A program made the translations under genes and the position numbers. 64,000 bases of DNA from positions 2,571,501 to 2,635,500 of the forward strand of contig NZ_CP076361.1 of the NCBI RefSeq assembly GCF_018798885.1. Direction: 5' to 3'. The notes under the pieces are model-generated. The model was not told where the DNA came from, searched no databases, and was given only the letters and a program-made list of their open reading frames with translations. Shown one piece after another: positions 1 to 64,000 of this stretch; the first letter of the stretch is position 1, and every line of letters begins with the position of its first letter. Source of the stretch: Gemmobacter fulvus (GTDB lineage: Bacteria; Pseudomonadota; Alphaproteobacteria; Rhodobacterales; Rhodobacteraceae).

Positions 1-524
1 GCGCGTTCCGCAATGTGCTGCTGGTCGAGCGCCCGAATGGTGATTTCGGCCATACGCTGATGCGGCAATTCCTGTTCGATGCCTGGCATCTGGAATTGCT
101 GCGCGCCCTGACCGGATCCGCCGATCCGCGCGTGGCCGAAATTGCGGCCAAGGCGCAAAAGGAAGTGGCCTATCATCTGGAACGCTCTGCGGATCTGGTG
201 ATCCGGCTGGGCGATGGCACTGATGAGAGCCGCCGCCGGATGCAGAAGGCGCTGGACACGCTCTGGCCCTATACCGGCGAATTGTTCCTGTCGGACGAGG
301 CGGACCGGGCTGTGGCCGAGGCGGGCATTGCGCCGCTGCCGGATACGCTGAAACCGGCATGGGATACCGTGGTGGCCGAGGTTCTGGCGGAGGCGACGCT
401 GACCCTGCCGGGCGGCAGCTATCAGCACAAGGGCGGCAAGCGCGGTGTGCATACGGAACATCTGGGCTTTCTTCTGGCCGAGATGCAGTTTCTGCAACGC
501 GCCTATCCCGGCGCGGTCTGGTAA
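1..524 (+). CDS. paaC: Phenylacetyl-CoA epoxidase subunit PaaC (3' part, cut by window start)
   Basis: The reading frame is open from the first base, so the gene begins before the window; about 173 C-terminal codons remain. The visible protein starts AFRNVLLVERPNGDFG and continues with QFLFDAWHLELL, both typical of PaaC, the non-catalytic ferritin-fold partner of PaaA in the phenylacetyl-CoA 1,2-epoxidase complex. The conserved C-terminal stretch with GKRGVHTEHLG is present. paaD follows after 5 bp and paaE after that, the usual paaABCDE order, so paaA and paaB are expected just outside the window. The complex acts in the cytoplasm on phenylacetyl-CoA made by PaaK. Confidence 0.93.
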   Translation, partial: AFRNVLLVERPNGDFGHTLMRQFLFDAWHLELLRALTGSADPRVAEIAAKAQKEVAYHLERSADLVIRLGDGTDESRRRMQKALDTLWPYTGELFLSDEADRAVAEAGIAPLPDTLKPAWDTVVAEVLAEATLTLPGGSYQHKGGKRGVHTEHLGFLLAEMQFLQRAYPGAVW

Positions 525-529
525 GCGCG

Positions 530-1054
530 ATGCAGGCCGCCGCACATCCCCCGGTGGACGAGATCTGGCGCTGGCTGGCCGAGGTGCCGGACCCGGAAAT
601 CCCGGTGATCAGCCTGACCGATCTGGGCATCATCCGCGCGGTGGAATGGCAGGAGGATACGCTGGTTGTCACCGTGACACCGACCTATTCGGGCTGCCCC
701 GCCACCACGGTGATCAATCTGGATATCGAGACCGCCTTGCGCACCCATGGCATCCAGAAGCTGCGTCTGGCGCGGCGCCTGTCTCCGCCCTGGACAACCG
801 ACTGGATCAGCGCCGAAGGCCGCGACAAGCTGCGCGCCTATGGCATCGCGCCGCCGGTGGATGGCACGGCGGCGGATGGCCGCCTTGTGGCGCGGGCCAG
901 CCGTTTGGCAGGCGGGGCCAATCTGGTCATCACCTGCCCGCGCTGCGGATCGAACCATACCGAAAAGGTAAGCCAGTTCGGCTCTACCCCCTGCAAGGCC
1001 AGCTACCGCTGCACCGACTGTCTGGAACCCTTCGATTATTTCAAATGCATCTGA
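530..1054 (+). CDS. paaD: Phenylacetate-CoA oxygenase assembly protein PaaD
   Basis: This is a 174-residue protein. An N-terminal MIP18/DUF59 domain carries DPEIPV (residues 21-26) and SGCPATT (around Cys56), as in Fe-S cluster maturation proteins of the SufT/PaaD family. A C-terminal zinc-ribbon-like region has CPRC at 136-139 and CTDC at 161-164, which is characteristic of PaaD. The chosen ATG lies 5 bp after the paaC stop. A longer frame upstream overlaps paaC and was rejected. PaaD is thought to help mature the iron centres of the epoxidase or its reductase. Confidence 0.93.
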   Translation: MQAAAHPPVDEIWRWLAEVPDPEIPVISLTDLGIIRAVEWQEDTLVVTVTPTYSGCPATTVINLDIETALRTHGIQKLRLARRLSPPWTTDWISAEGRDKLRAYGIAPPVDGTAADGRLVARASRLAGGANLVITCPRCGSNHTEKVSQFGSTPCKASYRCTDCLEPFDYFKCI

Positions 1055-1088
1055 CGATGCGCCCGACCCTTATAGGCAGGAGCCCGAA

Positions 1089-2165
1089 ATGGCACGCTTC
1101 CACCCCCTGAAGGTCACCGAGGTCCGCCGCGAAACGCGCGATGCGGTGGTGGTGACCCTCGCCCCGCGCGATGAGGATCGCGCCCTGTTCGATTTCACCC
1201 AAGGCCAGTATCTGACCTTCCGCCGCGCCTTTGACGGCGAAGAACTGCGCCGGTCCTATTCCATCTGCGCGGGCCGCGATGAGGGGGTTCTGCGCGTAGG
1301 CATCAAGCGCGTCGAGGGGGGCGCCTTCAGCACCTGGGCCAACGAGAATCTGCGCCCCGGCGACGAGATCGAGGCGATGCCGCCGATGGGCAAGTTCTTC
1401 ACCCCGATCGAACCGGCGGCAGACAAGCATTACCTTGGCTTTGCCGGCGGCTCGGGCATTACTCCGCTGCTGTCGATCATCAAGACGGTGCTGGCGCGCG
1501 AACCGAAGGCGCGGTTCACGCTGGTCTATGCCAACCGCCAGATCAGCAGCATCATGTTCCGCGAGGATCTGGAGGATCTGAAGAACCTCTATCTGGGGCG
1601 GTTCTCGGTGCTGCATGTGCTGGAAGCCGAGGCGCAGGAGATCGAGCTGTTCACCGGACGGATTGATGCGGCCAAGATGGCGGCGCTGTTCCAGCGCTGG
1701 ATTGACCCGGCCTCGGTCGACACCGCCTTCATCTGCGGGCCGGAGCCGATGATGCTGGCGATTGCCGCCGCGTTGCGCGACCACGGGCTGTCCGATGCGC
1801 AGATCCGGTTCGAGCTGTTCGCCAGCGGCCAGCCGGGCCGCGCCAAGGCCAAAACCGTCTCGAAAGCGGCACTGGAGGCAGGCAATGCCACCCACGCCAC
1901 CGTGACGATGGATGGGGCGACCCGCAGCTTCGAGATGCCGAAACAGGGGCAAAGCCTGCTGGATGCGGCGCTGCAAGCCAATCTGGATGCGCCCTATTCC
2001 TGCAAGGCCGGGGTCTGCTCCACCTGCCGCTGCAAGGTGCTGGAGGGCGAGGTTGAAATGGCCGTCAACCATGCGCTGGAAGATTACGAAGTGCGCGCGG
2101 GTTATGTGCTGAGCTGTCAGGCCTTCCCGCTGAGCGACAGGCTTGTCGTCAGCTACGACGAATGA
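1089..2165 (+). CDS. paaE: Phenylacetyl-CoA epoxidase reductase subunit PaaE
   Basis: The 358-residue flavoprotein feeds electrons from NAD(P)H to the PaaA di-iron centre. It has a ferredoxin-reductase N-terminal half with the FAD-binding RRSYSIC motif and the GGSGITPLLS nucleotide-binding loop. A C-terminal plant-type 2Fe-2S ferredoxin domain carries YSCKAGVCSTCRCKV and a further Cys near the end (LSCQAF). Length and domain order match PaaE. A GGCAGGAG ribosome-binding site precedes the ATG. Its TGA overlaps an ATG (ATGA) in the frame of the next gene, consistent with one transcript. Confidence 0.95.
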   Translation: MARFHPLKVTEVRRETRDAVVVTLAPRDEDRALFDFTQGQYLTFRRAFDGEELRRSYSICAGRDEGVLRVGIKRVEGGAFSTWANENLRPGDEIEAMPPMGKFFTPIEPAADKHYLGFAGGSGITPLLSIIKTVLAREPKARFTLVYANRQISSIMFREDLEDLKNLYLGRFSVLHVLEAEAQEIELFTGRIDAAKMAALFQRWIDPASVDTAFICGPEPMMLAIAAALRDHGLSDAQIRFELFASGQPGRAKAKTVSKAALEAGNATHATVTMDGATRSFEMPKQGQSLLDAALQANLDAPYSCKAGVCSTCRCKVLEGEVEMAVNHALEDYEVRAGYVLSCQAFPLSDRLVVSYDE

Positions 2166-2185
2166 GCGGGACGAGGGAGGAAACC

Positions 2186-2956
2186 ATGTCCGACACGACC
2201 AATCCCGATACGATGCCGCTTGAAGACTATCTGGCGCAGGGCGGGGTGCTGACAGCGCCCGGCAATGTGCCTGCCCGCTATCGCGGCGAGCTGATGCGGC
2301 TGATGGCGTCCTTTGTGGACAGCGAACTGGCCGGATCGGCGGGTTTTGCCGATACGATCAACGCGGCCCCCGGCATCAAGCAGCGCATTGCCGCCAGCCG
2401 GATCACGCTGGAAAAGGCCGATCACGCCGAACGGGTGCTGGCGGTCATGGGCAGTTTCGGCACCGATACCGACCGCTATCAGGTGCAGCATGACTGGGCG
2501 GCGCGGGTGGCGCGCGATGCCGATCTGGGCGCGGTGCGCACGGGCGGCGACATGCGCCTCTCGGTGTTCCATTACCCGTTGCAGGGCTGGACCGATGCGG
2601 TGGTGATGAACGTGCTGATGGGGCTTGCGACTGGCGTGCAACTGGCCGAACTGGCCCGCGTTTCTTATGCGCCGCTGGCCGAGGTGTTCCGCGCCATCGC
2701 CCCGCGTGAGGCGCGCCATGCCGAACTGGGGCTGGAAGCGCTGGCACAGATTGCCACGACCGACGATGGCCGGGCCGCGGCGCGCAAAGCCATCGCCTAT
2801 TGGCAGCCGCGCGTGGCCGCGACCTTTGGCAACGCCGGATCGGCGCGTTATGCGACGCAGGCCCGCTTTGGTCTGCGCCACACCCCGAACGAGGCGCTAC
2901 TGGCAGAGTGGACGGCGCTGGTTGCCGCTCGTCTGACCCCGCTTGACCTGATCTGA
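2186..2956 (+). CDS. PaaA/PaaC-like ferritin-fold protein of the paa operon
   Basis: The 256-residue protein looks like a member of the PaaA_PaaC (phenylacetic acid catabolic) family and is distinct from the PaaC upstream. It is mostly helical and contains an EARH (ExxH) metal-ligand-like motif at residues 175-178. I could not identify a full second ligand set, so it may not bind a complete di-iron centre. The start at 2186 is preferred because GGGAGGAAACC lies just upstream. An alternative ATG at 2162 overlaps the paaE stop. Its position between paaE and paaZ suggests an accessory or structural role in the epoxidase; the precise function is unknown to me. Confidence 0.75.
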   Translation: MSDTTNPDTMPLEDYLAQGGVLTAPGNVPARYRGELMRLMASFVDSELAGSAGFADTINAAPGIKQRIAASRITLEKADHAERVLAVMGSFGTDTDRYQVQHDWAARVARDADLGAVRTGGDMRLSVFHYPLQGWTDAVVMNVLMGLATGVQLAELARVSYAPLAEVFRAIAPREARHAELGLEALAQIATTDDGRAAARKAIAYWQPRVAATFGNAGSARYATQARFGLRHTPNEALLAEWTALVAARLTPLDLI

Positions 2957-2961
2957 GTGCA

Positions 2962-2994
2962 GACCGGCGCGGGCGGATTACCCCGGCGCCGGTC
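2962..2994 (+). other. Intercistronic hairpin between the PaaA-like gene and paaZ
   Basis: Perfect 9-bp arms GACCGGCGC (2962-2970) and GCGCCGGTC (2986-2994) flank a 15-base loop. Only scattered T residues follow, so it is a weak terminator at best. It may adjust paaZ expression relative to the upstream paa genes. Confidence 0.5.
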
Positions 2995-3027
2995 CTGTTC
3001 TGACCCCGATACCCGAAGGATATGCCC

Positions 3028-5094
3028 ATGAATGCCCCAGCCCGTCGCGCTCCGCGCCGTCTTGAAAGCTATGTCTGCGGCGGCTGGACCGCTGGCCGGG
3101 GGGAAGGTGTCTCTCTGTGTGATGCCGCCACCGGCGATGCGGTGGCGCTGATCGACGCAAGCGGCCTCGATTTCGCGGCGGCGCTGGCCTATGGCCGCGA
3201 GGTGGCCGGGCCAAAGCTGCGGGCCATGTCGTTCCATGACCGCGCCGGGATGCTCAAGGCGCTGGGCATGGCGCTGATGGGGCTGAAGGAAGAGTTCTAT
3301 ACCGAAAGCCTGCATACCGGGGCTACGCGGGCCGATGCCTGGGTGGATATCGAAGGCGGGATCGGCACGCTGCTGTCCTTTGCCTCCAAGGCGCGGCGCG
3401 AATTGCCCAATACCCGCGTGCTGGTGGATGGCGAGGTGGAACTGCTGTCCAAGGACAATTCCTTTTCGGCGCAGCATATCCTGACCCCGCTGCTCGGGGT
3501 GGCGGTGCATATCAACGCCTTCAACTTCCCGATCTGGGGCATGTTGGAGAAAATCGCGCCGACCCTGCTGGCGGGCGTGCCCTGTATCGTGAAACCGGCC
3601 AGCCAGACCGCCTATCTGACCGAGCTGATGGTGCGGCGGATCGTTGATCTGCGGATCCTGCCCGAAGGGGCGCTGCAACTCATTTCCGGCTCGGTCGGGG
3701 ATTTGCTGGATCACGTCACAGCACAGGATGCCGTCACCTTTACCGGCTCGGCCTGGACCGGGCGCAAGCTGAAGGCGCATCCGGCGGTGATTGCCAATTC
3801 CGTGCGCTTCACCATGGAGGCCGACAGCCTGAATGCTTCGGTGCTGGGCCCCGATGCCGGGCCGGGCACGCCGGAGTTCGACCTGTTCGTCAAAGAGGTG
3901 GCGCGGGAAATGACGGTGAAGGCCGGGCAGAAGTGCACCGCCATCCGCCGCGTGATCGCGCCGCGCGCGCATGTCGATGCGCTGGTGGCCGCGCTGGGCG
4001 ACCGGCTGGGCAAGACGGCGCTGGGCCTGCCGGGTGACGACGCGGTGCGGATGGGGCCGCTGGCCAGCCTCGATCAGCGCGAGGAGGTGCGGGCGCGCAT
4101 CCGCGAATTGCAGGCCGATGCCGAGATCGTGGCGGGCAACCCCGATGACGTGCGTTTGGTGTCGGGTGATGCGGCCAGGGGGGCCTTTCTGAACCCGGTG
4201 CTGCTCTATTGTGACACGCCCTTTGCGGCGACTGCGGTGCATGATGTCGAGGCGTTTGGCCCGGTGTCGACCGTGATGCCCTATGACAGTGTGGACGAGG
4301 CGGTGGCGCTGGCGCGGCGCGGTAAGGGGTCGCTGGTGGCCTCGGTGTTTACCGATGATGCGCGGGTGGCCGAAGAGATGGTGATCGGCATGGCGCCGTT
4401 CCATGGCCGGGTGCTGATCGGCAACCGGGCTTCGGCCAAAACCTCGACCGGGCATGGCGCGCCCTTGGCCGGGCTGGTGCATGGCGGGCCGGGCCGGGCC
4501 GGTGGCGGCGAGGAAATGGGCGGGATGCGTGGCGTGAAACACTACATGCAGCGCAGCGCCGTGCAGGGCACGCCCCGCCTGCTGTCCGCAGTGACCGGGC
4601 GCTGGATCGAAGGGGCCGCGGTGCAGCAGGGCGTGCATCCGTTCCGCAAGTCGTTGGCAGAGCTGCGGATCGGGGATCAGCTGGTCACCGCCACGCGCAC
4701 CGTGACCGAGGCCGATGTCGAACATTTCGCGCATTTCACCGGCGACACCTTCTATGCGCATATGGACAGCGCCGCCGCCAAGGCCAACCCGTTCTTTGAC
4801 GACCGCGTGGCGCATGGCTATCTGATCGCCGCGTTTGCGGCAGGGCTGTTCGTCGATCCGGCCCCCGGCCCGGTTCTGGCCAATTACGGCGTCGACAACC
4901 TGCGGTTTCTGACGCCGGTATATTTCGGCGACACGCTGCAAGTGCGGCTGACCTGCAAGGAGATCAATCCGCGCGCCAATGCCGACCATGGTGAGGTGCG
5001 CTGGGATGCACGGGTGACCAACCAGGACGGGGCTGTGGTGGCGCAATATGACGTGCTAACCATGGTGGCGAAAACCTGGCCACCCACGGCCTGA
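3028..5094 (+). CDS. paaZ: Bifunctional oxepin-CoA hydrolase / 3-oxo-5,6-dehydrosuberyl-CoA semialdehyde dehydrogenase
   Basis: PaaZ opens the oxepin-CoA ring and oxidises the resulting aldehyde. The 688-residue protein has an N-terminal aldehyde dehydrogenase domain (about 1-510) with INAFNFPIW, TFTGSAWTG and the catalytic cysteine in AGQKCTAIRR. A C-terminal MaoC-type hydratase domain (about 530-685) carries FTGDTFYAHMD and FDDRVAHGYL. Length fits PaaZ. GAAGGA at 3015-3020 is 7 bases before the ATG at 3028 but only 1 base before the ATG at 3022, so 3028 was chosen. A close relative without the hydratase domain, paaN, lies further on. Confidence 0.95.
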   Translation: MNAPARRAPRRLESYVCGGWTAGRGEGVSLCDAATGDAVALIDASGLDFAAALAYGREVAGPKLRAMSFHDRAGMLKALGMALMGLKEEFYTESLHTGATRADAWVDIEGGIGTLLSFASKARRELPNTRVLVDGEVELLSKDNSFSAQHILTPLLGVAVHINAFNFPIWGMLEKIAPTLLAGVPCIVKPASQTAYLTELMVRRIVDLRILPEGALQLISGSVGDLLDHVTAQDAVTFTGSAWTGRKLKAHPAVIANSVRFTMEADSLNASVLGPDAGPGTPEFDLFVKEVAREMTVKAGQKCTAIRRVIAPRAHVDALVAALGDRLGKTALGLPGDDAVRMGPLASLDQREEVRARIRELQADAEIVAGNPDDVRLVSGDAARGAFLNPVLLYCDTPFAATAVHDVEAFGPVSTVMPYDSVDEAVALARRGKGSLVASVFTDDARVAEEMVIGMAPFHGRVLIGNRASAKTSTGHGAPLAGLVHGGPGRAGGGEEMGGMRGVKHYMQRSAVQGTPRLLSAVTGRWIEGAAVQQGVHPFRKSLAELRIGDQLVTATRTVTEADVEHFAHFTGDTFYAHMDSAAAKANPFFDDRVAHGYLIAAFAAGLFVDPAPGPVLANYGVDNLRFLTPVYFGDTLQVRLTCKEINPRANADHGEVRWDARVTNQDGAVVAQYDVLTMVAKTWPPTA

Positions 5095-5115
5095 GCCAAC
5101 CGGAAGGATCTGCCG

Positions 5116-5613
5116 ATGCCCGATGCGCGCCGCCTTGAAATGACCGTGCTGATGACGCCCGACATGGCGAATTTCAGCGGCAAGGTGCATGGCGGTGCCT
5201 TGCTGAACCTGCTGGACCGCGTGGCGTTTTCCTGCGCCTCGCGGTATTCTGGGCAGTATTCGGTGACGCTGTCGGTGGATCAGGTGACATTCAAGGAGCC
5301 GGTCCATGTGGGCGAGCTGGTCACCTTCCGCGCCTCGGTCAACCATGCCGGGCGCACCTCGATGGAGGTGGGCATCCGGGTGGAGGCCGAGAATATCCGC
5401 AGCGGGGCGCGGCGGCACACCAATTCCTGCTATTTCACCATGGTTGCGGTGGATGACACGGGCCGCCCGGTGCAGGTGCCGGAACTGGTGCTGGAAAGCG
5501 ATCTGGACCGCAAACGCCAGCGCGCGGCAGAGCTGCGCCGGGCCTTGCGGCGCGAATTCGCGGCACGGCTGGACGAGGCCGCCGAAGCCAAGGGCATGAC
5601 AGAGGACGAATGA
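5116..5613 (+). CDS. Acyl-CoA thioesterase, hotdog fold (YciA-like)
   Basis: The 165-residue protein has the single-hotdog signature [16 protein letters not shown] and [14 protein letters not shown], as in YciA/BACH acyl-CoA thioesterases. It is distinct from the PaaI homologue in the same locus. GGAAGGATC precedes the ATG, and its last codons overlap the paaY start by 4 bp, so translation is likely coupled. A plausible job is releasing CoA from dead-end intermediates during phenylacetate breakdown. The substrate cannot be told from sequence. Confidence 0.82.
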
Positions 5614-6230
5614 CCCAGATTTACGCCTATGACGGCATTGTGCCGGTGATTGATCCGCAGGCCTTTGTGCATCCGGCAGCGGTGGTGATTGGCGATGTGA
5701 TCATCGGGGCCGCCTGTTATGTTGGCCCCGGCGCGGTGCTGCGCGGCGATTTCGGGCGGATCGTGCTGCACCCGGGCTGCAATGTGCAGGAGACCTGCGT
5801 GATCCACAGCTTTCCCGGCAAGGATGTGGTGATCGAGGAGTCCGGCCATATCGGCCACGGCGCGGTACTGCATGGCTGCCATATCGGGCGCAATGCGATG
5901 GTCGGCATGAATGCCGTGGTGATGGACGAGGCGGTGGTGGGCGAGAACAGCATCATCGCCGCCATGGCCTTTGTGAAGGCGGGGGCGGTGATCCCGCCGG
6001 GCAGCCTTGCCGTCGGATCGCCCGCCAAGGTGATCCGCAGCCTGACCGAGGAGGAGATCGCCTGGAAGCGGCAGGGCACCGGCGTCTATCAGCGTCTGGC
6101 GCTGGAGGCGCATGGCAAGCTGACCCCCGCCACACCGCTCAGCGCACCAGAACCCGACCGCCGCCGCGCCAGGGCACCGGAGTATGACCCGCTGATCCTG
6201 GAACGCGCAAAGTTCAGCGGACGGCCTTGA
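5610..6230 (+). CDS. paaY: Phenylacetate-pathway hexapeptide-repeat protein PaaY
   Basis: This 206-residue left-handed beta-helix protein has imperfect hexapeptide repeats ([25 protein letters not shown], then [14 protein letters not shown]) and resembles gamma-class carbonic anhydrases. PaaY is reported as a thioesterase acting on inhibitory ring-hydroxylated CoA by-products. The C-terminal [17 protein letters not shown] is typical of the family. It overlaps the preceding thioesterase gene by 4 bp and converges on paaR, with the two 3' ends overlapping by 17 bp. Confidence 0.9.
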
Positions 6231-6813
6231 TACCTTCAAGGATCAGTGTCGTCGCCACATCGGCGTAATCGTCGCGGCTGATCCGCCCGCCTTCCTTGAA
6301 CCACATGTAGACCCAGTTCATCATGCCAAACAGCGACATGGTGACGGGCATCAGCAAGGGGCGTTCGCGGTCGTCCAACTCGGGGTTGATCTCGCGCAGC
6401 ACCACCGAAAACCGCCGCACGATGCCGCGTTCCATCGCCATGATCTCGGCCTTTTGCGGATCTGACAGGGCCGAGGTGGCATTCAGCTGCACCTTGTGCT
6501 GGTTGTCGGCGCCACGATAGTTTTCCAGCACCGCCCCCACCAGCCGCCGCAAGCGCTGTTCGGGCGGCAACGAGGGGTCTTCGGCCGCCTCGATCGCGGC
6601 ATCCAGACCTTCCAGATGGGTGATGATGATCGCAAAGATCAGCGCGTCCTTGCTGGGGTAATAGTGATACAGAAGTGCCTTCGACACCTGCGCATGTTGT
6701 GCGATTTGCGACATGGAGGCTTTCTCCATGCCCTGTTCCGCGAAAACCGCCGCGGCATTGTCGAGAATGCCACGCTGTTTTTCTTCAAAATCCGTCGCTC
6801 TTGTCCGAGCCAT
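6214..6813 (-). CDS. paaR: TetR-family regulator of phenylacetate catabolism
   Basis: The 199-residue protein has a TetR N-terminal helix-turn-helix ([24 protein letters not shown], then [16 protein letters not shown]) and a ligand-binding C-terminal half. It sits convergently at the end of the paaC...paaY operon, and TetR-type PaaR repressors release DNA upon binding phenylacetyl-CoA. Its role as the paa repressor is inferred from family and location. The only space for its promoter is the ~38 bp before the paaK-side terminator, and that space contains an inverted repeat. Confidence 0.85.
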
Positions 6814-6831
6814 GTCACGTCACTTTCCTGC

Positions 6832-6848
6832 TTGCAGGGGGCCTGCAA
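6832..6848. promoter_or_regulatory. Inverted repeat in the paaR promoter
   Basis: TTGCAGG (6832-6838) and CCTGCAA (6842-6848) form a perfect 7-bp inverted repeat with a 3-base centre, 19 bp upstream of the paaR start codon. It could be an autoregulatory site. It overlaps the A-tract of the adjacent terminator and does not resemble the 16-bp palindrome at 9570. Confidence 0.4.
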
Positions 6849-6872
6849 AAAAGGGGGCCTTGCGGCCCCCTT
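6846..6872 (-). terminator. Intrinsic terminator of the paaG-paaI-paaK transcript
   Basis: On the minus strand, arms AAGGGGGCC (6864-6872) and GGCCCCCTT (6851-6859) pair perfectly around a 4-base loop and run into six T residues (A-tract 6847-6852 on the plus strand). It lies about 50 bp beyond the paaK stop. Confidence 0.85.
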
Positions 6873-6923
6873 CGGTGTATCGGCGGATCAGGGCCGAGTC
6901 ATCGGCCTTGTGCCGCCCGGGGG

Positions 6924-8234
6924 TCATTCTTTCGGACGATTGTCCACCACCCGCTTGGCTTTGCCTTCAGACCGGGCAAGCCCGTTCGGATCGCGGACCT
7001 CGATCCGGGTCGAGACGCCGACGATGCTTTTGATGTGATGCGCCAGTTCCTTGGCAGATCTGGCGCGGTCGGCCTCGTCGGCCCCATCGGGGGTGCATTC
7101 CACGTGGACGGTCATGTTGTCCATCCGCCCGGCGCGGCCGAGTTCGATCTGGAAATGCGGCGCGAGGCCTTTGCATTTCAGGATCTGCTCCTCGATCTGG
7201 GTCGGGAACACGTTCACGCCGCGCAGGATGATCATGTCATCCGACCGCCCGGTGATCTTTTCGATGCGCCGCATCGCCCGCGCCGTGCCGGGCAGCAGGC
7301 GGGTCAGATCGCGGGTGCGATAACGCACCATCGGCAGACCTTCCTTGGTCAGCGTGGTAAACACCAACTCGCCCATCTCGCCATCAGGCAGCACCGCGCC
7401 CGTCACCGGGTCGATGATCTCGGGATAGAAATGGTCCTCCCAGATGTGCAGACCATCCTTGGTTTCCACACATTCACTGGCAACGCCCGGCCCCATCACC
7501 TCTGACAGGCCGTAAATATCCACGGCGTGCATGTCAAAGGCCTGCTCGATCTCGGCGCGCATCGCATTGGTCCAGGGCTCGGCCCCGAAGATGCCGACGG
7601 CGAGGCTCGACTCGCGCGGGTCGATGCCCTGCCGACGGAATTCATCCAGAATGGACAGCATGTAGGACGGTGTGACCATGATGATGCGTGGCTTGAAATC
7701 CTGCATCAACGTGACCTGGCGTTCGGTCATGCCGCCAGAGATCGGTACCACGGTGCAGCCCAGCCGCTCGGCCCCGTAATGCGCACCAAGCCCGCCGGTG
7801 AACAGACCATAGCCATAGGCGACATGCACGATATCGCCTGCCCGCCCGCCCGCCGCCCGGATCGACCGCGCCACCATATTCGCCCAGACATCAATGTCAT
7901 GTTTGGTATAGCCCACCACGGTCGGCTTGCCGGTGGTGCCGGACGAGCCGTGAATCCGCACCAGCTGATTCTGCGGGACGGCGAACATGCCGAAAGGGTA
8001 GGTGTCGCGCAGGTCGGTCTTGGTGGTGAAGGGAAATTTCGCCAGATCGGCCAGAGTGGTCAGATCATCGGGATGCACGCCATGGTCATCGAACCGCTTG
8101 CGGTAGAAGGCCGAGTTTTCATAGGCATGTTTCAACGACCGCTTCAGGCGGTGAAATTGCAGGGCAGAGATTTCATCGCGCGAGGCGATCTCGATCGGCT
8201 CCAGGTCTCCGGGCCGGGGTGACAGGTCTTCCAT
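6924..8234 (-). CDS. paaK: Phenylacetate-CoA ligase
   Basis: PaaK activates phenylacetate with ATP and CoA, the first step of the pathway. The 436-residue product has the AMP-binding P-loop IHGSSGTTGKPTV, the motif IYGLSEVMGPGVASEC, the YRTRDL segment and a C-terminal AMP-binding extension. Length matches PaaK. The start at 8234 follows GAGGGAGGAAACC; the frame stays open further upstream but that part has no PaaK similarity. It lies downstream of paaI and paaG on the minus strand, about 30 bp from paaI, and ends before a strong terminator. Confidence 0.95.
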   Translation of the reverse strand: MEDLSPRPGDLEPIEIASRDEISALQFHRLKRSLKHAYENSAFYRKRFDDHGVHPDDLTTLADLAKFPFTTKTDLRDTYPFGMFAVPQNQLVRIHGSSGTTGKPTVVGYTKHDIDVWANMVARSIRAAGGRAGDIVHVAYGYGLFTGGLGAHYGAERLGCTVVPISGGMTERQVTLMQDFKPRIIMVTPSYMLSILDEFRRQGIDPRESSLAVGIFGAEPWTNAMRAEIEQAFDMHAVDIYGLSEVMGPGVASECVETKDGLHIWEDHFYPEIIDPVTGAVLPDGEMGELVFTTLTKEGLPMVRYRTRDLTRLLPGTARAMRRIEKITGRSDDMIILRGVNVFPTQIEEQILKCKGLAPHFQIELGRAGRMDNMTVHVECTPDGADEADRARSAKELAHHIKSIVGVSTRIEVRDPNGLARSEGKAKRVVDNRPKE

Positions 8235-8263
8235 GGTTTCCTCCCTCGAATGCGGCTGGCGGC

Positions 8264-8722
8264 TCAGGCCGGGTCCGGCAGATGCTGGCCTTTGACGGTG
8301 CGCGAATGGCCGCGAAATTCGGCCACAGGCTCGCCGTGCTGATTGGTGATGTGAATGTCGTAGATACCCGAGCGCCCCTTGAGCGAGACTTCCCGTGCCT
8401 CGGCGGTCAGGCGGTCGCCCAGACGGCCCGGGGTCAGATAGGTGATCGAGCAATGCTGCCCCACCACCACGGCATTGCGGCTGTTGCAGGCAAAGGCAAA
8501 GGCGCTGTCGGCCAGCGTGAAGATATAGCCGCCATGGCAATTGCCATGGCCGTTCGACATGGCCTCGGTCACGGTCATTTCCAGCATGGCCTCACCCGGG
8601 GCGACCCGGATCAGCGCCATGCCCAGCCGCTGCGAAGTGCTGTCATTGTGCCACATCGCCGCGGCGCAGGCCTCGGCCAGGGCCTGCGGATCGCGCGGGG
8701 CGGGGGGGAGAGGCGCGTTCAT
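8264..8722 (-). CDS. paaI: Hydroxyphenylacetyl-CoA thioesterase PaaI
   Basis: The 152-residue hotdog thioesterase carries the PaaI active-site signature GNCHGGYIFTLADSAFAFA, with SITYLTPGRLGDRL in the following strand. PaaI hydrolyses ring-hydroxylated phenylacetyl-CoA derivatives that would otherwise trap CoA. The start overlaps the end of paaG by 4 bp and paaK follows 29 bp downstream, giving the order paaG-paaI-paaK on one transcript. Confidence 0.93.
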   Translation of the reverse strand: MNAPLPPAPRDPQALAEACAAAMWHNDSTSQRLGMALIRVAPGEAMLEMTVTEAMSNGHGNCHGGYIFTLADSAFAFACNSRNAVVVGQHCSITYLTPGRLGDRLTAEAREVSLKGRSGIYDIHITNQHGEPVAEFRGHSRTVKGQHLPDPA

Positions 8723-9513
8723 TTTCCCTTGAACTCCGCTTTGCGTTTTTCGAGGAAGGCCGTGACGCCTTCGGCATAATCGGCGCTGCGCCCGGCTTCC
8801 TGTTGCAGATCGCGCTCCATATCCAGCTGCGCGTCAAGGCTGTTGCTGGCGGCGGCCTGAATAAGGCGTTTGGTCAGCCCAAGGCCCAGCGTCGGCCCGG
8901 CAGCAAGAGACAGCGCCAGCGCTTCGGCTTCGGTCATCAGGGCGTCATCGTCGACGGCCTGCCAGATCAGCCCCCAGGCGGCAGCGGTTTCGGCGGGCAG
9001 GGGGGCGGCGGTCAGGGCCAGCGCCTTGGCACGCGGTTCGCCGAGAATACGCGCAAGGCTCCAGCTGCCACCCGCATCGGGAATCAGCCCGATTTTCGAG
9101 AAGGCCTGAATGAACTTGGCCGACCGCGCCGCCAGAACGATGTCGCAGGCAAGGGCGATATTCGCCCCGGCACCAGCCGCGACACCGTTCACCGCGCAGA
9201 TCACCGGCTTTTCCAGCGCGCGAATCAGCCGCAGCGTCGGGTTGTAAAACCGGTCCAGCGTCTGGCCCAGATCGGGCACCGGGCCGCCTTTGCGCGGATC
9301 GCGGTCGCCCAGATCCTGCCCGGCGCAGAAGCCGCGCCCCGTGCCCGTCAGCAGCACGGCGCGCACGGCATCTTCGTCCTGTGCGCGCTGAAATCCGGCG
9401 CGCAGCGCCATATGCATCTCTTCGTTGAAGGAATTCAGCTTGTCTGGCCGGTTCAGCGTCAGGCGCAGAACGCCATCGGCCAGCGTCACCAGAACGGTGT
9501 CGGATTGGATCAT
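8719..9513 (-). CDS. paaG: 2-(1,2-epoxy-1,2-dihydrophenyl)acetyl-CoA isomerase PaaG
   Basis: This is a 264-residue crotonase-fold enzyme. LTLNRPDKLNSFNEEMH, GRGFCAGQDLGDRD and NGVAAGAGANIALACDIVLA are typical of PaaG, which isomerises the ring epoxide to oxepin-CoA. The ATG at 9513 follows GGGAGAAACC; an extension to 9624 would cross the divergent promoter and was rejected. It is the first gene of the minus-strand paaGIK unit and is divergent from paaN. A simple enoyl-CoA hydratase (PaaF) function is the alternative, but the AGQDLGDRD context favours PaaG. Confidence 0.88.
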   Translation of the reverse strand: MIQSDTVLVTLADGVLRLTLNRPDKLNSFNEEMHMALRAGFQRAQDEDAVRAVLLTGTGRGFCAGQDLGDRDPRKGGPVPDLGQTLDRFYNPTLRLIRALEKPVICAVNGVAAGAGANIALACDIVLAARSAKFIQAFSKIGLIPDAGGSWSLARILGEPRAKALALTAAPLPAETAAAWGLIWQAVDDDALMTEAEALALSLAAGPTLGLGLTKRLIQAAASNSLDAQLDMERDLQQEAGRSADYAEGVTAFLEKRKAEFKGK

Positions 9514-9569
9514 CGGTTTCTCCCTCGCCTCGCGGAAAACGTCGCTGCGCCCAAGATTTTTGTTGCATA

Positions 9570-9585
9570 GACCGACCGGTCGGTC
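9570..9585. promoter_or_regulatory. Perfect 16-bp palindrome, candidate TetR (PaaR) operator
   Basis: GACCGACCGGTCGGTC is a perfect palindrome in the 104-bp divergent region between paaG (start 9513, minus) and paaN (start 9618, plus). This dyad is a known operator style for TetR regulators of CoA-ester catabolism; the Thermus PfmR consensus is of this type. With paaR nearby it is a strong candidate for control of both divergent units. Confidence 0.7.
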
Positions 9586-9617
9586 AATGATAAAGCGCAA
9601 CCTGGGAGGAGGATGCC

Positions 9618-11270
9618 ATGACATCGTTGTTCGACCGCCATCACGCCGTGCTGGATGCTGCTGTTGCGGCCCTGACGGATCGTGGGTTCTGGTCGCCCTT
9701 TTCCGAGGTGCCCAGCGGCAAGATCTATGGCGAAACCGCGCGCGAGGATGGCGCGGCGGCTTATGCGGCCTTGCTCAACACACCCTTTGCCTTGCCCGGC
9801 CATCCCGAATCCGGGCGCGTCGGGGCTGAACTGTCGCCTTGGGGGCCAGCGCTGGGAATCACCTATCCTGCCGCCGATGTGCCCAGCCTGATCGCCGCCG
9901 CCAAGGCCGCCGCAGGTGCATGGGCCGCGGCCACGCCCGAGGCGCGGGTGGGGGTCTGTCTGGAGATTCTGGCCCGGCTGAACCGGATCAGCTTCACCAT
10001 GGCCCATGCCGTCAGCCACACCACGGGCCAAGCCTTTGCGATGGCGTTTCAGGCGGGCGGCCCGCATGCACAGGATCGCGGGCTGGAGGCGGTGGCGATG
10101 GCCTGGGCGGAAATGATCCGCTTCCCTGCCACCGCACGCTGGGAAAAGCCGCAGGGCAAGGCCGCGCCGATCCTGCTGGAAAAACACTGGACGCTGGTGC
10201 CGCGCGGCGTGGCGCTGGTGATCGGCTGCCAGACCTTCCCGACATGGAACAGCTATCCGGGGCTGTTTGCCAGCCTCGCCACCGGTAATCCGGTGATCGT
10301 GAAACCCCATCCCGCCGCGGTGCTGCCGCTGGCCCTGACAGTGCAGGTGGCGCGTGCGGTGCTGGTCGAGGCGGGCTTTCCCGCCGATGTGGTGCTGCTG
10401 GCCGCCGATGCGGCGGGGGCCGAGATCACGCAGGATCTGGTGCGCCACAAGGATGTGGCGATCATCGACTATACCGGCTCCACCGCTTTTGGCGACTGGG
10501 TGCGCCGCCATGCGGGCGAGGCGCAGGTTTTCACCGAAGAGGCGGGGGTGAACAGCATCACGCTGGCCGCCACCGATGATTTCGCGGCCACCTGCGCCAA
10601 TATCGCCTTTTCGCTGGCGCTTTATTCCGGGCAGATGTGCACCGCGCCGCAGAATATCTACATCCCGGCAGGCGGAATCGACACCGATCAGGGCCATCAG
10701 AGCTTTGAGGCCGTGGCGCAGGCGCTGGCCTCGGCGGTGGATGCGCTGCTGGACGATCCGGCCCGTGCGGCAGGCCTCTGTGGCGCGATTGCCAATCCGG
10801 CCACGCTGGCGCGAGTGACGGCGGCGCGCAGCCTTGGCCGGGTGATCCGCGACTCAACCGCCCTGCCCGAAGGGCGCAGCGCCACGCCGCTGATGCTGGC
10901 GGTGCGCGCCGATGAGACCGGGGTGTATGAGGCTGAATGCTTCGGCCCGATCAGCTTTCTGATTGCCGTGCCGGATGCGGATACGGGCATCGCGCTTGCC
11001 GCCGATCTTGCGCGCCGCAAGGGCGCGATCACGGCGGCGCTGTATGACACGGACGAGGACCGCATCGCGCGGGCCATCGACGCGTTTGCGCAGGCCGGGG
11101 TGAATCTGTCGATCAACCTGACAGGCAATATTTTCGTCAACCAATCGGCGGCGTTCAGCGATTTCCACGTCACCGGGGCGAACCCGGCGGGAAATGCCAG
11201 CCTCACCGATACCGCCTTTGTCGCCAGCCGGTTCCGGCGGGCGATGTGGCGTCGCCCCACGGCGGCGTGA
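9618..11270 (+). CDS. paaN: Phenylacetic acid degradation protein PaaN (aldehyde dehydrogenase family)
   Basis: The 550-residue aldehyde dehydrogenase superfamily member is of the PaaN type, which is distinct from PaaZ and lacks the MaoC domain. Visible motifs are CQTFPTWNSYPGLF, KPHPAAVLPL, IIDYTGSTAFGDW and the catalytic cysteine in SGQMCTAPQN. The ATG follows GGGAGGAGG. Because paaZ already supplies the semialdehyde dehydrogenase, PaaN may be a backup or act on another aldehyde. The ABC transporter genes follow 41 bp downstream without a clear terminator. Confidence 0.9.
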   Translation: MTSLFDRHHAVLDAAVAALTDRGFWSPFSEVPSGKIYGETAREDGAAAYAALLNTPFALPGHPESGRVGAELSPWGPALGITYPAADVPSLIAAAKAAAGAWAAATPEARVGVCLEILARLNRISFTMAHAVSHTTGQAFAMAFQAGGPHAQDRGLEAVAMAWAEMIRFPATARWEKPQGKAAPILLEKHWTLVPRGVALVIGCQTFPTWNSYPGLFASLATGNPVIVKPHPAAVLPLALTVQVARAVLVEAGFPADVVLLAADAAGAEITQDLVRHKDVAIIDYTGSTAFGDWVRRHAGEAQVFTEEAGVNSITLAATDDFAATCANIAFSLALYSGQMCTAPQNIYIPAGGIDTDQGHQSFEAVAQALASAVDALLDDPARAAGLCGAIANPATLARVTAARSLGRVIRDSTALPEGRSATPLMLAVRADETGVYEAECFGPISFLIAVPDADTGIALAADLARRKGAITAALYDTDEDRIARAIDAFAQAGVNLSINLTGNIFVNQSAAFSDFHVTGANPAGNASLTDTAFVASRFRRAMWRRPTAA

Positions 11271-11311
11271 CCACGCTTCAGCTTCACCGCGTTCTCTGGG
11301 AGGAGACCCTT

Positions 11312-12454
11312 ATGAAGACCCTGACGACCACGGCCCTTGCCACCCTGATGGCCCTTGGCCTGACCACCGCCGCCAGCGCCGAAATCAAGATCGGCGCCAC
11401 CGTCTCGGCCACTGGCCCCGCCTCGTTCCTCGGCGACCCCGAGGCCAAGACGCTGGAAATGCTGGTGGAAGAACTGAACGCCGCAGGCGGCATCAATGGC
11501 GAGGAAGTCGCGCTGGTGCTCTATGACGATGCGGGCGATCCGAACAAGGCGCGCACCTTCGCCACCCGTCTGGTGGAAGATGACGAAGTGGTGGCGATCA
11601 TCGGCGGCAGCACGACCGGCACCACCATGTCGATCATCGCCGTGGCCGAAGATGCAGAGATCCCCTTCATCTCGCTGGCCGGGGCCATCGAGATCATTGA
11701 CCCGGTCAAACCCTTCGTGTTCAAGACCCCGCATACCGACCGCATGGCCTGTGAAAAGATCTTCGAGGATATGAAGGCGCGGCAGATTGCAAAGATCGGC
11801 CTGATCTCGGGCACCGATGGGTTCGGCGCTTCGATGCAGGCGCAGTGCAAGGCGGTGGTCGGCAATTACGGCATCGAAATCGTCGCGGATGAAACCTATG
11901 GCCCGCAGGATGCGGACATGACGCCGCAACTGACGAACATCAAGGGCGCAGAGGGAATTCAGGCGATTCTGAACCCCGGCTTCGGGCAGGGGCCGTCGAT
12001 CGTGACGCGCAACTATGCCCAGCTGGCGATCGACCTGCCGCTGTATCAATCGCATGGCGTGGCGTCTGACGGCTTTATCGAACTGGCCGGGGCGGCGGCT
12101 GCCGAAGGCGTGCGCCTGCCGGGCACGGCGCTGCTGGTGGCCGACCTGCTGCCCGACAGCGATCCGCAAAAAGCCATCGTCGCCGCCTATAAAACCGCCT
12201 TCGAGGCCAAGACCGGCACCCCCGTCGGCACCTTTGGCGGCTATGCCCATGATGCGTTCCGCATCCTGACCGATGCCATCACCCGCGCCGGATCCTCTGA
12301 TCCTGCCGCGATCCGCGACGCCATCGAGGCAACCTCGGGTCTGGTCGGCACCACCGGCACCGTGACCATGTCGGCCACGGATCACCTCGGTCTGGATCTG
12401 AGCGCGTTCCGCATGCTGGAAATCAAGGATGGCGGCTGGACCATCGTCGAGTGA
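11312..12454 (+). CDS. LIV-type ABC transporter substrate-binding protein in the paa locus
   Basis: The 380-residue periplasmic binding protein (Peripla_BP_6, LivK-like) has a clear signal peptide MKTLTTTALATLMALGLTTAASA. The mature start EIKIGATVSATGPASFLG is typical of the family. GGGAGGAGACC precedes the ATG. With the four following genes it forms a complete five-gene importer between paaN and a beta-oxidation fusion gene, so an aromatic acid such as phenylacetate is a likely ligand. That assignment is from context only; the family also binds branched-chain amino acids. Confidence 0.88.
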   Translation: MKTLTTTALATLMALGLTTAASAEIKIGATVSATGPASFLGDPEAKTLEMLVEELNAAGGINGEEVALVLYDDAGDPNKARTFATRLVEDDEVVAIIGGSTTGTTMSIIAVAEDAEIPFISLAGAIEIIDPVKPFVFKTPHTDRMACEKIFEDMKARQIAKIGLISGTDGFGASMQAQCKAVVGNYGIEIVADETYGPQDADMTPQLTNIKGAEGIQAILNPGFGQGPSIVTRNYAQLAIDLPLYQSHGVASDGFIELAGAAAAEGVRLPGTALLVADLLPDSDPQKAIVAAYKTAFEAKTGTPVGTFGGYAHDAFRILTDAITRAGSSDPAAIRDAIEATSGLVGTTGTVTMSATDHLGLDLSAFRMLEIKDGGWTIVE

Positions 12455-12461
12455 CACAGAC

Positions 12462-12489
12462 CCCGGCTGCCCCGTGTGGGGTGGCCGGG
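12462..12489 (+). other. Hairpin after the binding-protein gene
   Basis: An 11-pair stem with two G-T wobbles, CCGGCTGCCCC (12463-12473) against GGGGTGGCCGG (12478-12488), closes around GTGT. No T-tract follows. Such hairpins often protect the binding-protein part of the message and lower permease expression. Confidence 0.5.
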
Positions 12490-12551
12490 CCTGTCGCCGG
12501 GGCGCGCCTTGCGCCCATATCGCTGCATCCCAAGCCGGAGCGAACCCCTCC

Positions 12552-13424
12552 ATGTCGGAACTCATGCAATTCCTCCTGTCGGGGGTGACGGTCGGCGCGG
12601 TTTATGCGCTTGTCGCGCTCGGCTTCACGATCATTTACAACGCCTCGGATGTGGTGAACTTCGCGCAAGGCGAATTCGTCATGCTCGGCGGCATGATCAC
12701 CGTCTTTGCCTTCGAGGCGGGACTGCCGCTGCCCTTGGCGGCGGTGGTGGCCATTGCGGTTACGGCGGGCATCGGTGTGGCCCTGAACAAGCTGGCCATC
12801 GAACCGGCGCGCGGGGCACCGGTGGTGTCGCTGATCATCATCACCATCGGCGCGTCGATCTTCATCCGTGGCGTCACGCAGCTGACCTTTGACAAGCAGT
12901 TGCATCGCTTTCCGGCCTTTTCGGGGGATGATCCGATCCAGGTGCTGGGCGCGACCATCCTGCCGCAAAGCCTGTGGGTGATTGCGGGCGCATTGGCGGT
13001 GTTTGTCGGCCTGTTCTTCTTTTTCACCCGCACGCTGACCGGCAAGGCCATCCTTGCCACCTCGAACAACCGGCTGGCGGCGCAGCTTGTGGGCATCAAT
13101 ACCAATTGGGTGATGACCCTGTCCTTTGCGCTGTCGGCGGGCATCGGGGCGCTGGCCGGGGTGCTGGTCACGCCGATCACGCTGACCTCCTATGATGTCG
13201 GGATCGCGCTGGCGCTGAAGGGGTTTGCGGCGGCCATGCTGGGTGGCATGGGCAATCCGAAGGGCGCGCTGGTGGGGGGTATCCTTCTGGGCCTGTTCGA
13301 GGCGCTGACGGCGGGCTACCTGAGTTCGCAATACAAGGATGCCGCTGCCTTTGTGGTGATCCTTGCCGTGCTGTTCGCCATGCCGCAGGGCATCTTTGGC
13401 CGCAAATCGACGGATCGGGTGTGA
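12552..13424 (+). CDS. LivH-type branched-chain ABC transporter permease
   Basis: A 290-residue polytopic membrane protein of the LivH family. It shows YALVALGFTIIYNASDVVNFAQGEFVMLGG near the N terminus, the usual first-helices signature, and GGMGNPKGALVGGILLGL near the C terminus. The ATG at 12552 was chosen by family alignment; a longer frame upstream reads through the intercistronic hairpin. Its stop overlaps the start of the LivM-type gene. It is the inner-membrane channel half of the paa-locus importer. Confidence 0.9.
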   Translation: MSELMQFLLSGVTVGAVYALVALGFTIIYNASDVVNFAQGEFVMLGGMITVFAFEAGLPLPLAAVVAIAVTAGIGVALNKLAIEPARGAPVVSLIIITIGASIFIRGVTQLTFDKQLHRFPAFSGDDPIQVLGATILPQSLWVIAGALAVFVGLFFFFTRTLTGKAILATSNNRLAAQLVGINTNWVMTLSFALSAGIGALAGVLVTPITLTSYDVGIALALKGFAAAMLGGMGNPKGALVGGILLGLFEALTAGYLSSQYKDAAAFVVILAVLFAMPQGIFGRKSTDRV

Positions 13425-14383
13425 TGATGAAACTGTCCCCCAAATCCGCCACCCTGCTGGTTCTGGCGCTGCTGATTGCCATCACCCCGTTCTTCTTTCC
13501 CTCGGGTTATTATTACCGGGTCGGGGCGCTGATCTTCGTCAATGGCATTGCCGTGACGGGCATCGTGATCCTGACCGGCTATGCCGGGCAGATCAGCCTT
13601 GGCCATGCCGGGTTTGCCGGGATCGGTGCCTATGCCTGTGCGCTGGCCCCGGTGCATCTGGGCCTGCATCCGGCCCTGGCTGCTCTGCTCGGGGCGGTGA
13701 TCTCTGCCCTGCTGGCCTATCTGGTCGGGCGGCCCATCCTGCGCCTGAAGGGTTATTACCTTGGGGTGGCGAGCCTTGGCTTCGGTATCCTTGTGTCAAT
13801 GGTGCTGGCCAATGAACGCTGGCTGACCAAGGGCCCGGACGGTATCGAAGTGCCGGATCTGGGGCTGCGGGCGCTGCTGAAACAGGCGGGGTTGGACCTG
13901 TCGAATGCCGAATTCTGGTATGCGTTTTCCGGGCTGTGCCTGCTGATCGGGGCCTGGCTGGCGCTGAACCTCTATAACAGCCCGACGGGCCGCGCGCTGC
14001 GCGCCCTGCACGGGTCGGAAATTGCCGCAAGGACGGTGGGGGTGGATGTTACCCGGCTGAAATTGCAGGCCTTCGTGATTTCGGCAGTCTATGCCTCGGT
14101 CTCGGGCTCCCTGCTGGCCTTGCAGAACAAGTTCATCACCCCCGATGTGGCTGGATACATGCACTCGATCGAGATGGTCACCATGGCCGTGCTGGGCGGG
14201 GCCGGATCTGTGCTGGGTGCGATCTTCGGTGCGGGCATCCTGACGCTGCTGCCGCAGGTGCTGACGGTCTTTGCCGAATATGAACAGCTTCTGCTCGGTC
14301 TTGTGATGATGCTGGTGATGATCTTCATGCGCGACGGGCTTTTGCCCTCGCTCATGCGCCGGGTGCGGGGGAGGGACGAATGA
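13424..14383 (+). CDS. LivM-type branched-chain ABC transporter permease
   Basis: The 319-residue LivM-family permease carries [25 protein letters not shown] and [16 protein letters not shown], both characteristic. Hydrophobic segments run throughout. Possible starts are GTG 13421, ATG 13424 and ATG 13427; ATG 13424 overlaps the preceding TGA. Its end overlaps the LivG-type ATPase start by 4 bp, so the permease and ATPase genes are translationally coupled. Confidence 0.9.
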
Positions 14384-15159
14384 GCCTGCTGCAAGTTGAA
14401 GGTCTGGGCATCACCTTTGGCGGCCTGCGTGCCGTGAACGATGTCAGCTTTGCCCTGAACCCCGGCGAGATCGTGTCGGTGATCGGGCCGAATGGCGCGG
14501 GCAAGACCACGCTGTTCAACATGATTTCGGGCGTATATCAGCCCGGCTCCGGCAAGGTGAAGCTGAACGGCGAGGATGTGACGGCGATGAGCCCGCATCT
14601 TCTGGCGCGGCGCGGCATGTCGCGCACCTTTCAGAACCTGCAAATCTTCCAGAGCATGACCGTGCTGGAAAATGCGATTGCTGGCTACCATCTGCGCGAA
14701 AGCGGCTCGGTTCTGGCTGATCTGCTGGGCCTTCCGGCCTCGCGCCGCCGGGCCGCACTGGCCGAAGAGGGCGCGCGCGCCTTGCTGGCGCGCGTCGGGC
14801 TGGAGCGTGCGGCGGAACGCGAGGCGGGCAATCTGTCTTACGGCGCGTTGAAACGGCTGGAGATTGCCCGTGCGCTGGCGCTCGACCCCAAGGTCTTGCT
14901 GCTGGATGAACCCGCCGCAGGCTGCAATGCCGTGGAAACCGAAGAGATCGACCATCTGATTGCCGAGGTTGCGGCCTCGGGCGTGGCGATCCTGCTGGTG
15001 GAACATGACATGAAGATGGTCATGCGCATCTCCAATCACATCGTGGTGCTGGACCATGGCGAAAAGATTGCCGAAGGCGATCCGGCTACGGTCAGCCGCA
15101 ACCCGGCGGTGATTGCCGCCTATCTGGGCACCGAGGAGGCCGCACATGCTCACGGTTGA
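14380..15159 (+). CDS. LivG-type ABC transporter ATP-binding protein
   Basis: The 259-residue cytoplasmic ATPase has Walker [10 protein letters not shown] and Walker [11 protein letters not shown]. The signature is [16 protein letters not shown], with LSYG in place of LSGGQ, which is common in LivG proteins. The switch histidine is in [11 protein letters not shown]. It overlaps the upstream permease and the downstream LivF-type gene. Confidence 0.92.
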
Positions 15160-15847
15160 AGGGCTGCGTTCGCGCTATGGGCGCATCGAGGTGCTGCATG
15201 GCATCGACCTGCGCGTCGACAGCGGCGAGATCGTGACGGTGGTGGGGGCGAATGGCGCGGGCAAGACCACGCTGTTGCGCTGCCTGTCAGGGGTGCAGCC
15301 GGTGTCGGGCGGCACAATCACCTTCCGTGGCGAGGCACTGACGCCGGTGCCCGCCTACAAGCGGCTGCGCCGGGGGCTGGCACAATCGCCCGAAGGGCGG
15401 CAGATATTCACCAACCTGTCGGTCGAAGAGAACCTGCGGCTCGGGGCCTTCCTGTTCACCGATGATCGGGTGGACAAGGATATGGACGATGCCTTTCAGA
15501 TGTTCCCGATCCTGAAGGAAAAGCGCAATCTGGCGGCGGGCGGCCTGTCGGGCGGGCAGCAGCAGATGCTGGCGATTGCCCGCGCCCTGATGGGGCGGCC
15601 CTCGTGCCTGTTGTTGGACGAGCCGTCGATGGGTCTGGCACCGATCCTTGTCAGCCAGATATTCGAAGTGGTGAAGGGTCTGAAGGCGCTGGATGTGACG
15701 GTGCTTCTGGTGGAACAGAATGCCTTTGGCGCGCTCAAGGTGGCGGATCGGGGTTATGTGATGGAAACCGGGCGCATCAGTATGGAGGGCGCGGCGGCAG
15801 AGCTGATTGCCGATCCGCGCATCCGTGAAGCCTATCTGGGGATATGA
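15146..15847 (+). CDS. LivF-type ABC transporter ATP-binding protein
   Basis: The 233-residue ATPase has Walker A GANGAGKTT, signature GLSGGQQQMLAIARAL, Walker B CLLLDEPSMGL and the switch region VLLVEQNAFGAL, with Gln-Asn instead of His as usual for LivF. The start overlaps the end of the LivG-type gene by 14 bp. It completes the five-gene importer; the next gene begins 2 bp downstream. Confidence 0.92.
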   Translation: MLTVEGLRSRYGRIEVLHGIDLRVDSGEIVTVVGANGAGKTTLLRCLSGVQPVSGGTITFRGEALTPVPAYKRLRRGLAQSPEGRQIFTNLSVEENLRLGAFLFTDDRVDKDMDDAFQMFPILKEKRNLAAGGLSGGQQQMLAIARALMGRPSCLLLDEPSMGLAPILVSQIFEVVKGLKALDVTVLLVEQNAFGALKVADRGYVMETGRISMEGAAAELIADPRIREAYLGI

Positions 15848-15848
15848 A

Positions 15849-17795
15849 ATGAGCCTTGTCAGCATCGCCCGCGAGGGCAGCATCGCCGTTGTCACCATCG
15901 ACAACCCGCCGGTCAATGCCCTGGGGCAGGCGCTGCGCCAGCAGCTGTGGGATGCGGTGGCGGCGCTGGATGCCGACGCCGCCGTGCAAGCGGTGCTGCT
16001 GATCTGCGCCGGGCGCACCTTCATCGCCGGGGCCGATGTCAGCGAGTTCGGCAAGCCGCCGGTCGCGCCGCATCTGCCCGATGTGGTGGCCCGGATCGAG
16101 GCGGCGGCAAAGCCCTGGGTCGCAGCGATCCATGGTGCGGCGCTGGGTGGTGGGTTCGAGGTGGCGCTGGGCTGCCGGTTCCGTCTGGCACTGGACAGCG
16201 CCTCGGTCGGGTTGCCCGAAGTGGGGCTGGGCATTGTGCCGGGGGCGGGGGGCACGGTGCGCACCCCGCGTGTGGCGGGCGTGGCGGCCGCGGTCGATCT
16301 GGTGACGGGCGGCAAGCCGCTCCGCGCGGCCAAGGCGCAGGCGCTGGGCCTGATTGACGCGGTTGTCAGCGGGGATCTGCGGGCGGCGGCGATTGCCTTT
16401 GCGCAGGAGGCCATCGGCAAGCCCTTGCCGCTGCCCGCCTCGGCCCGCCCGGTTGTGGCCCCGGAGGCGGGGTTCTGGGACGACCAGCAGGCCGCCATCA
16501 CCAAACGTGCCAAGGGCGAGGTGGCACCGCTGCACGCGCTGGCCTGCCTGCGCAAGGCGACCGAGGTGCCCTTTGCCGAGGCGATGGCCTTCGAGCGCGA
16601 AACCTTCCTTGCCCTGCGCGGCTCGGATCAGGCGGCTGCGCTGCGCCATGTGTTCTTTGCCGAACGCGCCGCGCCCCGGCCCGCCCATCTGGGCGCGGCG
16701 CAGCCCTTGCCGCTGCGCGCTGCTGCCGTGATCGGCGGTGGCACCATGGGGGCGGGGATAGCTGCCGCCTTGCGGGATGCGGGCCTGCCGGTGACGCTGA
16801 TCGAGCGGGATGCAGCGGCGTTGGAGCGTGGCGTGACCAATCTGCGCGCCATTTTCGACGGCGCGGTGGCGCGGGGCCGCCTGACCGAGGCGCAGGCGGC
16901 AGAGCGTTTGGCGGGCGTTACCGCCTCGACCGATTATGCCAGCCTCGCCGGGGCGGATCTGGTGATCGAGGCGGTGTTTGAAGAGATCGGCGTGAAACGC
17001 GCCGTCTTTGCGCAGGTGGCAGCGGTTTGCAGGCCCGATGCGGTGCTGGCCACCAATACCTCTTATCTGGATCCGGCGGCGATTGCGCAAGGTGTGCCCA
17101 ATCCGGCGCGGTTTATCGGGCTGCATTTCTTCAGCCCGGCCAATGTGATGAAACTGCTGGAAATCGTGCCCACACCCGACACGTCGCCCGACGTGCTGGC
17201 CACCGGCTTTGCGCTGGCCAAGACGCTGGGCAAGATCCCGGTGCAGGCGGGCATCTGCGAAGGCTTCATTGGCAACCGCATCCTGAAACGCTACCGTGCC
17301 GGCGCCGAGGCCTTGGTGCGGCGCGGCGTTGCCATCGCGGCGGTGGATGCCGCCATGCGCGGCTTCGGCTTTGCCATGGGGCCGTTCGAGGCGCAGGATC
17401 TGGGCGGGCTCGACATCGCCTTCCTGCAACGCGAGGCAGCACGGGCCACCGGGCAGGACGTGCCAGAGACATTGGGCGACCTGTTGGTGCGGGCGGGCCG
17501 CAAGGGGCAGAAAACCGGCGGTGGCTGGTATGATTATGCGCCGGGGCAGCGCAAGCCGCAGCCCTCTGCGACCGTGGCCGATCTGCTGGCCGATCAGATC
17601 CGCGCGGAAGGCCAGATGGATGGCCCGGCGATTGCCGAACATCTGGTGGCCGAAATGGCGGCAGAGGGGCAGGCGATTCTGGCCGAAGGCATCGCCCGCC
17701 AGCCCGCCGACATCGACCTTGTGGAGATCCATGGCTACGGCTTTCCGCGCTGGCGCGGCGGGCCGATGTTTCATGCCCAAAACCGCGCCGGTTAA
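15849..17795 (+). CDS. Enoyl-CoA hydratase / 3-hydroxyacyl-CoA dehydrogenase fusion (FadB-like)
   Basis: A 648-residue bifunctional beta-oxidation enzyme. The N-terminal crotonase domain (about 1-190) has NPPVNALGQ, GRTFIAGADVSEFG and HGAALGGGFEVALGCR. The NAD-binding dehydrogenase domain starts at AAVIGGGTMGAGIAAALRD, with ANTSYLDPAAIAQ and the catalytic histidine in GLHFFSPANVMKLLEIV, followed by two C-terminal dehydrogenase repeats. In the paa locus it would do the PaaF and PaaH steps on 2,3-dehydroadipyl-CoA in one polypeptide. It is cotranscribed with the importer and converges on the split kinase gene, overlapping by 4 bp. Confidence 0.9.
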   Translation: MSLVSIAREGSIAVVTIDNPPVNALGQALRQQLWDAVAALDADAAVQAVLLICAGRTFIAGADVSEFGKPPVAPHLPDVVARIEAAAKPWVAAIHGAALGGGFEVALGCRFRLALDSASVGLPEVGLGIVPGAGGTVRTPRVAGVAAAVDLVTGGKPLRAAKAQALGLIDAVVSGDLRAAAIAFAQEAIGKPLPLPASARPVVAPEAGFWDDQQAAITKRAKGEVAPLHALACLRKATEVPFAEAMAFERETFLALRGSDQAAALRHVFFAERAAPRPAHLGAAQPLPLRAAAVIGGGTMGAGIAAALRDAGLPVTLIERDAAALERGVTNLRAIFDGAVARGRLTEAQAAERLAGVTASTDYASLAGADLVIEAVFEEIGVKRAVFAQVAAVCRPDAVLATNTSYLDPAAIAQGVPNPARFIGLHFFSPANVMKLLEIVPTPDTSPDVLATGFALAKTLGKIPVQAGICEGFIGNRILKRYRAGAEALVRRGVAIAAVDAAMRGFGFAMGPFEAQDLGGLDIAFLQREAARATGQDVPETLGDLLVRAGRKGQKTGGGWYDYAPGQRKPQPSATVADLLADQIRAEGQMDGPAIAEHLVAEMAAEGQAILAEGIARQPADIDLVEIHGYGFPRWRGGPMFHAQNRAG

Positions 17796-18301
17796 TCGGG
17801 AACAGGCCCCCCGGTCAGTGTCGGCAGGGGGGCATCCAGCACCGCGCGCAGCTTGCGCGCCAACTCGTCCCGGCGATAGGGTTTTGACAGCAGCTGCACC
17901 CCGTGATCGAGCCGACCGTGATGCACGATGGAGTTTTCGGTATAGCCCGAGGTGAACAGCACCCGCAGCGACGGATACTCTGCACAGGCCTTTTCGGCCA
18001 GAAGCCGGCCCGGCAGCTCTCCGGGCATCACCACATCGGTGAACAGCAGCGTCACATCCCCGGCGGCACGGATGGCCGCCAGCGCCTCGCTGCCATCGGC
18101 GGCCATGGTCACGCGGTAGCCAAGGCTTTCCACCAGCCGCTTCACATGATGGCGCAGCGCCGGATCATCCTCTGCCGCCACGATATGTTCGCCCGCGCCC
18201 ATCGGCACGATACCACTGGCGGGCATCAGCACATCTGCGCGCTGCTGCGCGGCACTGCGCGGCAGATAGAGGCTGACCGTGGTGCCCCGATCACGTTTCA
18301 T
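17792..18301 (-). pseudogene. 3' fragment of hybrid sensor kinase: receiver domain, with an element-supplied start
   Basis: The frame encodes MKRDR (from the inserted element) followed by GTTVSLYLPR, the last strand of an HATPase domain, and then a receiver domain. The receiver has acidic residues E44/D45/D46, phosphoacceptor D89 in LLFTDVVMP and K140 in LLSKPY. It is the C terminus of the kinase whose first 795 residues lie at 20908-23292. The element end provides AAGGAGG (18311-18317), 9 bases before the ATG at 18301, so the fragment could be made as a free 169-residue receiver. Listed as pseudogene because the parent gene is interrupted, but it is intact as an ORF. Confidence 0.85.
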
Positions 18302-18310
18302 AATGCATCT
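18270..18310 (-). other. Right attachment junction (attR) of the serine-recombinase element
   Basis: On the minus strand the element end GATCG meets the kinase sequence GCACCACGG at a GG dinucleotide (18286-18287). The element side contains ATGAAACGTGATC, which pairs as an imperfect inverted repeat with the other element end (ATGAAAGCCGATC). The dyad axis of the joined ends falls exactly in the middle of GG, as expected for a serine recombinase crossover. Confidence 0.75.
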
Positions 18311-18316
18311 CCTCCT

Positions 18317-20410
18317 TCAGAATCCGGGTAGGGTCATGGACCTGTCTGCAATCTTATCAAGCGCTTGCCTTGGCCTGCGCGCGGCTATTTCCTGCAAGCC
18401 TATCCGAACCGCCTCGGTTTCGAGCGCGGCCAGCGGTATTTTCCATGGGGCGGAATACAGGATCTGTGTCGCGGGGAGGATCTGCGCGCGGATCAGTTTG
18501 TGGACAGATGCCACGCAGACGCCGAGCCGCTTGGCGGCAGCATCGACGCTCACGGTCTTCTCCTCCTCGGCCTCGGGATCATAGGGTGGGATCGCGAGCC
18601 TGTCGCGCAATTCAGCCACGCGGACGGTCGTCCATGTCTCGTCATCCTCAGTGCGGCAGCGCATCCGGTTGAGGGTCACGGCAAGTTCCCTGTCTGGCCA
18701 GTGCCCGCCAAGTTTGCGCAAGATGTCGGCAGCAGTGCGCTTTGGCCCCGGTGGGAAGCGACCGGTTCGGCGCCGGGCCAGCCTGACCTCGGTGTGGCGC
18801 CCGCCGATCCAGTGAATGAGCAGAACGAAGGCGTTCTCCGCCTGATCGATGTCGATCACCACTTCCTCGATCAGCAGGCGCACCAGTCGCTGCCGCGCGC
18901 GGGCATCGGTCCCGGCGGCATTCCATGCCGAGGGCAGGTCGGTGGCGAGCCGCAAGAGGACATCAGGATCGACCCCGGGCCTCGCGATGAGTTCTGCGCC
19001 CAAAGCGGCAAGTTTTTGCTCGACCGAGGCCACCCGCTCCAGGGCTGCGTTCCACCGCGCCTCCAGCGTGCGCGCAACATGCCGTTTGGCGGGATCGACA
19101 TGCTCATATCGCCGCTCGGCCAGTTCCGCGGCGTATCGTGCCTCATCAAGCTCCTTCTCGACAGCAAGCCGCACCACCTCCTGTGCCCGGGTGGCCTGCT
19201 GTCCCGCCAATAGGGCAGCCTGCACGGCGCGGCCGGAGACCGCTTCGAGCAGTTGGCCGGTCACGGCCGCATCGATGCCGCCCCCGCCCGCACCGATGCA
19301 GAGCCCAGCCCCGACATGGCTGTCATCGCCCCGACATTGGTAACGATGGGACAGGTCGGTCCCGGTCTTGTAAAAGACCCGCATCATCCGGCCGCACCTT
19401 GCGCAACGCGCCATGCCGCTCAGCAGCGCCTGTCCGCCGCGCCCGGATTTGCGGGCCGTTCGCTTTTGCATATGCGCGTTCTCCCCCAGCAGGACGCGGT
19501 TCTCCTCATAGGCCTGCCAGTCGATGTATCCTTCGTGATTGCTCTTGATCAGCACGCCCCACTCCTCGATCGCCCGGTGATGGCCGCTGGTCTTGCGCGC
19601 CTCGCCCTCGACCACCGCCATCCGATTACCGGTCCGGCCGAAGGCATAGGCACCAGCGTAGACCGGATTATGCAGCACCTGCATCACGCTGTGATAGGCA
19701 GGCTTGCGCCAAGCGATCTTGCGCAGGGCACCGTTGCGCAGGACCACTGGCAGATGGACATCGGCCGCGCGCAGCCACAGGAACACCTGGCGACCGCTGC
19801 CAAGCTCGCGGAACTTGGCGAAGATCAGGTGGATGGCCTGCCGGACCCGCTCATCAGGATCCATCTCAATCCTGTCGTCCTCGCTCCAGCAGAACCCAGG
19901 CGGCAAGGTAAAGCGGAGTTCTCCCCGCTTCGCCTTCGCATCGCGGGCCGCCAGCCCACGTTGCCGCAGAAGACTGAGTTCGTATTCCGACATGGTGCCC
20001 TTCAGCCCCAGCAGCAGTCGATCATTCATTTGACGCGGATCGTAGACCCCCTCCGGGTCAACGACCAAGGCCCCCGTCAAGGCGCAGAGGTCAATCAGAT
20101 GATGCCAGTCCCGGCCATTACGGGAAAGCCGCGAGGCTTCGATGCAATAGACCGCCCCCACCGTCCCGGCACAGACTTCCGCGACCAGACGCTGGAAGCC
20201 CGGGCGGGCAATCAGACCAGAGCCGGAGCGTCCCAGATCCTCATCGATGACCCGGACCTCGGCGAAGCCGGTGTCGCGGGCGGCTTCGGCCAGCTGGTAT
20301 TGCCGCTTCTGGCTTTCGAGATTCCCGAGCACCTGAGCCATCGTCGACTGGCGAACGTAGACGAGTGCGCTGCGGGCAAGGTGCTCAGCGGTGATCTTTG
20401 CGTGCATCAT
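18317..20410 (-). CDS. Large serine recombinase with C-terminal helix-turn-helix
   Basis: The 697-residue protein has a resolvase catalytic domain (about 13-165) with nucleophile Ser22 in ALVYVRQST, EDLGRSGSG and EASRLSRNGRDW. A recombinase domain follows (about 170-290). A zinc ribbon has Cys336, Cys339, Cys359 and Cys371. Next come a coiled-coil-like stretch and a C-terminal excisionase-like HTH (VDAAAKRLGVCVASVHKLIR, then APWKIPLAALE). The ATG at 20410 overlaps the ORF A stop as ATGA and has GGAGG upstream; a TTG at 20428 is the alternative. Its stop overlaps the Shine-Dalgarno of the receiver fragment. It likely drives integration and excision of the element. Confidence 0.92.
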   Translation of the reverse strand: MMHAKITAEHLARSALVYVRQSTMAQVLGNLESQKRQYQLAEAARDTGFAEVRVIDEDLGRSGSGLIARPGFQRLVAEVCAGTVGAVYCIEASRLSRNGRDWHHLIDLCALTGALVVDPEGVYDPRQMNDRLLLGLKGTMSEYELSLLRQRGLAARDAKAKRGELRFTLPPGFCWSEDDRIEMDPDERVRQAIHLIFAKFRELGSGRQVFLWLRAADVHLPVVLRNGALRKIAWRKPAYHSVMQVLHNPVYAGAYAFGRTGNRMAVVEGEARKTSGHHRAIEEWGVLIKSNHEGYIDWQAYEENRVLLGENAHMQKRTARKSGRGGQALLSGMARCARCGRMMRVFYKTGTDLSHRYQCRGDDSHVGAGLCIGAGGGGIDAAVTGQLLEAVSGRAVQAALLAGQQATRAQEVVRLAVEKELDEARYAAELAERRYEHVDPAKRHVARTLEARWNAALERVASVEQKLAALGAELIARPGVDPDVLLRLATDLPSAWNAAGTDARARQRLVRLLIEEVVIDIDQAENAFVLLIHWIGGRHTEVRLARRRTGRFPPGPKRTAADILRKLGGHWPDRELAVTLNRMRCRTEDDETWTTVRVAELRDRLAIPPYDPEAEEEKTVSVDAAAKRLGVCVASVHKLIRAQILPATQILYSAPWKIPLAALETEAVRIGLQEIAARRPRQALDKIADRSMTLPGF

Positions 20411-20630
20411 GACCTGCGCCCTCCGCAATCTTGCCCGCCGCCATCAGCAGCAGGTCTGCCAATGCCTCCAGGATCGCCGGTGTCGCGGGCGCGGCCGGGG
20501 GGCGGTTCGGGCTGTCGTTCAGGTCCAGGCAGAGCTGACTCGGCGTCGCTTGCTTTTGTTGCGAGAGGGGTCGGGGTCGGCAGGGCATGCGTATCCTCCT
20601 CGGGAATCGATCCCCCACAGGATGACGCAA
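20385..20630 (-). CDS. Small element-encoded protein (ORF B), unknown function
   Basis: An 81-codon frame overlaps the end of ORF A and the start of the recombinase. The middle and C-terminal parts (SQLCLDLNDSPNRPP, then ILEALADLLLMAAGK) look like real protein with an amphipathic helix, and they resemble small proteins I recall upstream of recombinases in similar elements. The N-terminal third is arginine/proline-rich, and the true start may be the ATG at 20588. Function unknown; a recombination directionality or accessory factor is possible. Confidence 0.5.
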   Translation of the reverse strand: MRHPVGDRFPRRIRMPCRPRPLSQQKQATPSQLCLDLNDSPNRPPAAPATPAILEALADLLLMAAGKIAEGAGHDARKDHR

Positions 20631-20907
20631 GCTGACCGTGACGCATTAGATCGAGTGTCTGTGCAAGCGACCGCAAGGCTTCGAGAGCAACAACCGGCGG
20701 GCCGCTTTCCATGCGTGCGCAATAGGCGGCATCGCACATCCAGGGGGGCAAAGTCCGGAAGAACCCCTGCCGTTCCTCGACCAGCACAGAGTCCGATCCG
20801 TGCCTGCGTCCCCCATCGCGCGCGCGTAGAACCCGCCCGTAAAGAGGGTGCCAAGGATATTCGATCCGCAAATCACGCAGTTGGTATGTGGAATGAAAGC
20901 CGATCAC
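20407..20907 (-). CDS. Element ORF A, DUF5372/y4bD-like, currently fused in frame to the kinase
   Basis: About 166 codons contain LRIEYPWHPLYGRVLR, RTLPPWMCDAAYC and ESGPPVVALEALRSLAQ, which resemble the DUF5372 / Y4bD-Y4pK small proteins found beside serine recombinases. The tail after residue ~100 is Pro/Ala-rich and overlaps ORF B. In the present state there is no own ATG: translation comes in frame from the kinase, or from GTG at 20907. In a circularised element the ATG at 18301 would join it in frame as MKRDR-VIGFHSTYQ. Its TGA overlaps the recombinase ATG. Confidence 0.6.
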   Translation of the reverse strand: MIGFHSTYQLRDLRIEYPWHPLYGRVLRARDGGRRHGSDSVLVEERQGFFRTLPPWMCDAAYCARMESGPPVVALEALRSLAQTLDLMRHGQLASSCGGSIPEEDTHALPTPTPLATKASDAESALPGPERQPEPPPGRARDTGDPGGIGRPAADGGGQDCGGRRS

Positions 20908-20925
20908 CAGACCGGGTTCGGAATA
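20885..20925 (-). other. Left attachment junction (attL) of the serine-recombinase element
   Basis: Kinase sequence GAACCCGGTCT meets the element end TGATCGGCTTTCAT at a GG dinucleotide (20907-20908). Element side GATCGGCTTTCAT is the inverted partner of ATGAAACGTGATC at the other end (10 of 13 positions match). A TC core three bases to the left would also restore an open frame but is not centred on the dyad. Confidence 0.75.
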
Positions 20926-23292
20926 GATGTTCACATGCCCGCCCGACTGGCTGACAAAGCCATGCACCATCGACAGGCCCAGCCCTGAGCCCTTGCCGAC
21001 GGGTTTGGTGGTGAAAAACGGGTCAAACGCCCGGGCAATCACATCGGCGGGCATGCCGCTGCCGGTATCCGACAGGGCAAGCCGCAGAAATTCGCCTTCG
21101 CGCGCGCCGGGATTGGTGGCGGCGTAATCGGCATCAAGGCGCACGTTGGACACCTCGATCATCAATTGCCCGCCCTCTGGCATCGCATCGGCGGCATTGA
21201 CGGCAAGGTTGAGTAGCGCCGTCTGCAACTGGGTCGGATCTGCCTCGATCAGCCACAGATCCGCATCGGCCAGCATCCGCAGCGAAATATAGGCGGGCAG
21301 GGTGCGCAGCAGCATCCGGTTCAGTTCGGCCAGCACATCGCGCGGATCCAGCGCCAGCGGCCGCAGCGGCTGTTTACGGGCAAAGGCCAGCAGGCTGCCG
21401 ATCAGTTCGGCCCCGCGTTCGGCGGCGTGCATCACCGCTTCGGCCATGGCGCGGCTGTCGGGATCGTGGCTGCGATCGGCCAGCAATTCGGCATTGCCTA
21501 GCATCACGGTCAGCAGGTTGTTGAAATCATGCGCCACACCGCCGGTCAGCTTGCCGATGGCCTCGAGCTTCTGGGTCTGGTGCAGCTTTTCGGCGGTTTC
21601 CACCTGGTCGCTGACATCCTGCACTGATCCGATGACGCGCAGGGCCTCGCCATCTTCGTCGCGCAGCGCCACCGCCCGTTCGCGCACATGCGCATAGGTG
21701 CCGTTGCCCCGGCGCAGGCGGTATTCGGCGCGCCACTCATCGCGCCGCCCCGCGGCAAAGGCACGGAACTGCCGCTCCAGCAGCGCGGACTCGTCGGGGT
21801 GCACTGCCCGCAGCCAGGGCGTTGGGCGCTTGTGCGTGCCTGCCCAATCCAGCCCGAAGTTTTCCAGCGCGCCATCCGAAAAGGTCACGGTATCGGCGCG
21901 CAGATCCATCTCATAGATCATGTCTGCCGCCACATGCAGCACGGCGCGCAGGCGTTCCTTTTCTTCGTGCAGGCTGCTGACATCGACGATGGAGCCGACA
22001 ATGCGCTGCACTGCCCCATCCGGGCCGCGCGCCGCGGCGGCCCGGTCGATCACATGGGCGATGCGGCCATCGCTGCGATGCACGCGATAGCTCGTTTCCC
22101 AACGATCCACGCCGTAGGCGAGGGCCGTGGCTTCGGCGGCGAGCATTCGGGGCAGATCGTCACGATGAATCGCCGCGCGCCAGCTGCCCGGCCCCTCGAT
22201 CCCCAGCTTGGGGTCATAGCCGAACAGGCGTGCATAGCTGTCACTGCGCCAGGCTGTCCCATCGGCCGGGGACCAAGTGTAGATCACATCCTGCGACGCT
22301 TCTGCCGCCAGCCGGAACCGTTCCTGCCCATCACGCAGCGCCGTCACATCGACGATGGAGCCGACACTGCGCGCCAGCCGACCATCTGCATTTCTGAAAA
22401 ACCGCGCACGATCAATGACATGCGCATAATGCCCATCGGCGCGCGCAAAGCGGTATTCCTCGGTCCAGGTTTCGGCCCCCGAGGCCAGAGCCGCAGCATG
22501 ACTTCGGCGGATGCGGTCGCGGTCGGTGGGGTGGATCAACTGGAACCAGCGGTCCACCGTGGCAGCACCCCCATGCGGGTCGTGGCCATACTGGGTCTGC
22601 AAAGCCTCGCTCCACCAATGCGTGCCGGTGTCGAAGTCGAGGATGAAAATCACATCGGTCGAAGCCGAGGTCGCCAGACGAAAGCGGTCCTCCGCCTCGT
22701 GAATCGCACTGACGTCGATCATGGAGCCGATCATGCGACGGGGTGCGCCGGTGCTGTCGCGCAGCAGGAACCCCCGGTCGATCACATGGGCAATGCTGCC
22801 ATCCGCGCGCAGAAACCGATATTCGGCCTGCCAGATGTTCGATCCGTCCGGCGGATCGTTTTCCGTCGCCTCTGACATGCGCGCCCGGTCGTCGGGGTGA
22901 ATTCGATCCAGCCAGCGCTCCAGCCGTTCCGGGAAAACCGCCGGGTCATACCCGAAGGTTTCGGCAGTTTCGGCCTTCCACTGGAGGGTGCCGCTCTGGA
23001 TATCCCAGTCAAACACCACATGCCCCGCCGCCCGCGCCGCCAGACGATAGCGGCTGTCCCAGCCGGACAGCGCCAGAATGGCCGGGGCGTTTCTGCCCTG
23101 CCATGGCAGATCCATCTCATGCGCCGTCCAATCCGGCTGTTCCGCGATCAGCCGGGCGATGGTGTCGCGGTCGGGCAATGCGTCACCCGACAGGAGGCGC
23201 GCTGAGGCATTGGCAAATATAGCACGCCCGGCGGCTTCATCCAGAAGCCAGACCGGCTGCGTGATTCCGTCCAGATACTCTGTCTCTGTCAT
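20908..23292 (-). pseudogene. Hybrid sensor histidine kinase, 5' part (interrupted)
   Basis: The first 795 codons of a multi-PAS hybrid kinase. Four PAS/PAC repeats (about 80-200, 205-325, 328-445, 450-565) share the pattern EYR.....Y.HVIDR. The HisKA box has the phosphorylated histidine at H588 (AHDFNNLL). The HATPase domain shows LAVNAADAMPEGG, SDTGSGMP, FDPFFTTK and GKGSGLGLSMVHGF. No transmembrane segment is visible, so it is probably cytosolic. The gene is cut after SEPGL; the receiver remains at 17792-18283. With the element removed the protein would be 959 residues. As it stands, the frame runs on into ORF A to 20407 (961 codons), losing only the last HATPase strand and the receiver. 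Confidence 0.9.
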
Positions 23293-23680
23293 TGCGCCGT
23301 GGCCTGCCCGTGTTTTTTGCCACTATGGCGCATCTTCGTGGCCGAATTGAAGCGGCAGGTTCGCCCGGCGATTGAAATAGATGTGCAGGTGTGTCCCGTC
23401 AGGGCAGGCGGCAAGGCCGGGATATGCCGTCCACTGCCCAAGTCTGCGCCGCATTGCAGCAAAATCGGTCAGAAAATGAGCATCCCCCGTCATCCGCCCA
23501 AGAAAATGGCGATGATCTTTGCTGCAATGCCGCATTTTCCGCTTTCGTAAAACGGTCGGCAGGCAACTGCCTCGCCGACGTGGGCGCCGGGCTCTGCGCC
23601 ACGCCCGCCACGACGAAACACAGGACGGCCAGCCCGCCTTTGCCTGCGGGGACAATCCGGTCGCAAAACAGGGGTGAGAG
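23293..23680. other. Divergent intergenic region between the sensor kinase and urtA
   Basis: 388 bp without a convincing gene; it must hold the promoters of the minus-strand kinase and of urtA. Apart from the long inverted repeat listed separately I see no recognisable operator or sigma-54 site. Confidence 0.6.
23451..23530. repeat. 13-bp perfect inverted repeat spaced by 54 bp
   Basis: GCATTGCAGCAAA (23451-23463) and TTTGCTGCAATGC (23518-23530) are exact reverse complements, with two more matching bases just outside after one mismatch. It lies midway between the divergent kinase and urtA starts and could be a pair of regulator sites or a long stem-loop. Confidence 0.6.
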
Positions 23681-24961
23681 ATGAACGCAATCAAACATGC
23701 GATGCTCGGGGGGGCGATAGCGCTTTCTCTGGCGGGGACCGCGCAGGCCCAGGAGGAAACGATCAAGGTCGGCGTGCTGCATTCGCTGTCGGGCACGATG
23801 GCGATTTCGGAAACCACGCTGAAAGACACGATGCTGATGCTGATCGACGAGCAGAACGCCAAGGGCGGCCTGCTGGGCAAGAAGCTTGAGGCGGTTGTGG
23901 TCGATCCGGCCTCGGACTGGCCGCTGTTCGCGGAAAAGGCGCGCGAATTGCTGACCGTCTCGAAGGTCGATGTGATGTTCGGCTGCTGGACCTCGGTATC
24001 GCGCAAATCGGTGCTGCCGGTGATCGAAGAGCTGAACGGCCTGCTGTTCTACCCCGTGCAATACGAGGGCGAGGAATCGTCGAGGAACGTGTTCTACACG
24101 GGCGCTGCACCAAACCAGCAGGCGATCCCGGCGACCGATTATTTCCTGGATGAACTCGGCGTTCAGAAGTTCGCGCTGCTGGGCACGGATTACGTCTATC
24201 CGCGCACGACCAACAATATTCTTGAGGCTTATCTGATCTCCAAGGGCATCCCGAAAGAGGATATCTTCGTCAACTACACCCCGTTCGGCCATTCGGACTG
24301 GTCCAAGATCGTGGCCGATGTGGTGGCGCTGGGGGCAGATGGCAAGAAGGTCGGCGTGATCTCCACCATCAACGGCGATGCCAATATCGGCTTCTACAAG
24401 GAACTGGCGGCGGCGGGTGTGTCGGCGGACGAAATTCCGGTGGTGGCCTTCTCGGTCGGGGAAGAGGAACTCTCGGGCCTCGATACCTCTAACCTCGTCG
24501 GCCACCTTGCCGCGTGGAACTACTTCCAATCGGCAGATGTGCCGGTGAATGCCGAATTCATCACCAAATGGAAGGCCTTCGCCGGGGAAAAACGCGTGAC
24601 CAATGACCCGATGGAGGCCACGGTGATCGGCTTCAACATGTGGGTCAAGGCGGTCGAGGCGGCAGGCAGCACCGAAGTCGACAAGGTGCGCGCGGCGATG
24701 TACGGGCTGGAAGTGCCGAACCTGACCGGCGGCACCGCCAAGATGCTACCGAACCACCATCTGACAAAGCCGGTGCTGATCGGCGAGATTCAGGCGGATG
24801 GCCAGTTTGACATCATCAGCCAGACGGAACCGGTGCCCGGCGATGCCTGGACCGATTTCCTGCCGGAATCCAAGGTGCTGGAGTCCGACTGGGCCGAACT
24901 GGATTGCGGCATGTACAATTCCAAAACCAAGACCTGCGTGCAGATCAAATCCAACTATTGA
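23681..24961 (+). CDS. urtA: Urea ABC transporter substrate-binding protein
   Basis: The 426-residue periplasmic protein has signal peptide MNAIKHAMLGGAIALSLAGTAQAQ. Typical UrtA segments follow: VGVLHSLSGTMAISE, FGCWTSVSRKSVLPV, LLFYPVQYEGEESS and NVFYTGAAPNQQAIPA. The GLEVPNLTGGTAKMLPNHHLTKPV near the C terminus separates UrtA from amino-acid binders of the same fold. GGTGAGAG precedes the ATG. It heads urtABCDE; in many bacteria this operon is nitrogen-regulated. No urease genes are in the window. Confidence 0.95.
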   Translation: MNAIKHAMLGGAIALSLAGTAQAQEETIKVGVLHSLSGTMAISETTLKDTMLMLIDEQNAKGGLLGKKLEAVVVDPASDWPLFAEKARELLTVSKVDVMFGCWTSVSRKSVLPVIEELNGLLFYPVQYEGEESSRNVFYTGAAPNQQAIPATDYFLDELGVQKFALLGTDYVYPRTTNNILEAYLISKGIPKEDIFVNYTPFGHSDWSKIVADVVALGADGKKVGVISTINGDANIGFYKELAAAGVSADEIPVVAFSVGEEELSGLDTSNLVGHLAAWNYFQSADVPVNAEFITKWKAFAGEKRVTNDPMEATVIGFNMWVKAVEAAGSTEVDKVRAAMYGLEVPNLTGGTAKMLPNHHLTKPVLIGEIQADGQFDIISQTEPVPGDAWTDFLPESKVLESDWAELDCGMYNSKTKTCVQIKSNY

Positions 24962-24993
24962 TCGGGCCGGGGCTTGCGCCCCAACCGCATCCT

Positions 24994-25016
24994 GACGGGG
25001 CCACGCTGGCCCCGTC
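24994..25016 (+). other. Hairpin between urtA and urtB
   Basis: Perfect 10-bp arms GACGGGGCCA (24994-25003) and TGGCCCCGTC (25007-25016) with loop CGC. No T-tract follows, so it probably stabilises the urtA message or causes partial termination. Confidence 0.6.
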
Positions 25017-25042
25017 CCCTCCGCCGCGAACCGCAGGGACAC

Positions 25043-27004
25043 ATGCGCCACCTCATATCCGCCCTTTTCGCAGCCCTGCTCTGGGTGCTGCCGCAGCTTG
25101 GCGCCAGTGCGGCCTACGCCGAAGGCGCAGCCGCCGCGATCCTCGCCACCCACCGCGACCAGATCGTCAAGCCCTCGCGCCAGACCATCGGCCCGGTGAT
25201 TGCCGAACTGGCCGCCTCGGGCGATCCCGCCGCCGCCCGGATCCTTGCCGCATGGGAGGCCAAGGGGCTGGGCCTGCGCAAGGCGGATGGCCGCTTCTTT
25301 TTCATCACGCCAACCGCGGAGGGCTATGCCCTGACCGCGCTGGATGGCAGCGAGGCCGGAAGTGCCGCGAAACCCGAGGTGACAGAGCTGAAACCCAATG
25401 CCGGCGTGCGCGGGCTGATTGCCACGGCGCTGGTGCAATTCACCCTGTCGGACCCCGATCCCGCCGCCCGCACCGCCGCCCTCACCTCCATCGCCCGCGA
25501 TCCGGCCGCCGCGCATCTGGCCCCGCTGCGGGCCGCCATCGACAGTGAAACCGACCCGGCGCTGAAGGCGCAGAAACAGCGGCTGGAACGGCTGCTGACG
25601 CTGCAATACGGGGCGGATGCCGCCGAACGCGTCGCCGCGATCAACAGCTTCGGGGCCGATCTGGGGCTGGATCTGCGCGGCGCGCTGAACCCGCTGACCG
25701 CCACCACCCGCGCCGCCTTTGCTGGCGACCCGCCCGCAGGCAGCAATATCGCCCGCAGCCTGACCCCCGGCAAGGATCTGCCCGCAACCGAAGCCTATGA
25801 CCTGCTGGTCGCGGCCAACCTCGCGCCCGCCCGGCTGACGCTGGAAGACCAGCGCGCGGCGCTGGCCGCCAATCTGGCCGATGGCGCGGTGGGCGGGGTG
25901 GCGCTGGCCGATCTGAACAGCCGCGCCGCGCGTGACCGCGCCTATACCGAGCTGGAACAGGCAGGAAGCGTGCCCACCGCCGCCACCGATGACGAGGTGG
26001 CCGCCGCCCTGCGCACGCATCGCTTCGTTGATGTCTATGCCGAACCGGATCCCGCCGTCACCACGGCGGCAGCAGCAGCCCTCTCGCGCATCGGCACCGT
26101 GGTCGGCGCGATGCAGGCCGCCGATCTGGCGCTCGATGCCATCTCGCTCGCCTCGATCTATTTCCTCGCCGCCATCGGCCTCGCCATCACCTTTGGCGTG
26201 ATGCGGGTGATCAACATGGCGCATGGCGAATTCATCATGCTGGGCGCCTATACCGGCTATGTGGTGCAGCTTTTCGTGCCGAACTACACGCTGTCCATCG
26301 TGCTTGCCCTGCCGCTGGCCTTTGCCGTCACCTTCGCGGCAGGCGTGGCGATGGAGCGGCTGGTGATCCGCCATCTCTACAAACGCCCGCTGGAAACCCT
26401 GCTGGCCACCTTCGGCATCTCCATCGCGCTGCAACAGATCGCCAAGAACATCTTCGGCACACAGGCCCGCCCGCTCACCGCGCCGGGCTGGCTGGATGGC
26501 GCACTGGTGCTGAACGACGTTGTGTCCATCAGCTATATCCGCATCGCCATCTTCGTGCTGGCGATGCTGTTCCTCGGCTTTTTCCTCTGGTTGATGAAAC
26601 GCACCCGGCTGGGGCTGGAGGTGCGCGCGGTGACGCAAAACCCCGGCATGGCCGCCAGCATGGGCATCAACCCCGACCGCATCAACATGCTGACCTTCGG
26701 CATCGGCTCGGGCATCGCGGGCATCGCGGGCGTGGCCATCGGCCTTTTCGCCAAGGTCACCTCCGAGCTCGGCTCCGACTATATCGTGCAAAGCTTCATG
26801 ACCGTCGTGGTCGGCGGCGTCGGCAATATCTGGGGCACGCTGGCCGGGGCCTTCCTGATCGGCACGCTGCAAAAGGGCATTGAATGGCTGAACCCCTCCA
26901 ACACGCTCGCCGCCCAGACCTACATGATCATCTTCATCATCATCTTCATCCAGTTCCGCCCGCGCGGCATCATCGCGCTCAAGGGCCGGGCCGCAGGGGA
27001 TTAA
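25043..27004 (+). CDS. urtB: Urea ABC transporter permease UrtB with long N-terminal domain
   Basis: A 653-residue permease. A signal-like N terminus (MRHLISALFAALLWVLPQLGASAAYA) leads a soluble, presumably periplasmic, domain of roughly 330 residues rich in Ala/Asp. The LivH-type membrane core begins near residue 357 (LASIYFLAAIGLAITFGVMRVINMAHGEFIMLGAYTGY). It ends VVVGGVGNIWGTLAGAFLIGTLQK and FRPRGIIALKGR. Proteobacterial UrtB proteins do carry such an extension, but this one is on the long side. It sits 81 bp after urtA, past a hairpin. Confidence 0.93.
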   Translation: MRHLISALFAALLWVLPQLGASAAYAEGAAAAILATHRDQIVKPSRQTIGPVIAELAASGDPAAARILAAWEAKGLGLRKADGRFFFITPTAEGYALTALDGSEAGSAAKPEVTELKPNAGVRGLIATALVQFTLSDPDPAARTAALTSIARDPAAAHLAPLRAAIDSETDPALKAQKQRLERLLTLQYGADAAERVAAINSFGADLGLDLRGALNPLTATTRAAFAGDPPAGSNIARSLTPGKDLPATEAYDLLVAANLAPARLTLEDQRAALAANLADGAVGGVALADLNSRAARDRAYTELEQAGSVPTAATDDEVAAALRTHRFVDVYAEPDPAVTTAAAAALSRIGTVVGAMQAADLALDAISLASIYFLAAIGLAITFGVMRVINMAHGEFIMLGAYTGYVVQLFVPNYTLSIVLALPLAFAVTFAAGVAMERLVIRHLYKRPLETLLATFGISIALQQIAKNIFGTQARPLTAPGWLDGALVLNDVVSISYIRIAIFVLAMLFLGFFLWLMKRTRLGLEVRAVTQNPGMAASMGINPDRINMLTFGIGSGIAGIAGVAIGLFAKVTSELGSDYIVQSFMTVVVGGVGNIWGTLAGAFLIGTLQKGIEWLNPSNTLAAQTYMIIFIIIFIQFRPRGIIALKGRAAGD

Positions 27005-27036
27005 AAGCATGACCTCCCGCGTTTCCTCCGCTTCGC

Positions 27037-27085
27037 CCCTTCATCTTGGCCCAAATATCCTGGGGGTCCGGGGGCAAGCCCCCGG
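27037..27085 (+). repeat. Dispersed hairpin repeat, copy 1 (urtB-urtC gap)
   Basis: The 49-bp sequence CTTCATCTTGG ... AAATATCCTGGGGGTCCGG ... ends in a perfect 8-bp stem CCGGGGGC/GCCCCCGG (27068-27085, loop AA). A second copy at 38048 differs at only a few bases outside the loop. It fills most of the urtB-urtC gap and looks like a REP-type or terminator-associated repeat. Confidence 0.75.
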
Positions 27086-27106
27086 TTCCACGACCGGAGA
27101 CCCGCA

Positions 27107-28339
27107 ATGACCCAGAGCTTTCTTGCCAGAAACCCCTCGGTGCTGATTTTCCTGACCTGCCTTGCGCTGTTCACCCTGATGGTGACGCTGCTGTCCGAGG
27201 CGACAGGCCTGTCGCTTCTGTCCACCTCAATGGTGAAAACGCTGGGCAAGACCCTCTGCCTCTGCCTGATCGCGCTGGCGATGGATCTGATCTGGGGGTA
27301 TGCGGGCATCCTGTCGCTGGGCCATTTCGCGTTTTTCGCGCTGGGCGGTTACATGATCGGCATGTGGCTGATGTATGCGCGCACCGAAGAGATCGTGGTG
27401 GCGGCACTGGCGCAAAGCCCGCTGCCCGCCACGCCCGAAGAAATCCGTCAGGGTATCGCCACGCAGATTTTCGGAGTGGTAGGCGCTTCGGATTTTCCGC
27501 CGATCTGGGCCTTTGCCCATAGTTTGCCGCTGCAACTCCTGCTCACGCTGCTGGTGCCGGGGGCGCTGGCGCTGGTGTTCGGCTGGCTGGCCTTCCGCAG
27601 CCGCGTCACCGGGGTTTACCTCTCGATCCTGACGCAGGCGATGACGCTGGCCCTGGCGCTCTATCTTTTCCAGAACGATTCCGGGCTGCGCGGCAATAAC
27701 GGCCTGTCGGGGTTGCAGAACATCCCCGGTCTGGGCGCGGTGCCGCAGGCGGATCTGTCGATCTGGTTCTTCTGGGCCTCGGCGCTGGCGCTCGGGCTGG
27801 GGTATCTGCTGCTGGCCTGGCTGGTTTCGGGCAAGTTCGGCTCTGTCACCCGTGCGATACGGGATGATGAACAGCGGGTGCGCTTTCTGGGCTATTCGGT
27901 CGAAGGCTACAAACTGTTCCTGTTCACGCTGACGGCGCTCATCGCGGCCATTGCGGGCGCGCTCTATTACCCGCAGGCGGGCATCATCAACCCGGCAGAG
28001 CTGGCCCCGATTGCCTCGATCTATCTGGCGGTCTGGGTCGCCATCGGCGGACGCGGGCGGCTGTATGGCGCGGTGATCGGCGCGGCGCTGGTCACCCTTC
28101 TGTCCAGCTGGTTCACCGGCGGGCGCATCCCCGATATTCCGCTGGGCTTTGCCACGTTGAAATGGGTGGACTGGTGGCTGGTGCTGCTGGGGCTTGGCTT
28201 TGTCTGTGTCACCCTGTTTGCCCCCAAAGGTGTCGGCGGGCTGTTCGACTGGCTGCAAGGCCTGCGCAGCCCGGACCGCAAGGGGGCGCCACTTGGCCCC
28301 GATGACAGTGCCTTTCAGGAACGGGAGGCACAGGAATGA
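27107..28339 (+). CDS. urtC: Urea ABC transporter permease UrtC
   Basis: The 410-residue LivM-type permease has LIWGYAGILSLGHFAFFALGGYMIGMWLM near the start, GNNGLSGLQNIPG and TRAIRDDEQRVRFLGYSVEGYKL in the cytoplasmic loop, and WVAIGGRGRLYGAVIGAALVTLLSSWFTGG. These match UrtC. The ATG lies 22 bp beyond a dispersed hairpin repeat. The stop overlaps the urtD start by 4 bp. Confidence 0.94.
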   Translation: MTQSFLARNPSVLIFLTCLALFTLMVTLLSEATGLSLLSTSMVKTLGKTLCLCLIALAMDLIWGYAGILSLGHFAFFALGGYMIGMWLMYARTEEIVVAALAQSPLPATPEEIRQGIATQIFGVVGASDFPPIWAFAHSLPLQLLLTLLVPGALALVFGWLAFRSRVTGVYLSILTQAMTLALALYLFQNDSGLRGNNGLSGLQNIPGLGAVPQADLSIWFFWASALALGLGYLLLAWLVSGKFGSVTRAIRDDEQRVRFLGYSVEGYKLFLFTLTALIAAIAGALYYPQAGIINPAELAPIASIYLAVWVAIGGRGRLYGAVIGAALVTLLSSWFTGGRIPDIPLGFATLKWVDWWLVLLGLGFVCVTLFAPKGVGGLFDWLQGLRSPDRKGAPLGPDDSAFQEREAQE

Positions 28340-29076
28340 GCGCGCTGCTTGAAGTTTCGGGCGTCTCGGTCAGCTTTGATGGTTTTCGCGCCATCAACAA
28401 CCTGAGCTTTTCCATCGGTGCCGCCGAGTTACGCGCCATCATCGGCCCCAATGGCGCGGGCAAAACCACCTTCATGGATATTGTCACCGGCAAGACCCGC
28501 CCGGACGAGGGCACGGTGCGCTTTGGCGCGCGGCCGGTGTCGCTGCTGTCCTTGTCCGAGGCGCAGATCGCCCGCGCCGGGATCGGGCGCAAGTTCCAGC
28601 GCCCGACGGTGTTCGAGGATCAGACTGTGGCCGAAAACCTGACCATGGCGCTGAAAGCCGCGCGCGGCCCGTTCCGTGTGCTGTTCTGGAAGGAAACCCA
28701 GGCGGATCGGGACCGGGTGGCGGCTTTGGCCGCCGAGGTCGGGCTGGGGGATCAACTGGCCCGCAAATCCGGCGAGCTGAGCCATGGCCAGAAGCAATGG
28801 CTGGAAATCGGGATGCTGCTGGCGCAGGAGCCGCGCCTGCTGTTGGTGGATGAACCCGCCGCAGGCATGACACTGGCCGAACGCGAACACACCACCGCGC
28901 TGCTGGTCGACATGGCCAAGACTCGCGCCGTGGTGGTGGTGGAACATGACATGGAATTTGTGCGCCGCCTGAACTGCAAGGTGACGGTGCTGCACGAAGG
29001 CTCGGTGCTGGCCGAGGGATCCTTGGATCACGTCACCAGAAATCCTGACGTGATCGACGTTTATCTGGGGCGATGA
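28336..29076 (+). CDS. urtD: Urea ABC transporter ATP-binding protein UrtD
   Basis: The 246-residue ATPase has Walker [21 protein letters not shown], where the GKTRP stretch is typical of UrtD. The signature is ELSHGQKQWLEIGMLL, Walker B LLLVDEPAAGMT and the switch region VVVVEHDMEFVRRL. It is translationally coupled to urtC, and urtE follows after 1 bp. Confidence 0.95.
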   Translation: MSALLEVSGVSVSFDGFRAINNLSFSIGAAELRAIIGPNGAGKTTFMDIVTGKTRPDEGTVRFGARPVSLLSLSEAQIARAGIGRKFQRPTVFEDQTVAENLTMALKAARGPFRVLFWKETQADRDRVAALAAEVGLGDQLARKSGELSHGQKQWLEIGMLLAQEPRLLLVDEPAAGMTLAEREHTTALLVDMAKTRAVVVVEHDMEFVRRLNCKVTVLHEGSVLAEGSLDHVTRNPDVIDVYLGR

Positions 29077-29077
29077 C

Positions 29078-29773
29078 ATGCTGAAAACCGAAGGTCTCAC
29101 CCTGCATTACGGCGGCTCGCAGATCCTGCACGGCATCTCGATGGAGGCGAAGGCGGGCGCTGTGACCTGCATCATGGGCACCAATGGTGTTGGCAAGACC
29201 TCGTTGCTGAAGGCGATGGCGGGCACCCATCCACGCTCGGCCGGGCGGCTCTGGCTCGACGGGCAGGAGGTGCCGAAATGCCCGCCGCAGGCCATGGCCA
29301 AACGTGGGCTGGCGGTGGTGCCGCAGGGGCGCATGATCTTTCCGCTGCTGACCGTGACGGAAAACCTGCAAACCGGCTTCAGCCTGCTGCCGAAAGCCGA
29401 TCACAGGATCCCGGCCGAGATCTATGACCTGTTTCCGGTGCTGAAAGACATGGCGCATCGGCGTGGCGGCGATCTGTCGGGCGGGCAGCAACAGCAGCTT
29501 GCCATCGCGCGGGCAATGATCATGCGGCCCAAGGTCTTGTTGCTGGATGAACCCACCGAAGGCATCCAGCCCAATATCATCCAGCAGATCGGGCGGGTGA
29601 TCAGCTATCTGAAGGGGCGGGGGGGTATGGCGATTGTGCTGGTCGAGCAGTATTTCGAATTCGCCTATGATCTTGCGGATCAGTTCTATGTGCTGAAACG
29701 CGGCGCGGTGGCGATGGAGGGCAGCAAGGCCGCCCTGACCAAGGACAGCCTGCGCGCCACCGTCTCTGTCTGA
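29078..29773 (+). CDS. urtE: Urea ABC transporter ATP-binding protein UrtE
   Basis: The 231-residue ATPase has Walker A GTNGVGKTSLLKAM, signature DLSGGQQQQLAIARAM, Walker B VLLLDEPTEGIQPNII and the switch region IVLVEQYFEFAYDLAD, all in the form seen in UrtE. It closes the urt operon. The LysR gene ends 6 bp beyond on the opposite strand, so the two converge. Confidence 0.95.
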   Translation: MLKTEGLTLHYGGSQILHGISMEAKAGAVTCIMGTNGVGKTSLLKAMAGTHPRSAGRLWLDGQEVPKCPPQAMAKRGLAVVPQGRMIFPLLTVTENLQTGFSLLPKADHRIPAEIYDLFPVLKDMAHRRGGDLSGGQQQQLAIARAMIMRPKVLLLDEPTEGIQPNIIQQIGRVISYLKGRGGMAIVLVEQYFEFAYDLADQFYVLKRGAVAMEGSKAALTKDSLRATVSV

Positions 29774-29779
29774 CCGTGA

Positions 29780-30697
29780 TTACCAGGCCAGCAATTCCTC
29801 GTCCATGCCGCCTGCCACCGCCGTCAGCAGCCAGTCGCGGAACGCGACCAGCGGCGGATAGGCCTCGCCGATGCCGGGCCAGACAAGGTAATAGCTGCCG
29901 GCGCTGGGCACTGGCCCGCCCCAGGCATCCACCAGCCGGCCATCGGCCAGTTCGGCCTTGGCCAGGAATTCGGGCAGCAGTGCAATGCCCATGCCATAGA
30001 TGGCCGACTGGATCATCGGCGCGAACTGGTCGAACAGCATGCCCAGCGGCACCGAAGCGCTGACGCCATGATGCGCGAACCACCCCGCCCAGGCATTGGG
30101 CCGGGTTTCCAGTTGCAGCAGCGGCAGCCCTGCCAGATCGCCCGGCCCGCGCACCGGATGGCTGGCCAGAAAGCCGGGGGCGCAGCAGGCGACCATACGT
30201 TCATCGAACAGCTTGGCAAAGCCCGCCTCGGGCCAGGTCGGCTCGCCAAAATGGATCGCGGCGTCGAATCCCTCTTCCGCGAAATCGAAGGGGCGCAGAC
30301 GGGTGCCAAGATTGATCGTCACCCCCGGGTGCTGGGCCAGAAACCGCGGCAGGCGCGGTGCCAGCCAGCGGGTGCCGAAGGTCGGCAGGATCGACAGCGC
30401 CAAAGTGCCCCCCCCGGTATTTGAACGCACCCGCATCGACGCCCGGCTGATCAGATCCATCGCCTTGGCCACATCGCGGCCATAGGCCAGCGCGTTTTCG
30501 GTGGGCACCAGCCGCCGCCCCTCGCGCCGGAACAGTTGCACGCCCAATTGCGCCTCAAGGTTCTGGATCAACCGGCTGACCGCGCCCTGGGTCAGGCTCA
30601 GATCCTGCGCTGCGGCCAGTGTGCTGCCGGTGCGCAGCACGGATTCAAACCCCATCAACAGGCTGATGGACGGAAGCAGGCGGCGCGGCGTGGCCAT
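29780..30697 (-). CDS. LysR-family regulator divergent from glutaryl-CoA dehydrogenase
   Basis: A 305-residue LysR protein of the GcvA-like subgroup. The N-terminal winged HTH reads [35 protein letters not shown], followed by a LysR substrate-binding domain. It is transcribed away from gcdH with 103 bp between starts, the arrangement of a LysR activator and its target. An inverted repeat sits in that gap. By position it is a GcdR-type regulator of glutarate/lysine catabolism; the inducer is unknown. Confidence 0.88.
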
Positions 30698-30717
30698 TCG
30701 TATTCCTTTTGAGCATA

Positions 30718-30742
30718 GAATAACGTCAATCTATCGTTATTC
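30718..30742. promoter_or_regulatory. Inverted repeat between the LysR gene and gcdH, candidate LysR site
   Basis: GAATAACG-N9-CGTTATTC is a perfect 8-bp inverted repeat with LysR-like spacing (T-N11-A within), centred about 70 bp upstream of the gcdH ATG and 33 bp upstream of the LysR start. Confidence 0.65.
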
Positions 30743-30800
30743 AGCGGCGAAACAATCCCCTATACACATATGCAACACAGCATCCGAAAGGCGCAACAGC

Positions 30801-32009
30801 ATGGCACTGAAACCGAAAGACGCCCCCGATCTGGGCCGGTTCGATTGGGAAGACCCCTTCCGCATGGAAGACCAACTGACCGAGGAAGAGCGGATGCTGC
30901 GCGATGCGGCCCGTGCCTATGCGCAGGAAAAGCTGCAACCGCGCGTGACGGCGGCTTACCGCGAAGAAACCACCGACCCGGCGATCTTCCGTGAAATGGG
31001 CGAGATGGGTCTGCTGGGCGTCACCGTGCCCGAAGAATACGGCGGCATCGGCGCGTCCTACGTCGCCTACGGTCTGGTTGCCCGCGAAGTGGAACGGGTC
31101 GACAGCGGCTATCGCTCGATGATGTCGGTGCAATCCAGCCTCGTGATGTATCCGATCTACGCCTACGGCTCGGAAGAGCAGCGGATGAAATATCTGCCAA
31201 AGCTGGCCAGCGGCGAATATATCGGCTGTTTCGGGCTGACCGAACCCGATGCCGGCTCTGATCCGGCAGGCATGAAGACCGTCGCCCGCAAGACGGCGAA
31301 TGGTTATGTGCTGAACGGCGCGAAGATGTGGATCTCCAACGCGCCGATTGCGGATGTGTTCGTGGTCTGGGCAAAATCCGAGGCACATGGCGGTAAAATT
31401 CGCGGTTTCGTGCTTGAAAAAGGCATGAAAGGTCTCTCGGCGCCGAAGATTGGTGGAAAGCTCTCCCTCCGCGCTTCGGTGACCGGCGAGATCGTGATGA
31501 AGGATGTCGAGGTCGGCGAGGACGCGCTGCTGCCGAATGTCGAAGGCCTGAAAGGCCCGTTCGGCTGCCTCAATCGCGCCCGTTATGGCATCAGCTGGGG
31601 TGTGCTGGGTGCCGCAGAGTTCTGCATGCACGCTGCCCGCCAATACGGTCTGGACCGCAAGCAGTTCAACCGGCCACTGGCCCAGACCCAGCTCTATCAG
31701 CTGAAGCTGGCCAATATGATGACCGACATCAGCCTTGGCCTGCAAGCCAGCCTGCGCGTTGGTCGCCTGCTGGACGAGGCAAATGCCGCGCCCGAGATGA
31801 TCTCGATCGTGAAGCGCAACAATTGCGGCAAGGCGCTGGAAATCGCCCGCCATTCCCGTGACATGCACGGCGGGAACGGCATTCAGGAAGATTTCCAGAT
31901 CATGCGCCATATGGTGAACCTTGAAACGGTCAACACCTATGAGGGCACGCATGACGTTCATGCGCTGATCCTCGGCCGTGCCATCACCGGCCTGCAAGCT
32001 TTCTTCTGA
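30801..32009 (+). CDS. gcdH: Glutaryl-CoA dehydrogenase
   Basis: A 402-residue acyl-CoA dehydrogenase that oxidises and decarboxylates glutaryl-CoA to crotonyl-CoA with [24 protein letters not shown] at the N terminus, [45 protein letters not shown] and the catalytic glutamate in [20 protein letters not shown] are diagnostic of GcdH. It heads a cluster with an E1 dehydrogenase, an aminoadipate-semialdehyde dehydrogenase and a saccharopine-type dehydrogenase, consistent with lysine degradation. Confidence 0.96.
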
Positions 32010-32061
32010 TCCGGTTCAGCCCCCGCCGGGCGCCAGACGGCCCTGGCGGGGGATCGGATCA
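32007..32061 (+). terminator. Structured region after gcdH, possible terminator
   Basis: Nested inverted repeats: outer TGATCCG (32007-32013)/CGGATCA (32055-32061) and inner CCCCCGCC (32020-32027)/GGCGGGGG (32045-32052). There is no strong T-run, so termination may be partial. Confidence 0.5.
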
Positions 32062-32092
32062 GATTGCACCACAGATAGGGAAAAGACCCGGC

Positions 32093-34276
32093 ATGGATCG
32101 CGCCGACATCGTTCACGACAATTTCCTGCGTCGCGTTGCGGCGCGGGACTTCTCGCATGGCAACGCCCCTTCGGGGGCGCTTTCGTCGTTTCAGGCGGTG
32201 GAAATCTATCGCGCTGCCTGTCTGTCCCGCGCGCTTGACCGGCAGAGCCGGGTGATGCAGCGGGCCGGGCAGGGGTTCTATACCATCGGCTCCTCGGGGC
32301 ATGAGGGGTTGGCGGCGGTCGCCGCTGCCCTGCGCCCGACCGACATGGCCTTTCTGCATTACCGCGACGCGGCCTTCCAGATCGCGCGCAGCCAGCAGGT
32401 GCCGGGGCAAAGCATCGCCTGGGACATGCTGTTGTCCTTTGCTGCCTCCAGCGAGGATCCGATTTCCGGCGGACGGCACAAGGTGCTGGGGTCAAAGGCG
32501 CTGAGCATCCCGCCGCAAACCTCGACCATCGCGTCGCATCTGCCGAAAGCGGTGGGGGCGGCCTATGCGGTGGGCGCAGCGCGGCGGCACCGCCCCGAAC
32601 ATGCCGAACTGCCCGAGGATGCGATTGTCTATTGCAGCTTTGGCGATGCCTCGGCCAACCACTCCACCGCGCAGGGGGCGTTCAACACTGCGCAATGGAC
32701 CAGCTATCAGTCGATCCCGCTGCCTTTGCTGTTCTGCTGCGAGGATAATGGCATCGGCATTTCCACCAAGACGCCAAAGGGCTGGATCGGTGCCACCTTC
32801 AGTACGCGCCCCGGCCTGAAATACTTTGCCTGTGACGGGCTGGACATCTTTGATGCCTATGCGACGGCGCAAGAGGCGGCGCATTATGTGCGGACGCGGC
32901 GCAAGCCCGCCTTCCTGCATATCCGCACCATCCGCCTGTATGGCCATGCCGGGGCCGATATGCCCACCACCTATCTGCCGCGCGAAGAGGTGGAGGCCGA
33001 AGAGGCGCAAGACCCGCTGCTGCATATGGTGCGGCAAATGGCAGAATCGGGGGCGATGACGCCCGAAGCGGCGCTGGCCGTCTATACCGACACCAATGCG
33101 CGTGTGGCCCGCATCGCCGGGCAGGCCGTCACTCGTCCGCGCCTGACCACGGCAGAAGGCGTCATGGCCTCGATCATTCCGCCCAAACGCGCCTGCCGCG
33201 CCACCAACGGACCCAGCGCCGAGGCCCGCGAGGCGGTGTTCGGCAGTGACATGAAGCAGATGAACGATCCGCAGATCATGTCGCGCATCATCAACTGGGC
33301 GCTGACCGATCTGATGCTGGATCACCGCGAAATCGTGATGATGGGCGAGGATGTGGGCCGCAAGGGCGGCGTCTATGGCGTGACGCAGAAGCTTCACACC
33401 CGCTTTGGCCCCGACCGGATGATCGACACGCTGCTGGATGAACAGTCGATTCTGGGCCTTGCCATCGGCATGGCGCAGAACGGCTTTGTGCCGATGCCCG
33501 AGATCCAGTTCCTTGCCTATCTGCACAATGCCGAGGATCAGCTGCGCGGCGAGGCGGCGACGCTGCCCTTCTTCTCCAATGGCCAATATACCAACCCGAT
33601 GGTGCTGCGTATTGCGGGACTGGGGTATCAGAAGGGCTTTGGCGGGCATTTCCACAATGACAATTCGGTGGCGGTGCTGCGCGACATTCCGGGGCTGATC
33701 CTTGCCTGCCCGTCGAACGGGGCCGATGCCGCGCGGATGCTGCGTGAATGCGTGCGGCTGGCGCGTGAGGAGCAGCGGCTGGTGGTGTTCCTGGAACCCA
33801 TTGCGCTCTATCCGATGCGCGATCTGCATGGCGACAAGGATGGCGGCTGGATGACCCGCTATCCCGACCGCAGCGAGGTGATCCCTTATGGCGAGGTGGG
33901 TGTGCAGGGCGCGGGCGATGATCTGGCGATTGTCACCTTCGGCAATGGCACCTATCTGAGCCATCAGGCCGAGCCGCTGCTGCGCGAGGCGGGTATCAAG
34001 ACCCGCATCATCGACACGCGCTGGCTGTCGCCCTTGCCGAAGGCGGCGCTGACCGCAGCGGTGCAGGGGGCCAAGCGCATCCTGATCGTCGATGAAACCC
34101 GCCACACCGGCGGTCTGGCCGAGGCCTTCATGGCGCATTTCCATGAGGCCTGTCCGGGCGTCAAACTCGCCCGCATCACCGCCGAGGACAGCTTTATTGC
34201 CACCGGCCCGGCCTATGCCGCCACCATGCCCTCGCGGGACAGCATCGTGGCCGCCGCCAAGGAGATGATGCAATGA
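32093..34276 (+). CDS. Fused alpha/beta thiamine-diphosphate 2-oxoacid dehydrogenase E1
   Basis: A 727-residue E1 component with alpha and beta parts in one chain. The alpha part (about 1-375) has the ThDP motif CSFGDASANHSTAQGAFNTAQW and GIGISTKTPKGW. The beta part (about 385-727) has MMGEDVGRKGGVYGVTQKL, DEQSILGLAIGMAQNGFVPMPEIQF, a transketolase C-terminal domain and DETRHTGGLAEA. No E2 or E3 gene is nearby. Between gcdH and an aminoadipate-semialdehyde dehydrogenase, a 2-oxoadipate to glutaryl-CoA function would fill the missing step; a branched-chain substrate is the alternative. It overlaps the FabD-like gene by 4 bp. Confidence 0.82.
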   Translation: MDRADIVHDNFLRRVAARDFSHGNAPSGALSSFQAVEIYRAACLSRALDRQSRVMQRAGQGFYTIGSSGHEGLAAVAAALRPTDMAFLHYRDAAFQIARSQQVPGQSIAWDMLLSFAASSEDPISGGRHKVLGSKALSIPPQTSTIASHLPKAVGAAYAVGAARRHRPEHAELPEDAIVYCSFGDASANHSTAQGAFNTAQWTSYQSIPLPLLFCCEDNGIGISTKTPKGWIGATFSTRPGLKYFACDGLDIFDAYATAQEAAHYVRTRRKPAFLHIRTIRLYGHAGADMPTTYLPREEVEAEEAQDPLLHMVRQMAESGAMTPEAALAVYTDTNARVARIAGQAVTRPRLTTAEGVMASIIPPKRACRATNGPSAEAREAVFGSDMKQMNDPQIMSRIINWALTDLMLDHREIVMMGEDVGRKGGVYGVTQKLHTRFGPDRMIDTLLDEQSILGLAIGMAQNGFVPMPEIQFLAYLHNAEDQLRGEAATLPFFSNGQYTNPMVLRIAGLGYQKGFGGHFHNDNSVAVLRDIPGLILACPSNGADAARMLRECVRLAREEQRLVVFLEPIALYPMRDLHGDKDGGWMTRYPDRSEVIPYGEVGVQGAGDDLAIVTFGNGTYLSHQAEPLLREAGIKTRIIDTRWLSPLPKAALTAAVQGAKRILIVDETRHTGGLAEAFMAHFHEACPGVKLARITAEDSFIATGPAYAATMPSRDSIVAAAKEMMQ

Positions 34277-35310
34277 CCGCCAAGAAAACCGCCGTTGTCA
34301 TCTGCCCCGGCCGGGGCACCTATACCAAGACCGAACTCGGCTATCTGAAACGGCATTTCAAGGATGCCGCTCTGATGGCCGATTTCGACACCCGCCGCGC
34401 CAGTGCCGGGCAGGAAACGCTGACCGCGCTGGACGGGGCCGCCACCTATTCGGTGTCGAAACACACGCGCGGCGACAATGCCAGCGCTCTGATCTATGCC
34501 AGCACGCTCGCGGATTTCCGCGCCCTCGACGGGGTGGAGGTGGTGGCCGTCACCGGCAATTCGATGGGCTGGTATTCGGCGCTGGCCTGCGCCGGGGCCT
34601 TGACCGCCGAAGCCGGGTTCGAGGTGGTCAATACCATGGGCACCTTGATGCAGGAGCGGTTGATTGGCGGGCAGCTGATCTATCCGTTCGTGGATGAAAA
34701 CTGGCAGCCAAACCCCGCGCACAAGGCCGAGCTTCTGGCGCTGGTGGCACGGATCGACGCGCCGGGCCAGCGGCTCGCCCTGTCGATCGACCTTGGCGGG
34801 ATGCTGGTTCTGGCGGGCGACGAGGCCGGTCTGAAAGCCTTCGAGGCCGCCGTTCCGGTTGTGCAGGGGCGGTTTCCGATGCGGCTGGCCAATCATGCGG
34901 CCTTCCATACCGCCTTGCAGGCCCCGGTGGCCGAGGCGGGCCGGGCGCGGCTGTCGCCCGCGCTGTTTGGCCAGCCCGATCTGCCGTTGATCGACGGGCG
35001 TGGCCATATCTGGTGGCCCGGAGCAGTGGATACCCACAAGCTGTGGGATTACACGCTGGATCATCAGGTGGTGCAATCTTATGATTTCACCAAGGCCATC
35101 ACCCATGCCGCACGCGAATTCGCGCCGGATCTGTTCATCATCACCGGCCCCGGCACCACGCTGGGCGGGGCCGTTGCGCAATCGCTGATCCTTGCGGATT
35201 GGCGGGGGATGCGCTCCAAGACCGATTTCCAGAACAACCAGAACGCGGCCCCGCTGCTGGTCTCCATGGGTATGGATGACCAGCGCCGCACCGTCACCAA
35301 GGGAGACTGA
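34273..35310 (+). CDS. FabD-like acyltransferase-domain protein
   Basis: A 345-residue protein with a malonyl-transacylase-like fold: CPGRGTYTKTE near the N terminus, the nucleophile motif GNSMGWYSA (Ser97), ANHAAFHTALQAP with the likely catalytic His, and TGPGTTLGGAV near the C terminus. It is coupled by ATGA to the E1 gene, and the next gene follows after 1 bp, so it is part of the catabolic operon and not of fatty-acid synthesis. Its reaction is unknown; handling of an acyl group from the E1 product is possible. Confidence 0.7.
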   Translation: MTAKKTAVVICPGRGTYTKTELGYLKRHFKDAALMADFDTRRASAGQETLTALDGAATYSVSKHTRGDNASALIYASTLADFRALDGVEVVAVTGNSMGWYSALACAGALTAEAGFEVVNTMGTLMQERLIGGQLIYPFVDENWQPNPAHKAELLALVARIDAPGQRLALSIDLGGMLVLAGDEAGLKAFEAAVPVVQGRFPMRLANHAAFHTALQAPVAEAGRARLSPALFGQPDLPLIDGRGHIWWPGAVDTHKLWDYTLDHQVVQSYDFTKAITHAAREFAPDLFIITGPGTTLGGAVAQSLILADWRGMRSKTDFQNNQNAAPLLVSMGMDDQRRTVTKGD

Positions 35311-35311
35311 C

Positions 35312-36805
35312 ATGACTCACGCCGACATTCTCAAGGCCGCTGGCCTGACCGCCGCCGAACTGACCGGCGGCACGCTTGCCGTGCGTTCGCCCATCGACGG
35401 CGCGCTGCTGGCCGATGTGCATGAAACGCCCGCCGCCGACATGCCCGCCATCATCGCCAAATCGCAGGCGGCGTTCAAAACTTGGCGCACGGTTCCGGCT
35501 CCGCGTCGCGGCGAGCTTGTGCGCCTGCTGGGCGAAGAGCTGCGCGCCGCCAAGGCCGAACTTGGCGCGCTGGTGACGCTGGAGGCGGGCAAGATCACCT
35601 CCGAAGGGCTTGGCGAAGTGCAGGAGATGATCGACATCTGCGACTTCGCCGTGGGCCTGTCGCGGCAGATCTATGGCCTGACCATCGCCTCGGAGCGCCC
35701 CGGCCACCGGATGATGGAAACCTGGCACCCGATGGGGCCCTGCGGCGTGATCAGCGCCTTCAACTTCCCGGTTGCGGTCTGGTCGTGGAACGCGGCGCTG
35801 GCGCTGGTCTGCGGTGATCCGGTGATCTGGAAACCGTCGGAAAAAACCCCGCTGACCGCGATTGCCTCGATGAAGATCATGGACCGCGCGCTGGCCCGCT
35901 TTGGCGATGCGCCGGACGGGCTGTGCCAGCTGGTGATCGGCGGCCCGGCCGTGGGCGAGGCGCTGGTCGCCTCCAAGGATGTGCCGATCCTGTCGGCCAC
36001 CGGCTCCACCCGGATGGGCAGCATCGTCGGCCCGAAGGTCGCCGCCCGCTGGGGCCGCCCGATTCTGGAACTCGGCGGCAACAATGCGATGATCGTGGCC
36101 CCCTCGGCCGATCTGGATATGGCGGTGCGCGCCATCGTGTTTTCGGCGGTCGGCACCGCCGGGCAGCGCTGCACCTCGCTGCGCCGTCTGATCGCGCATA
36201 ATTCGATCCGCGCCGATCTGGTGGCCAAGCTGGCCAAGGCCTATGCCTCGCTGCCGATCGGGGATCCGCGCAAGGCGGGCACGCTGATCGGGCCGCTGGT
36301 CGATCAGGGTGCACGCGACCGGATGCTGGCGCAGCTTGACAAGGCCCGCGCCGAAGGCGGCGTCGTGCATGGCGGTGCCGCGATCGAAGGCGTGGCGGGC
36401 GGGGCCTATGTCACCCCGGCGCTGGTCGAGATGCCGGAACAGACCGAGACGGTGCGCGAAGAAACCTTCGCCCCGATCCTCTATGTTCTGGGCTATGACA
36501 CGTTTGACGAGGCCGTGGCGATCCAGAATGATGTTCCGCAGGGCCTGTCGTCCTGCATCTTCACGCTGAACCTGCGCGAAGCCGAGGCCTTCCTGTCGGC
36601 TGCGGGATCGGATTGCGGGATTGCAAACGTCAATATCGGCCCCTCGGGGGCCGAGATCGGCGGAGCCTTCGGCGGCGAGAAGGAAACCGGCGGCGGGCGC
36701 GAAAGCGGCTCGGATGCGTGGAAGGGCTATATGCGCCGCCAGACCAATACGATCAACTATTCCGCCCAACTGCCTCTGGCACAGGGCGTGAAGTTCGACT
36801 TCTGA
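35312..36805 (+). CDS. Alpha-aminoadipate semialdehyde / piperideine-6-carboxylate dehydrogenase
   Basis: A 497-residue aldehyde dehydrogenase of the ALDH7/AmaB type. Features are MMETWHPMGPCGVISAFNFPVAVW, WKPSEKTPLTAIA, the ALDH glutamate in LELGGNNAM and the catalytic cysteine in GTAGQRCTSLRRL. The C-terminal GGAFGGEKETGGGRESGSDAWK, then MRRQTNTINYS, is a strong ALDH7 marker. It would oxidise the cyclic aldehyde from lysine to 2-aminoadipate. GGGAGACTGAC precedes the ATG. A strong terminator hairpin follows. Confidence 0.92.
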   Translation: MTHADILKAAGLTAAELTGGTLAVRSPIDGALLADVHETPAADMPAIIAKSQAAFKTWRTVPAPRRGELVRLLGEELRAAKAELGALVTLEAGKITSEGLGEVQEMIDICDFAVGLSRQIYGLTIASERPGHRMMETWHPMGPCGVISAFNFPVAVWSWNAALALVCGDPVIWKPSEKTPLTAIASMKIMDRALARFGDAPDGLCQLVIGGPAVGEALVASKDVPILSATGSTRMGSIVGPKVAARWGRPILELGGNNAMIVAPSADLDMAVRAIVFSAVGTAGQRCTSLRRLIAHNSIRADLVAKLAKAYASLPIGDPRKAGTLIGPLVDQGARDRMLAQLDKARAEGGVVHGGAAIEGVAGGAYVTPALVEMPEQTETVREETFAPILYVLGYDTFDEAVAIQNDVPQGLSSCIFTLNLREAEAFLSAAGSDCGIANVNIGPSGAEIGGAFGGEKETGGGRESGSDAWKGYMRRQTNTINYSAQLPLAQGVKFDF

Positions 36806-36814
36806 TCAGAACCG

Positions 36815-36843
36815 GAAGTGGCGGGCAATTTGCCCGCCACTTC
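36815..36843 (+). terminator. Strong hairpin after the aminoadipate-semialdehyde dehydrogenase gene
   Basis: Perfect 13-bp arms GAAGTGGCGGGCA (36815-36827) and TGCCCGCCACTTC (36831-36843) with loop ATT, 9 bp after the stop. The T content that follows is modest, but the stem is strong. Confidence 0.7.
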
Positions 36844-36855
36844 GTCAATATGACG
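36843..36855. promoter_or_regulatory. Small inverted repeat upstream of the saccharopine-type dehydrogenase
   Basis: CGTCA-ATA-TGACG is a perfect 5-bp inverted repeat at the start of the 121-bp leader of the dehydrogenase gene, just past the terminator stem. It may be an operator. Confidence 0.3.
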
Positions 36856-36964
36856 AGAAATCGCTACATTACCGCAGGAATAACCAGAGAAATCGCCATC
36901 TCTGCAAGCGACACTCCTCTTCGACAGACAGCCCGGACCGGGCAGGACGAAGAAGGAAAACGCC

Positions 36965-38047
36965 ATGTCATTCAACAAGATCGCAGTTCTGGGCCTGGGC
37001 AAGGTGGGCCATCTGGCAGCGGAACTGCTGGCCGAAAGCGGCTTTACCGTCACCGGCATTGATGCCCGCCCGGTTACAGATGCGCCCTTTGCCACCAAAG
37101 TGGTCGATCTGACCGATACCGCAGGGCTGGCCGAGGTGTTGAAAGGCCAGGAGGCAGTGCTGTCCTGCCTGCCCTATCACCTGAATATCGGAGTCTCGAC
37201 CGTGGCGCATGGGCTGGGCCTGCATTACTTCGATCTGACCGAAGATGTGCCCACCACCAAACATATCCGCGAACTGGCCAAGACCTCCAAAGGGCTGATG
37301 GCGCCGCAATGCGGTCTCGCGCCCGGTTTCGTCGGCATCGTCGCCGCCGATCTGGCAAACCAGTTTGACAGCGTGCGGTCGATCAAGCTGCGCGTCGGCG
37401 CGCTGCCGCAGAACCCGACGGGCCTGCTGGGCTATGCGTTCAACTGGTCGCCCGAAGGCGTGGTGAACGAATATCTGAACGATTGCGAGGTGATCGAAGA
37501 AGGCGTGCTGAAAACCGTCTCGGCGATGGAATGGACCGAAGCCATCTATATCGACGGTATGCAGCTTGAGGCCTTCACCACTTCGGGCGGACTTGGCACC
37601 ATGTGCGAAACCTATTTGGGCAAGATCGAGAACCTCGATTACAAGACCATGCGATATCCGGGCCATGTGCAGCTGATGAACTTCTTCTTCCACGAGCTGT
37701 TGATGCGCGAAAACCGAGCCGAGGCCGGGCGCATCCTGACCAACGCGAAACCGCCGGTGGATGAGGATGTGGTCTATGTCCACGTCGCCGCCGAGGGCAA
37801 GACCGGCGGGCAATTGCGCCGCAAGGAATTCGTGCGCAGCTATTACCCGATTGAAATCGGTGGCAAATCCCGCACGGCAATTGCCTGGACCACCTCGGCC
37901 TCGGTCGTGGGCGTGATCGAGATGGTGCGGGCCGGGGCCCTGCCGCAGCAGGGCTTCCTCAAGCAGGAGGACATTCCGCTGAAACCCTATCTGGAAACCC
38001 GCACCGGCAATTACTATCAGATCGGCCACCGCGCGCGGCACGCCTGA
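36965..38047 (+). CDS. Saccharopine dehydrogenase family protein (saccharopine or lysine 6-dehydrogenase)
   Basis: The 360-residue protein has an N-terminal Rossmann motif KIAVLGLGKVGHLAAELLAESG. The saccharopine-dehydrogenase C-terminal domain follows, with MAPQCGLAPGFVGIVAADLA, GLLGYAFNWSPEGVVNEY and EAFTTSGGLGTMCETY. The length (360) suits both a bacterial saccharopine dehydrogenase and lysine 6-dehydrogenase. No lysine-ketoglutarate reductase is in the window, which makes a one-step lysine dehydrogenase worth considering. Either enzyme would supply aminoadipate semialdehyde to the preceding gene's product. AGAAGGAAAACGCC precedes the ATG. Confidence 0.88.
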   Translation: MSFNKIAVLGLGKVGHLAAELLAESGFTVTGIDARPVTDAPFATKVVDLTDTAGLAEVLKGQEAVLSCLPYHLNIGVSTVAHGLGLHYFDLTEDVPTTKHIRELAKTSKGLMAPQCGLAPGFVGIVAADLANQFDSVRSIKLRVGALPQNPTGLLGYAFNWSPEGVVNEYLNDCEVIEEGVLKTVSAMEWTEAIYIDGMQLEAFTTSGGLGTMCETYLGKIENLDYKTMRYPGHVQLMNFFFHELLMRENRAEAGRILTNAKPPVDEDVVYVHVAAEGKTGGQLRRKEFVRSYYPIEIGGKSRTAIAWTTSASVVGVIEMVRAGALPQQGFLKQEDIPLKPYLETRTGNYYQIGHRARHA

Positions 38048-38098
38048 CCCTTCATCTTGGTGCAAATATCCTGGGGGTCCGGGGGGGAAACCCCCGGG
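38048..38098 (+). repeat. Dispersed hairpin repeat, copy 2
   Basis: It begins CTTCATCTTGG shortly after the dehydrogenase stop and contains AAATATCCTGGGGGTCCGG followed by a CCGGGGG/CCCCCGG stem (38079-38097). It is nearly identical to the copy at 27037-27085. Here it lies between convergent genes and may terminate both. Confidence 0.75.
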
Positions 38099-38102
38099 CC
38101 TT

Positions 38103-39005
38103 TCAGCCGAAAGCGCCGTCTGGCAGGCGCAGGATCAGGTTCGGATCTGGGCAGATCTGTTGCCAGATGTCCCACAGGCTTTCATGGCCGACGCCAAAGA
38201 AATTGCCGTTTGTCTGCTGCAACATATCCGACATGATCTGAAAATGCAGATGCGGCGCCCAGCCGCCGTTTTCCGGCCAGTCGCCCAGATGGGCAATCAC
38301 CTGTCCCGGCGCGACCGTATCCCCCAGCGCGCACAGCCGGGGCAGGCTGGCCCCGAGATGGCCATAGAGGGTCCAGAACGGTGCCGCCTCTGCCCGGTGT
38401 TCGAGGATGAGCGTGTGGCCGTAATCCAGCGGATCGGCGTTATAGGTGACATGGGCCACTCGGCCGGGCAGGGGGGCGCTGACCGGGGTGCCTGCCGGGG
38501 CAAAGACATCAATGCCCTGATGGATCATCCGCCGCTCGGGGCTGGCACTGTCGGCGAATTGTGCAGCGCGGTAGACGCTGCGCTTTTCGCCATAGGGGCC
38601 GAGGCCGTAATCCGCGCCCTGGGCCGCGAACCACGTATCAAAGGCCGGATCGGAATAGGCGGGCATGTCGGGCATCTGCGCAGTCAGCAGTGGCATGTGG
38701 CGGCTGTCGGCAATGGCCGGGGAAAACATCGGGGCCACGTCGGCCTGTGCCAGATAGCGGCGCAGGGCCACGGCGTTGCGGGTGGCGGGCCAGCCCGCCC
38801 CGGCTCGCAGGATGCAGACCAGCAGCGCCTGATCCACGGCACGCAGCCGCGCCGCCTCGGGCGCATCGCCCAGATCGGCCAGAATCGCGGGCAGCAGCGT
38901 GTCGGCCTCCGCCTCGCTCAGCCCGGCGCTGGCAGCGCGCAGCGCGCCATAGAGATTGTCCTGCCCGCGCAGCTGCGCCGCGATCCGGCTTGCCTTGGTG
39001 ATCAC
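38103..39005 (-). CDS. Stand-alone M23 (LytM-like) peptidase-domain protein
   Basis: The 300-residue protein has an M23 domain in its second half: zinc-ligand motif MIHQGIDVFAPAGTPV, LYGHLGASLPRL and HLHFQI. WPENGGWAPHLHFQ and CPDPNLILRLPD resemble the M23 module of large proteins that also hold aminotransferase and phosphotransferase modules; here it stands alone. No signal peptide is visible, which is odd for a cell-wall enzyme. The GTG at 39005 follows GGGAGGCAGAT and is the likely start; the frame stays open further upstream through recR. It is the last gene of the dnaX-ybaB-recR block. Confidence 0.75.
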   Translation of the reverse strand: MITKASRIAAQLRGQDNLYGALRAASAGLSEAEADTLLPAILADLGDAPEAARLRAVDQALLVCILRAGAGWPATRNAVALRRYLAQADVAPMFSPAIADSRHMPLLTAQMPDMPAYSDPAFDTWFAAQGADYGLGPYGEKRSVYRAAQFADSASPERRMIHQGIDVFAPAGTPVSAPLPGRVAHVTYNADPLDYGHTLILEHRAEAAPFWTLYGHLGASLPRLCALGDTVAPGQVIAHLGDWPENGGWAPHLHFQIMSDMLQQTNGNFFGVGHESLWDIWQQICPDPNLILRLPDGAFG

Positions 39006-39046
39006 ATCTGCCTCCCTATGGTGCGGTCCGCCCGAACCGGGACGGT

Positions 39047-39643
39047 TCAGAACCGCTTTCTGGCCCGGAGCGCCGCCCCGATCGTGCCATCGTCGAGATA
39101 GTCCAACTCGCCGCCCACCGGCACGCCCTGTGCCAGCGATGTGACCTGCACGCCGCTGCCTTCCAGCACATCCGCGATGTAATGCGCGGTGGTCTGGCCA
39201 TCGACGGTGAGATTGAGCGCAAGGATCACCTCGCGCAGCCCCTCTTCGGCCACACGGGCGACCAGGCGTGGAATGCGCAGATCCTCTGGCCCCACGGCAT
39301 CCAGCGCCGACAGGGTGCCGCCCAGCACATGATAGCGGCCCTTGAACGCGCCGGTCCGCTCCATCGCCCAAAGATCGGCCACATCCTCCACCACGCAGAT
39401 CTCGCCGGTGGCGCGGCGGTCATCGGCGCAGATCGGGCAGATGTCGGTGGTGCCGATATTGCCGCAGCGTGTGCAATCCTTGGCGGTCAGCGCCACATGC
39501 GCCATGGCCTGTGCCAGCGGTGCCATCAGCGGCCCGCGTTTCTTGAGCAGCATCAGCACCGCCCGCCGGGCCGAGCGTGGCCCGAGGCCGGGCAGCCGGG
39601 CCATCAGATCAATCAGATCCTCGATATCGCGCGCGTGGCCCAT
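39047..39643 (-). CDS. recR: Recombination protein RecR
   Basis: The 198-residue protein has an N-terminal HhH ([21 protein letters not shown]), a zinc finger [16 protein letters not shown], and a Toprim domain with [19 protein letters not shown] and [19 protein letters not shown]. It acts with RecF/RecO in loading RecA at gaps. It abuts ybaB directly (stop of ybaB at 39644), the usual dnaX-ybaB-recR order. Confidence 0.97.
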
Positions 39644-39988
39644 TCAGAACGGCAGTTTGAAATCCGCAGGCAGGCCCAGACCTTCGGTCAGCCGGGCCAG
39701 TTCCTGCTGGCTGCGCGTGGCGGCTTTGGCCTGCGCATCTTTCAGGGCGGCGATGATCAGATCCTCGATCACTTCCTTTTCCGACGGGATCAGGATCGAT
39801 GGGTCGATATCCAGCCCGGTCACTTCGCCCTTGGCCGTGCAGCGTGCCTTCACCAGACCCGCGCCGCTTTCGCCAATCACCACGATCTGCGCCAGATCTT
39901 CCTGCATCTGCGCCATCTTGACCTGCATGTCCTGCGCGGTCTTCATCATCTTGGCCATATCGCCAAGCCCGCCTAAGCCTTTGAGCAT
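39644..39988 (-). CDS. ybaB: YbaB/EbfC family nucleoid-associated protein
   Basis: The 114-residue small DNA-binding protein has MAKMMKTAQDMQVKMAQMQEDLAQI near its N terminus and VIEDLIIAALKDAQAKA in the second half, the family pattern. It lies between dnaX (12 bp upstream) and recR (adjacent), a widely conserved operon. Confidence 0.95.
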   Translation of the reverse strand: MLKGLGGLGDMAKMMKTAQDMQVKMAQMQEDLAQIVVIGESGAGLVKARCTAKGEVTGLDIDPSILIPSEKEVIEDLIIAALKDAQAKAATRSQQELARLTEGLGLPADFKLPF

Positions 39989-40000
39989 GTTCTGTTCCTC

Positions 40001-41761
40001 TTAGCTGTCTTCGAAGGGATCCCACTCGTCCTCGACCTCGGGCAGGGCCTGCACGGCGGCTTCCTGCAGCATGGCCTCGGGGGTGCGGATCTCGGTGATC
40101 TTCGCGCTGGGAAAGGCCGCGAGAACGGCCTGCACCAGCGGGTTTTGCAAGGCTTCGGCCTCGGCAGCCAGACGCTCGCTGTCGCGGCTTTCGGCAATGG
40201 TCGGCGCGCCGCCGCTGCCGACGACCGAAACGCCCCAGCGCGCGCCGGTCCAGTTCTGCAACCGCGCCGCCAGCGTCGCTGCCAGATCAGAGGGTGCATC
40301 GGGCGTGGGTTCAAACTCGATCCGGCCTGGGCTGTAGCGGGCAAGGCGCAGACAGGCCTCGACCGAGAACAGCAGTGTCATGTCGCGCTTTTCACGAATG
40401 AGATCAATCACATGATCAAAGGTCGCGTAAAGCGCCAGCCCACCCTCGGCGAGGGCGAGCGCTGTGGCGGCCCCGCTCATCGTGGCGCCCATCACCGGGC
40501 TGCGCGCCGGGGCCATCAGCCGGGCTGCGGCGTGAACCATGCCTCCGCCCCCACCTGCCGGGGCACCGCCGCCGCCGCCCGGATGCACCGGCGGCGGGCC
40601 GGATTGCAGGCGGCGCACCAGCGCCTCGGGGTCGGGCAGATCGGCCACATGGGTCAGGCGGATCACCGCCATTTCGGCGGCCATCATCGCATTGGGGGCC
40701 AGCGCCACCTCTTCGATGGCTTTCAGCAGCATCTGCCACATGCGGGTCAGCACCCGCATCGGCAGGCGCTGTGCCATATCAAGGCCACGCGCGCGTTCAT
40801 CGGGCGGCGTGGTCGGATCTTCCGCCGCTTCGGGCGTGATCTTGATGACCGAAATCCAATGCGTGATCTCGGCCAGATCGCGCAGCACCGCCATCGGGTC
40901 GGCCCCGTCGGAATATTGCGCCGACAGTTCCGCAAGCGCTTCGGCAGCAGCCCCCCGCATCACCATGTCGAACAGATCGAGCGTGCGGCCGCGATCCGCC
41001 AGACCGAGCATTGCGCGGACCTGCATCGCCGTGGTTTCGCCCGCCCCATGCGCAATCGCCTGATCCATCAGGCTCATCGCATCGCGGACCGAGCCTTCGG
41101 CGGCCCGTGTGATCAGCGCCAGCGCATCCTGCGCCAGACTTGCGCCCTCCAGCCCGGCAACGCGGGCAAGGTGGCTCATCATCACCTCGGGTTCGATCCG
41201 CTTCAGATCAAAGCGCTGGCAGCGCGACAGGACCGTCACCGGCACCTTGCGGATTTCGGTGGTGGCAAAGATGAATTTCACATGGGCGGGCGGTTCTTCG
41301 AGCGTCTTCAGCAGCGCGTTGAAGGCGCTGGTCGACAGCATGTGAACTTCGTCGATGATATAGATCTTGTAGCGGGCCGAGGCGGCGCGATAGTGAACGG
41401 ATTCAATGATTTCGCGGATGTCACCCACGCCTGTGCGCGATGCGGCATCCATCTCCATCACATCGACGTGGCGGCCTTCGGCAATGGATTTGCACTGGTC
41501 GCACAGGCCGCAGGGTTCGGTGGTCGGGCTGCCCTGACCATCGGGGCCGATGCAGTTCAGCCCCTTGGCAATGATGCGCGCCGTGGTGGTCTTGCCCACC
41601 CCGCGCACCCCGGTCATCACGAAGGCATGGGCGATGCGGTCGGCGGCGAAGGCGTTCTTCAACGTGCGCACCATGGCCTCTTGTCCGATCAGATCGGCAA
41701 AAGTCTGGGGGCGGTATTTGCGGGCAAGAACCTGATAGCCTTGCTCGGGGGTGTCGGACAT
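40001..41761 (-). CDS. dnaX: DNA polymerase III subunit gamma/tau
   Basis: The 586-residue clamp-loader ATPase begins YQVLARKYRPQTFADLIGQEAMV, has Walker A GVRGVGKTTTARIIAKGLNC, a zinc-binding CGLCDQC segment, Walker B IYIIDEVHML and the sensor region FIFATTEIRKVPVTVLSRCQRFD. Domains I-III run to about residue 370. A Gly/Pro-rich linker (HPGGGGGAPAGGGGG) leads into a tau-specific C-terminal domain. I see no obvious A-rich frameshift site for a separate gamma form. Confidence 0.97.
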   Translation of the reverse strand: MSDTPEQGYQVLARKYRPQTFADLIGQEAMVRTLKNAFAADRIAHAFVMTGVRGVGKTTTARIIAKGLNCIGPDGQGSPTTEPCGLCDQCKSIAEGRHVDVMEMDAASRTGVGDIREIIESVHYRAASARYKIYIIDEVHMLSTSAFNALLKTLEEPPAHVKFIFATTEIRKVPVTVLSRCQRFDLKRIEPEVMMSHLARVAGLEGASLAQDALALITRAAEGSVRDAMSLMDQAIAHGAGETTAMQVRAMLGLADRGRTLDLFDMVMRGAAAEALAELSAQYSDGADPMAVLRDLAEITHWISVIKITPEAAEDPTTPPDERARGLDMAQRLPMRVLTRMWQMLLKAIEEVALAPNAMMAAEMAVIRLTHVADLPDPEALVRRLQSGPPPVHPGGGGGAPAGGGGGMVHAAARLMAPARSPVMGATMSGAATALALAEGGLALYATFDHVIDLIREKRDMTLLFSVEACLRLARYSPGRIEFEPTPDAPSDLAATLAARLQNWTGARWGVSVVGSGGAPTIAESRDSERLAAEAEALQNPLVQAVLAAFPSAKITEIRTPEAMLQEAAVQALPEVEDEWDPFEDS

Positions 41762-41873
41762 GCGCGCCTCGCGGGATTCTGAAGCCCTAACCTAAGGTGC
41801 CGGGCTGTCCCCGTCCACCCGCGCTTGCAAATGCCATGCCACAGGCGCAGCATGGTGCCGAAGGAGTTGACCG

Positions 41874-42200
41874 ATGTTAGAGATCAGTCCCGCCAAAGTG
41901 GCCCATATCATCTATCAATCCCGCGAAGGGCGGATGGGCGAGGGCGAATTGCACGCCTTCATCGCCGGACTGAACGAAGATGAACAGGCGCATCTGGTGG
42001 CGCTGGCCTGGGTCGGGCGCGGTGTGTATGAGGCGGATGATTTTCAGGAAGCGGTGAATACCGCCTTTACCGAACGCAGCGCGCCAACCGACCGCTATCT
42101 GATGGGGATGCCACATCTGGCCGAAAATCTGGAAGCCGGGCTGGAGGCGATGGGGCTGGATGTGACAGAGGTCGAGAATGATTTTCTGCGCGATCATTGA
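41874..42200 (+). CDS. DUF3775 domain protein
   Basis: A 108-residue acidic protein starting MLEISPAKVAHIIYQSREG, with a middle LNEDEQAHLVALAWVGRG and C-terminal MGMPHLAENLEAGLEAMG; it matches my recollection of DUF3775 proteins of alphaproteobacteria. AAGGAG precedes the ATG. It is divergent from dnaX and converges on the DUF924 gene. Function unknown. Confidence 0.8.
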   Translation: MLEISPAKVAHIIYQSREGRMGEGELHAFIAGLNEDEQAHLVALAWVGRGVYEADDFQEAVNTAFTERSAPTDRYLMGMPHLAENLEAGLEAMGLDVTEVENDFLRDH

Positions 42201-42220
42201 GCCTTTGGGCCGCGCATCGC

Positions 42221-42769
42221 TCAGCCGGAAAAGCCCCCCGCCGCAAGGAATGTGAGTTCCGCGTCGGTCGACTGCCTGCCCAGAATGGCGTTGCGATGCG
42301 GGAAGCGCCCGAATTGGCGGATGATGTCACGATGCCCCTCGGCATGGTCCAGCCAGGGCTGACCAAGCCGGGCATTGAGCTGCACCGACAGATCCTGATC
42401 GGCAAGATCTTCGGAATGGGCGAAGGGCAGCGCAAAGAACAGGCGCAGATCCGCCTCCACCTCTGCCATATGCCCGCGCTGTTCGGCCTCTCGCGCCAGC
42501 AGGCGCGCAAGACCATCGGTGGCATACATATGCCCGGTGCCGCGAAAGGCGTTGCGCGGAAACTGGTCCAGCAGGATCATCAGCGCCAGCGCCCCTTCGG
42601 CAGAGGGGATCCAGCCATCACAGGCGCGGGCGGCGGCGCGCAGATGCAGATCCAGAAAGGTCGCGCGGAAACGGGCATCAAAGGCGGGATCCTTGCGGAA
42701 CCACGCCTCATCCCGGCCCGCCGCGCGCCAGAAGTCGATGACGCGGCGCGCCTCGGCCCTGTCTGTCAC
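42221..42769 (-). CDS. DUF924 family protein
   Basis: A 182-residue protein with ARRVIDFWRAAGRDEAWFRKDPAFD, ALMILLDQFPRNAFRGTGHMYATD and LPFAHSEDLADQD, the hallmarks of DUF924 (a TPR-like fold). The GTG at 42769 overlaps the stop of the upstream antiporter gene as GTGA, so translation is probably coupled; the frame upstream lies inside the antiporter gene. Function unknown. Confidence 0.85.
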   Translation of the reverse strand: MTDRAEARRVIDFWRAAGRDEAWFRKDPAFDARFRATFLDLHLRAAARACDGWIPSAEGALALMILLDQFPRNAFRGTGHMYATDGLARLLAREAEQRGHMAEVEADLRLFFALPFAHSEDLADQDLSVQLNARLGQPWLDHAEGHRDIIRQFGRFPHRNAILGRQSTDAELTFLAAGGFSG

Positions 42770-44553
42770 TGCGCCGGCTCCGCCAGATCCTTGTTGCCAT
42801 GCAGCATCGACCGCCCGGCATAGATGCCGCCGACACATTCCATGGCAAAGCGTTCAATGTCACGGCCCCGGATTGCCGTCATCACGTCATCCGCCTCCTC
42901 CGGGGCATCGCCCAGCCGGATCAGGGCCTCGCGCCCGATCACCAGCGCACTTTCCAGCGTCTCGCGGATCTGGAACTCCACCCCCGCCTTCACAAGATCC
43001 AGCGCATGTTCCCGGTCGAAGGCGCGTGCCAGCACCGGCACCAGCGGAAACTCTGCCTTGGCCAGTTCGGCGATCTTGGTGACGGCTTCGCGGCTGTTCG
43101 GGGCGGCAATGATCAGGCTGGCCTCGGCGGCCCCCGCTGCGTGCAGGATATCCAGCCGCGTGCCATCGCCATACCAGACCTTGAAGCCGAAATCGCCCGC
43201 ATCACGGATGGCCTGCGCATCGGTGTCGATGATCGACAGGCTGTGACCGCGCGCCAGCAAGGGCTGGCTGATGATCTGGCCCATGCGCCCGAAGCCGATC
43301 AGCAGCACCCGCGCGCTCAGCTCTTCCACCGCGTCCACGCCATCCATCGCGGCGGTGGCCTTGGGGCCAAAGCGGTCATGCAGGAGGATCATCAGGGGTG
43401 TCAGCGCCATGGAGACGATGATGATGGCGGTCAGCACCGCATTGGCCGCGCCGTCAATGATGCCGACCTGCGTGGCGGTGGCATATAGCACGAAGGCAAA
43501 TTCGCCGCCCTGCGCCATCAGCACCGCGCGTTCCAGTGCCTCGCCATGCCCGGCGCGGGTCATCCGCGCCACGCCATAGATGACCCCCATCTTCAGGATG
43601 ACATAGGCGGGCACACAGATGGCAATCAGCCCCCAGTTCGCGGCAATCGTGGTCAGATCCAGCGCCATGCCGACGCCGAGGAAAAAGAGGCCGAGCAGCA
43701 GGCCGCGGAACGGCTCCACATCCGCCTCAAGCTGATGGCGGAACGAGGATTCCGACAGCAGCACCCCGGCGAGGAAGGCGCCCATGGCCATTGACAGCCC
43801 ACCCGCCTGCATCAGCACCGCCGCCCCCAGAACCACCAGCAGGGCTGCGGCTGTCATCACCTCGCGCGCGCCGAACCGGGCCAGCAGCCGGAACATCGGG
43901 TCCAGCAGATAGCGCCCGGCCAGCACCAGCGCCGCAATCGCCGCCAGCCCCATGGCAACGCCGGTCAGCCGGTCTGCCACTGTCACCTCGGCGCCACCGG
44001 GGGCCAGAAAGGCCACCAGAGCCAGCAGGGGCACGATCGCCAGATCCTCCAGCAGCAGGATCGCCACAATGCGCCGCCCCTTGGGCAGGGCCATCTGGCC
44101 GCGCTCTTCCAGCATCTGCATCACGATTGCGGTGGAGGTCAGCACAAAGCCTGTGCCCGCGACGAAGCTTTGCGCAATCGGAAAGCCAAGCGCCAGCCCG
44201 ACGCAGGTCAGCGCCGCGATGGCCCCGGCCACCTGAACCAGCCCGAGGCCAAAGATCTCGCCCCGCATCGCCCAAAGACGCGAGGGCTGCATTTCAAGGC
44301 CGATGATGAACAGGAACAGCACGACGCCCAGTTCCGCCACATGGATGATCGATTGCGCATCCTGAAAGACACCCAGCCCTAACGGCCCGATCACCAGACC
44401 GGCGGCCAGATAGCCCAGCACGGATCCAAGCCCCAGCCGCCGGAACAGCGGCACAGCAATCACAGCTGCGGCCAGCAGGACCACAACGCTGACCAGATCC
44501 GTACCCCCATGGTGCCCCGCCGCCTCTGCCGCTGCCACCGCTTCGCCTGCCAT
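42766..44553 (-). CDS. Kef-type monovalent cation:proton antiporter (CPA2 family)
   Basis: A 595-residue inner-membrane protein. A Na/H-exchanger domain (about 20-400) has LGYLAAGLVIGPLGLGVFQD, GVVLFLFIIGLEMQPSRLW and LTSTAIVMQMLEERG. A C-terminal TrkA-N/RCK nucleotide-binding domain follows (VLLIGFGRMGQIISQPLLARG ... IIDTDAQAIRDAGDFGFKVWYGDGTR). This matches KefB/KefC potassium efflux systems. No ancillary KefF/KefG gene is adjacent; the coupled partner is a DUF924 gene. Confidence 0.92.
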   Translation of the reverse strand: MAGEAVAAAEAAGHHGGTDLVSVVVLLAAAVIAVPLFRRLGLGSVLGYLAAGLVIGPLGLGVFQDAQSIIHVAELGVVLFLFIIGLEMQPSRLWAMRGEIFGLGLVQVAGAIAALTCVGLALGFPIAQSFVAGTGFVLTSTAIVMQMLEERGQMALPKGRRIVAILLLEDLAIVPLLALVAFLAPGGAEVTVADRLTGVAMGLAAIAALVLAGRYLLDPMFRLLARFGAREVMTAAALLVVLGAAVLMQAGGLSMAMGAFLAGVLLSESSFRHQLEADVEPFRGLLLGLFFLGVGMALDLTTIAANWGLIAICVPAYVILKMGVIYGVARMTRAGHGEALERAVLMAQGGEFAFVLYATATQVGIIDGAANAVLTAIIIVSMALTPLMILLHDRFGPKATAAMDGVDAVEELSARVLLIGFGRMGQIISQPLLARGHSLSIIDTDAQAIRDAGDFGFKVWYGDGTRLDILHAAGAAEASLIIAAPNSREAVTKIAELAKAEFPLVPVLARAFDREHALDLVKAGVEFQIRETLESALVIGREALIRLGDAPEEADDVMTAIRGRDIERFAMECVGGIYAGRSMLHGNKDLAEPAQ

Positions 44554-44780
44554 GCCGTCACCCCTTCAAGATTGCACATCACCCACACCGATCCGGCCAC
44601 CACCCAAAAGGCCAGCATCGGCGCGTCACGCACAGGCCTATAACCCGCTTTCGTGACGCAAACCCATAGGGTGCGAAAAATCAATGGCCCGCGTTGCAGG
44701 GCCAGTGTCTTTTGCAGAAGAGGTGGGGATTTGACCTGCTCCCGGATGCAATGATGCGCATCCATATGGCGGGAAGGGAG

Positions 44781-44880
44781 GGTGAGAGGCTGGACAACGA
44801 CCCAAGCGGGGCTCGTTACGGCTGCTTCCTTCCGGACCTGACCGGGTTGGCGAGGCGCTCGCCCGCGCCAACCTCTCACC
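44781..44880 (-). ncRNA. ffs: Signal recognition particle RNA, small bacterial (4.5S) type
   Basis: On the minus strand the conserved SRP apical core reads GGTCAGGTCCGGAAGGAAGC, followed by AGCC. The flanks GGTGAGAGG (5' end, 44872-44880) and CCTCTCACC (3' end, 44781-44789) are complementary and close a ~100-nt hairpin RNA. It lies in a 452-bp gap with no protein gene. Confidence 0.93.
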
Positions 44881-44935
44881 GCCCAGATAGGGCAGCGCGG
44901 CGGGGAATGCAAGGGGGCTGGCGTGGCAAAGCGTG

Positions 44936-44970
44936 GCCGCCGGGGCGGGCATCGAACCCGCCCCGGCGGC
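44936..44970. other. Very stable 14-bp hairpin beside ffs
   Basis: GCCGCCGGGGCGGG (44936-44949) and CCCGCCCCGGCGGC (44957-44970) pair perfectly with a 7-base loop CATCGAA. It lies 35 bp beyond the stop of the alpha/beta hydrolase gene (minus strand) and could end that transcript before ffs, though no T-run follows. Confidence 0.55.
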
Positions 44971-45005
44971 ATTGCTATGGGATGCGGGCCGCGACGGAGC
45001 GGGGA

Positions 45006-45953
45006 TCAGCGGGGCAGGGCGGCCAGAAACCCGGCCAGCAGTGCCGAGAACCGCGCGGGTTCTGCCGCGCGGCTTTGCAGGTGATCGCCACGGGTGTGCA
45101 GAAAAGTGGTTTGCCCCTGCCGCGCCGCCAGCAGGGCAAAGCTGGTCTCCTTGGGCACGATCCGGTCGGCAGAGCCGTGGAACAGCAGCACCGGGCCGGG
45201 GAAGGCGGCCAGCACCGGAATCACCTGTGCCTGACCGAGATTGACCCCATGGGTCAGCGCGAAGGCGGGGAGGGCAAGGCGGGTGCCCAAGCTGCGCAGC
45301 GGCAGGCCCAGCCGGTCGGTGACATGGGCGAGGACTATGGGGAAATCCAGCGCCGGGGCATCCAGCACCACGGCTGCCACATCCGCCGCCAGATCGGAAC
45401 GGGCCAGAAACTGGCCAATGATGCCACCGCCCATCGACGCACCGACCAGCACCACCTTTTGCACGCCCTGTGCCTGCAAGGCGATCATGGCGGCCTCGAG
45501 ATCCTGCCATTCCGTCAGGCCGAAGCTGCGCAGGCCATCGGGGGCAGCGGGGGCCCCGGCATCGTTGCGATAGGTGATCAGCAGCGTCGGCAGGCCTGCG
45601 GCGTGCAATTCGCGCAGATAGGCATACCCATCCTCACGCGCGCCACCGATCCCATGCACGAAAATCGCGCCCAGCTGCGCCTGTTCCGCCCCCGGCACCA
45701 GCCACGCGGGGGCGGGGCCGAGCGGTGTGTCCACCGTCAGTTCAGTGAAAGGCAGGCCAAGTGCGCGGCTGGGATCGCCCCGGTAGCCGAGGGTCAGAGG
45801 ATCGGTGATCTCTGCCGCCTCGGGCGCTGCAAAGGCGCGCCCGCTGAGCACCTCGACCATCAGGCGATGGGTAAACCATGTGGCACCGACCACCGCCAGC
45901 AACAGCAGCACAAATGCGGTGACCAGCAGGCGGCGTGGCCAGCGGCGGCGCAT
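45006..45953 (-). CDS. Alpha/beta hydrolase with N-terminal membrane anchor
   Basis: A 315-residue protein. Residues 7-27 (PRRLLVTAFVLLLLAVVGATWF) form a membrane anchor. The hydrolase core has the oxyanion region FVHGIGGAREDG, the nucleophile elbow VGASMGGG, an acidic residue in LFHGSADRIVP and a late His in TRGDHLQS. The catalytic domain should face the periplasm. Substrate unknown. It overlaps the HAD gene by 1 bp and is probably cotranscribed with it. Confidence 0.85.
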   Translation of the reverse strand: MRRRWPRRLLVTAFVLLLLAVVGATWFTHRLMVEVLSGRAFAAPEAAEITDPLTLGYRGDPSRALGLPFTELTVDTPLGPAPAWLVPGAEQAQLGAIFVHGIGGAREDGYAYLRELHAAGLPTLLITYRNDAGAPAAPDGLRSFGLTEWQDLEAAMIALQAQGVQKVVLVGASMGGGIIGQFLARSDLAADVAAVVLDAPALDFPIVLAHVTDRLGLPLRSLGTRLALPAFALTHGVNLGQAQVIPVLAAFPGPVLLFHGSADRIVPKETSFALLAARQGQTTFLHTRGDHLQSRAAEPARFSALLAGFLAALPR

Positions 45954-46579
45954 CAGATCAGCCCCACCCGCCGCGCGCCATCCAGCAGCGAGGCGGCGAC
46001 GTGATCCGCATGGCGGCCATCGGTCGGCAGCACATCGGGCACCTGCACGACCACACAGCCCGCCGCCTTGGCCGCTGCCGCGCCGGTTTCGCTGTCTTCA
46101 AACACCACACAGCGGGCCGGGGCGACGCCCAGCTTGGCCGCTGTCAGCAGGTAGGGTTCGGGATGGGGTTTGGCGGTCTGCACATCATCCAGCGTCACCA
46201 CATGGGCAAAGGCATCGGCCAGCCCGGCCAGCCCCAGCTTGTAATGCGCGCTGTCCCGCCCGGAGGAGGTGCAGAGCGCGCGGGGTTGGCGCAGCAGGCC
46301 CAGCAGTTCAAACACACCGGGCTTCAGCGGCAGGTTGCGGGCGATTTCGGCCTCGAATCCGCTGCGCCACAGGCGGTTCAGGGCGACAAGGTCCAGATCG
46401 GGATGGGCCGCCCGCAAGATCGCATCGCCCGAGGTGACATCCTTGCCGATCAGGCTGTGGAACACCGTTTCGTCCAGCGGCGCATCCAGCGCGGCAAAGG
46501 CCGCGCGCCCGGTACGGAGCGCCACGCTTTCGGTATCAATCAGCGTGCCATCCAGATCGAAGATCACCGCATCGAACAT
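45953..46579 (-). CDS. HAD-superfamily hydrolase (subfamily IA, phosphoglucomutase/phosphatase-like)
   Basis: A 208-residue HAD protein: motif I DLDGTLIDTES, motif II TSSG, motif III with K in VQTAKPHPEPYL and motif IV FEDSETG. A small alpha-helical cap sits between motifs I and II. This is the beta-phosphoglucomutase/phosphatase type; the substrate cannot be deduced. AAAGGAAAACGCG precedes the ATG. It lies between a CpdB-like gene and the membrane hydrolase. Confidence 0.88.
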   Translation of the reverse strand: MFDAVIFDLDGTLIDTESVALRTGRAAFAALDAPLDETVFHSLIGKDVTSGDAILRAAHPDLDLVALNRLWRSGFEAEIARNLPLKPGVFELLGLLRQPRALCTSSGRDSAHYKLGLAGLADAFAHVVTLDDVQTAKPHPEPYLLTAAKLGVAPARCVVFEDSETGAAAAKAAGCVVVQVPDVLPTDGRHADHVAASLLDGARRVGLI

Positions 46580-46629
46580 CGCGTTTTCCTTTTTTCTGTG
46601 GCCGCGTCTGTGGTGTTCCGTCTAGCGGA

Positions 46630-48516
46630 TCACAGATGCAGACGGAAGCGGGCAAAACCTTCGTCGGTCTGGCCCAGCAATTGCGGGGTGAAATGCGCGA
46701 TGTCGGCCAGATAGGGCAGGGCGGCGGGGGCGGTGTCATAGGTGACGGTTGTGCCGGGCATCGGTTGAAAACGGGCGGTTCCGGCGGGCAACGGCGATGC
46801 CACCGGGGCCTGTGCGATGAAACGCAGCAGCACATCGCGGATCGGCATCCGCCCTACATCGACCAGCCGCTCGGGCCGCGCGCCGGAGTACCCGCCACAG
46901 CCTGCCGCGCGATAGCTGTTGGTCGCCAGCAGGAATTCGGCCTGCGGCGGGATCGGCTGGCCCTGAAACCGCAGATTTTGCACCCGCTGCGCCTCAGGGT
47001 GCCGCAGCGCGCCATGGCGGTCGTAGCGGGCCGGTTGTGTCAGGTCGATCTCGAAGCTGAGGCCAAGGATGCAGTCGTGATTGTAGCTGGGAAAATCCTC
47101 GTCGATCAGCGGATGATCCTGCGCTCCGGGCGGGATGCGCTGAAACAGGCCCATCGCGTTTTCCAGCCAATCCGCCAGATCGGCCCCGGTCAGGCGCAGT
47201 GCGGCGATGGTATTGGGAAAGATATACAGATCGGCGGCATGGCGCAGCGCCATCTTGCCCGCCGGAATTTCGGTATAATTCTGCGGCCCGCCGCGCCCAC
47301 CCGCCTTGAACGGCGAGACGGCGGATAGGATCGGCAAGGCCGCCTCGGGCCGCCCGGCCACCTGTTGCGCCACATGCTGTGCCTGCGCCTGCGCCACCAG
47401 CGCCAGCGCGGGGCTGGGGGCGATGGTGGCAAAAAAGCTGTGCAGGGCCATGGTGGTGTTGCCGATGGCGCGGCGGGTATAGGCGACGGTGGCCGCGTGA
47501 TCCTCGCGCATGTCGGCCAGAATTTCGGGCACGGCATCCGGGTTCGCGGCGAGAACCGAACGCGCTTCGACCTGAAACCCCTCAACCTGCCACCCTTGTG
47601 CCGAATGGCGCAGATTTAGGTCGATCACCCCCAGATGCGAGCCGTTGAACCCCGGCATCACCACCGGCGTGCCGCAGATCATGCCGCGCGTGGCGTCGAT
47701 CAGTTGCATCCCTGCAAAGGCAGCGGACGGAAAAATCAGATGGCTGTGCCCGGCGATGATCGCATCAATGCCGGGCACCTGCGCCAGGGCCGTGGTGGCG
47801 TTTTCGGCGCAGGGGCCGGCCTCGGCCACACCGATCCCCGAATGGGACAGGGCCACCACGATGTCGGCCCCGGCCTGCCGCAGCCGGGGCACAAGGGCGG
47901 TCGCCACCTCCACGATGCCGCGCGTCTGCAGCCGCCCGTCCAGCCACTGCCTGTCCCATTGCACGATCTGCGGCGGCGCAAAGCCGATGACGCCGATGCA
48001 TAGCGGGAGGCTTTGGCCGCGGTCATCGGTGATCTGGCGGCGGATCAGGCAATAGGGCGGCAGCAGCGTGTCATCTGCCTCCGGGCTGGCGCCCAGCCGC
48101 CGTGCGATATTGGCCGAGACCACGGGAAACTGCGCCCCCGCGAGGGCCTGCATCAGCGCCTCAAGCCCGTAGTTGAATTCGTGATTGCCCAGAGTCGCCG
48201 CGTCATAGCCGATGCGGTTCATCACGCGAATCGCCGGGTGCAGATGCCCTTGCCCCAGAACGCCGGGCTGCATGACATAATCGCCCATCGGATTGCCCTG
48301 CAGGAAATCGCCATTGTCGAGCAGAACACAGCAGTCCACCTCGCGCCGGGCGGCAGCCACCAGCGCCGCCGTATGCGCAAGCCCGGTGCCGGGGCAGGGT
48401 CTGTCGGCATAGTAATCATAGCCCAGCAGATGCACATGCAGATCCGAAGTGCCCAATATGCGCAACCGGGCATGGCTGCTGTGTCCGGTCGCATCGGGAA
48501 GGGCGGTGGCGGTCAA
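46630..48516 (-). CDS. cpdB: 2',3'-cyclic-nucleotide phosphodiesterase / 3'-nucleotidase (CpdB-like)
   Basis: A 628-residue metallophosphatase. N-terminal calcineurin-like domain: LGTSDLHVHLLGYDYYAD, LLDNGDFLQGNPMGDY, ATLGNHEFNYGLEALM, ALSHSGIG and IAGHSHLIFP. C-terminal 5'-nucleotidase domain (about 350-560) has FPNTIAALRLTGADLADWLE. E. coli CpdB is periplasmic, but here no signal peptide is visible. The frame begins with a TTG (48516) and no good Shine-Dalgarno, so the start is uncertain. It is divergent from nudC. Confidence 0.87.
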   Translation of the reverse strand: MTATALPDATGHSSHARLRILGTSDLHVHLLGYDYYADRPCPGTGLAHTAALVAAARREVDCCVLLDNGDFLQGNPMGDYVMQPGVLGQGHLHPAIRVMNRIGYDAATLGNHEFNYGLEALMQALAGAQFPVVSANIARRLGASPEADDTLLPPYCLIRRQITDDRGQSLPLCIGVIGFAPPQIVQWDRQWLDGRLQTRGIVEVATALVPRLRQAGADIVVALSHSGIGVAEAGPCAENATTALAQVPGIDAIIAGHSHLIFPSAAFAGMQLIDATRGMICGTPVVMPGFNGSHLGVIDLNLRHSAQGWQVEGFQVEARSVLAANPDAVPEILADMREDHAATVAYTRRAIGNTTMALHSFFATIAPSPALALVAQAQAQHVAQQVAGRPEAALPILSAVSPFKAGGRGGPQNYTEIPAGKMALRHAADLYIFPNTIAALRLTGADLADWLENAMGLFQRIPPGAQDHPLIDEDFPSYNHDCILGLSFEIDLTQPARYDRHGALRHPEAQRVQNLRFQGQPIPPQAEFLLATNSYRAAGCGGYSGARPERLVDVGRMPIRDVLLRFIAQAPVASPLPAGTARFQPMPGTTVTYDTAPAALPYLADIAHFTPQLLGQTDEGFARFRLHL

Positions 48517-48786
48517 GGGAAATCCAGTCGTTCAATCTCAGGCCGCAAAAGGCGGATCAAAAAGCTTGAGGCAACAAAAAAATCGTAACGCGCACAAGGG
48601 ACTGGACTTTGAAATCGATTGCGCTGTCAACGCGCATTTTGTGCCAGTGGAACATCTTGCGGTTGCGCGTTGCGGCAATGTCACCGTGGTCGTGGGGCCA
48701 CCTTGGCATCGGGATGGCGCTGTGGATTTACAGCGCGGGCTGGCCTGTGCCACATCACGCAGGGCAACGGCAGAAGGAATGGGCGG

Positions 48787-49740
48787 ATGCGTCTGGCAGA
48801 AACGGTGACATTCGGCGGCTCTGGCCTCGACCGGGCAGCGCATCTGCGCGGCGATAAGACCGAGATGGCCCGCCGCCTTGCGACCGGGCGTGTCCTGCCG
48901 CTGTGGCGCGGCAAGCCGCTACTGGCAGATGCGGGCACGCTGGGCTGGCTTGAGGCCGGTCATCCGGCGCTGGCGCATGGGCGCGCGCCGGTGTTTCTGG
49001 GCTGCGACGCCGGGCAGGATTGTTTCGCGCAGGATATTTCCGACTGGACGCCCGAAGCCGGGGCCGAGGCGGTGGAGCACGGGTTCTTCGATGCGTCAGA
49101 GCAGCGCCACCCGGCCCTGCCCGCCACATGGGTCTTTGCCGAATTGCGCGGTGTGATGGCCGCGCTGACGCCCCGCGCGGCAGAACTGGCGGCCACGGCG
49201 CGGGCGATCCTGCACTGGCACCGCAGTCACGGCTTCTGTGCCACCTGTGGGGCCGCGTCCGACATGGCGATGGCGGGCTGGCAGCGCAGTTGCCCGGCCT
49301 GCGGCGCGCAGCATTTTCCGCGCACCGATCCGGTGGTCATCATGCTGGTGACGCATGGCAACCGCGTGTTGCTCGGGCGCTCCGGTGGGTGGCCCGAGGG
49401 CATGTATTCCTGCCTTGCCGGCTTTGTGGAGCCGGGCGAGACGATCGAGGCCGCCGTGCGGCGCGAAGTGCTGGAAGAGGCGGGCGTCCGCATCGGGCCT
49501 GTGCGCTATCTGGCCAGCCAGCCCTGGCCCTTCCCCGCCTCGCTGATGATCGGCTGTGCCGCCGAGGCGCTGAGCACCGACATCACGCTGGATCCAGCGG
49601 AACTGGAGGATGCGCTCTGGCTTGGACGCGAAGAGGTGTTGCAGTCCTTCAACGGCGAGCATCCGCAGATCCGCCCGGCAAGAAAGGGGTCGATTGCCCA
49701 TTTCCTGCTGTGGAACTGGCTTGCAGATCGGCTCGATTGA
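48787..49740 (+). CDS. nudC: NAD(+)/NADH diphosphatase NudC
   Basis: The 317-residue Nudix hydrolase has a zinc ribbon (CATCGAAS ... CPACGAQHFPRTDP), a Nudix box (GFVEPGETIEAA then REVLEEAG) and the NADH-specific SQPWPFPASLMIG after it. It cleaves NAD(H) to NMN(H) and AMP, and related enzymes remove NAD caps from RNA. The ATG at 48787 was chosen because the family domain starts shortly after; a longer upstream frame is not protein-like. About 270 bp separate it from the divergent cpdB. Confidence 0.93.
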   Translation: MRLAETVTFGGSGLDRAAHLRGDKTEMARRLATGRVLPLWRGKPLLADAGTLGWLEAGHPALAHGRAPVFLGCDAGQDCFAQDISDWTPEAGAEAVEHGFFDASEQRHPALPATWVFAELRGVMAALTPRAAELAATARAILHWHRSHGFCATCGAASDMAMAGWQRSCPACGAQHFPRTDPVVIMLVTHGNRVLLGRSGGWPEGMYSCLAGFVEPGETIEAAVRREVLEEAGVRIGPVRYLASQPWPFPASLMIGCAAEALSTDITLDPAELEDALWLGREEVLQSFNGEHPQIRPARKGSIAHFLLWNWLADRLD

Positions 49741-49809
49741 GTCGAAAAAAGACAAGGTCAGCATCTGGGCCGAACCTGCGGGTTCAAGGTCGGAACAGCA
49801 GGAAGCAGT

Positions 49810-50283
49810 ATGAAACTCAGCACCCGTGAAGATATCGAAGCGCCGCTTGACTATGTGTTTGGCGCCTTTGCCGATACCGAAGGGTGGGAACGCGCGGCGA
49901 TGCGGCGCGGGGCCGAGGTGACGCGAGCCGACCGTCTGCGCACGCCCGGCCCGGGCATGGCGTGGAATGTGGGCTTCGATTACCGGGGCAAACCCCGGCG
50001 TCTGAACATCAAGCTGGCCAGCATCGACGCGCCGAATGCGCTGGGGTTCCAGCTGAGCGCCAGTTCGGTCGATGGCAATGTGTCGATTGAATTCGTTGAA
50101 CTTTCTGCGCGGCGTACAAGGGTCAGCTTTGGCACCGAATTCAAGGCGCGCAGTCTGGCGGCGCGGGTGTTCCTGCAATCGCTGAAACTGGCCAAGGGCA
50201 AGATCGAACGCAAGTTCGAAACCCGCGTCGCGCAACTGTGCAACGAAATCGAAGACCGCTATCGCACCAGCCAGAAGCGCTGA
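49810..50283 (+). CDS. SRPBCC-fold protein
   Basis: The 157-residue protein begins MKLSTREDIEAPLDYVFGAFADTEGWERAAMRRG, a START/SRPBCC (polyketide-cyclase-like) N terminus, with strands VGFDYRGKPRRLNIKLASI and a C-terminal helix (LAKGKIERKFETRVAQLCNEIE). The ligand is unknown. GGAAG precedes the ATG. It converges on pheA. Confidence 0.78.
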   Translation: MKLSTREDIEAPLDYVFGAFADTEGWERAAMRRGAEVTRADRLRTPGPGMAWNVGFDYRGKPRRLNIKLASIDAPNALGFQLSASSVDGNVSIEFVELSARRTRVSFGTEFKARSLAARVFLQSLKLAKGKIERKFETRVAQLCNEIEDRYRTSQKR

Positions 50284-50325
50284 CGCCGGACGCGCAGGCC
50301 GGGCCATCGGCCCGGCGCACGGCCC

Positions 50326-51159
50326 TCAGGCGCGGCTGGGATCGGCCGGATAGACGCCCAGAATATCGCAGGCGCTGGTGAAATACCGCAGTTCGTCCAG
50401 CGCGCGCGCCACATTCGCATCGTCGGGATGGCCCTCGATGTCGGCGTAGAACTCGGTCGCGGTGAAGCTGCCGCCCACCATGTAGCTTTCCAGCTTGGTC
50501 ATGTTGACGCCATTGGTGGCAAAGCCGCCCATAGCCTTGTAAAGCGCCGCCGGAATGTTGCGCACCCGGAAGGTGAAGGTGGTCATCATCGGCCCGGGCC
50601 CGCGCCGCGCGCTGTCCAGCGCCCGCGACATCACCAGAAAGCGGGTGGTGTTGTTCGACTGATCCTCGATCTGCCGCGCCACCACATCCAGCCCGTAGAT
50701 TTCGCCCGCCAGTTCCGACGCCAGCGCGCCGATGGCCGGATCACCCTTTTCTGCCACGATCTTGGCCGAACCTGCGGTATCGGCCCCGGTCAGGGCGCGC
50801 AGGTTGTGCTGTTTCAGGAACGACCGGCACTGGCCCAGCAGCACGGTATGGCTCATCGCGGCGGTGATCTTGTCCAGCGGTGTGCCCGGCAGCGCCAGCA
50901 GGTTGATGTGGACGCGCACAAAGGCCTCGTCGATGATCCGCAGCCCCGAGCCGGGCAGCAGCGAGTGGATGTCGGCCACGCGGCCATAGGTGGAATTCTC
51001 CACCGGCAGCATCGCCAGATCCACGTCGCCGGTGCGGCACAGCTCGATTGCGTCCTCGAAGGTGCGGCAGGGCACCGCCTCCATGCCGGGGCGGGCCTGA
51101 CGGCACGCCTCGTGGGAATAGGCCCCGAGTTCGCCCTGAAACGAGATCCGCCCTGCCAT
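50326..51159 (-). CDS. pheA: Prephenate dehydratase
   Basis: The 277-residue enzyme makes phenylpyruvate for phenylalanine synthesis. The prephenate dehydratase domain (about 1-180) begins RISFQGELGAYSHEACRQA and has the conserved NNTTRFLVM. A C-terminal ACT domain (about 195-275) with NMTKLESYMVGGSFTATEFYADIEG should give phenylalanine feedback. There is no chorismate mutase domain. The start at 51159 matches the family N terminus; a 13-residue extension is possible but unlikely. Confidence 0.95.
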   Translation of the reverse strand: MAGRISFQGELGAYSHEACRQARPGMEAVPCRTFEDAIELCRTGDVDLAMLPVENSTYGRVADIHSLLPGSGLRIIDEAFVRVHINLLALPGTPLDKITAAMSHTVLLGQCRSFLKQHNLRALTGADTAGSAKIVAEKGDPAIGALASELAGEIYGLDVVARQIEDQSNNTTRFLVMSRALDSARRGPGPMMTTFTFRVRNIPAALYKAMGGFATNGVNMTKLESYMVGGSFTATEFYADIEGHPDDANVARALDELRYFTSACDILGVYPADPSRA

Positions 51160-51280
51160 AGTGTCACACTCCGTGGTCAATTCGCCGCATTTGCGCATTT
51201 GGTCGCGCTACTACACCTTGAAACCAGAGGGGGGAAGCGGATAGAAGCCCCATCAGCGATAAGCCAAGGTAGGACGCGAC

Positions 51281-51796
51281 ATGTTCGACACGATGACTTC
51301 AACCAAGGTGCTGGGCGCGGTCTGCGGGTCGCTTCTGGTCTTTCTTCTGGGCAACTGGGCGGCGGATTCGCTCTATTCCATGGAGGGTGGCCATGGCGGC
51401 GAGGAAACTCAAAGCTATGTGATCGCCGTCGAGGACAGCGGTGCCGCTGCTGCCGTCGAAGAAGGCCCGGCCTTTGCCGATCTTTATGCCGCAGCCGATG
51501 TGGCCGCGGGCGAGAAAGCCTTTGCCAAATGCAAGGCCTGCCACAAGGTCGACGGGACCGATGGCACCGGCCCGCATCTGAACGGGGTTGTGGGGCGCGC
51601 CAAGGCCGCTGCCGCAGGGTTTGGTTATTCCGACGTGCTGAAGGGCATGGCCGCCGACAGCTGGACCCCGGAAAATCTGGATGCCTTCCTCGAAAACCCC
51701 AAAGGCTATGCGCCGGGCACCAAGATGTCCTTCGCCGGTCTGCCCAAGGTGCAGGACCGTGCCAACCTGATCGCATGGCTGGCAACGCAGCCCTGA
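51281..51796 (+). CDS. Membrane-anchored cytochrome c (c552/cy type)
   Basis: A 171-residue protein with an uncleaved N-terminal anchor (residues 8-28, [21 protein letters not shown]), an acidic/Ala-rich linker, and a class I cytochrome c domain with CKACH (84-88) and axial Met149 in GTKMSFAG. This matches membrane-tethered cytochrome c of Rhodobacter (cy) and Paracoccus (c552), which carries electrons from complex III to terminal oxidases. It has its own promoter region divergent from pheA and a strong terminator. Confidence 0.92.
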
Positions 51797-51824
51797 TCGT
51801 TGCTCTAGACCGATGTCGTCTCTG

Positions 51825-51855
51825 GGCCACCCCTTGCGGGTGGCCTTTTGCTTTT
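51825..51855 (+). terminator. Intrinsic terminator after the cytochrome c gene
   Basis: Arms GGCCACCC (51825-51832) and GGGTGGCC (51838-51845) are followed directly by TTTTGCTTTTT. This is a classic rho-independent terminator. Confidence 0.92.
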
Positions 51856-51992
51856 TGGGGCGGGCAGGCGGGTTTGGGTGGGCAGGCGGGCACAATCGCG
51901 GCGAATTCACGCAATCGCGCCTTGAGGGGGCGGGATTTTCCGTTACTCTCTGGCGTCAAAGCCGCGGAGCCGGCCGAACCGAGGAGAGCCGC

Positions 51993-53891
51993 ATGACCAG
52001 ACCCCGCAGTGTCGCCATTTCCCGCCAGCCGCAGCCTGCGCTGTGGCACTGGCTTGGCGGCGGACTGGCCGTGGTTTCTGTCGGGCTGTTCGCCACTCTG
52101 GCGCGGGCCGAGGCGCCGACCATCGTGGCGCATGGCATCTCCACCTTCGGGGATCTGAAATATCCGGCGGATTTCAAACATTTCGATCTGGTCAATCCCG
52201 ATGCGCCCAAGGGCGGGCGGATGACCTTCCGGGGCACCGGGGCCAGTTCCACCTTTGACAGCCTCAACCCGTTCATCCTGAAGGGCGAGGCGGCGCAGGG
52301 GCTGGGTATGCTGTACGACAGCCTGCTGAGCGGATCGCCCGACGAGCCGGATGCGGGTTATGGCCTGATTGCCGAAAGTCTGGAATATCCCGAGGACCGC
52401 AGCTGGGTCACCTTCACCATGCGGCCCGAGGCGCGCTTTTCCGATGGCGCACCGATCACCGCCGATGATGTGGTCTTCACCTATGAGGTGCTGCGCGACA
52501 AGGGCGAGCCGTCTTACAAGGTGATCCTGAAAGACATCGAAAAGGTCGAGGCGCTGGGGCCGCACAAGGTGAAGTTCACCTTCAGGCCGGGCGTCGCCAC
52601 CCGCGATCTGCCCGCGCTGGCCGGGGGGCTGAGCATCCTGCCGCGCCATTATTACGAGACGGTGGATTTCGCGGAATCGACGCTGACCCCACCAGTCGGC
52701 TCCGGTCAGTTTCTGGTAAAGAACGTGCAGCCGGGCCGGTCGATCGAATATTGCCGCAATCCCGATTACTGGGGCAAAGCGCTGCCGGTGAATATCGGAT
52801 CGGCCAATTTCGATTGTTATGTCTATGAATATTACTCGGATACCACCGCCGCGTTCGAGGCGTTCAAATCCGGCGGCTATCTGTTCCAGCAAGAGTTTTC
52901 GTCGCTGATCTGGGCCACCGCCTATGACTTTCCGGCGCTGACCAAAGGCTGGGTCAAGCGCGAGGAACTGGCCGACAACAACCCGTCGGGCACGCAAGGC
53001 TACTGGTTCAACCTGCGGCGCGAGAAGTTTCAGGACGAGCGCGTGCGTCAGGCCCTGGGCATGATGTTCAACTTCGAATGGTCGAACGAGACGCTGTTCT
53101 TTGGCCTCTACAAACGTACCGACAGCTTCTTTGAAAACTCGCCGCTTCAGGCCGAAGGGCTGCCCGAGGGCGAGGAACTGGCCCTGCTGGAGGAATTCCG
53201 CGACCAGTTGCCACCCGAGATCTTCACCGAACCCGCCTTCTCGCCCGAGATCAGCAGCACACGGCAGCTGGATCGCGGCGCGCTGCGCAAGGCCTCGGCG
53301 CTGATGGATGCGGCAGGCTGGGCCGTGGGCAGCGACGGGATGCGCCGCAATGCCAAGGGCGAGAAGTTCACGCTGGAATTCATCGAAGACCAGCCCTCGA
53401 TGGACCGGGTGCTGAACCCCTATATCGCCAACCTGCGGGCGCTGGGCATTGATGCCCGGCTGACCCGGGTGGATTCGGCGCAGATCCAGCAGCGGCAGGA
53501 AGATTTCAACTATGACATCATGGCGGGCCGCTTCGTGATGTCGCTGACCCCGTCGATGGAGCTGCGCCAGATTTTCGCCTCGGAATCGGCCAATGCTAAA
53601 GGCTCGGCCAATCTGTCGGGGCTGGCGGATCCGGTGGTGGATGCGCTGATCGAAAAGCTGGTTCAGGCCAAAAGCCGCGACGAGGTGCAGGTGCGCGCGC
53701 GGGCGCTGGACCGGGTGATGCGGGCCAAGCATATCTGGGTGCCCAACTGGTACAGCGGCAAATATCTGGTCGCCTATTGGGATATTTTCGGCAAACCCGA
53801 CCAGCAGCCGCCCTATTCGCGCGGTGACGGGCTGTGGTGGTCGGATGCCGACAAGCTGGGCAAGCTGAAAGCCGAAGGGGCGCTCCGCTAA
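51993..53891 (+). CDS. yejA: Peptide-type ABC transporter substrate-binding protein (YejA-like)
   Basis: A 632-residue SBP_bac_5 protein. The N-terminal hydrophobic segment (WLGGGLAVVSVGLFATLARAEA) looks like a signal peptide after a basic 17-residue start. HGISTFGDLKYPADFKHFDLVNPDAPKGG is typical of the YejA group. Further family features are RFSDGAPITADDVVFTYE and the long C-terminal lobe. GAGGAGAGCC precedes the ATG. It heads a four-gene yejABEF importer; homologues import microcin C-type peptides or other oligopeptides. Confidence 0.92.
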   Translation: MTRPRSVAISRQPQPALWHWLGGGLAVVSVGLFATLARAEAPTIVAHGISTFGDLKYPADFKHFDLVNPDAPKGGRMTFRGTGASSTFDSLNPFILKGEAAQGLGMLYDSLLSGSPDEPDAGYGLIAESLEYPEDRSWVTFTMRPEARFSDGAPITADDVVFTYEVLRDKGEPSYKVILKDIEKVEALGPHKVKFTFRPGVATRDLPALAGGLSILPRHYYETVDFAESTLTPPVGSGQFLVKNVQPGRSIEYCRNPDYWGKALPVNIGSANFDCYVYEYYSDTTAAFEAFKSGGYLFQQEFSSLIWATAYDFPALTKGWVKREELADNNPSGTQGYWFNLRREKFQDERVRQALGMMFNFEWSNETLFFGLYKRTDSFFENSPLQAEGLPEGEELALLEEFRDQLPPEIFTEPAFSPEISSTRQLDRGALRKASALMDAAGWAVGSDGMRRNAKGEKFTLEFIEDQPSMDRVLNPYIANLRALGIDARLTRVDSAQIQQRQEDFNYDIMAGRFVMSLTPSMELRQIFASESANAKGSANLSGLADPVVDALIEKLVQAKSRDEVQVRARALDRVMRAKHIWVPNWYSGKYLVAYWDIFGKPDQQPPYSRGDGLWWSDADKLGKLKAEGALR

Positions 53892-55049
53892 ATGGGCGCC
53901 TATATCCTTCGACGGTTTCTGCTGATCATCCCGACGCTGTTCGGGATCATGCTGATCAACTTCGCGCTGACGCAATTTGTGCCGGGGGGGCCGGTGGAGC
54001 AGGTTCTGGCCCGACTCGACGGGGCAGGGGATGCGTTCCAGAGCATTTCCGGCAGCGGCGATGCGGGTATCGAAGCTTCGGGCGGCGGCTCGGGCGACAA
54101 TGGTTATATCGGCGCGCGGGGCCTGCCGCCCGAATTCATTGACGAGCTGGAAACCCAGTTCGGCTTTGCGCGCATCCTGTGCGAGGAAGGTTATACCGGC
54201 AAACCCAGCACCGCCGCGCCGGAATGTCGCAAGGAAATGATTCCGCTGCTGGAACGCTTTGGCATCATGATGGGCAATTACCTGCGCTTCGATTTCGGCG
54301 AAAGTTACTTCCGCTCCATCGGGGTGGTTGACCTGGTGCTGGAAAAGATGCCGGTCTCGATCAGCCTTGGCCTGTGGTCGACGCTGATCGCCTATCTGAT
54401 CTCGATTCCGCTGGGCATCCGCAAGGCGATGCGTGACGGATCCAGCTTTGATACCTGGACATCGGGGGTGATCATCGTCGGCTATGCCATCCCCGGTTTT
54501 CTGTTCGCCATCCTGCTCTTGGTGCTGTTCGCCGGGGGTTCTTACTGGCAATGGTTCCCGCTGCGCGGCCTCACCTCGGACAATTGGGAGGGGCTGAGCC
54601 TCTGGGGCAAGATCGTCGATTACGCCTGGCATATGGTGCTGCCGGTCACCGCCTCGACGATTTCCAGCTTTGCCACGCTGACGTTGCTGACCAAGAACAG
54701 CTTTCTCGATGAAATCCGCAAGCAATATGTGATGACGGCGCGCGCCAAGGGCCTGTCAGAGGCGCGGGTGCTCTATGGTCATGTGTTCCGCAATGCCATG
54801 CTGATCGTGATTGCCAGCTTTCCGTCAATCTTCATCAGCGTGTTCTTTGGCGGCTCGCTCATCATCGAAACCATCTTTTCGCTGGATGGGCTGGGGCGGC
54901 TGGGCTTCGAGGCGGCGGTGAACCGGGATTATCCGGTGCTGTTCGGTACGCTGTTCATCTTTGGCCTGATGGGGCTGGTGGTCGGCATCCTGTCGGATCT
55001 GATGTATGTCTGGGTCGATCCCCGCATTGATTTCGAGCGGAGGGGCTGA
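53892..55049 (+). CDS. yejB: YejB-type peptide ABC transporter permease
   Basis: The 385-residue permease begins [39 protein letters not shown], the standard first helix of DppB/YejB. It then has a large periplasmic insert (about 40-140), a hallmark of YejB, and the BPD_transp_1 core with [24 protein letters not shown], the EAA loop contacting the ATPase. It starts at the base after the yejA stop. Confidence 0.93.
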
Positions 55050-55051
55050 TC

Positions 55052-56158
55052 ATGGTGTTATCCCCGCTCAATCAGCGCCGCTGGCGCAATTTCAAGGCCA
55101 ATCGCCGCGCCTTCTGGTCGCTGTGGATCTTTGCTGTGCTGTTCGGGCTGACGCTCTGCGCCGAACTGCTGGCGAATGACCGGCCTTTGCTGGTCAGCCA
55201 CAAGGGCGAATATTACACGCCCTTCCTGAAGTTTTACCCCGAAACCGCTTTTGGTGGTGATTTTCAGACCGAGGCAACCTACCGCGATGTCGAGGTGCAA
55301 TGCCTGATCGTGTCGCAGGGGGCCGAGGCCTGCTGGGATGACCCCGAGGGGATTCTGGCCGAGGCCAAAGGCGGCACGGTGGAAGGGGCGGCGATCACGC
55401 CGGGCTGGATGCTCTGGGCGCCGATCCCCTACAGCTACAACACCATCAACGACATCGGCGGCGCAGCGCCATCGTCCCCTGACAGCCGTCACTGGCTGGG
55501 CACCGATGACACCGCCCGCGATGTGCTGGCGCGGGTGATCTACGGCTTCCGCCTGTCGGTGGCCTTCGCGCTGATCGTCACGGCGCTGACCTCGCTGATC
55601 GGTGTCGCCGCAGGCGCGGTGCAGGGGTATTTCGGCGGCTGGGTCGATCTGGTGTTCCAGCGCGTGATCGAGATATGGGGGGCCACGCCGACGCTTTACG
55701 TCATCATCATCGTCGCTGCGATCTGGCAGATGAACTTCTGGCTGCTGGTCGGGCTGATGGTGCTGTTCGGCTGGACCTCGCTGATCGGCGTGGTGCGGGC
55801 CGAATTCCTCAGGGCGCGCAATTTTGAATATGTGCGCGCCGCGCGGGCGCTGGGGGTGAAGGACCGGGTGATCATGTTCCGCCATGTGCTGCCCAATGCC
55901 ATGGTCGCCACGCTGACCATGCTGCCCTTTCTGGTCACCGGCACCATCGGCAGTCTGGCCGCGCTGGACTTTCTGGGCTTCGGCCTGCCCGCCTCGGCCC
56001 CGAGTCTGGGCGAGATGACACAGCAGGCCAAGCAGAACCTGCAAGCGCCCTGGCTGGCCTTTACCGCCTTTTTCACCTTCGCGCTGATGCTGTCGTTGCT
56101 GGTCTTTATCTTCGAAGGCGTGCGCGATGCCTTTGACCCAAGGAAAACCTTCAGATGA
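55052..56158 (+). CDS. yejE: YejE-type peptide ABC transporter permease
   Basis: The 368-residue permease has N-terminal RRWRNFKANRRAFWSLWIFAVLF. A long periplasmic insert with WLGTDDTARDVLARVIYGFRLSVAFAL and an EAA loop VRAARALGVKDRVIMFRHVLPNAM follow. The tail KQNLQAPWLAFTAFFTFALMLSLLVFIFEGVRDAFDPRK is typical of YejE. It starts 2 bp after yejB and overlaps yejF as ATGA. Confidence 0.93.
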   Translation: MVLSPLNQRRWRNFKANRRAFWSLWIFAVLFGLTLCAELLANDRPLLVSHKGEYYTPFLKFYPETAFGGDFQTEATYRDVEVQCLIVSQGAEACWDDPEGILAEAKGGTVEGAAITPGWMLWAPIPYSYNTINDIGGAAPSSPDSRHWLGTDDTARDVLARVIYGFRLSVAFALIVTALTSLIGVAAGAVQGYFGGWVDLVFQRVIEIWGATPTLYVIIIVAAIWQMNFWLLVGLMVLFGWTSLIGVVRAEFLRARNFEYVRAARALGVKDRVIMFRHVLPNAMVATLTMLPFLVTGTIGSLAALDFLGFGLPASAPSLGEMTQQAKQNLQAPWLAFTAFFTFALMLSLLVFIFEGVRDAFDPRKTFR

Positions 56159-57753
56159 GCGTCCTTGACGTCAAAAACCTCAACATCCGCTTCCGGCAGG
56201 ATGGTCGGGTGATCCATGCGGTGCGCGGGGTCAGCTTTACCGTCGGCAAGGGCGAAACCGTGGCGCTGGTGGGCGAAAGCGGCTCCGGCAAATCGGTGAC
56301 AGCACTGTCCACCGTGGCGCTGCTGCCCGATTCCGCGCAGCTGGATGGCTCTATCACCTATAATGGCACGCAGATGCTGGGCGCGGCAGAACCCGATCTG
56401 CGCCGCATCCGCGGCAATGACATCAGCTTTATCTTTCAGGAGCCGATGACCAGCCTGAACCCGCTGCACACGATCGAGCGGCAGTTGGGCGAAAGCCTTG
56501 CCCTGCATCAGGGGCTGACCGGAGCCGCCGCCCGCGCGCGTATTCTTGAGTTGCTGAACAAGGTCGGTATCCGCGACGCGGAAAGCCGGTTGTCCGCCTA
56601 TCCGCATCAGCTTTCGGGCGGGCAGCGGCAGCGGGTGATGATCGCGATGGCGTTGGCCAATGGGCCGGAGCTGCTGATTGCCGATGAACCGACCACCGCC
56701 CTTGATGTGACGATCCAGGCGCAGATCCTGGATCTGCTGGCCGATCTGAAAGCGCGCGAAGGGCTGAGCCTGCTGTTCATCACCCATGACCTTGGCATCG
56801 TGCGCCGCATCGCCGACCGGGTCTGCGTGATGAAGGATGGTGAAATCGTCGAACAGGGCCTGGCTGCCGAGCTCTTCGCCAATCCGCAGCACCCCTATAC
56901 GCAAAAGCTTCTGGCTGCCGAACCGCAGGGCCGCCCGGATCCGGTGCCCGCCACCGCCGCCGAAATCGTCAGCACCGAACATCTGAAAGTGTGGTTCCCG
57001 ATCCATTCGGGCTTTCTGCGCAAGGTCACCGGCCATGTGAAGGCGGTGAATGACGCCTCGCTGTCGGTGCGGGCGGGGGAAACGCTGGGCATCGTGGGCG
57101 AAAGCGGGTCGGGCAAGACCACGCTGGCGCTGGCCATCATGCGGCTGATCGCGTCGGAAGGGCGGATCCGCTTTCTGGGGCAGGACATTCACAGCTGGCG
57201 CCCCGGCCAGATGCGCGCCCTGCGCCGCGACATGCAGATCGTGTTTCAGGATCCTTACGGCAGTCTCAGCCCGCGCATGACGGTGGAACAGATCATTGCC
57301 GAAGGGCTTGGCGTGCATGGGCTGGAACCCGGGCGCAACCGGCGCGATATGGTGGCCGAAATCATGGCCGAGGTCGGTCTGGATCCCGCCGCCATGCAGC
57401 GCTATCCGCACGAATTTTCGGGTGGACAGCGGCAACGCATCGCCATTGCGCGCGCCATGATCCTGCGCCCCAGGCTGGTGGTGCTGGACGAGCCGACCTC
57501 GGCCCTTGATATGACGGTGCAGGTGCAGATCGTGGATCTGCTGCGCGATCTGCAACGCAAATGGGGGCTGGCCTATCTGTTCATCAGCCACGATCTGCGG
57601 GTGGTGCGGGCGCTGTCGCACAAGGTCATCGTCATGCGCAACGGCGATGTGGTCGAGGCGGGGGCGGGCGATGCCGTGTTTGAGACGCCGCAAAGTGATT
57701 ACACCAGAACCCTGATGGCAGCGGCCTTTGGCGCTGCACGAGGCTTGTCATGA
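56155..57753 (+). CDS. yejF: YejF-type ABC transporter, duplicated ATP-binding protein
   Basis: The 532-residue protein contains two complete ATPase domains. The first has Walker [11 protein letters not shown] and signature [15 protein letters not shown]. The second (from about residue 275) has Walker [12 protein letters not shown] and signature [15 protein letters not shown]. Each has a Walker B ([22 protein letters not shown]) and an oligopeptide-transporter C-terminal segment ([10 protein letters not shown]). It overlaps yejE and the following glycosyltransferase gene by 4 bp each. Confidence 0.95.
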
Positions 57754-58979
57754 AGATCCTGTTTGTTCACCAGAATTTCCCCGGCCAGTTCCTGCATCTG
57801 GCCCCGGCGCTTCAGGCGCGCGGCCATGAGTGCCTGGCGTTGACCGATTCCGGCAATACCCGCGCCTCCTCCATCCCGGTGATGAAATACCGCCATGCCG
57901 GCCCCACCCCCGATCCGCAGGCCTGTCGGCTGGGCCGTAACTACACTCAGATGAGCGACCGTGGCGTGACGGTCGCCCGCGCCGCCCTGCAATTGCGCGA
58001 AAAGGGCTATGTGCCCGATGTGATCTTCGGCCATTCCGGCTGGGGCGAAACGCTGTTTCTGAAAGAGGTCTGGCCCGAAGCCAAGCTGCTGGTCTATGCC
58101 GAGTTCTATTACAAGGGGCGGGGGGCCGATGTCGGCTTTGATCCCGAATTCGATACGCCCAGCTTTGATCAGGTGATGATCGCGCAGGGGCGCACCGCGC
58201 ATCTGGGGCAGGCGCTGCTGCATGCCGATGCCGGATTGTCGCCGACGCGCTGGCAGGCCTGCACCTATCCGCCGATCCTGCGCGACCGGATAGAAGTGAT
58301 CTTCGACGGCGTGGACACCGATGTGATGCGGCCCGATGCCACCGCCAGTGTCAGCCTGCCCAATGGCAGGGTGCTCAAGGCCGGGGACGAGGTGCTGACC
58401 TTCGTGAACCGCAATCTGGAACCCTATCGCGGTTATCACACCTTCATGCGGGCGCTGCCCGCGATCATGGCGGCCCGCCCCGAGGCGCAGGTCGTCGTCG
58501 TCGGGGGCGACGAGGTGAGTTATGGCCGCGCCCCGGCGGATGGCAAAAGCTGGAAACAGATCTTTCTGGCCGAGGTGGAGGGTCAGATCGACCCGAACCG
58601 CCTGCATTTCCTCGGCAAGGTGCCTTATCCGACCTTCGTGTCACTGATGCAGGTCAGCCGCGTCCACGCTTATCTGACTTATCCTTTCGTGCTGTCCTGG
58701 TCGATGCTGGAGGCGATGAGTGCGGGCTGCCTCGTGATCGGCTCGCGCACGGCACCGGTGGCCGAACTGATCGAAGATGGCGTGAACGGGCGGCTGGTCG
58801 ATTTCTTCGATGCGCCCGGCTGGGCGCGTCTGGTCACCCGCGCGCTCAGCAATCCGGGCCGGTTCGACCATCTGCGGCGCAAGGCCCGCGAAACGATCCT
58901 GACCGGCTATGATCTGAAGACCGTCTGCCTGCCGCGCATGATCGACTGGGTGGAACGGCACGGCCCCGCGCGGGGCTGA
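57750..58979 (+). CDS. Glycosyltransferase family 4-like protein
   Basis: A 409-residue GT-B enzyme: N-terminal Rossmann start [26 protein letters not shown], and a C-terminal Glycos_transf_1 domain with VNRNLEPYRGYHTFMRALP, RLHFLGKVPYPTFVSLM and SWSMLEAMSAGCLVIGSRTAPVAELI (the E-x7-E-like region). Donor and acceptor are unknown. Coupling by ATGA to yejF places it on the transporter transcript, which is unusual; it may simply be carried along. It converges on hemN. Confidence 0.88.
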   Translation: MKILFVHQNFPGQFLHLAPALQARGHECLALTDSGNTRASSIPVMKYRHAGPTPDPQACRLGRNYTQMSDRGVTVARAALQLREKGYVPDVIFGHSGWGETLFLKEVWPEAKLLVYAEFYYKGRGADVGFDPEFDTPSFDQVMIAQGRTAHLGQALLHADAGLSPTRWQACTYPPILRDRIEVIFDGVDTDVMRPDATASVSLPNGRVLKAGDEVLTFVNRNLEPYRGYHTFMRALPAIMAARPEAQVVVVGGDEVSYGRAPADGKSWKQIFLAEVEGQIDPNRLHFLGKVPYPTFVSLMQVSRVHAYLTYPFVLSWSMLEAMSAGCLVIGSRTAPVAELIEDGVNGRLVDFFDAPGWARLVTRALSNPGRFDHLRRKARETILTGYDLKTVCLPRMIDWVERHGPARG

Positions 58980-58993
58980 GCCGCCCGGCCCGC

Positions 58994-60349
58994 TCAGACC
59001 GCTGCGGAATGCTGCGCTTTCGAGGCGTCATAGCCATCAAAGGCGCGGGCCACCATGCGGGTCAGGGGCCTTGCCTGCATGGGTAGCGAAAGCCCCTCGG
59101 AGTCGATGCTGACCATCTCGCCGAACTGCACTTTCGCCTTGGCGAACAGCGCGTCCAGCAGGGCGGCACTGGCCCCATATTGCGCCATCAGCTCTGCCCG
59201 GCTGACCCGGAAATCACACATCAGCGCCTCGATGATGCGCCCGCGCAGCAGATCCTCGCCCGCAAAGGCGTGGCCGCGATGGGTGGTGAACCGGCCCGCC
59301 CGCACCGCCTTGGTATAATCCGAGGTGCCCGAGACATTCTGCGCATAGCCCTGCGGAAAGCGCGAGATGCTGGAGGCTCCAAGCCCGATCAGCACCTCTG
59401 CCGTGTCATCGGTATACCCCTGGAAATTCCGCCGCAGCCTGCCTTGACGCGCCGCCACTGCCAGACCATCGTCGGGGCGGGCAAAATGGTCGATGCCGAT
59501 GGCCTGATAGCCGTCCCATTCGAACAGCCGCGCCGCAGTCTCTGACAGGCGCAGACGTTCCTGCGGGGTCGGGATGGTGTCTGACGGGATCATCTGTTGG
59601 CGGCGGCTCATCCACGGCACATGGGCATAGCCATAGAGTGCTACCCGATCCGGCGCGAGGCTCAGCAGTTTCTGCACCGAATCCGCAATGCGCGCCTGCG
59701 TCTGATGCGGCAGGCCATACAGGATATCGGCGTTCAGGCTGCGCACCCCGCGCGCGCGGATCATATCGGCAACCTGCCGGGTCAGCTCGTAGGACTGGAT
59801 CCGCCCGATGCTGCGCTGAATATCCGGGTCGAAATCCTGCACCCCGATCGAGGCACGGTTCATGCCACAGGCCGCCAGCGCATCCAGACGCGGCCCATCC
59901 ACCTCATCGGGGTCGATCTCCACCGAAAATTCGGCATCCGGCCCCAGCGGCACCGCATCAAAAATGGTGTCGGCCAGATCGCGGATCATGTCGGGCTGCA
60001 ACAGGGTCGGCGTGCCACCGCCCCAGTGCAACCGGCTCAGCATGATGCCGGGGGCCAGACGCGCCTTCAGCAACGCAATCTCGGCCTTCAGCGTCTCGAC
60101 ATAGGCGCGCACCGGCGCATCGGTCGAGGTGCCCTGAGTGCGGCAGGCGCAAAACCAGCACAGCCTGCGGCAGAAGGGCACATGCAGATAAAGCGAAATG
60201 GCGGTGCCTGCCGGGATCTCTTCGATCCAGCGGGTGAAGAGGTCGGGGGTGACGGCACTGCCGAATTGCGGGGCCGTGGGGTAACTTGTGTACCTCGGCA
60301 CCCGCGCATCAAAAAGCCCGAGCCGTGTGAGTTGCGATTCCGTGTCCAT
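58994..60349 (-). CDS. hemN: Oxygen-independent coproporphyrinogen III dehydrogenase
   Basis: A 451-residue radical-SAM enzyme of haem synthesis under low oxygen. N-terminal VPRYTSYPTAPQF is a HemN marker; the Fe-S motif is CRRLCWFCAC; SAM-binding regions are LHWGGGTPTLL and ASIGVQDFDPDIQ. The C terminus has the HemN_C domain with ISRFPQGYAQN. Length matches HemN and not the shorter HemW. Its promoter region holds an FNR box shared with fnrL, consistent with oxygen control. Confidence 0.95.
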   Translation of the reverse strand: MDTESQLTRLGLFDARVPRYTSYPTAPQFGSAVTPDLFTRWIEEIPAGTAISLYLHVPFCRRLCWFCACRTQGTSTDAPVRAYVETLKAEIALLKARLAPGIMLSRLHWGGGTPTLLQPDMIRDLADTIFDAVPLGPDAEFSVEIDPDEVDGPRLDALAACGMNRASIGVQDFDPDIQRSIGRIQSYELTRQVADMIRARGVRSLNADILYGLPHQTQARIADSVQKLLSLAPDRVALYGYAHVPWMSRRQQMIPSDTIPTPQERLRLSETAARLFEWDGYQAIGIDHFARPDDGLAVAARQGRLRRNFQGYTDDTAEVLIGLGASSISRFPQGYAQNVSGTSDYTKAVRAGRFTTHRGHAFAGEDLLRGRIIEALMCDFRVSRAELMAQYGASAALLDALFAKAKVQFGEMVSIDSEGLSLPMQARPLTRMVARAFDGYDASKAQHSAAV

Positions 60350-60385
60350 GCGGCTAGAGTTAGCAGGGCAGGGCCGCTGTCAGCC

Positions 60386-60399
60386 TTGATGCAGATCAA
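60386..60399. promoter_or_regulatory. FNR box between hemN and fnrL
   Basis: TTGATGCAGATCAA is a perfect match to TTGAT-N4-ATCAA, 37 bp upstream of hemN and 23 bp upstream of the fnrL ATG. Its closeness to fnrL suggests FnrL represses itself here while activating hemN; that reading is inference. Confidence 0.88.
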
Positions 60400-60421
60400 C
60401 TTCAGGAAGGCCGGGATCCCG

Positions 60422-61162
60422 ATGCAAGACATGCACCCTGTGCATCACGATTGCGGGGATTGCCCGATCCGCCACCGGGCCGTCTGCGCACGATGTGATG
60501 CCGATGAATTGCTTCGGCTGGAGCAGATCAAATATTACCGCAGCTATCAGGCTGGTCAGACGGTGATCTGGTCCGGCGACCGGATGGATTTCGTGGCCTC
60601 GGTCGTGACCGGCATCGCTACGCTGACCCAGACGATGGAAGATGGCCGCCGTCAGATGGTGGGGCTGTTGCTGCCGTCGGATTTTGTCGGCCGTCCGGGC
60701 CGCGCGACCGCCGCCTATGATGTGACGGCGACAACCGATCTTGTGATGTGCTGCTTCCGGAAGAAACCCTTCGAAGACATGATGCTGTCGACACCGCATA
60801 TCGGCCAGCGCCTGCTGGAGATGACGCTGGACGAGCTGGACGCCGCCCGCGAATGGATGCTGTTGCTGGGCCGCAAGACCGCGCGCGAAAAGATCGCCTC
60901 GCTGCTGGCGATCATCGCGCGGCGCGATGCCACGCTGCGGGTCAAGACCGCCAAGGGCGCTTTGGTGTTCGATCTGCCGCTGACGCGCGAGGAAATGGCG
61001 GATTATCTGGGCCTGACCTTGGAAACCGTCAGCCGTCAGATGTCGGCCCTCAAACGCGACGGGGTGATCGTGCTGGATGGCAAACGCCATGTCACCATCC
61101 CCGATCTCGATCTCCTGCTGGAAGAAGCCGGCGATGACAGCGATGGCGGGATGCCCGAATAA
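60422..61162 (+). CDS. fnrL: FNR-type oxygen-responsive regulator FnrL
   Basis: The 246-residue Crp/Fnr regulator has cluster-binding cysteines C11, C14, C22 and possibly C25 (CGDCPIRHRAVCARC), plus a central Cys pair in LVMCCFRKK. A cAMP-like sensor domain has IKYYRSYQAGQTVIWSGDRMDFVASV, and the HTH is LTREEMADYLGLTLETVSRQM with the E..SR recognition residues for TTGAT. The ATG at 60422 gives the family length; the ATG at 60389 lies inside the FNR box and was rejected. It controls anaerobic and microaerobic genes, likely hemN, usp and ccoNO here. Confidence 0.95.
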   Translation: MQDMHPVHHDCGDCPIRHRAVCARCDADELLRLEQIKYYRSYQAGQTVIWSGDRMDFVASVVTGIATLTQTMEDGRRQMVGLLLPSDFVGRPGRATAAYDVTATTDLVMCCFRKKPFEDMMLSTPHIGQRLLEMTLDELDAAREWMLLLGRKTAREKIASLLAIIARRDATLRVKTAKGALVFDLPLTREEMADYLGLTLETVSRQMSALKRDGVIVLDGKRHVTIPDLDLLLEEAGDDSDGGMPE

Positions 61163-61203
61163 GGCAGCACCACCCCTGCAACTTGCATTTTGCAAAAATA
61201 TTT

Positions 61204-61241
61204 AAAAAAACACCGAGGCTTTCGCGTCCTGCGCGAAGGCC
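61204..61241 (-). terminator. Terminator of the usp transcript
   Basis: On the minus strand a 10-pair stem with one mismatch, GGCCTTCGCG (61232-61241) against CGCGAAAGCC (61217-61226), is followed within 6 bases by seven T residues and further AT-rich sequence. A second perfect 9-bp stem (61255-61263/61268-61276, GCGGGGCCC) lies between it and the usp stop. Confidence 0.75.
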
Positions 61242-61293
61242 GAGAGATGGCAGCGCGGGGCCCGGCAGGGCCCCGCACCGCTGGATGACCGGG

Positions 61294-62142
61294 TCAATGC
61301 GCCATCAGCACCGGCAGTTCGGCCTGTTCCAGCATGTTGCGGGTGGCCCCGCCCAGAATGGCCTCGCGGAACCGGCTGTGGCCATAGGCCCCCATCACCA
61401 GCAGATCGGCATTCATGTCGCGCAGATGCCGGGTCAGCACATCGGCGATGCGCGGCATGGTGCGCGCCAGCACCGAAACCTCGGCCTTCACGCCATGGCG
61501 CACCAGCATCTGACACAGCGCTCCGCCGGGGTCAGAGCGTTCGGGGCCGTGCTGCGGCGGATCAATCACGGTGATATTCACCGTCTGCGCACGTTTCAGC
61601 AGCGGCAGGGCGCGGCGCACCGCCACCATGGCCTCGCGGCTCTGGTTCCAGCCGATCACGATCCGGCGGGGCAGCTCTACGCTGGCAGGGCTGTCGGGCA
61701 GCACCAGGACCGGGGCCTGCCCTTCGAACAGCGCGGCCTCCAGCGCCGCCTCGGCTTCCGAGCCACGCCCCTTGCCATAGGGTTTCGGCAAGACCACCAG
61801 ATCGGCAAAGCGGGCGCGCAGCGCCACCAGATCACCCAGCCCGCCGGTCTGGGCCACCACGGTTTCCACCGACCAGCGCAGATTGACGGGTTGCAGGGTG
61901 GCCGCGGCACGCGCCGCCGTCTCGGCGCTGCGGGCATCGGCTTCGGCGCGGTCCATGGCGATCTGCAACAGAACCCCGCCGCCTGTCCCGACATAGGAAT
62001 AGCCGATCTGCGTGCGGTCGATCCCCAGACACAGGATATCCAGATGTGCATCCAGCGCCAGGGCAAGCTGTGCGGCGGCCCCCACGGTGGTGGCGGCTTC
62101 CTCGGCGGATGTCACGATGGTTGTCAGCGTTTTGTAAGCCAT
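61294..62142 (-). CDS. Universal stress protein, tandem UspA domains
   Basis: A 282-residue protein with two UspA-like halves. The first begins MAYKTLTTIVTSAEEAATTV. The second (about 150-282) has RRIVIGWNQSREAMVAVRRALPLL and the nucleotide-binding G-rich signature MGAYGHSRFREAILGGATRNML. The start at 62142 has GAGGAGAT upstream; a longer frame runs through the FNR boxes and was rejected. It lies between fnrL and ccoN with an FNR box about 62 bp upstream, so it is probably induced at low oxygen. Confidence 0.9.
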   Translation of the reverse strand: MAYKTLTTIVTSAEEAATTVGAAAQLALALDAHLDILCLGIDRTQIGYSYVGTGGGVLLQIAMDRAEADARSAETAARAAATLQPVNLRWSVETVVAQTGGLGDLVALRARFADLVVLPKPYGKGRGSEAEAALEAALFEGQAPVLVLPDSPASVELPRRIVIGWNQSREAMVAVRRALPLLKRAQTVNITVIDPPQHGPERSDPGGALCQMLVRHGVKAEVSVLARTMPRIADVLTRHLRDMNADLLVMGAYGHSRFREAILGGATRNMLEQAELPVLMAH

Positions 62143-62203
62143 GGCCAGATCTCCTCGGCGGATCGTTATATCTCCAGCATAGTCATCGGGGCAGAGTGCC
62201 GCA

Positions 62204-62217
62204 TTGACCTCGATCAA
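62204..62217. promoter_or_regulatory. FNR box, usp-proximal
   Basis: TTGACCTCGATCAA matches TTGAT-N4-ATCAA with one mismatch, centred about 68 bp upstream of the usp start codon. It probably controls usp. Confidence 0.8.
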
Positions 62218-62234
62218 GCGACAGGCTCCATAGG

Positions 62235-62248
62235 TTGACATGGATCAA
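62235..62248. promoter_or_regulatory. FNR box, ccoN-proximal
   Basis: TTGACATGGATCAA matches the FNR consensus with one mismatch, centred about 108 bp upstream of the ccoN ATG and 31 bp (centre to centre) from the usp-side box. It probably activates the cbb3 oxidase operon. Confidence 0.85.
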
Positions 62249-62349
62249 GGCCACTGGCGGCTGCATCTGCGAAAGCGGGACGGTCAAAAAGTGCCCGGCT
62301 GGCTCGCCTCTCCCCTGAGTCGGACCGGGACAAGACGAAGGGACGCAAA

Positions 62350-63948
62350 ATGTGGGATTACGTTAAACTGGTCGTGCTTGGCCTTGTCGCGGTCTTTGCC
62401 GCGATTGCGGCCAATTATGCACTCGACCCCGCCTATATGGTGAACGCGATCGTTGTCATGCTTGCGGCTGGCATCACCTTTCTCTGGGTGCTGCGCCGTA
62501 TGGGTGAGCCGGTCTTCGCCTCCGCCAATGAATATAATGACGGCGTTGTGCGCGCCGGGGTCATCGCCACCTCATTCTGGGGTGTGGTGGGCTTTCTGGT
62601 GGGCGTGGTCATCGCCTTTCAGCTCGCCTTCCCGTCGCTGAACATTCCGGGGATCGAAGGCGTTCTGAACTTCGGCCGGTTGCGGCCGCTGCACACCAGT
62701 GCCGTGATTTTCGCCTTTGGCGGCAATGCCCTGATCATGTCGGCCTTCTACATCGTGCAGCGCACCTGCGCCACGCGGCTGTGGGGCGGCAATCTGGGCT
62801 GGTTCGTGTTCTGGGGCTGGCAGCTGATGATCGTGCTGGCCGCCACCTCTTATGTGCTGGGCGGCACCCAGTCCAAGGAATATGCTGAAACCGTCTGGTA
62901 TATCGACTGGTGGATCGTGGTTGTCTGGGTCAGCTTCCTGCTGGTGTTCATGGGCACACTGATCAACCGCAAGGAGCCGCATATCTATGTGGCCAACTGG
63001 TTCCTGCTGTCGATGATCATCACCGTGGCCATGCTGCATGTGGTGAACAACCTCGCCGTTCCGGTGAACATGTTCAGCTCCAAATCCGTGTCTCTGTTCG
63101 GCGGCGTGCAGGATGCCATGACGCAATGGTGGTATGGCCACAATGCCGTGGGCTTCTTCCTGACCGCGGGCTTCCTGGGCATGATGTATTATTTCGTGCC
63201 GAAACAGGCCGAACGCCCGGTGTTCAGCTACAAGCTGTCGATCATCCACTTCTGGGCGCTGATCTTCCTGTATATCTGGGCCGGTCCGCACCACCTGCAC
63301 TATACCGCGCTGCCGGAATGGGCCGCGACGCTGGGCATGGTGTTCTCGATCATGCTGTGGATGCCGTCCTGGGGGGGCATGATCAACGGTCTGATGACGC
63401 TGTCGGGCGCCTGGGACAAGCTGCGCACCGATCCGATCATCCGCATGATGGTGGTCTCCATCGGCTTTTACGGCATGTCGACCTTCGAAGGCCCGATGAT
63501 GTCGATCAAGGCGGTGAACTCGCTGTCGCATTACACTGACTGGACCATCGGCCACGTCCATTCCGGCGCGCTCGGCTGGAACGGCATGATCACCTTCGGC
63601 GCGCTGTATTTCCTGACGCCGCGCCTGTGGAACCGCGAAGGGCTGTATAGCCTCAAGCTGGTCAGCTGGCACTTCTGGCTCGCCACCATCGGCATCGTTC
63701 TCTACGCCTCGGCCATGTGGGTCACCGGCATCATGGAGGGCCTGATGTGGCGCGAAGTGGATGCAAACGGCTTCCTCGTGAACGCCTTCGCCGATACCGT
63801 TGCCGCCAAGTTCCCGATGTATGTGGTGCGCGGACTGGGTGGGGTCATGTTCCTCGCCGGGGCCATGATCATGTGCTACAACCTGTGGATGACCGTGCGT
63901 GCCGTGCCTGCAAAGGCACCGCAGGCATCGGCTGTCCCCGCTGAATAA
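62350..63948 (+). CDS. ccoN: cbb3-type cytochrome c oxidase subunit I
   Basis: The 532-residue haem-copper oxidase catalytic subunit has about 12 membrane helices. Haem and copper ligand regions are visible: [17 protein letters not shown] (haem b His), [13 protein letters not shown] (CuB His/Tyr region), [15 protein letters not shown] (CuB His pair) and [13 protein letters not shown] (haem His ligands). The N-terminal extension [27 protein letters not shown] fits alphaproteobacterial CcoN. AAGGGAC precedes the ATG. It is followed after 14 bp by ccoO. Confidence 0.97.
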
Positions 63949-63962
63949 GGGAGGGAACAGTC

Positions 63963-64000
63963 ATGGCTTTTCTCGACAAACACAAAGTCATCGAAACCCA
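63963..64000 (+). CDS. ccoO: cbb3-type cytochrome c oxidase subunit II (5' end only)
   Basis: Only the first 12 codons are in the window, MAFLDKHKVIET, which is the usual CcoO N terminus. GGGAGGGAACAGTC lies just upstream. ccoQ and ccoP are expected beyond the window. Confidence 0.88.
   Translation, partial: MAFLDKHKVIET

Follow-up and report, generated by a model that had tools for sequence, protein, structure and literature searches.

The window, a stretch of 64,000 nucleotides from Gemmobacter fulvus, carries on its minus strand a gene for a hybrid PAS histidine kinase that is interrupted by an element of 2619 bp (18288..20906). The 5′ part of the kinase gene (20908..23292), recognized by its reading frame, domains and orthologues, continues without a stop codon from ...NIYSEPGL into VIGFHSTYQ..., the beginning of an element frame that we call ORF A, and together they form a fused ORF of 961 aa (20407-23292). 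The 3′ part (17792..18301), assigned from its reading frame and domains, encodes the receiver domain and now begins with the residues MKRDR. The joints lie at two occurrences of the dinucleotide GG, one at 20907..20908 (kinase/ORF A) and one at 18286..18287 (MKRDR/receiver), and were placed using the flanks of the seven copies of the element in this genome together with uninterrupted kinase orthologues.

Within the 2.6 kb of the element, ORF A, ORF B and a recombinase gene are the only genes seen. The ORF A body (20407..20907), delimited from the sequence and from relatives, has no ATG start and displays remote similarity to DUF5372. ORF B (20385..20588) is small, has a Shine-Dalgarno (SD) sequence and an ATG of its own, overlaps both ORF A and the recombinase gene, and has a similar frame as its counterpart in relatives. 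The recombinase (18317..20410), identified from its ORF and domain matches, possesses the domains by which large serine recombinases are recognized: the Resolvase catalytic domain (PF00239, 7.5e-23), the Recombinase domain (PF07508, 2.5e-9) and the zinc ribbon (PF13408, 4.6e-6). At the recombinase-distal end, the minus strand reads from the recombinase stop codon (18319-18317) into an SD sequence, AGGAGG (18311..18316), with an anti-SD duplex energy of −11.7 kcal/mol, and 9 nt further on into an ATG (18299..18301), which is found in the same place in relatives whose right end could be located; this ATG opens MKRDR, after which the host receiver sequence GTTVSLYLPR follows directly. A preliminary description of this DNA had proposed that one end of the element bears a start signal with no gene body and the other end a gene body with no ATG, and both features can be read directly from the minus strand. 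Inspection of the sequence thus confirmed a serine-recombinase insertion that interrupts a hybrid histidine kinase, with a start signal at its far end and an ORF A body devoid of ATG.

When the two ends are joined through GG, as in a circle, the sequence becomes ATG AAA CGT GAT CGG GTG ATC GGC TTT CAT, which encodes MKRDRVIGFH and continues into the ORF A body as one in-frame gene, as had been suggested; the ORF A codon at the window joint is GTG, itself a possible weak start. Five uninterrupted kinase orthologues from related genomes read YSExxxGTTVxLYLPR (YSERDLGTTV in L062), which defines the empty site as EPGL|GTTV. With GG as the core, the joints of the empty site, of the circle and of both integrated ends are all in frame for the window copy, again in agreement with the preliminary description. 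An 8-bp repeat present at both ends, GTGATCGG, was rejected as the crossover core because it would break the frames and because the flanks of the multiple copies show it to be element sequence. As a single copy is expected to be in frame by chance one time in three, evidence beyond chance has to come from a survey of relatives.

The source genome contains seven full recombinase copies, and the element is identical over 2619 bp in all of them; since these copies occupy three flanking contexts, they indicate recent mobility. The six copies other than that in the window all reside in IS66 tnpB and are out of frame with ORF A. Five of these have IS66 flanks in common, over at least 643 nt on the left and over all 1468 nt on the right, so that they were moved or copied together with an IS66 element; the sixth occupies another IS66 variant. 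When the host flanks of a tnpB copy are joined, TnpB is restored through SKR|GDR; in this copy, tnpB and ORF A are offset from each other by one. The identical dinucleotide at both joints is GG in the window copy and in the tnpB copies of the source genome and GC in the related loci L016 and L025, and in L037, L051 and L055 there is no identical dinucleotide compatible with a 27-nt cut.

That cut length emerged from two scans of 25 loci. The first demanded that both joints have the same dinucleotide and tolerated gaps; its top solution, expressed as the distance from the far ATG to ORF A's first His codon, was 27 nt in 14 loci, another multiple of three in 5 and an out-of-frame length in 6. 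The second, which was tuned after the first, allowed no gaps, made no dinucleotide demand and included two added references, one of them consensus-like; it covered 10 × 10 cuts with total lengths of 19-37 nt, with the restored host protein (TnpB, TnpC, IstB or kinase) as the sole basis of the score. Here, 27 nt came out on top in 19 of the 25 loci and 26 nt in two, with four loci uninformative. Manual joining of eight more distant loci restored recognizable transposase motifs and gave in-frame circles in 8/8; the cuts were made for host restoration, with knowledge of the ORF A frame, and the right ends were chosen by eye. The joins for L011 and L039 leave no base common to both joints.

Of the 33 loci for which both ends were examined, 27 have a far ATG that the host-restoring cut places in the ORF A frame, which bears out the expectation that relatives would carry an SD and an in-frame ATG at the far end. 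Since one element is represented among them by four copies (L001, L003, L006 and L016), 24 are left by eye, without clustering. Two further loci, both with 26 nt, miss the frame by 1 nt and have an indel: L018 is a damaged copy with a left-arm deletion and a broken circle frame, and L028 has a deletion in the host part. The other four (L024, L029, L030 and L049) are uninformative. In-frame circles are exemplified by MKRTVANYQHSAYGFRFATIAYPWHPLFGR from Sinorhizobium, MNAPLQFPVHSAHIGQEVEIHYRWHPLYGR from Robbsia and MRDRWREFRNIPSAESDESSFEEVQVLDPRHPLYGK from L044. Excluded from the survey were duplicates with the same flanks and element as L001 (L002, L004, L005, L007), near-copies of L016 (L017, L021), the damaged copy L008, and loci that lacked an end, had no recognized host or were set aside (L010, L012-L015, L020, L023, L031, L036, L038, L040-L043, L046, L052-L054, L057).

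Most of the relatives examined are inserted in conserved transposase motifs, and the same arrangement recurs with recombinases at about 35-45% identity in several different motifs of this kind. The interrupted host is presumably IS21 IstB in L009 (GGTGTGKTH) and IstB also in L039 (joint at IGDPT); we take the hosts of L033, L034 and L044 to be IS66 TnpC, an IS110 transposase and TnpB (joint at GIDWR), respectively. Those of L035 (YNTVRPH) and L045 (YVILDIFSR) we assume to be DDE transposases, and the SGAVESANK motif at L011 is presumably transposase-like.

An internal ATG for ORF A in most copies had been named as an observation that would overturn the idea, and such an ATG is absent from the joint up to the conserved motif in 30 of 31 in-frame rows, L032 being the exception. 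GTG or TTG occurs there in 14/31, including a TTG in the window element, in a count that omits the codon at the joint, which is GTG in the window, and the remaining 17 rows have none of the three codons. No alternative start is common to the whole set; in Rhodobacterales elements TTG is found at ORF A codon 17, which in L001 follows directly after the tnpB stop. The start-codon rows include L024, L029, L030 and L049 with an assumed 27-nt spacing and L028 with the spacing of L027, all of which stand outside the 27/33. Regarding the SD sequence, the duplex energy in the window is reached by 2.2% of sequence windows in the recombinase 3′ part, and for the median element among 32 rows, 5% of the windows within its own recombinase gene do as well as the SD-like stretch ahead of the far ATG. 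The SD is weak in L033 (−3.5), L029 and L051 (both −5.0) and L037 (−5.4), and in L019, L058 and L059 the far ATG overlaps the recombinase stop codon as ATGA.

The circle site is palindrome-like, with a shuffle p<0.05 in 18 of 20 elements (three of the 20, all from among L024, L029, L030 and L049, with the assumed spacing), and in most elements the far ATG is mirrored by CAT, the His codon at position 10 of ORF A. Because ATG and its mirror CAT form the arms of a palindrome-like attP, their spacing, and hence the frame, may be maintained by recombinase geometry alone. This leads to the most serious alternative, which we nevertheless judge unlikely: the ATG would be a binding arm of a palindromic attP, ORF A would be translated from an internal TTG or GTG or from host sequence, and the in-frame circle would be an inherited accident. 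The palindrome, the mirrored His codon, the 27-nt spacing in 19/25 loci and the TTG at codon 17 are all consistent with such a by-product; on the other hand, the 17 rows without ATG, GTG or TTG before the conserved motif would offer it no internal start, seven elements with a mirror codon other than CAT keep the right-end ATG (L009, L011, L034, L035, L039, L044 and L045, with right ends by eye), and the SD, as judged by eye, lies outside the ATG...CAT palindrome. The ATG is invariant partly by construction, since the search pattern that located most right ends included ATG and the others were chosen by eye; this pattern had no match in L020, L031, L046, L052, L054 and L057, in which the recombinase or the right end is missing or cut.

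Considerably less probable is an outward donation of start codons, by which an outward ATG on both arms (the right ATG, and the left CAT read on the other strand) would restart the 3′ fragment of the host gene and so lower the cost of insertion. The in-frame MKRDR-receiver sequence in the window would suit such a role, as would L024 from P. yeei, in which the left-arm ATG is the annotated start of a DUF542 gene. However, where sense insertions into tnpB were read in detail, tnpB and the element ORFs are in different frames, and the conserved ORF A frame would be left unexplained.

Among 31 left joints that could be typed, 16 are in sense tnpB, where host and ORF A frames differ by one, and 10 are antisense; three are in frame with ORF A, namely the window copy and the indel copies L018 and L028, and of the others L048 has no frame assignment and L024 lies in another gene. 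The preliminary description had proposed that integration swaps 5′ ends between a host gene and an element gene and that relatives would show an open frame across the left junction. The swap is real for the window copy but, in view of these joints, particular to it, and a shared frame across the left joint does not hold for the relatives in general; fusion to the host was accordingly discarded as a general feature. That the integrated element is meant to make ORF A as a fusion with the gene it interrupts, as the in-frame kinase/ORF A fusion might suggest, is very improbable given the offset and antisense joints.

ORF A looks to be selected as a protein. It is conserved, with a mean column identity of 43% over 28 sequences, and dN/dS amounts to 0.07, 0.16, 0.06, 0.11, 0.15 and 0.16 in six pairs, compared with 0.62-3.67 in the other two frames of the same pairs; nine pairs were run, of which two had saturated dS and one (0.87) spanned an indel, and two of the six quoted have a dS of about 1.5. 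A tblastn search with ORF A produced matches in 136 plasmid records of PLSDB, and among the 60 matches listed, 32 have no annotated gene beneath them and 7 more are in records without annotation, the PLSDB table being incomplete. ORF A-like genes are easily missed, and we suspect the reason to be the distance of about 2.6 kb that separates start and body. The predicted structure has a mean pLDDT of 83.9; its fold gave no PDB match at E≤0.001, with weak SH3-like matches, and a profile search against solved structures gave no significant match (best E 0.26).

From the recombinase family and the identical copies in different sites, we infer that excision yields a circle and that the serine recombinase carries out integration. 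The attP would be a palindrome-like site with a right arm consisting of the ATG and the first five codons of ORF A, with the SD just outside, and a left arm made up of the next codons. Integration would cut between codons 5 and 6 and leave ORF A without its ATG, and in the circle the order would run from the recombinase stop to the SD, the ATG and ORF A, then to ORF B and to the recombinase again. We consider it probable that ORF A loses its start on integration because attP lies within its 5′ end, and that the protein is made mainly from the circle and acts at that stage, where it might be an integration helper or a brake on re-excision. ORF B and the recombinase, with start codons of their own, could be made in both states, which would leave ORF A as the only switched gene. 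In the window, the fusion of the kinase to ORF A and the ORF that joins MKRDR to the receiver are probably by-products of an off-target insertion, in frame by luck. For the family as a whole, we lean slightly toward the reading that these form a hitherto undescribed class of serine-recombinase elements parasitizing insertion sequences at conserved transposase motifs, with the 5′ end of their first gene as attachment site and its start present only in the excised circle, so that integration would be an off-switch for translation initiation.

A pattern search for a natural circle or tandem junction found none in viral contigs, the element's own genome or 385 genomes (in the last, with an HSAY-type pattern only), and blastn against plasmids matched 77 records, none over more than 80% of the query. 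No relative of the element was confirmed in viral contigs. A promoter scan of the linear element returned two weak minus-strand matches against 0.3 expected, none of them at the ends.

Large serine integrases and transposases combine Resolvase, Recombinase and Zn-ribbon domains, use a GG or GC core and integrate without long duplications, all of which the present elements share with them; the differences are the small size of 2.6 kb, the gene content seen and the location of relatives mostly in transposase motifs. Genes beside attP that are switched on by end joining are also familiar: Tn4451 TnpX and Tn916 are said to have state-dependent promoters in their excised forms. In ICEKp1 (P3′end) and ICEclc (Pcir), a promoter is joined to int in the excised circle, according to the accessible part of PMC13023037. 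The likeness lies in the activation of a gene beside attP by end joining, proposed here from sequence; the difference, as far as that text goes, is that a promoter is joined to a gene in those elements, whereas here a ribosome-binding site and start codon would be joined to a coding body. The ORF A arrangement is best read as a translational analogue of these circle-junction promoters. Mycobacteriophage BPs and its relatives show integration-dependent immunity, in which the crossover lies in the 3′ part of the repressor gene and integration shortens the C-terminus (PMC4557955, in the portion available). As there, attP lies, by sequence, inside an element gene; the product is state-dependent in BPs and is predicted to be so here; within what that portion covers, the change is C-terminal in BPs, whereas here the ATG and SD are removed from the first codons. 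ORF A likewise departs from the BPs-type repressor with a C-terminal degradation tag, as described in that portion, since its change is N-terminal and it matched no known repressor family.

Known state-dependent genes at attachment sites work through promoters or altered C-termini, and a translation start assembled by recombination would, if true, be a simple post-transcriptional sensor of the free circle. Residing in transposase motifs, the family also supplies a set of natural recombinases whose attB sites vary and can be defined, and it represents a parasite that interrupts other insertion sequences. Our literature search, which took in few subscription journals, turned up no title on serine elements in transposase genes or on a circle-assembled start codon, and the part of PMC3925955 available has no bearing on either.

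The preliminary description had classed the element as a recombinase/DUF5372 type. ORF A does share an HPL.GR-like motif with DUF5372 (PF17342), and 9 of the 28 family members, including that of the window, match the profile at E≤1, the best at 3.7e-7. The window ORF A itself, however, scores 12.7 bits (E 0.13) against a curated Pfam cut-off of 25, and we rejected plain membership. In L072/L073, a Pfam-positive DUF5372 member, no full recombinase ORF is present in the stretch read, and the gene adjoins a transposase motif.

Five copies of the serine-recombinase element in the G. fulvus genome (L001, L002, L004, L005 and L007) have IS66 flanks in common, as if the element hitch-hikes with the IS66 element that it interrupts in tnpB. 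An eighth, damaged copy in this genome (L008, contig C7), in which the recombinase frame is broken, also lies in IS66 tnpB. Related recombinases occupy conserved motifs of several transposase genes, namely IS66 tnpC, IS21 istB (at two motifs), IS110 and DDE transposases (L009, L011, L032–L035, L037, L039, L044, L045 and L056–L059), and they are possibly a family of insertion-sequence parasites. At L072/L073, a Pfam-positive DUF5372 ORF adjoins a motif of an IS3-like transposase; this ORF has no ATG just upstream, and no full recombinase ORF was found within the stretch read.

The dinucleotide taken as the crossover core is GG in the G. fulvus copies L001–L007. In the Haematobacter copy L016 and the Paracoccus yeei copy L025 it is GC, which is palindromic, and copies with this core are found in tnpB in both orientations. 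Another locus, L031, has the GC core at the left joint only.

On a P. yeei plasmid (L024:2375–3016), the annotated start ATG of a DUF542 gene is the CAT of the element's left arm read on the opposite strand; there too, therefore, the interrupted host gene seems to have received a new start from the element.

The small and conserved ORF B (window 20385–20588), which has a Shine–Dalgarno sequence and an ATG of its own, lies between ORF A, the first gene of the element, and the recombinase. Its Sinorhizobium homologue matched no Pfam family, and ORF B is a candidate directionality factor. Terminator-like hairpins were found at three sites versus 1.0 expected. One of this type, on the minus strand (window 20915–20900), spans the left joint of the window copy; since half of it consists of host sequence, it may have arisen by chance.
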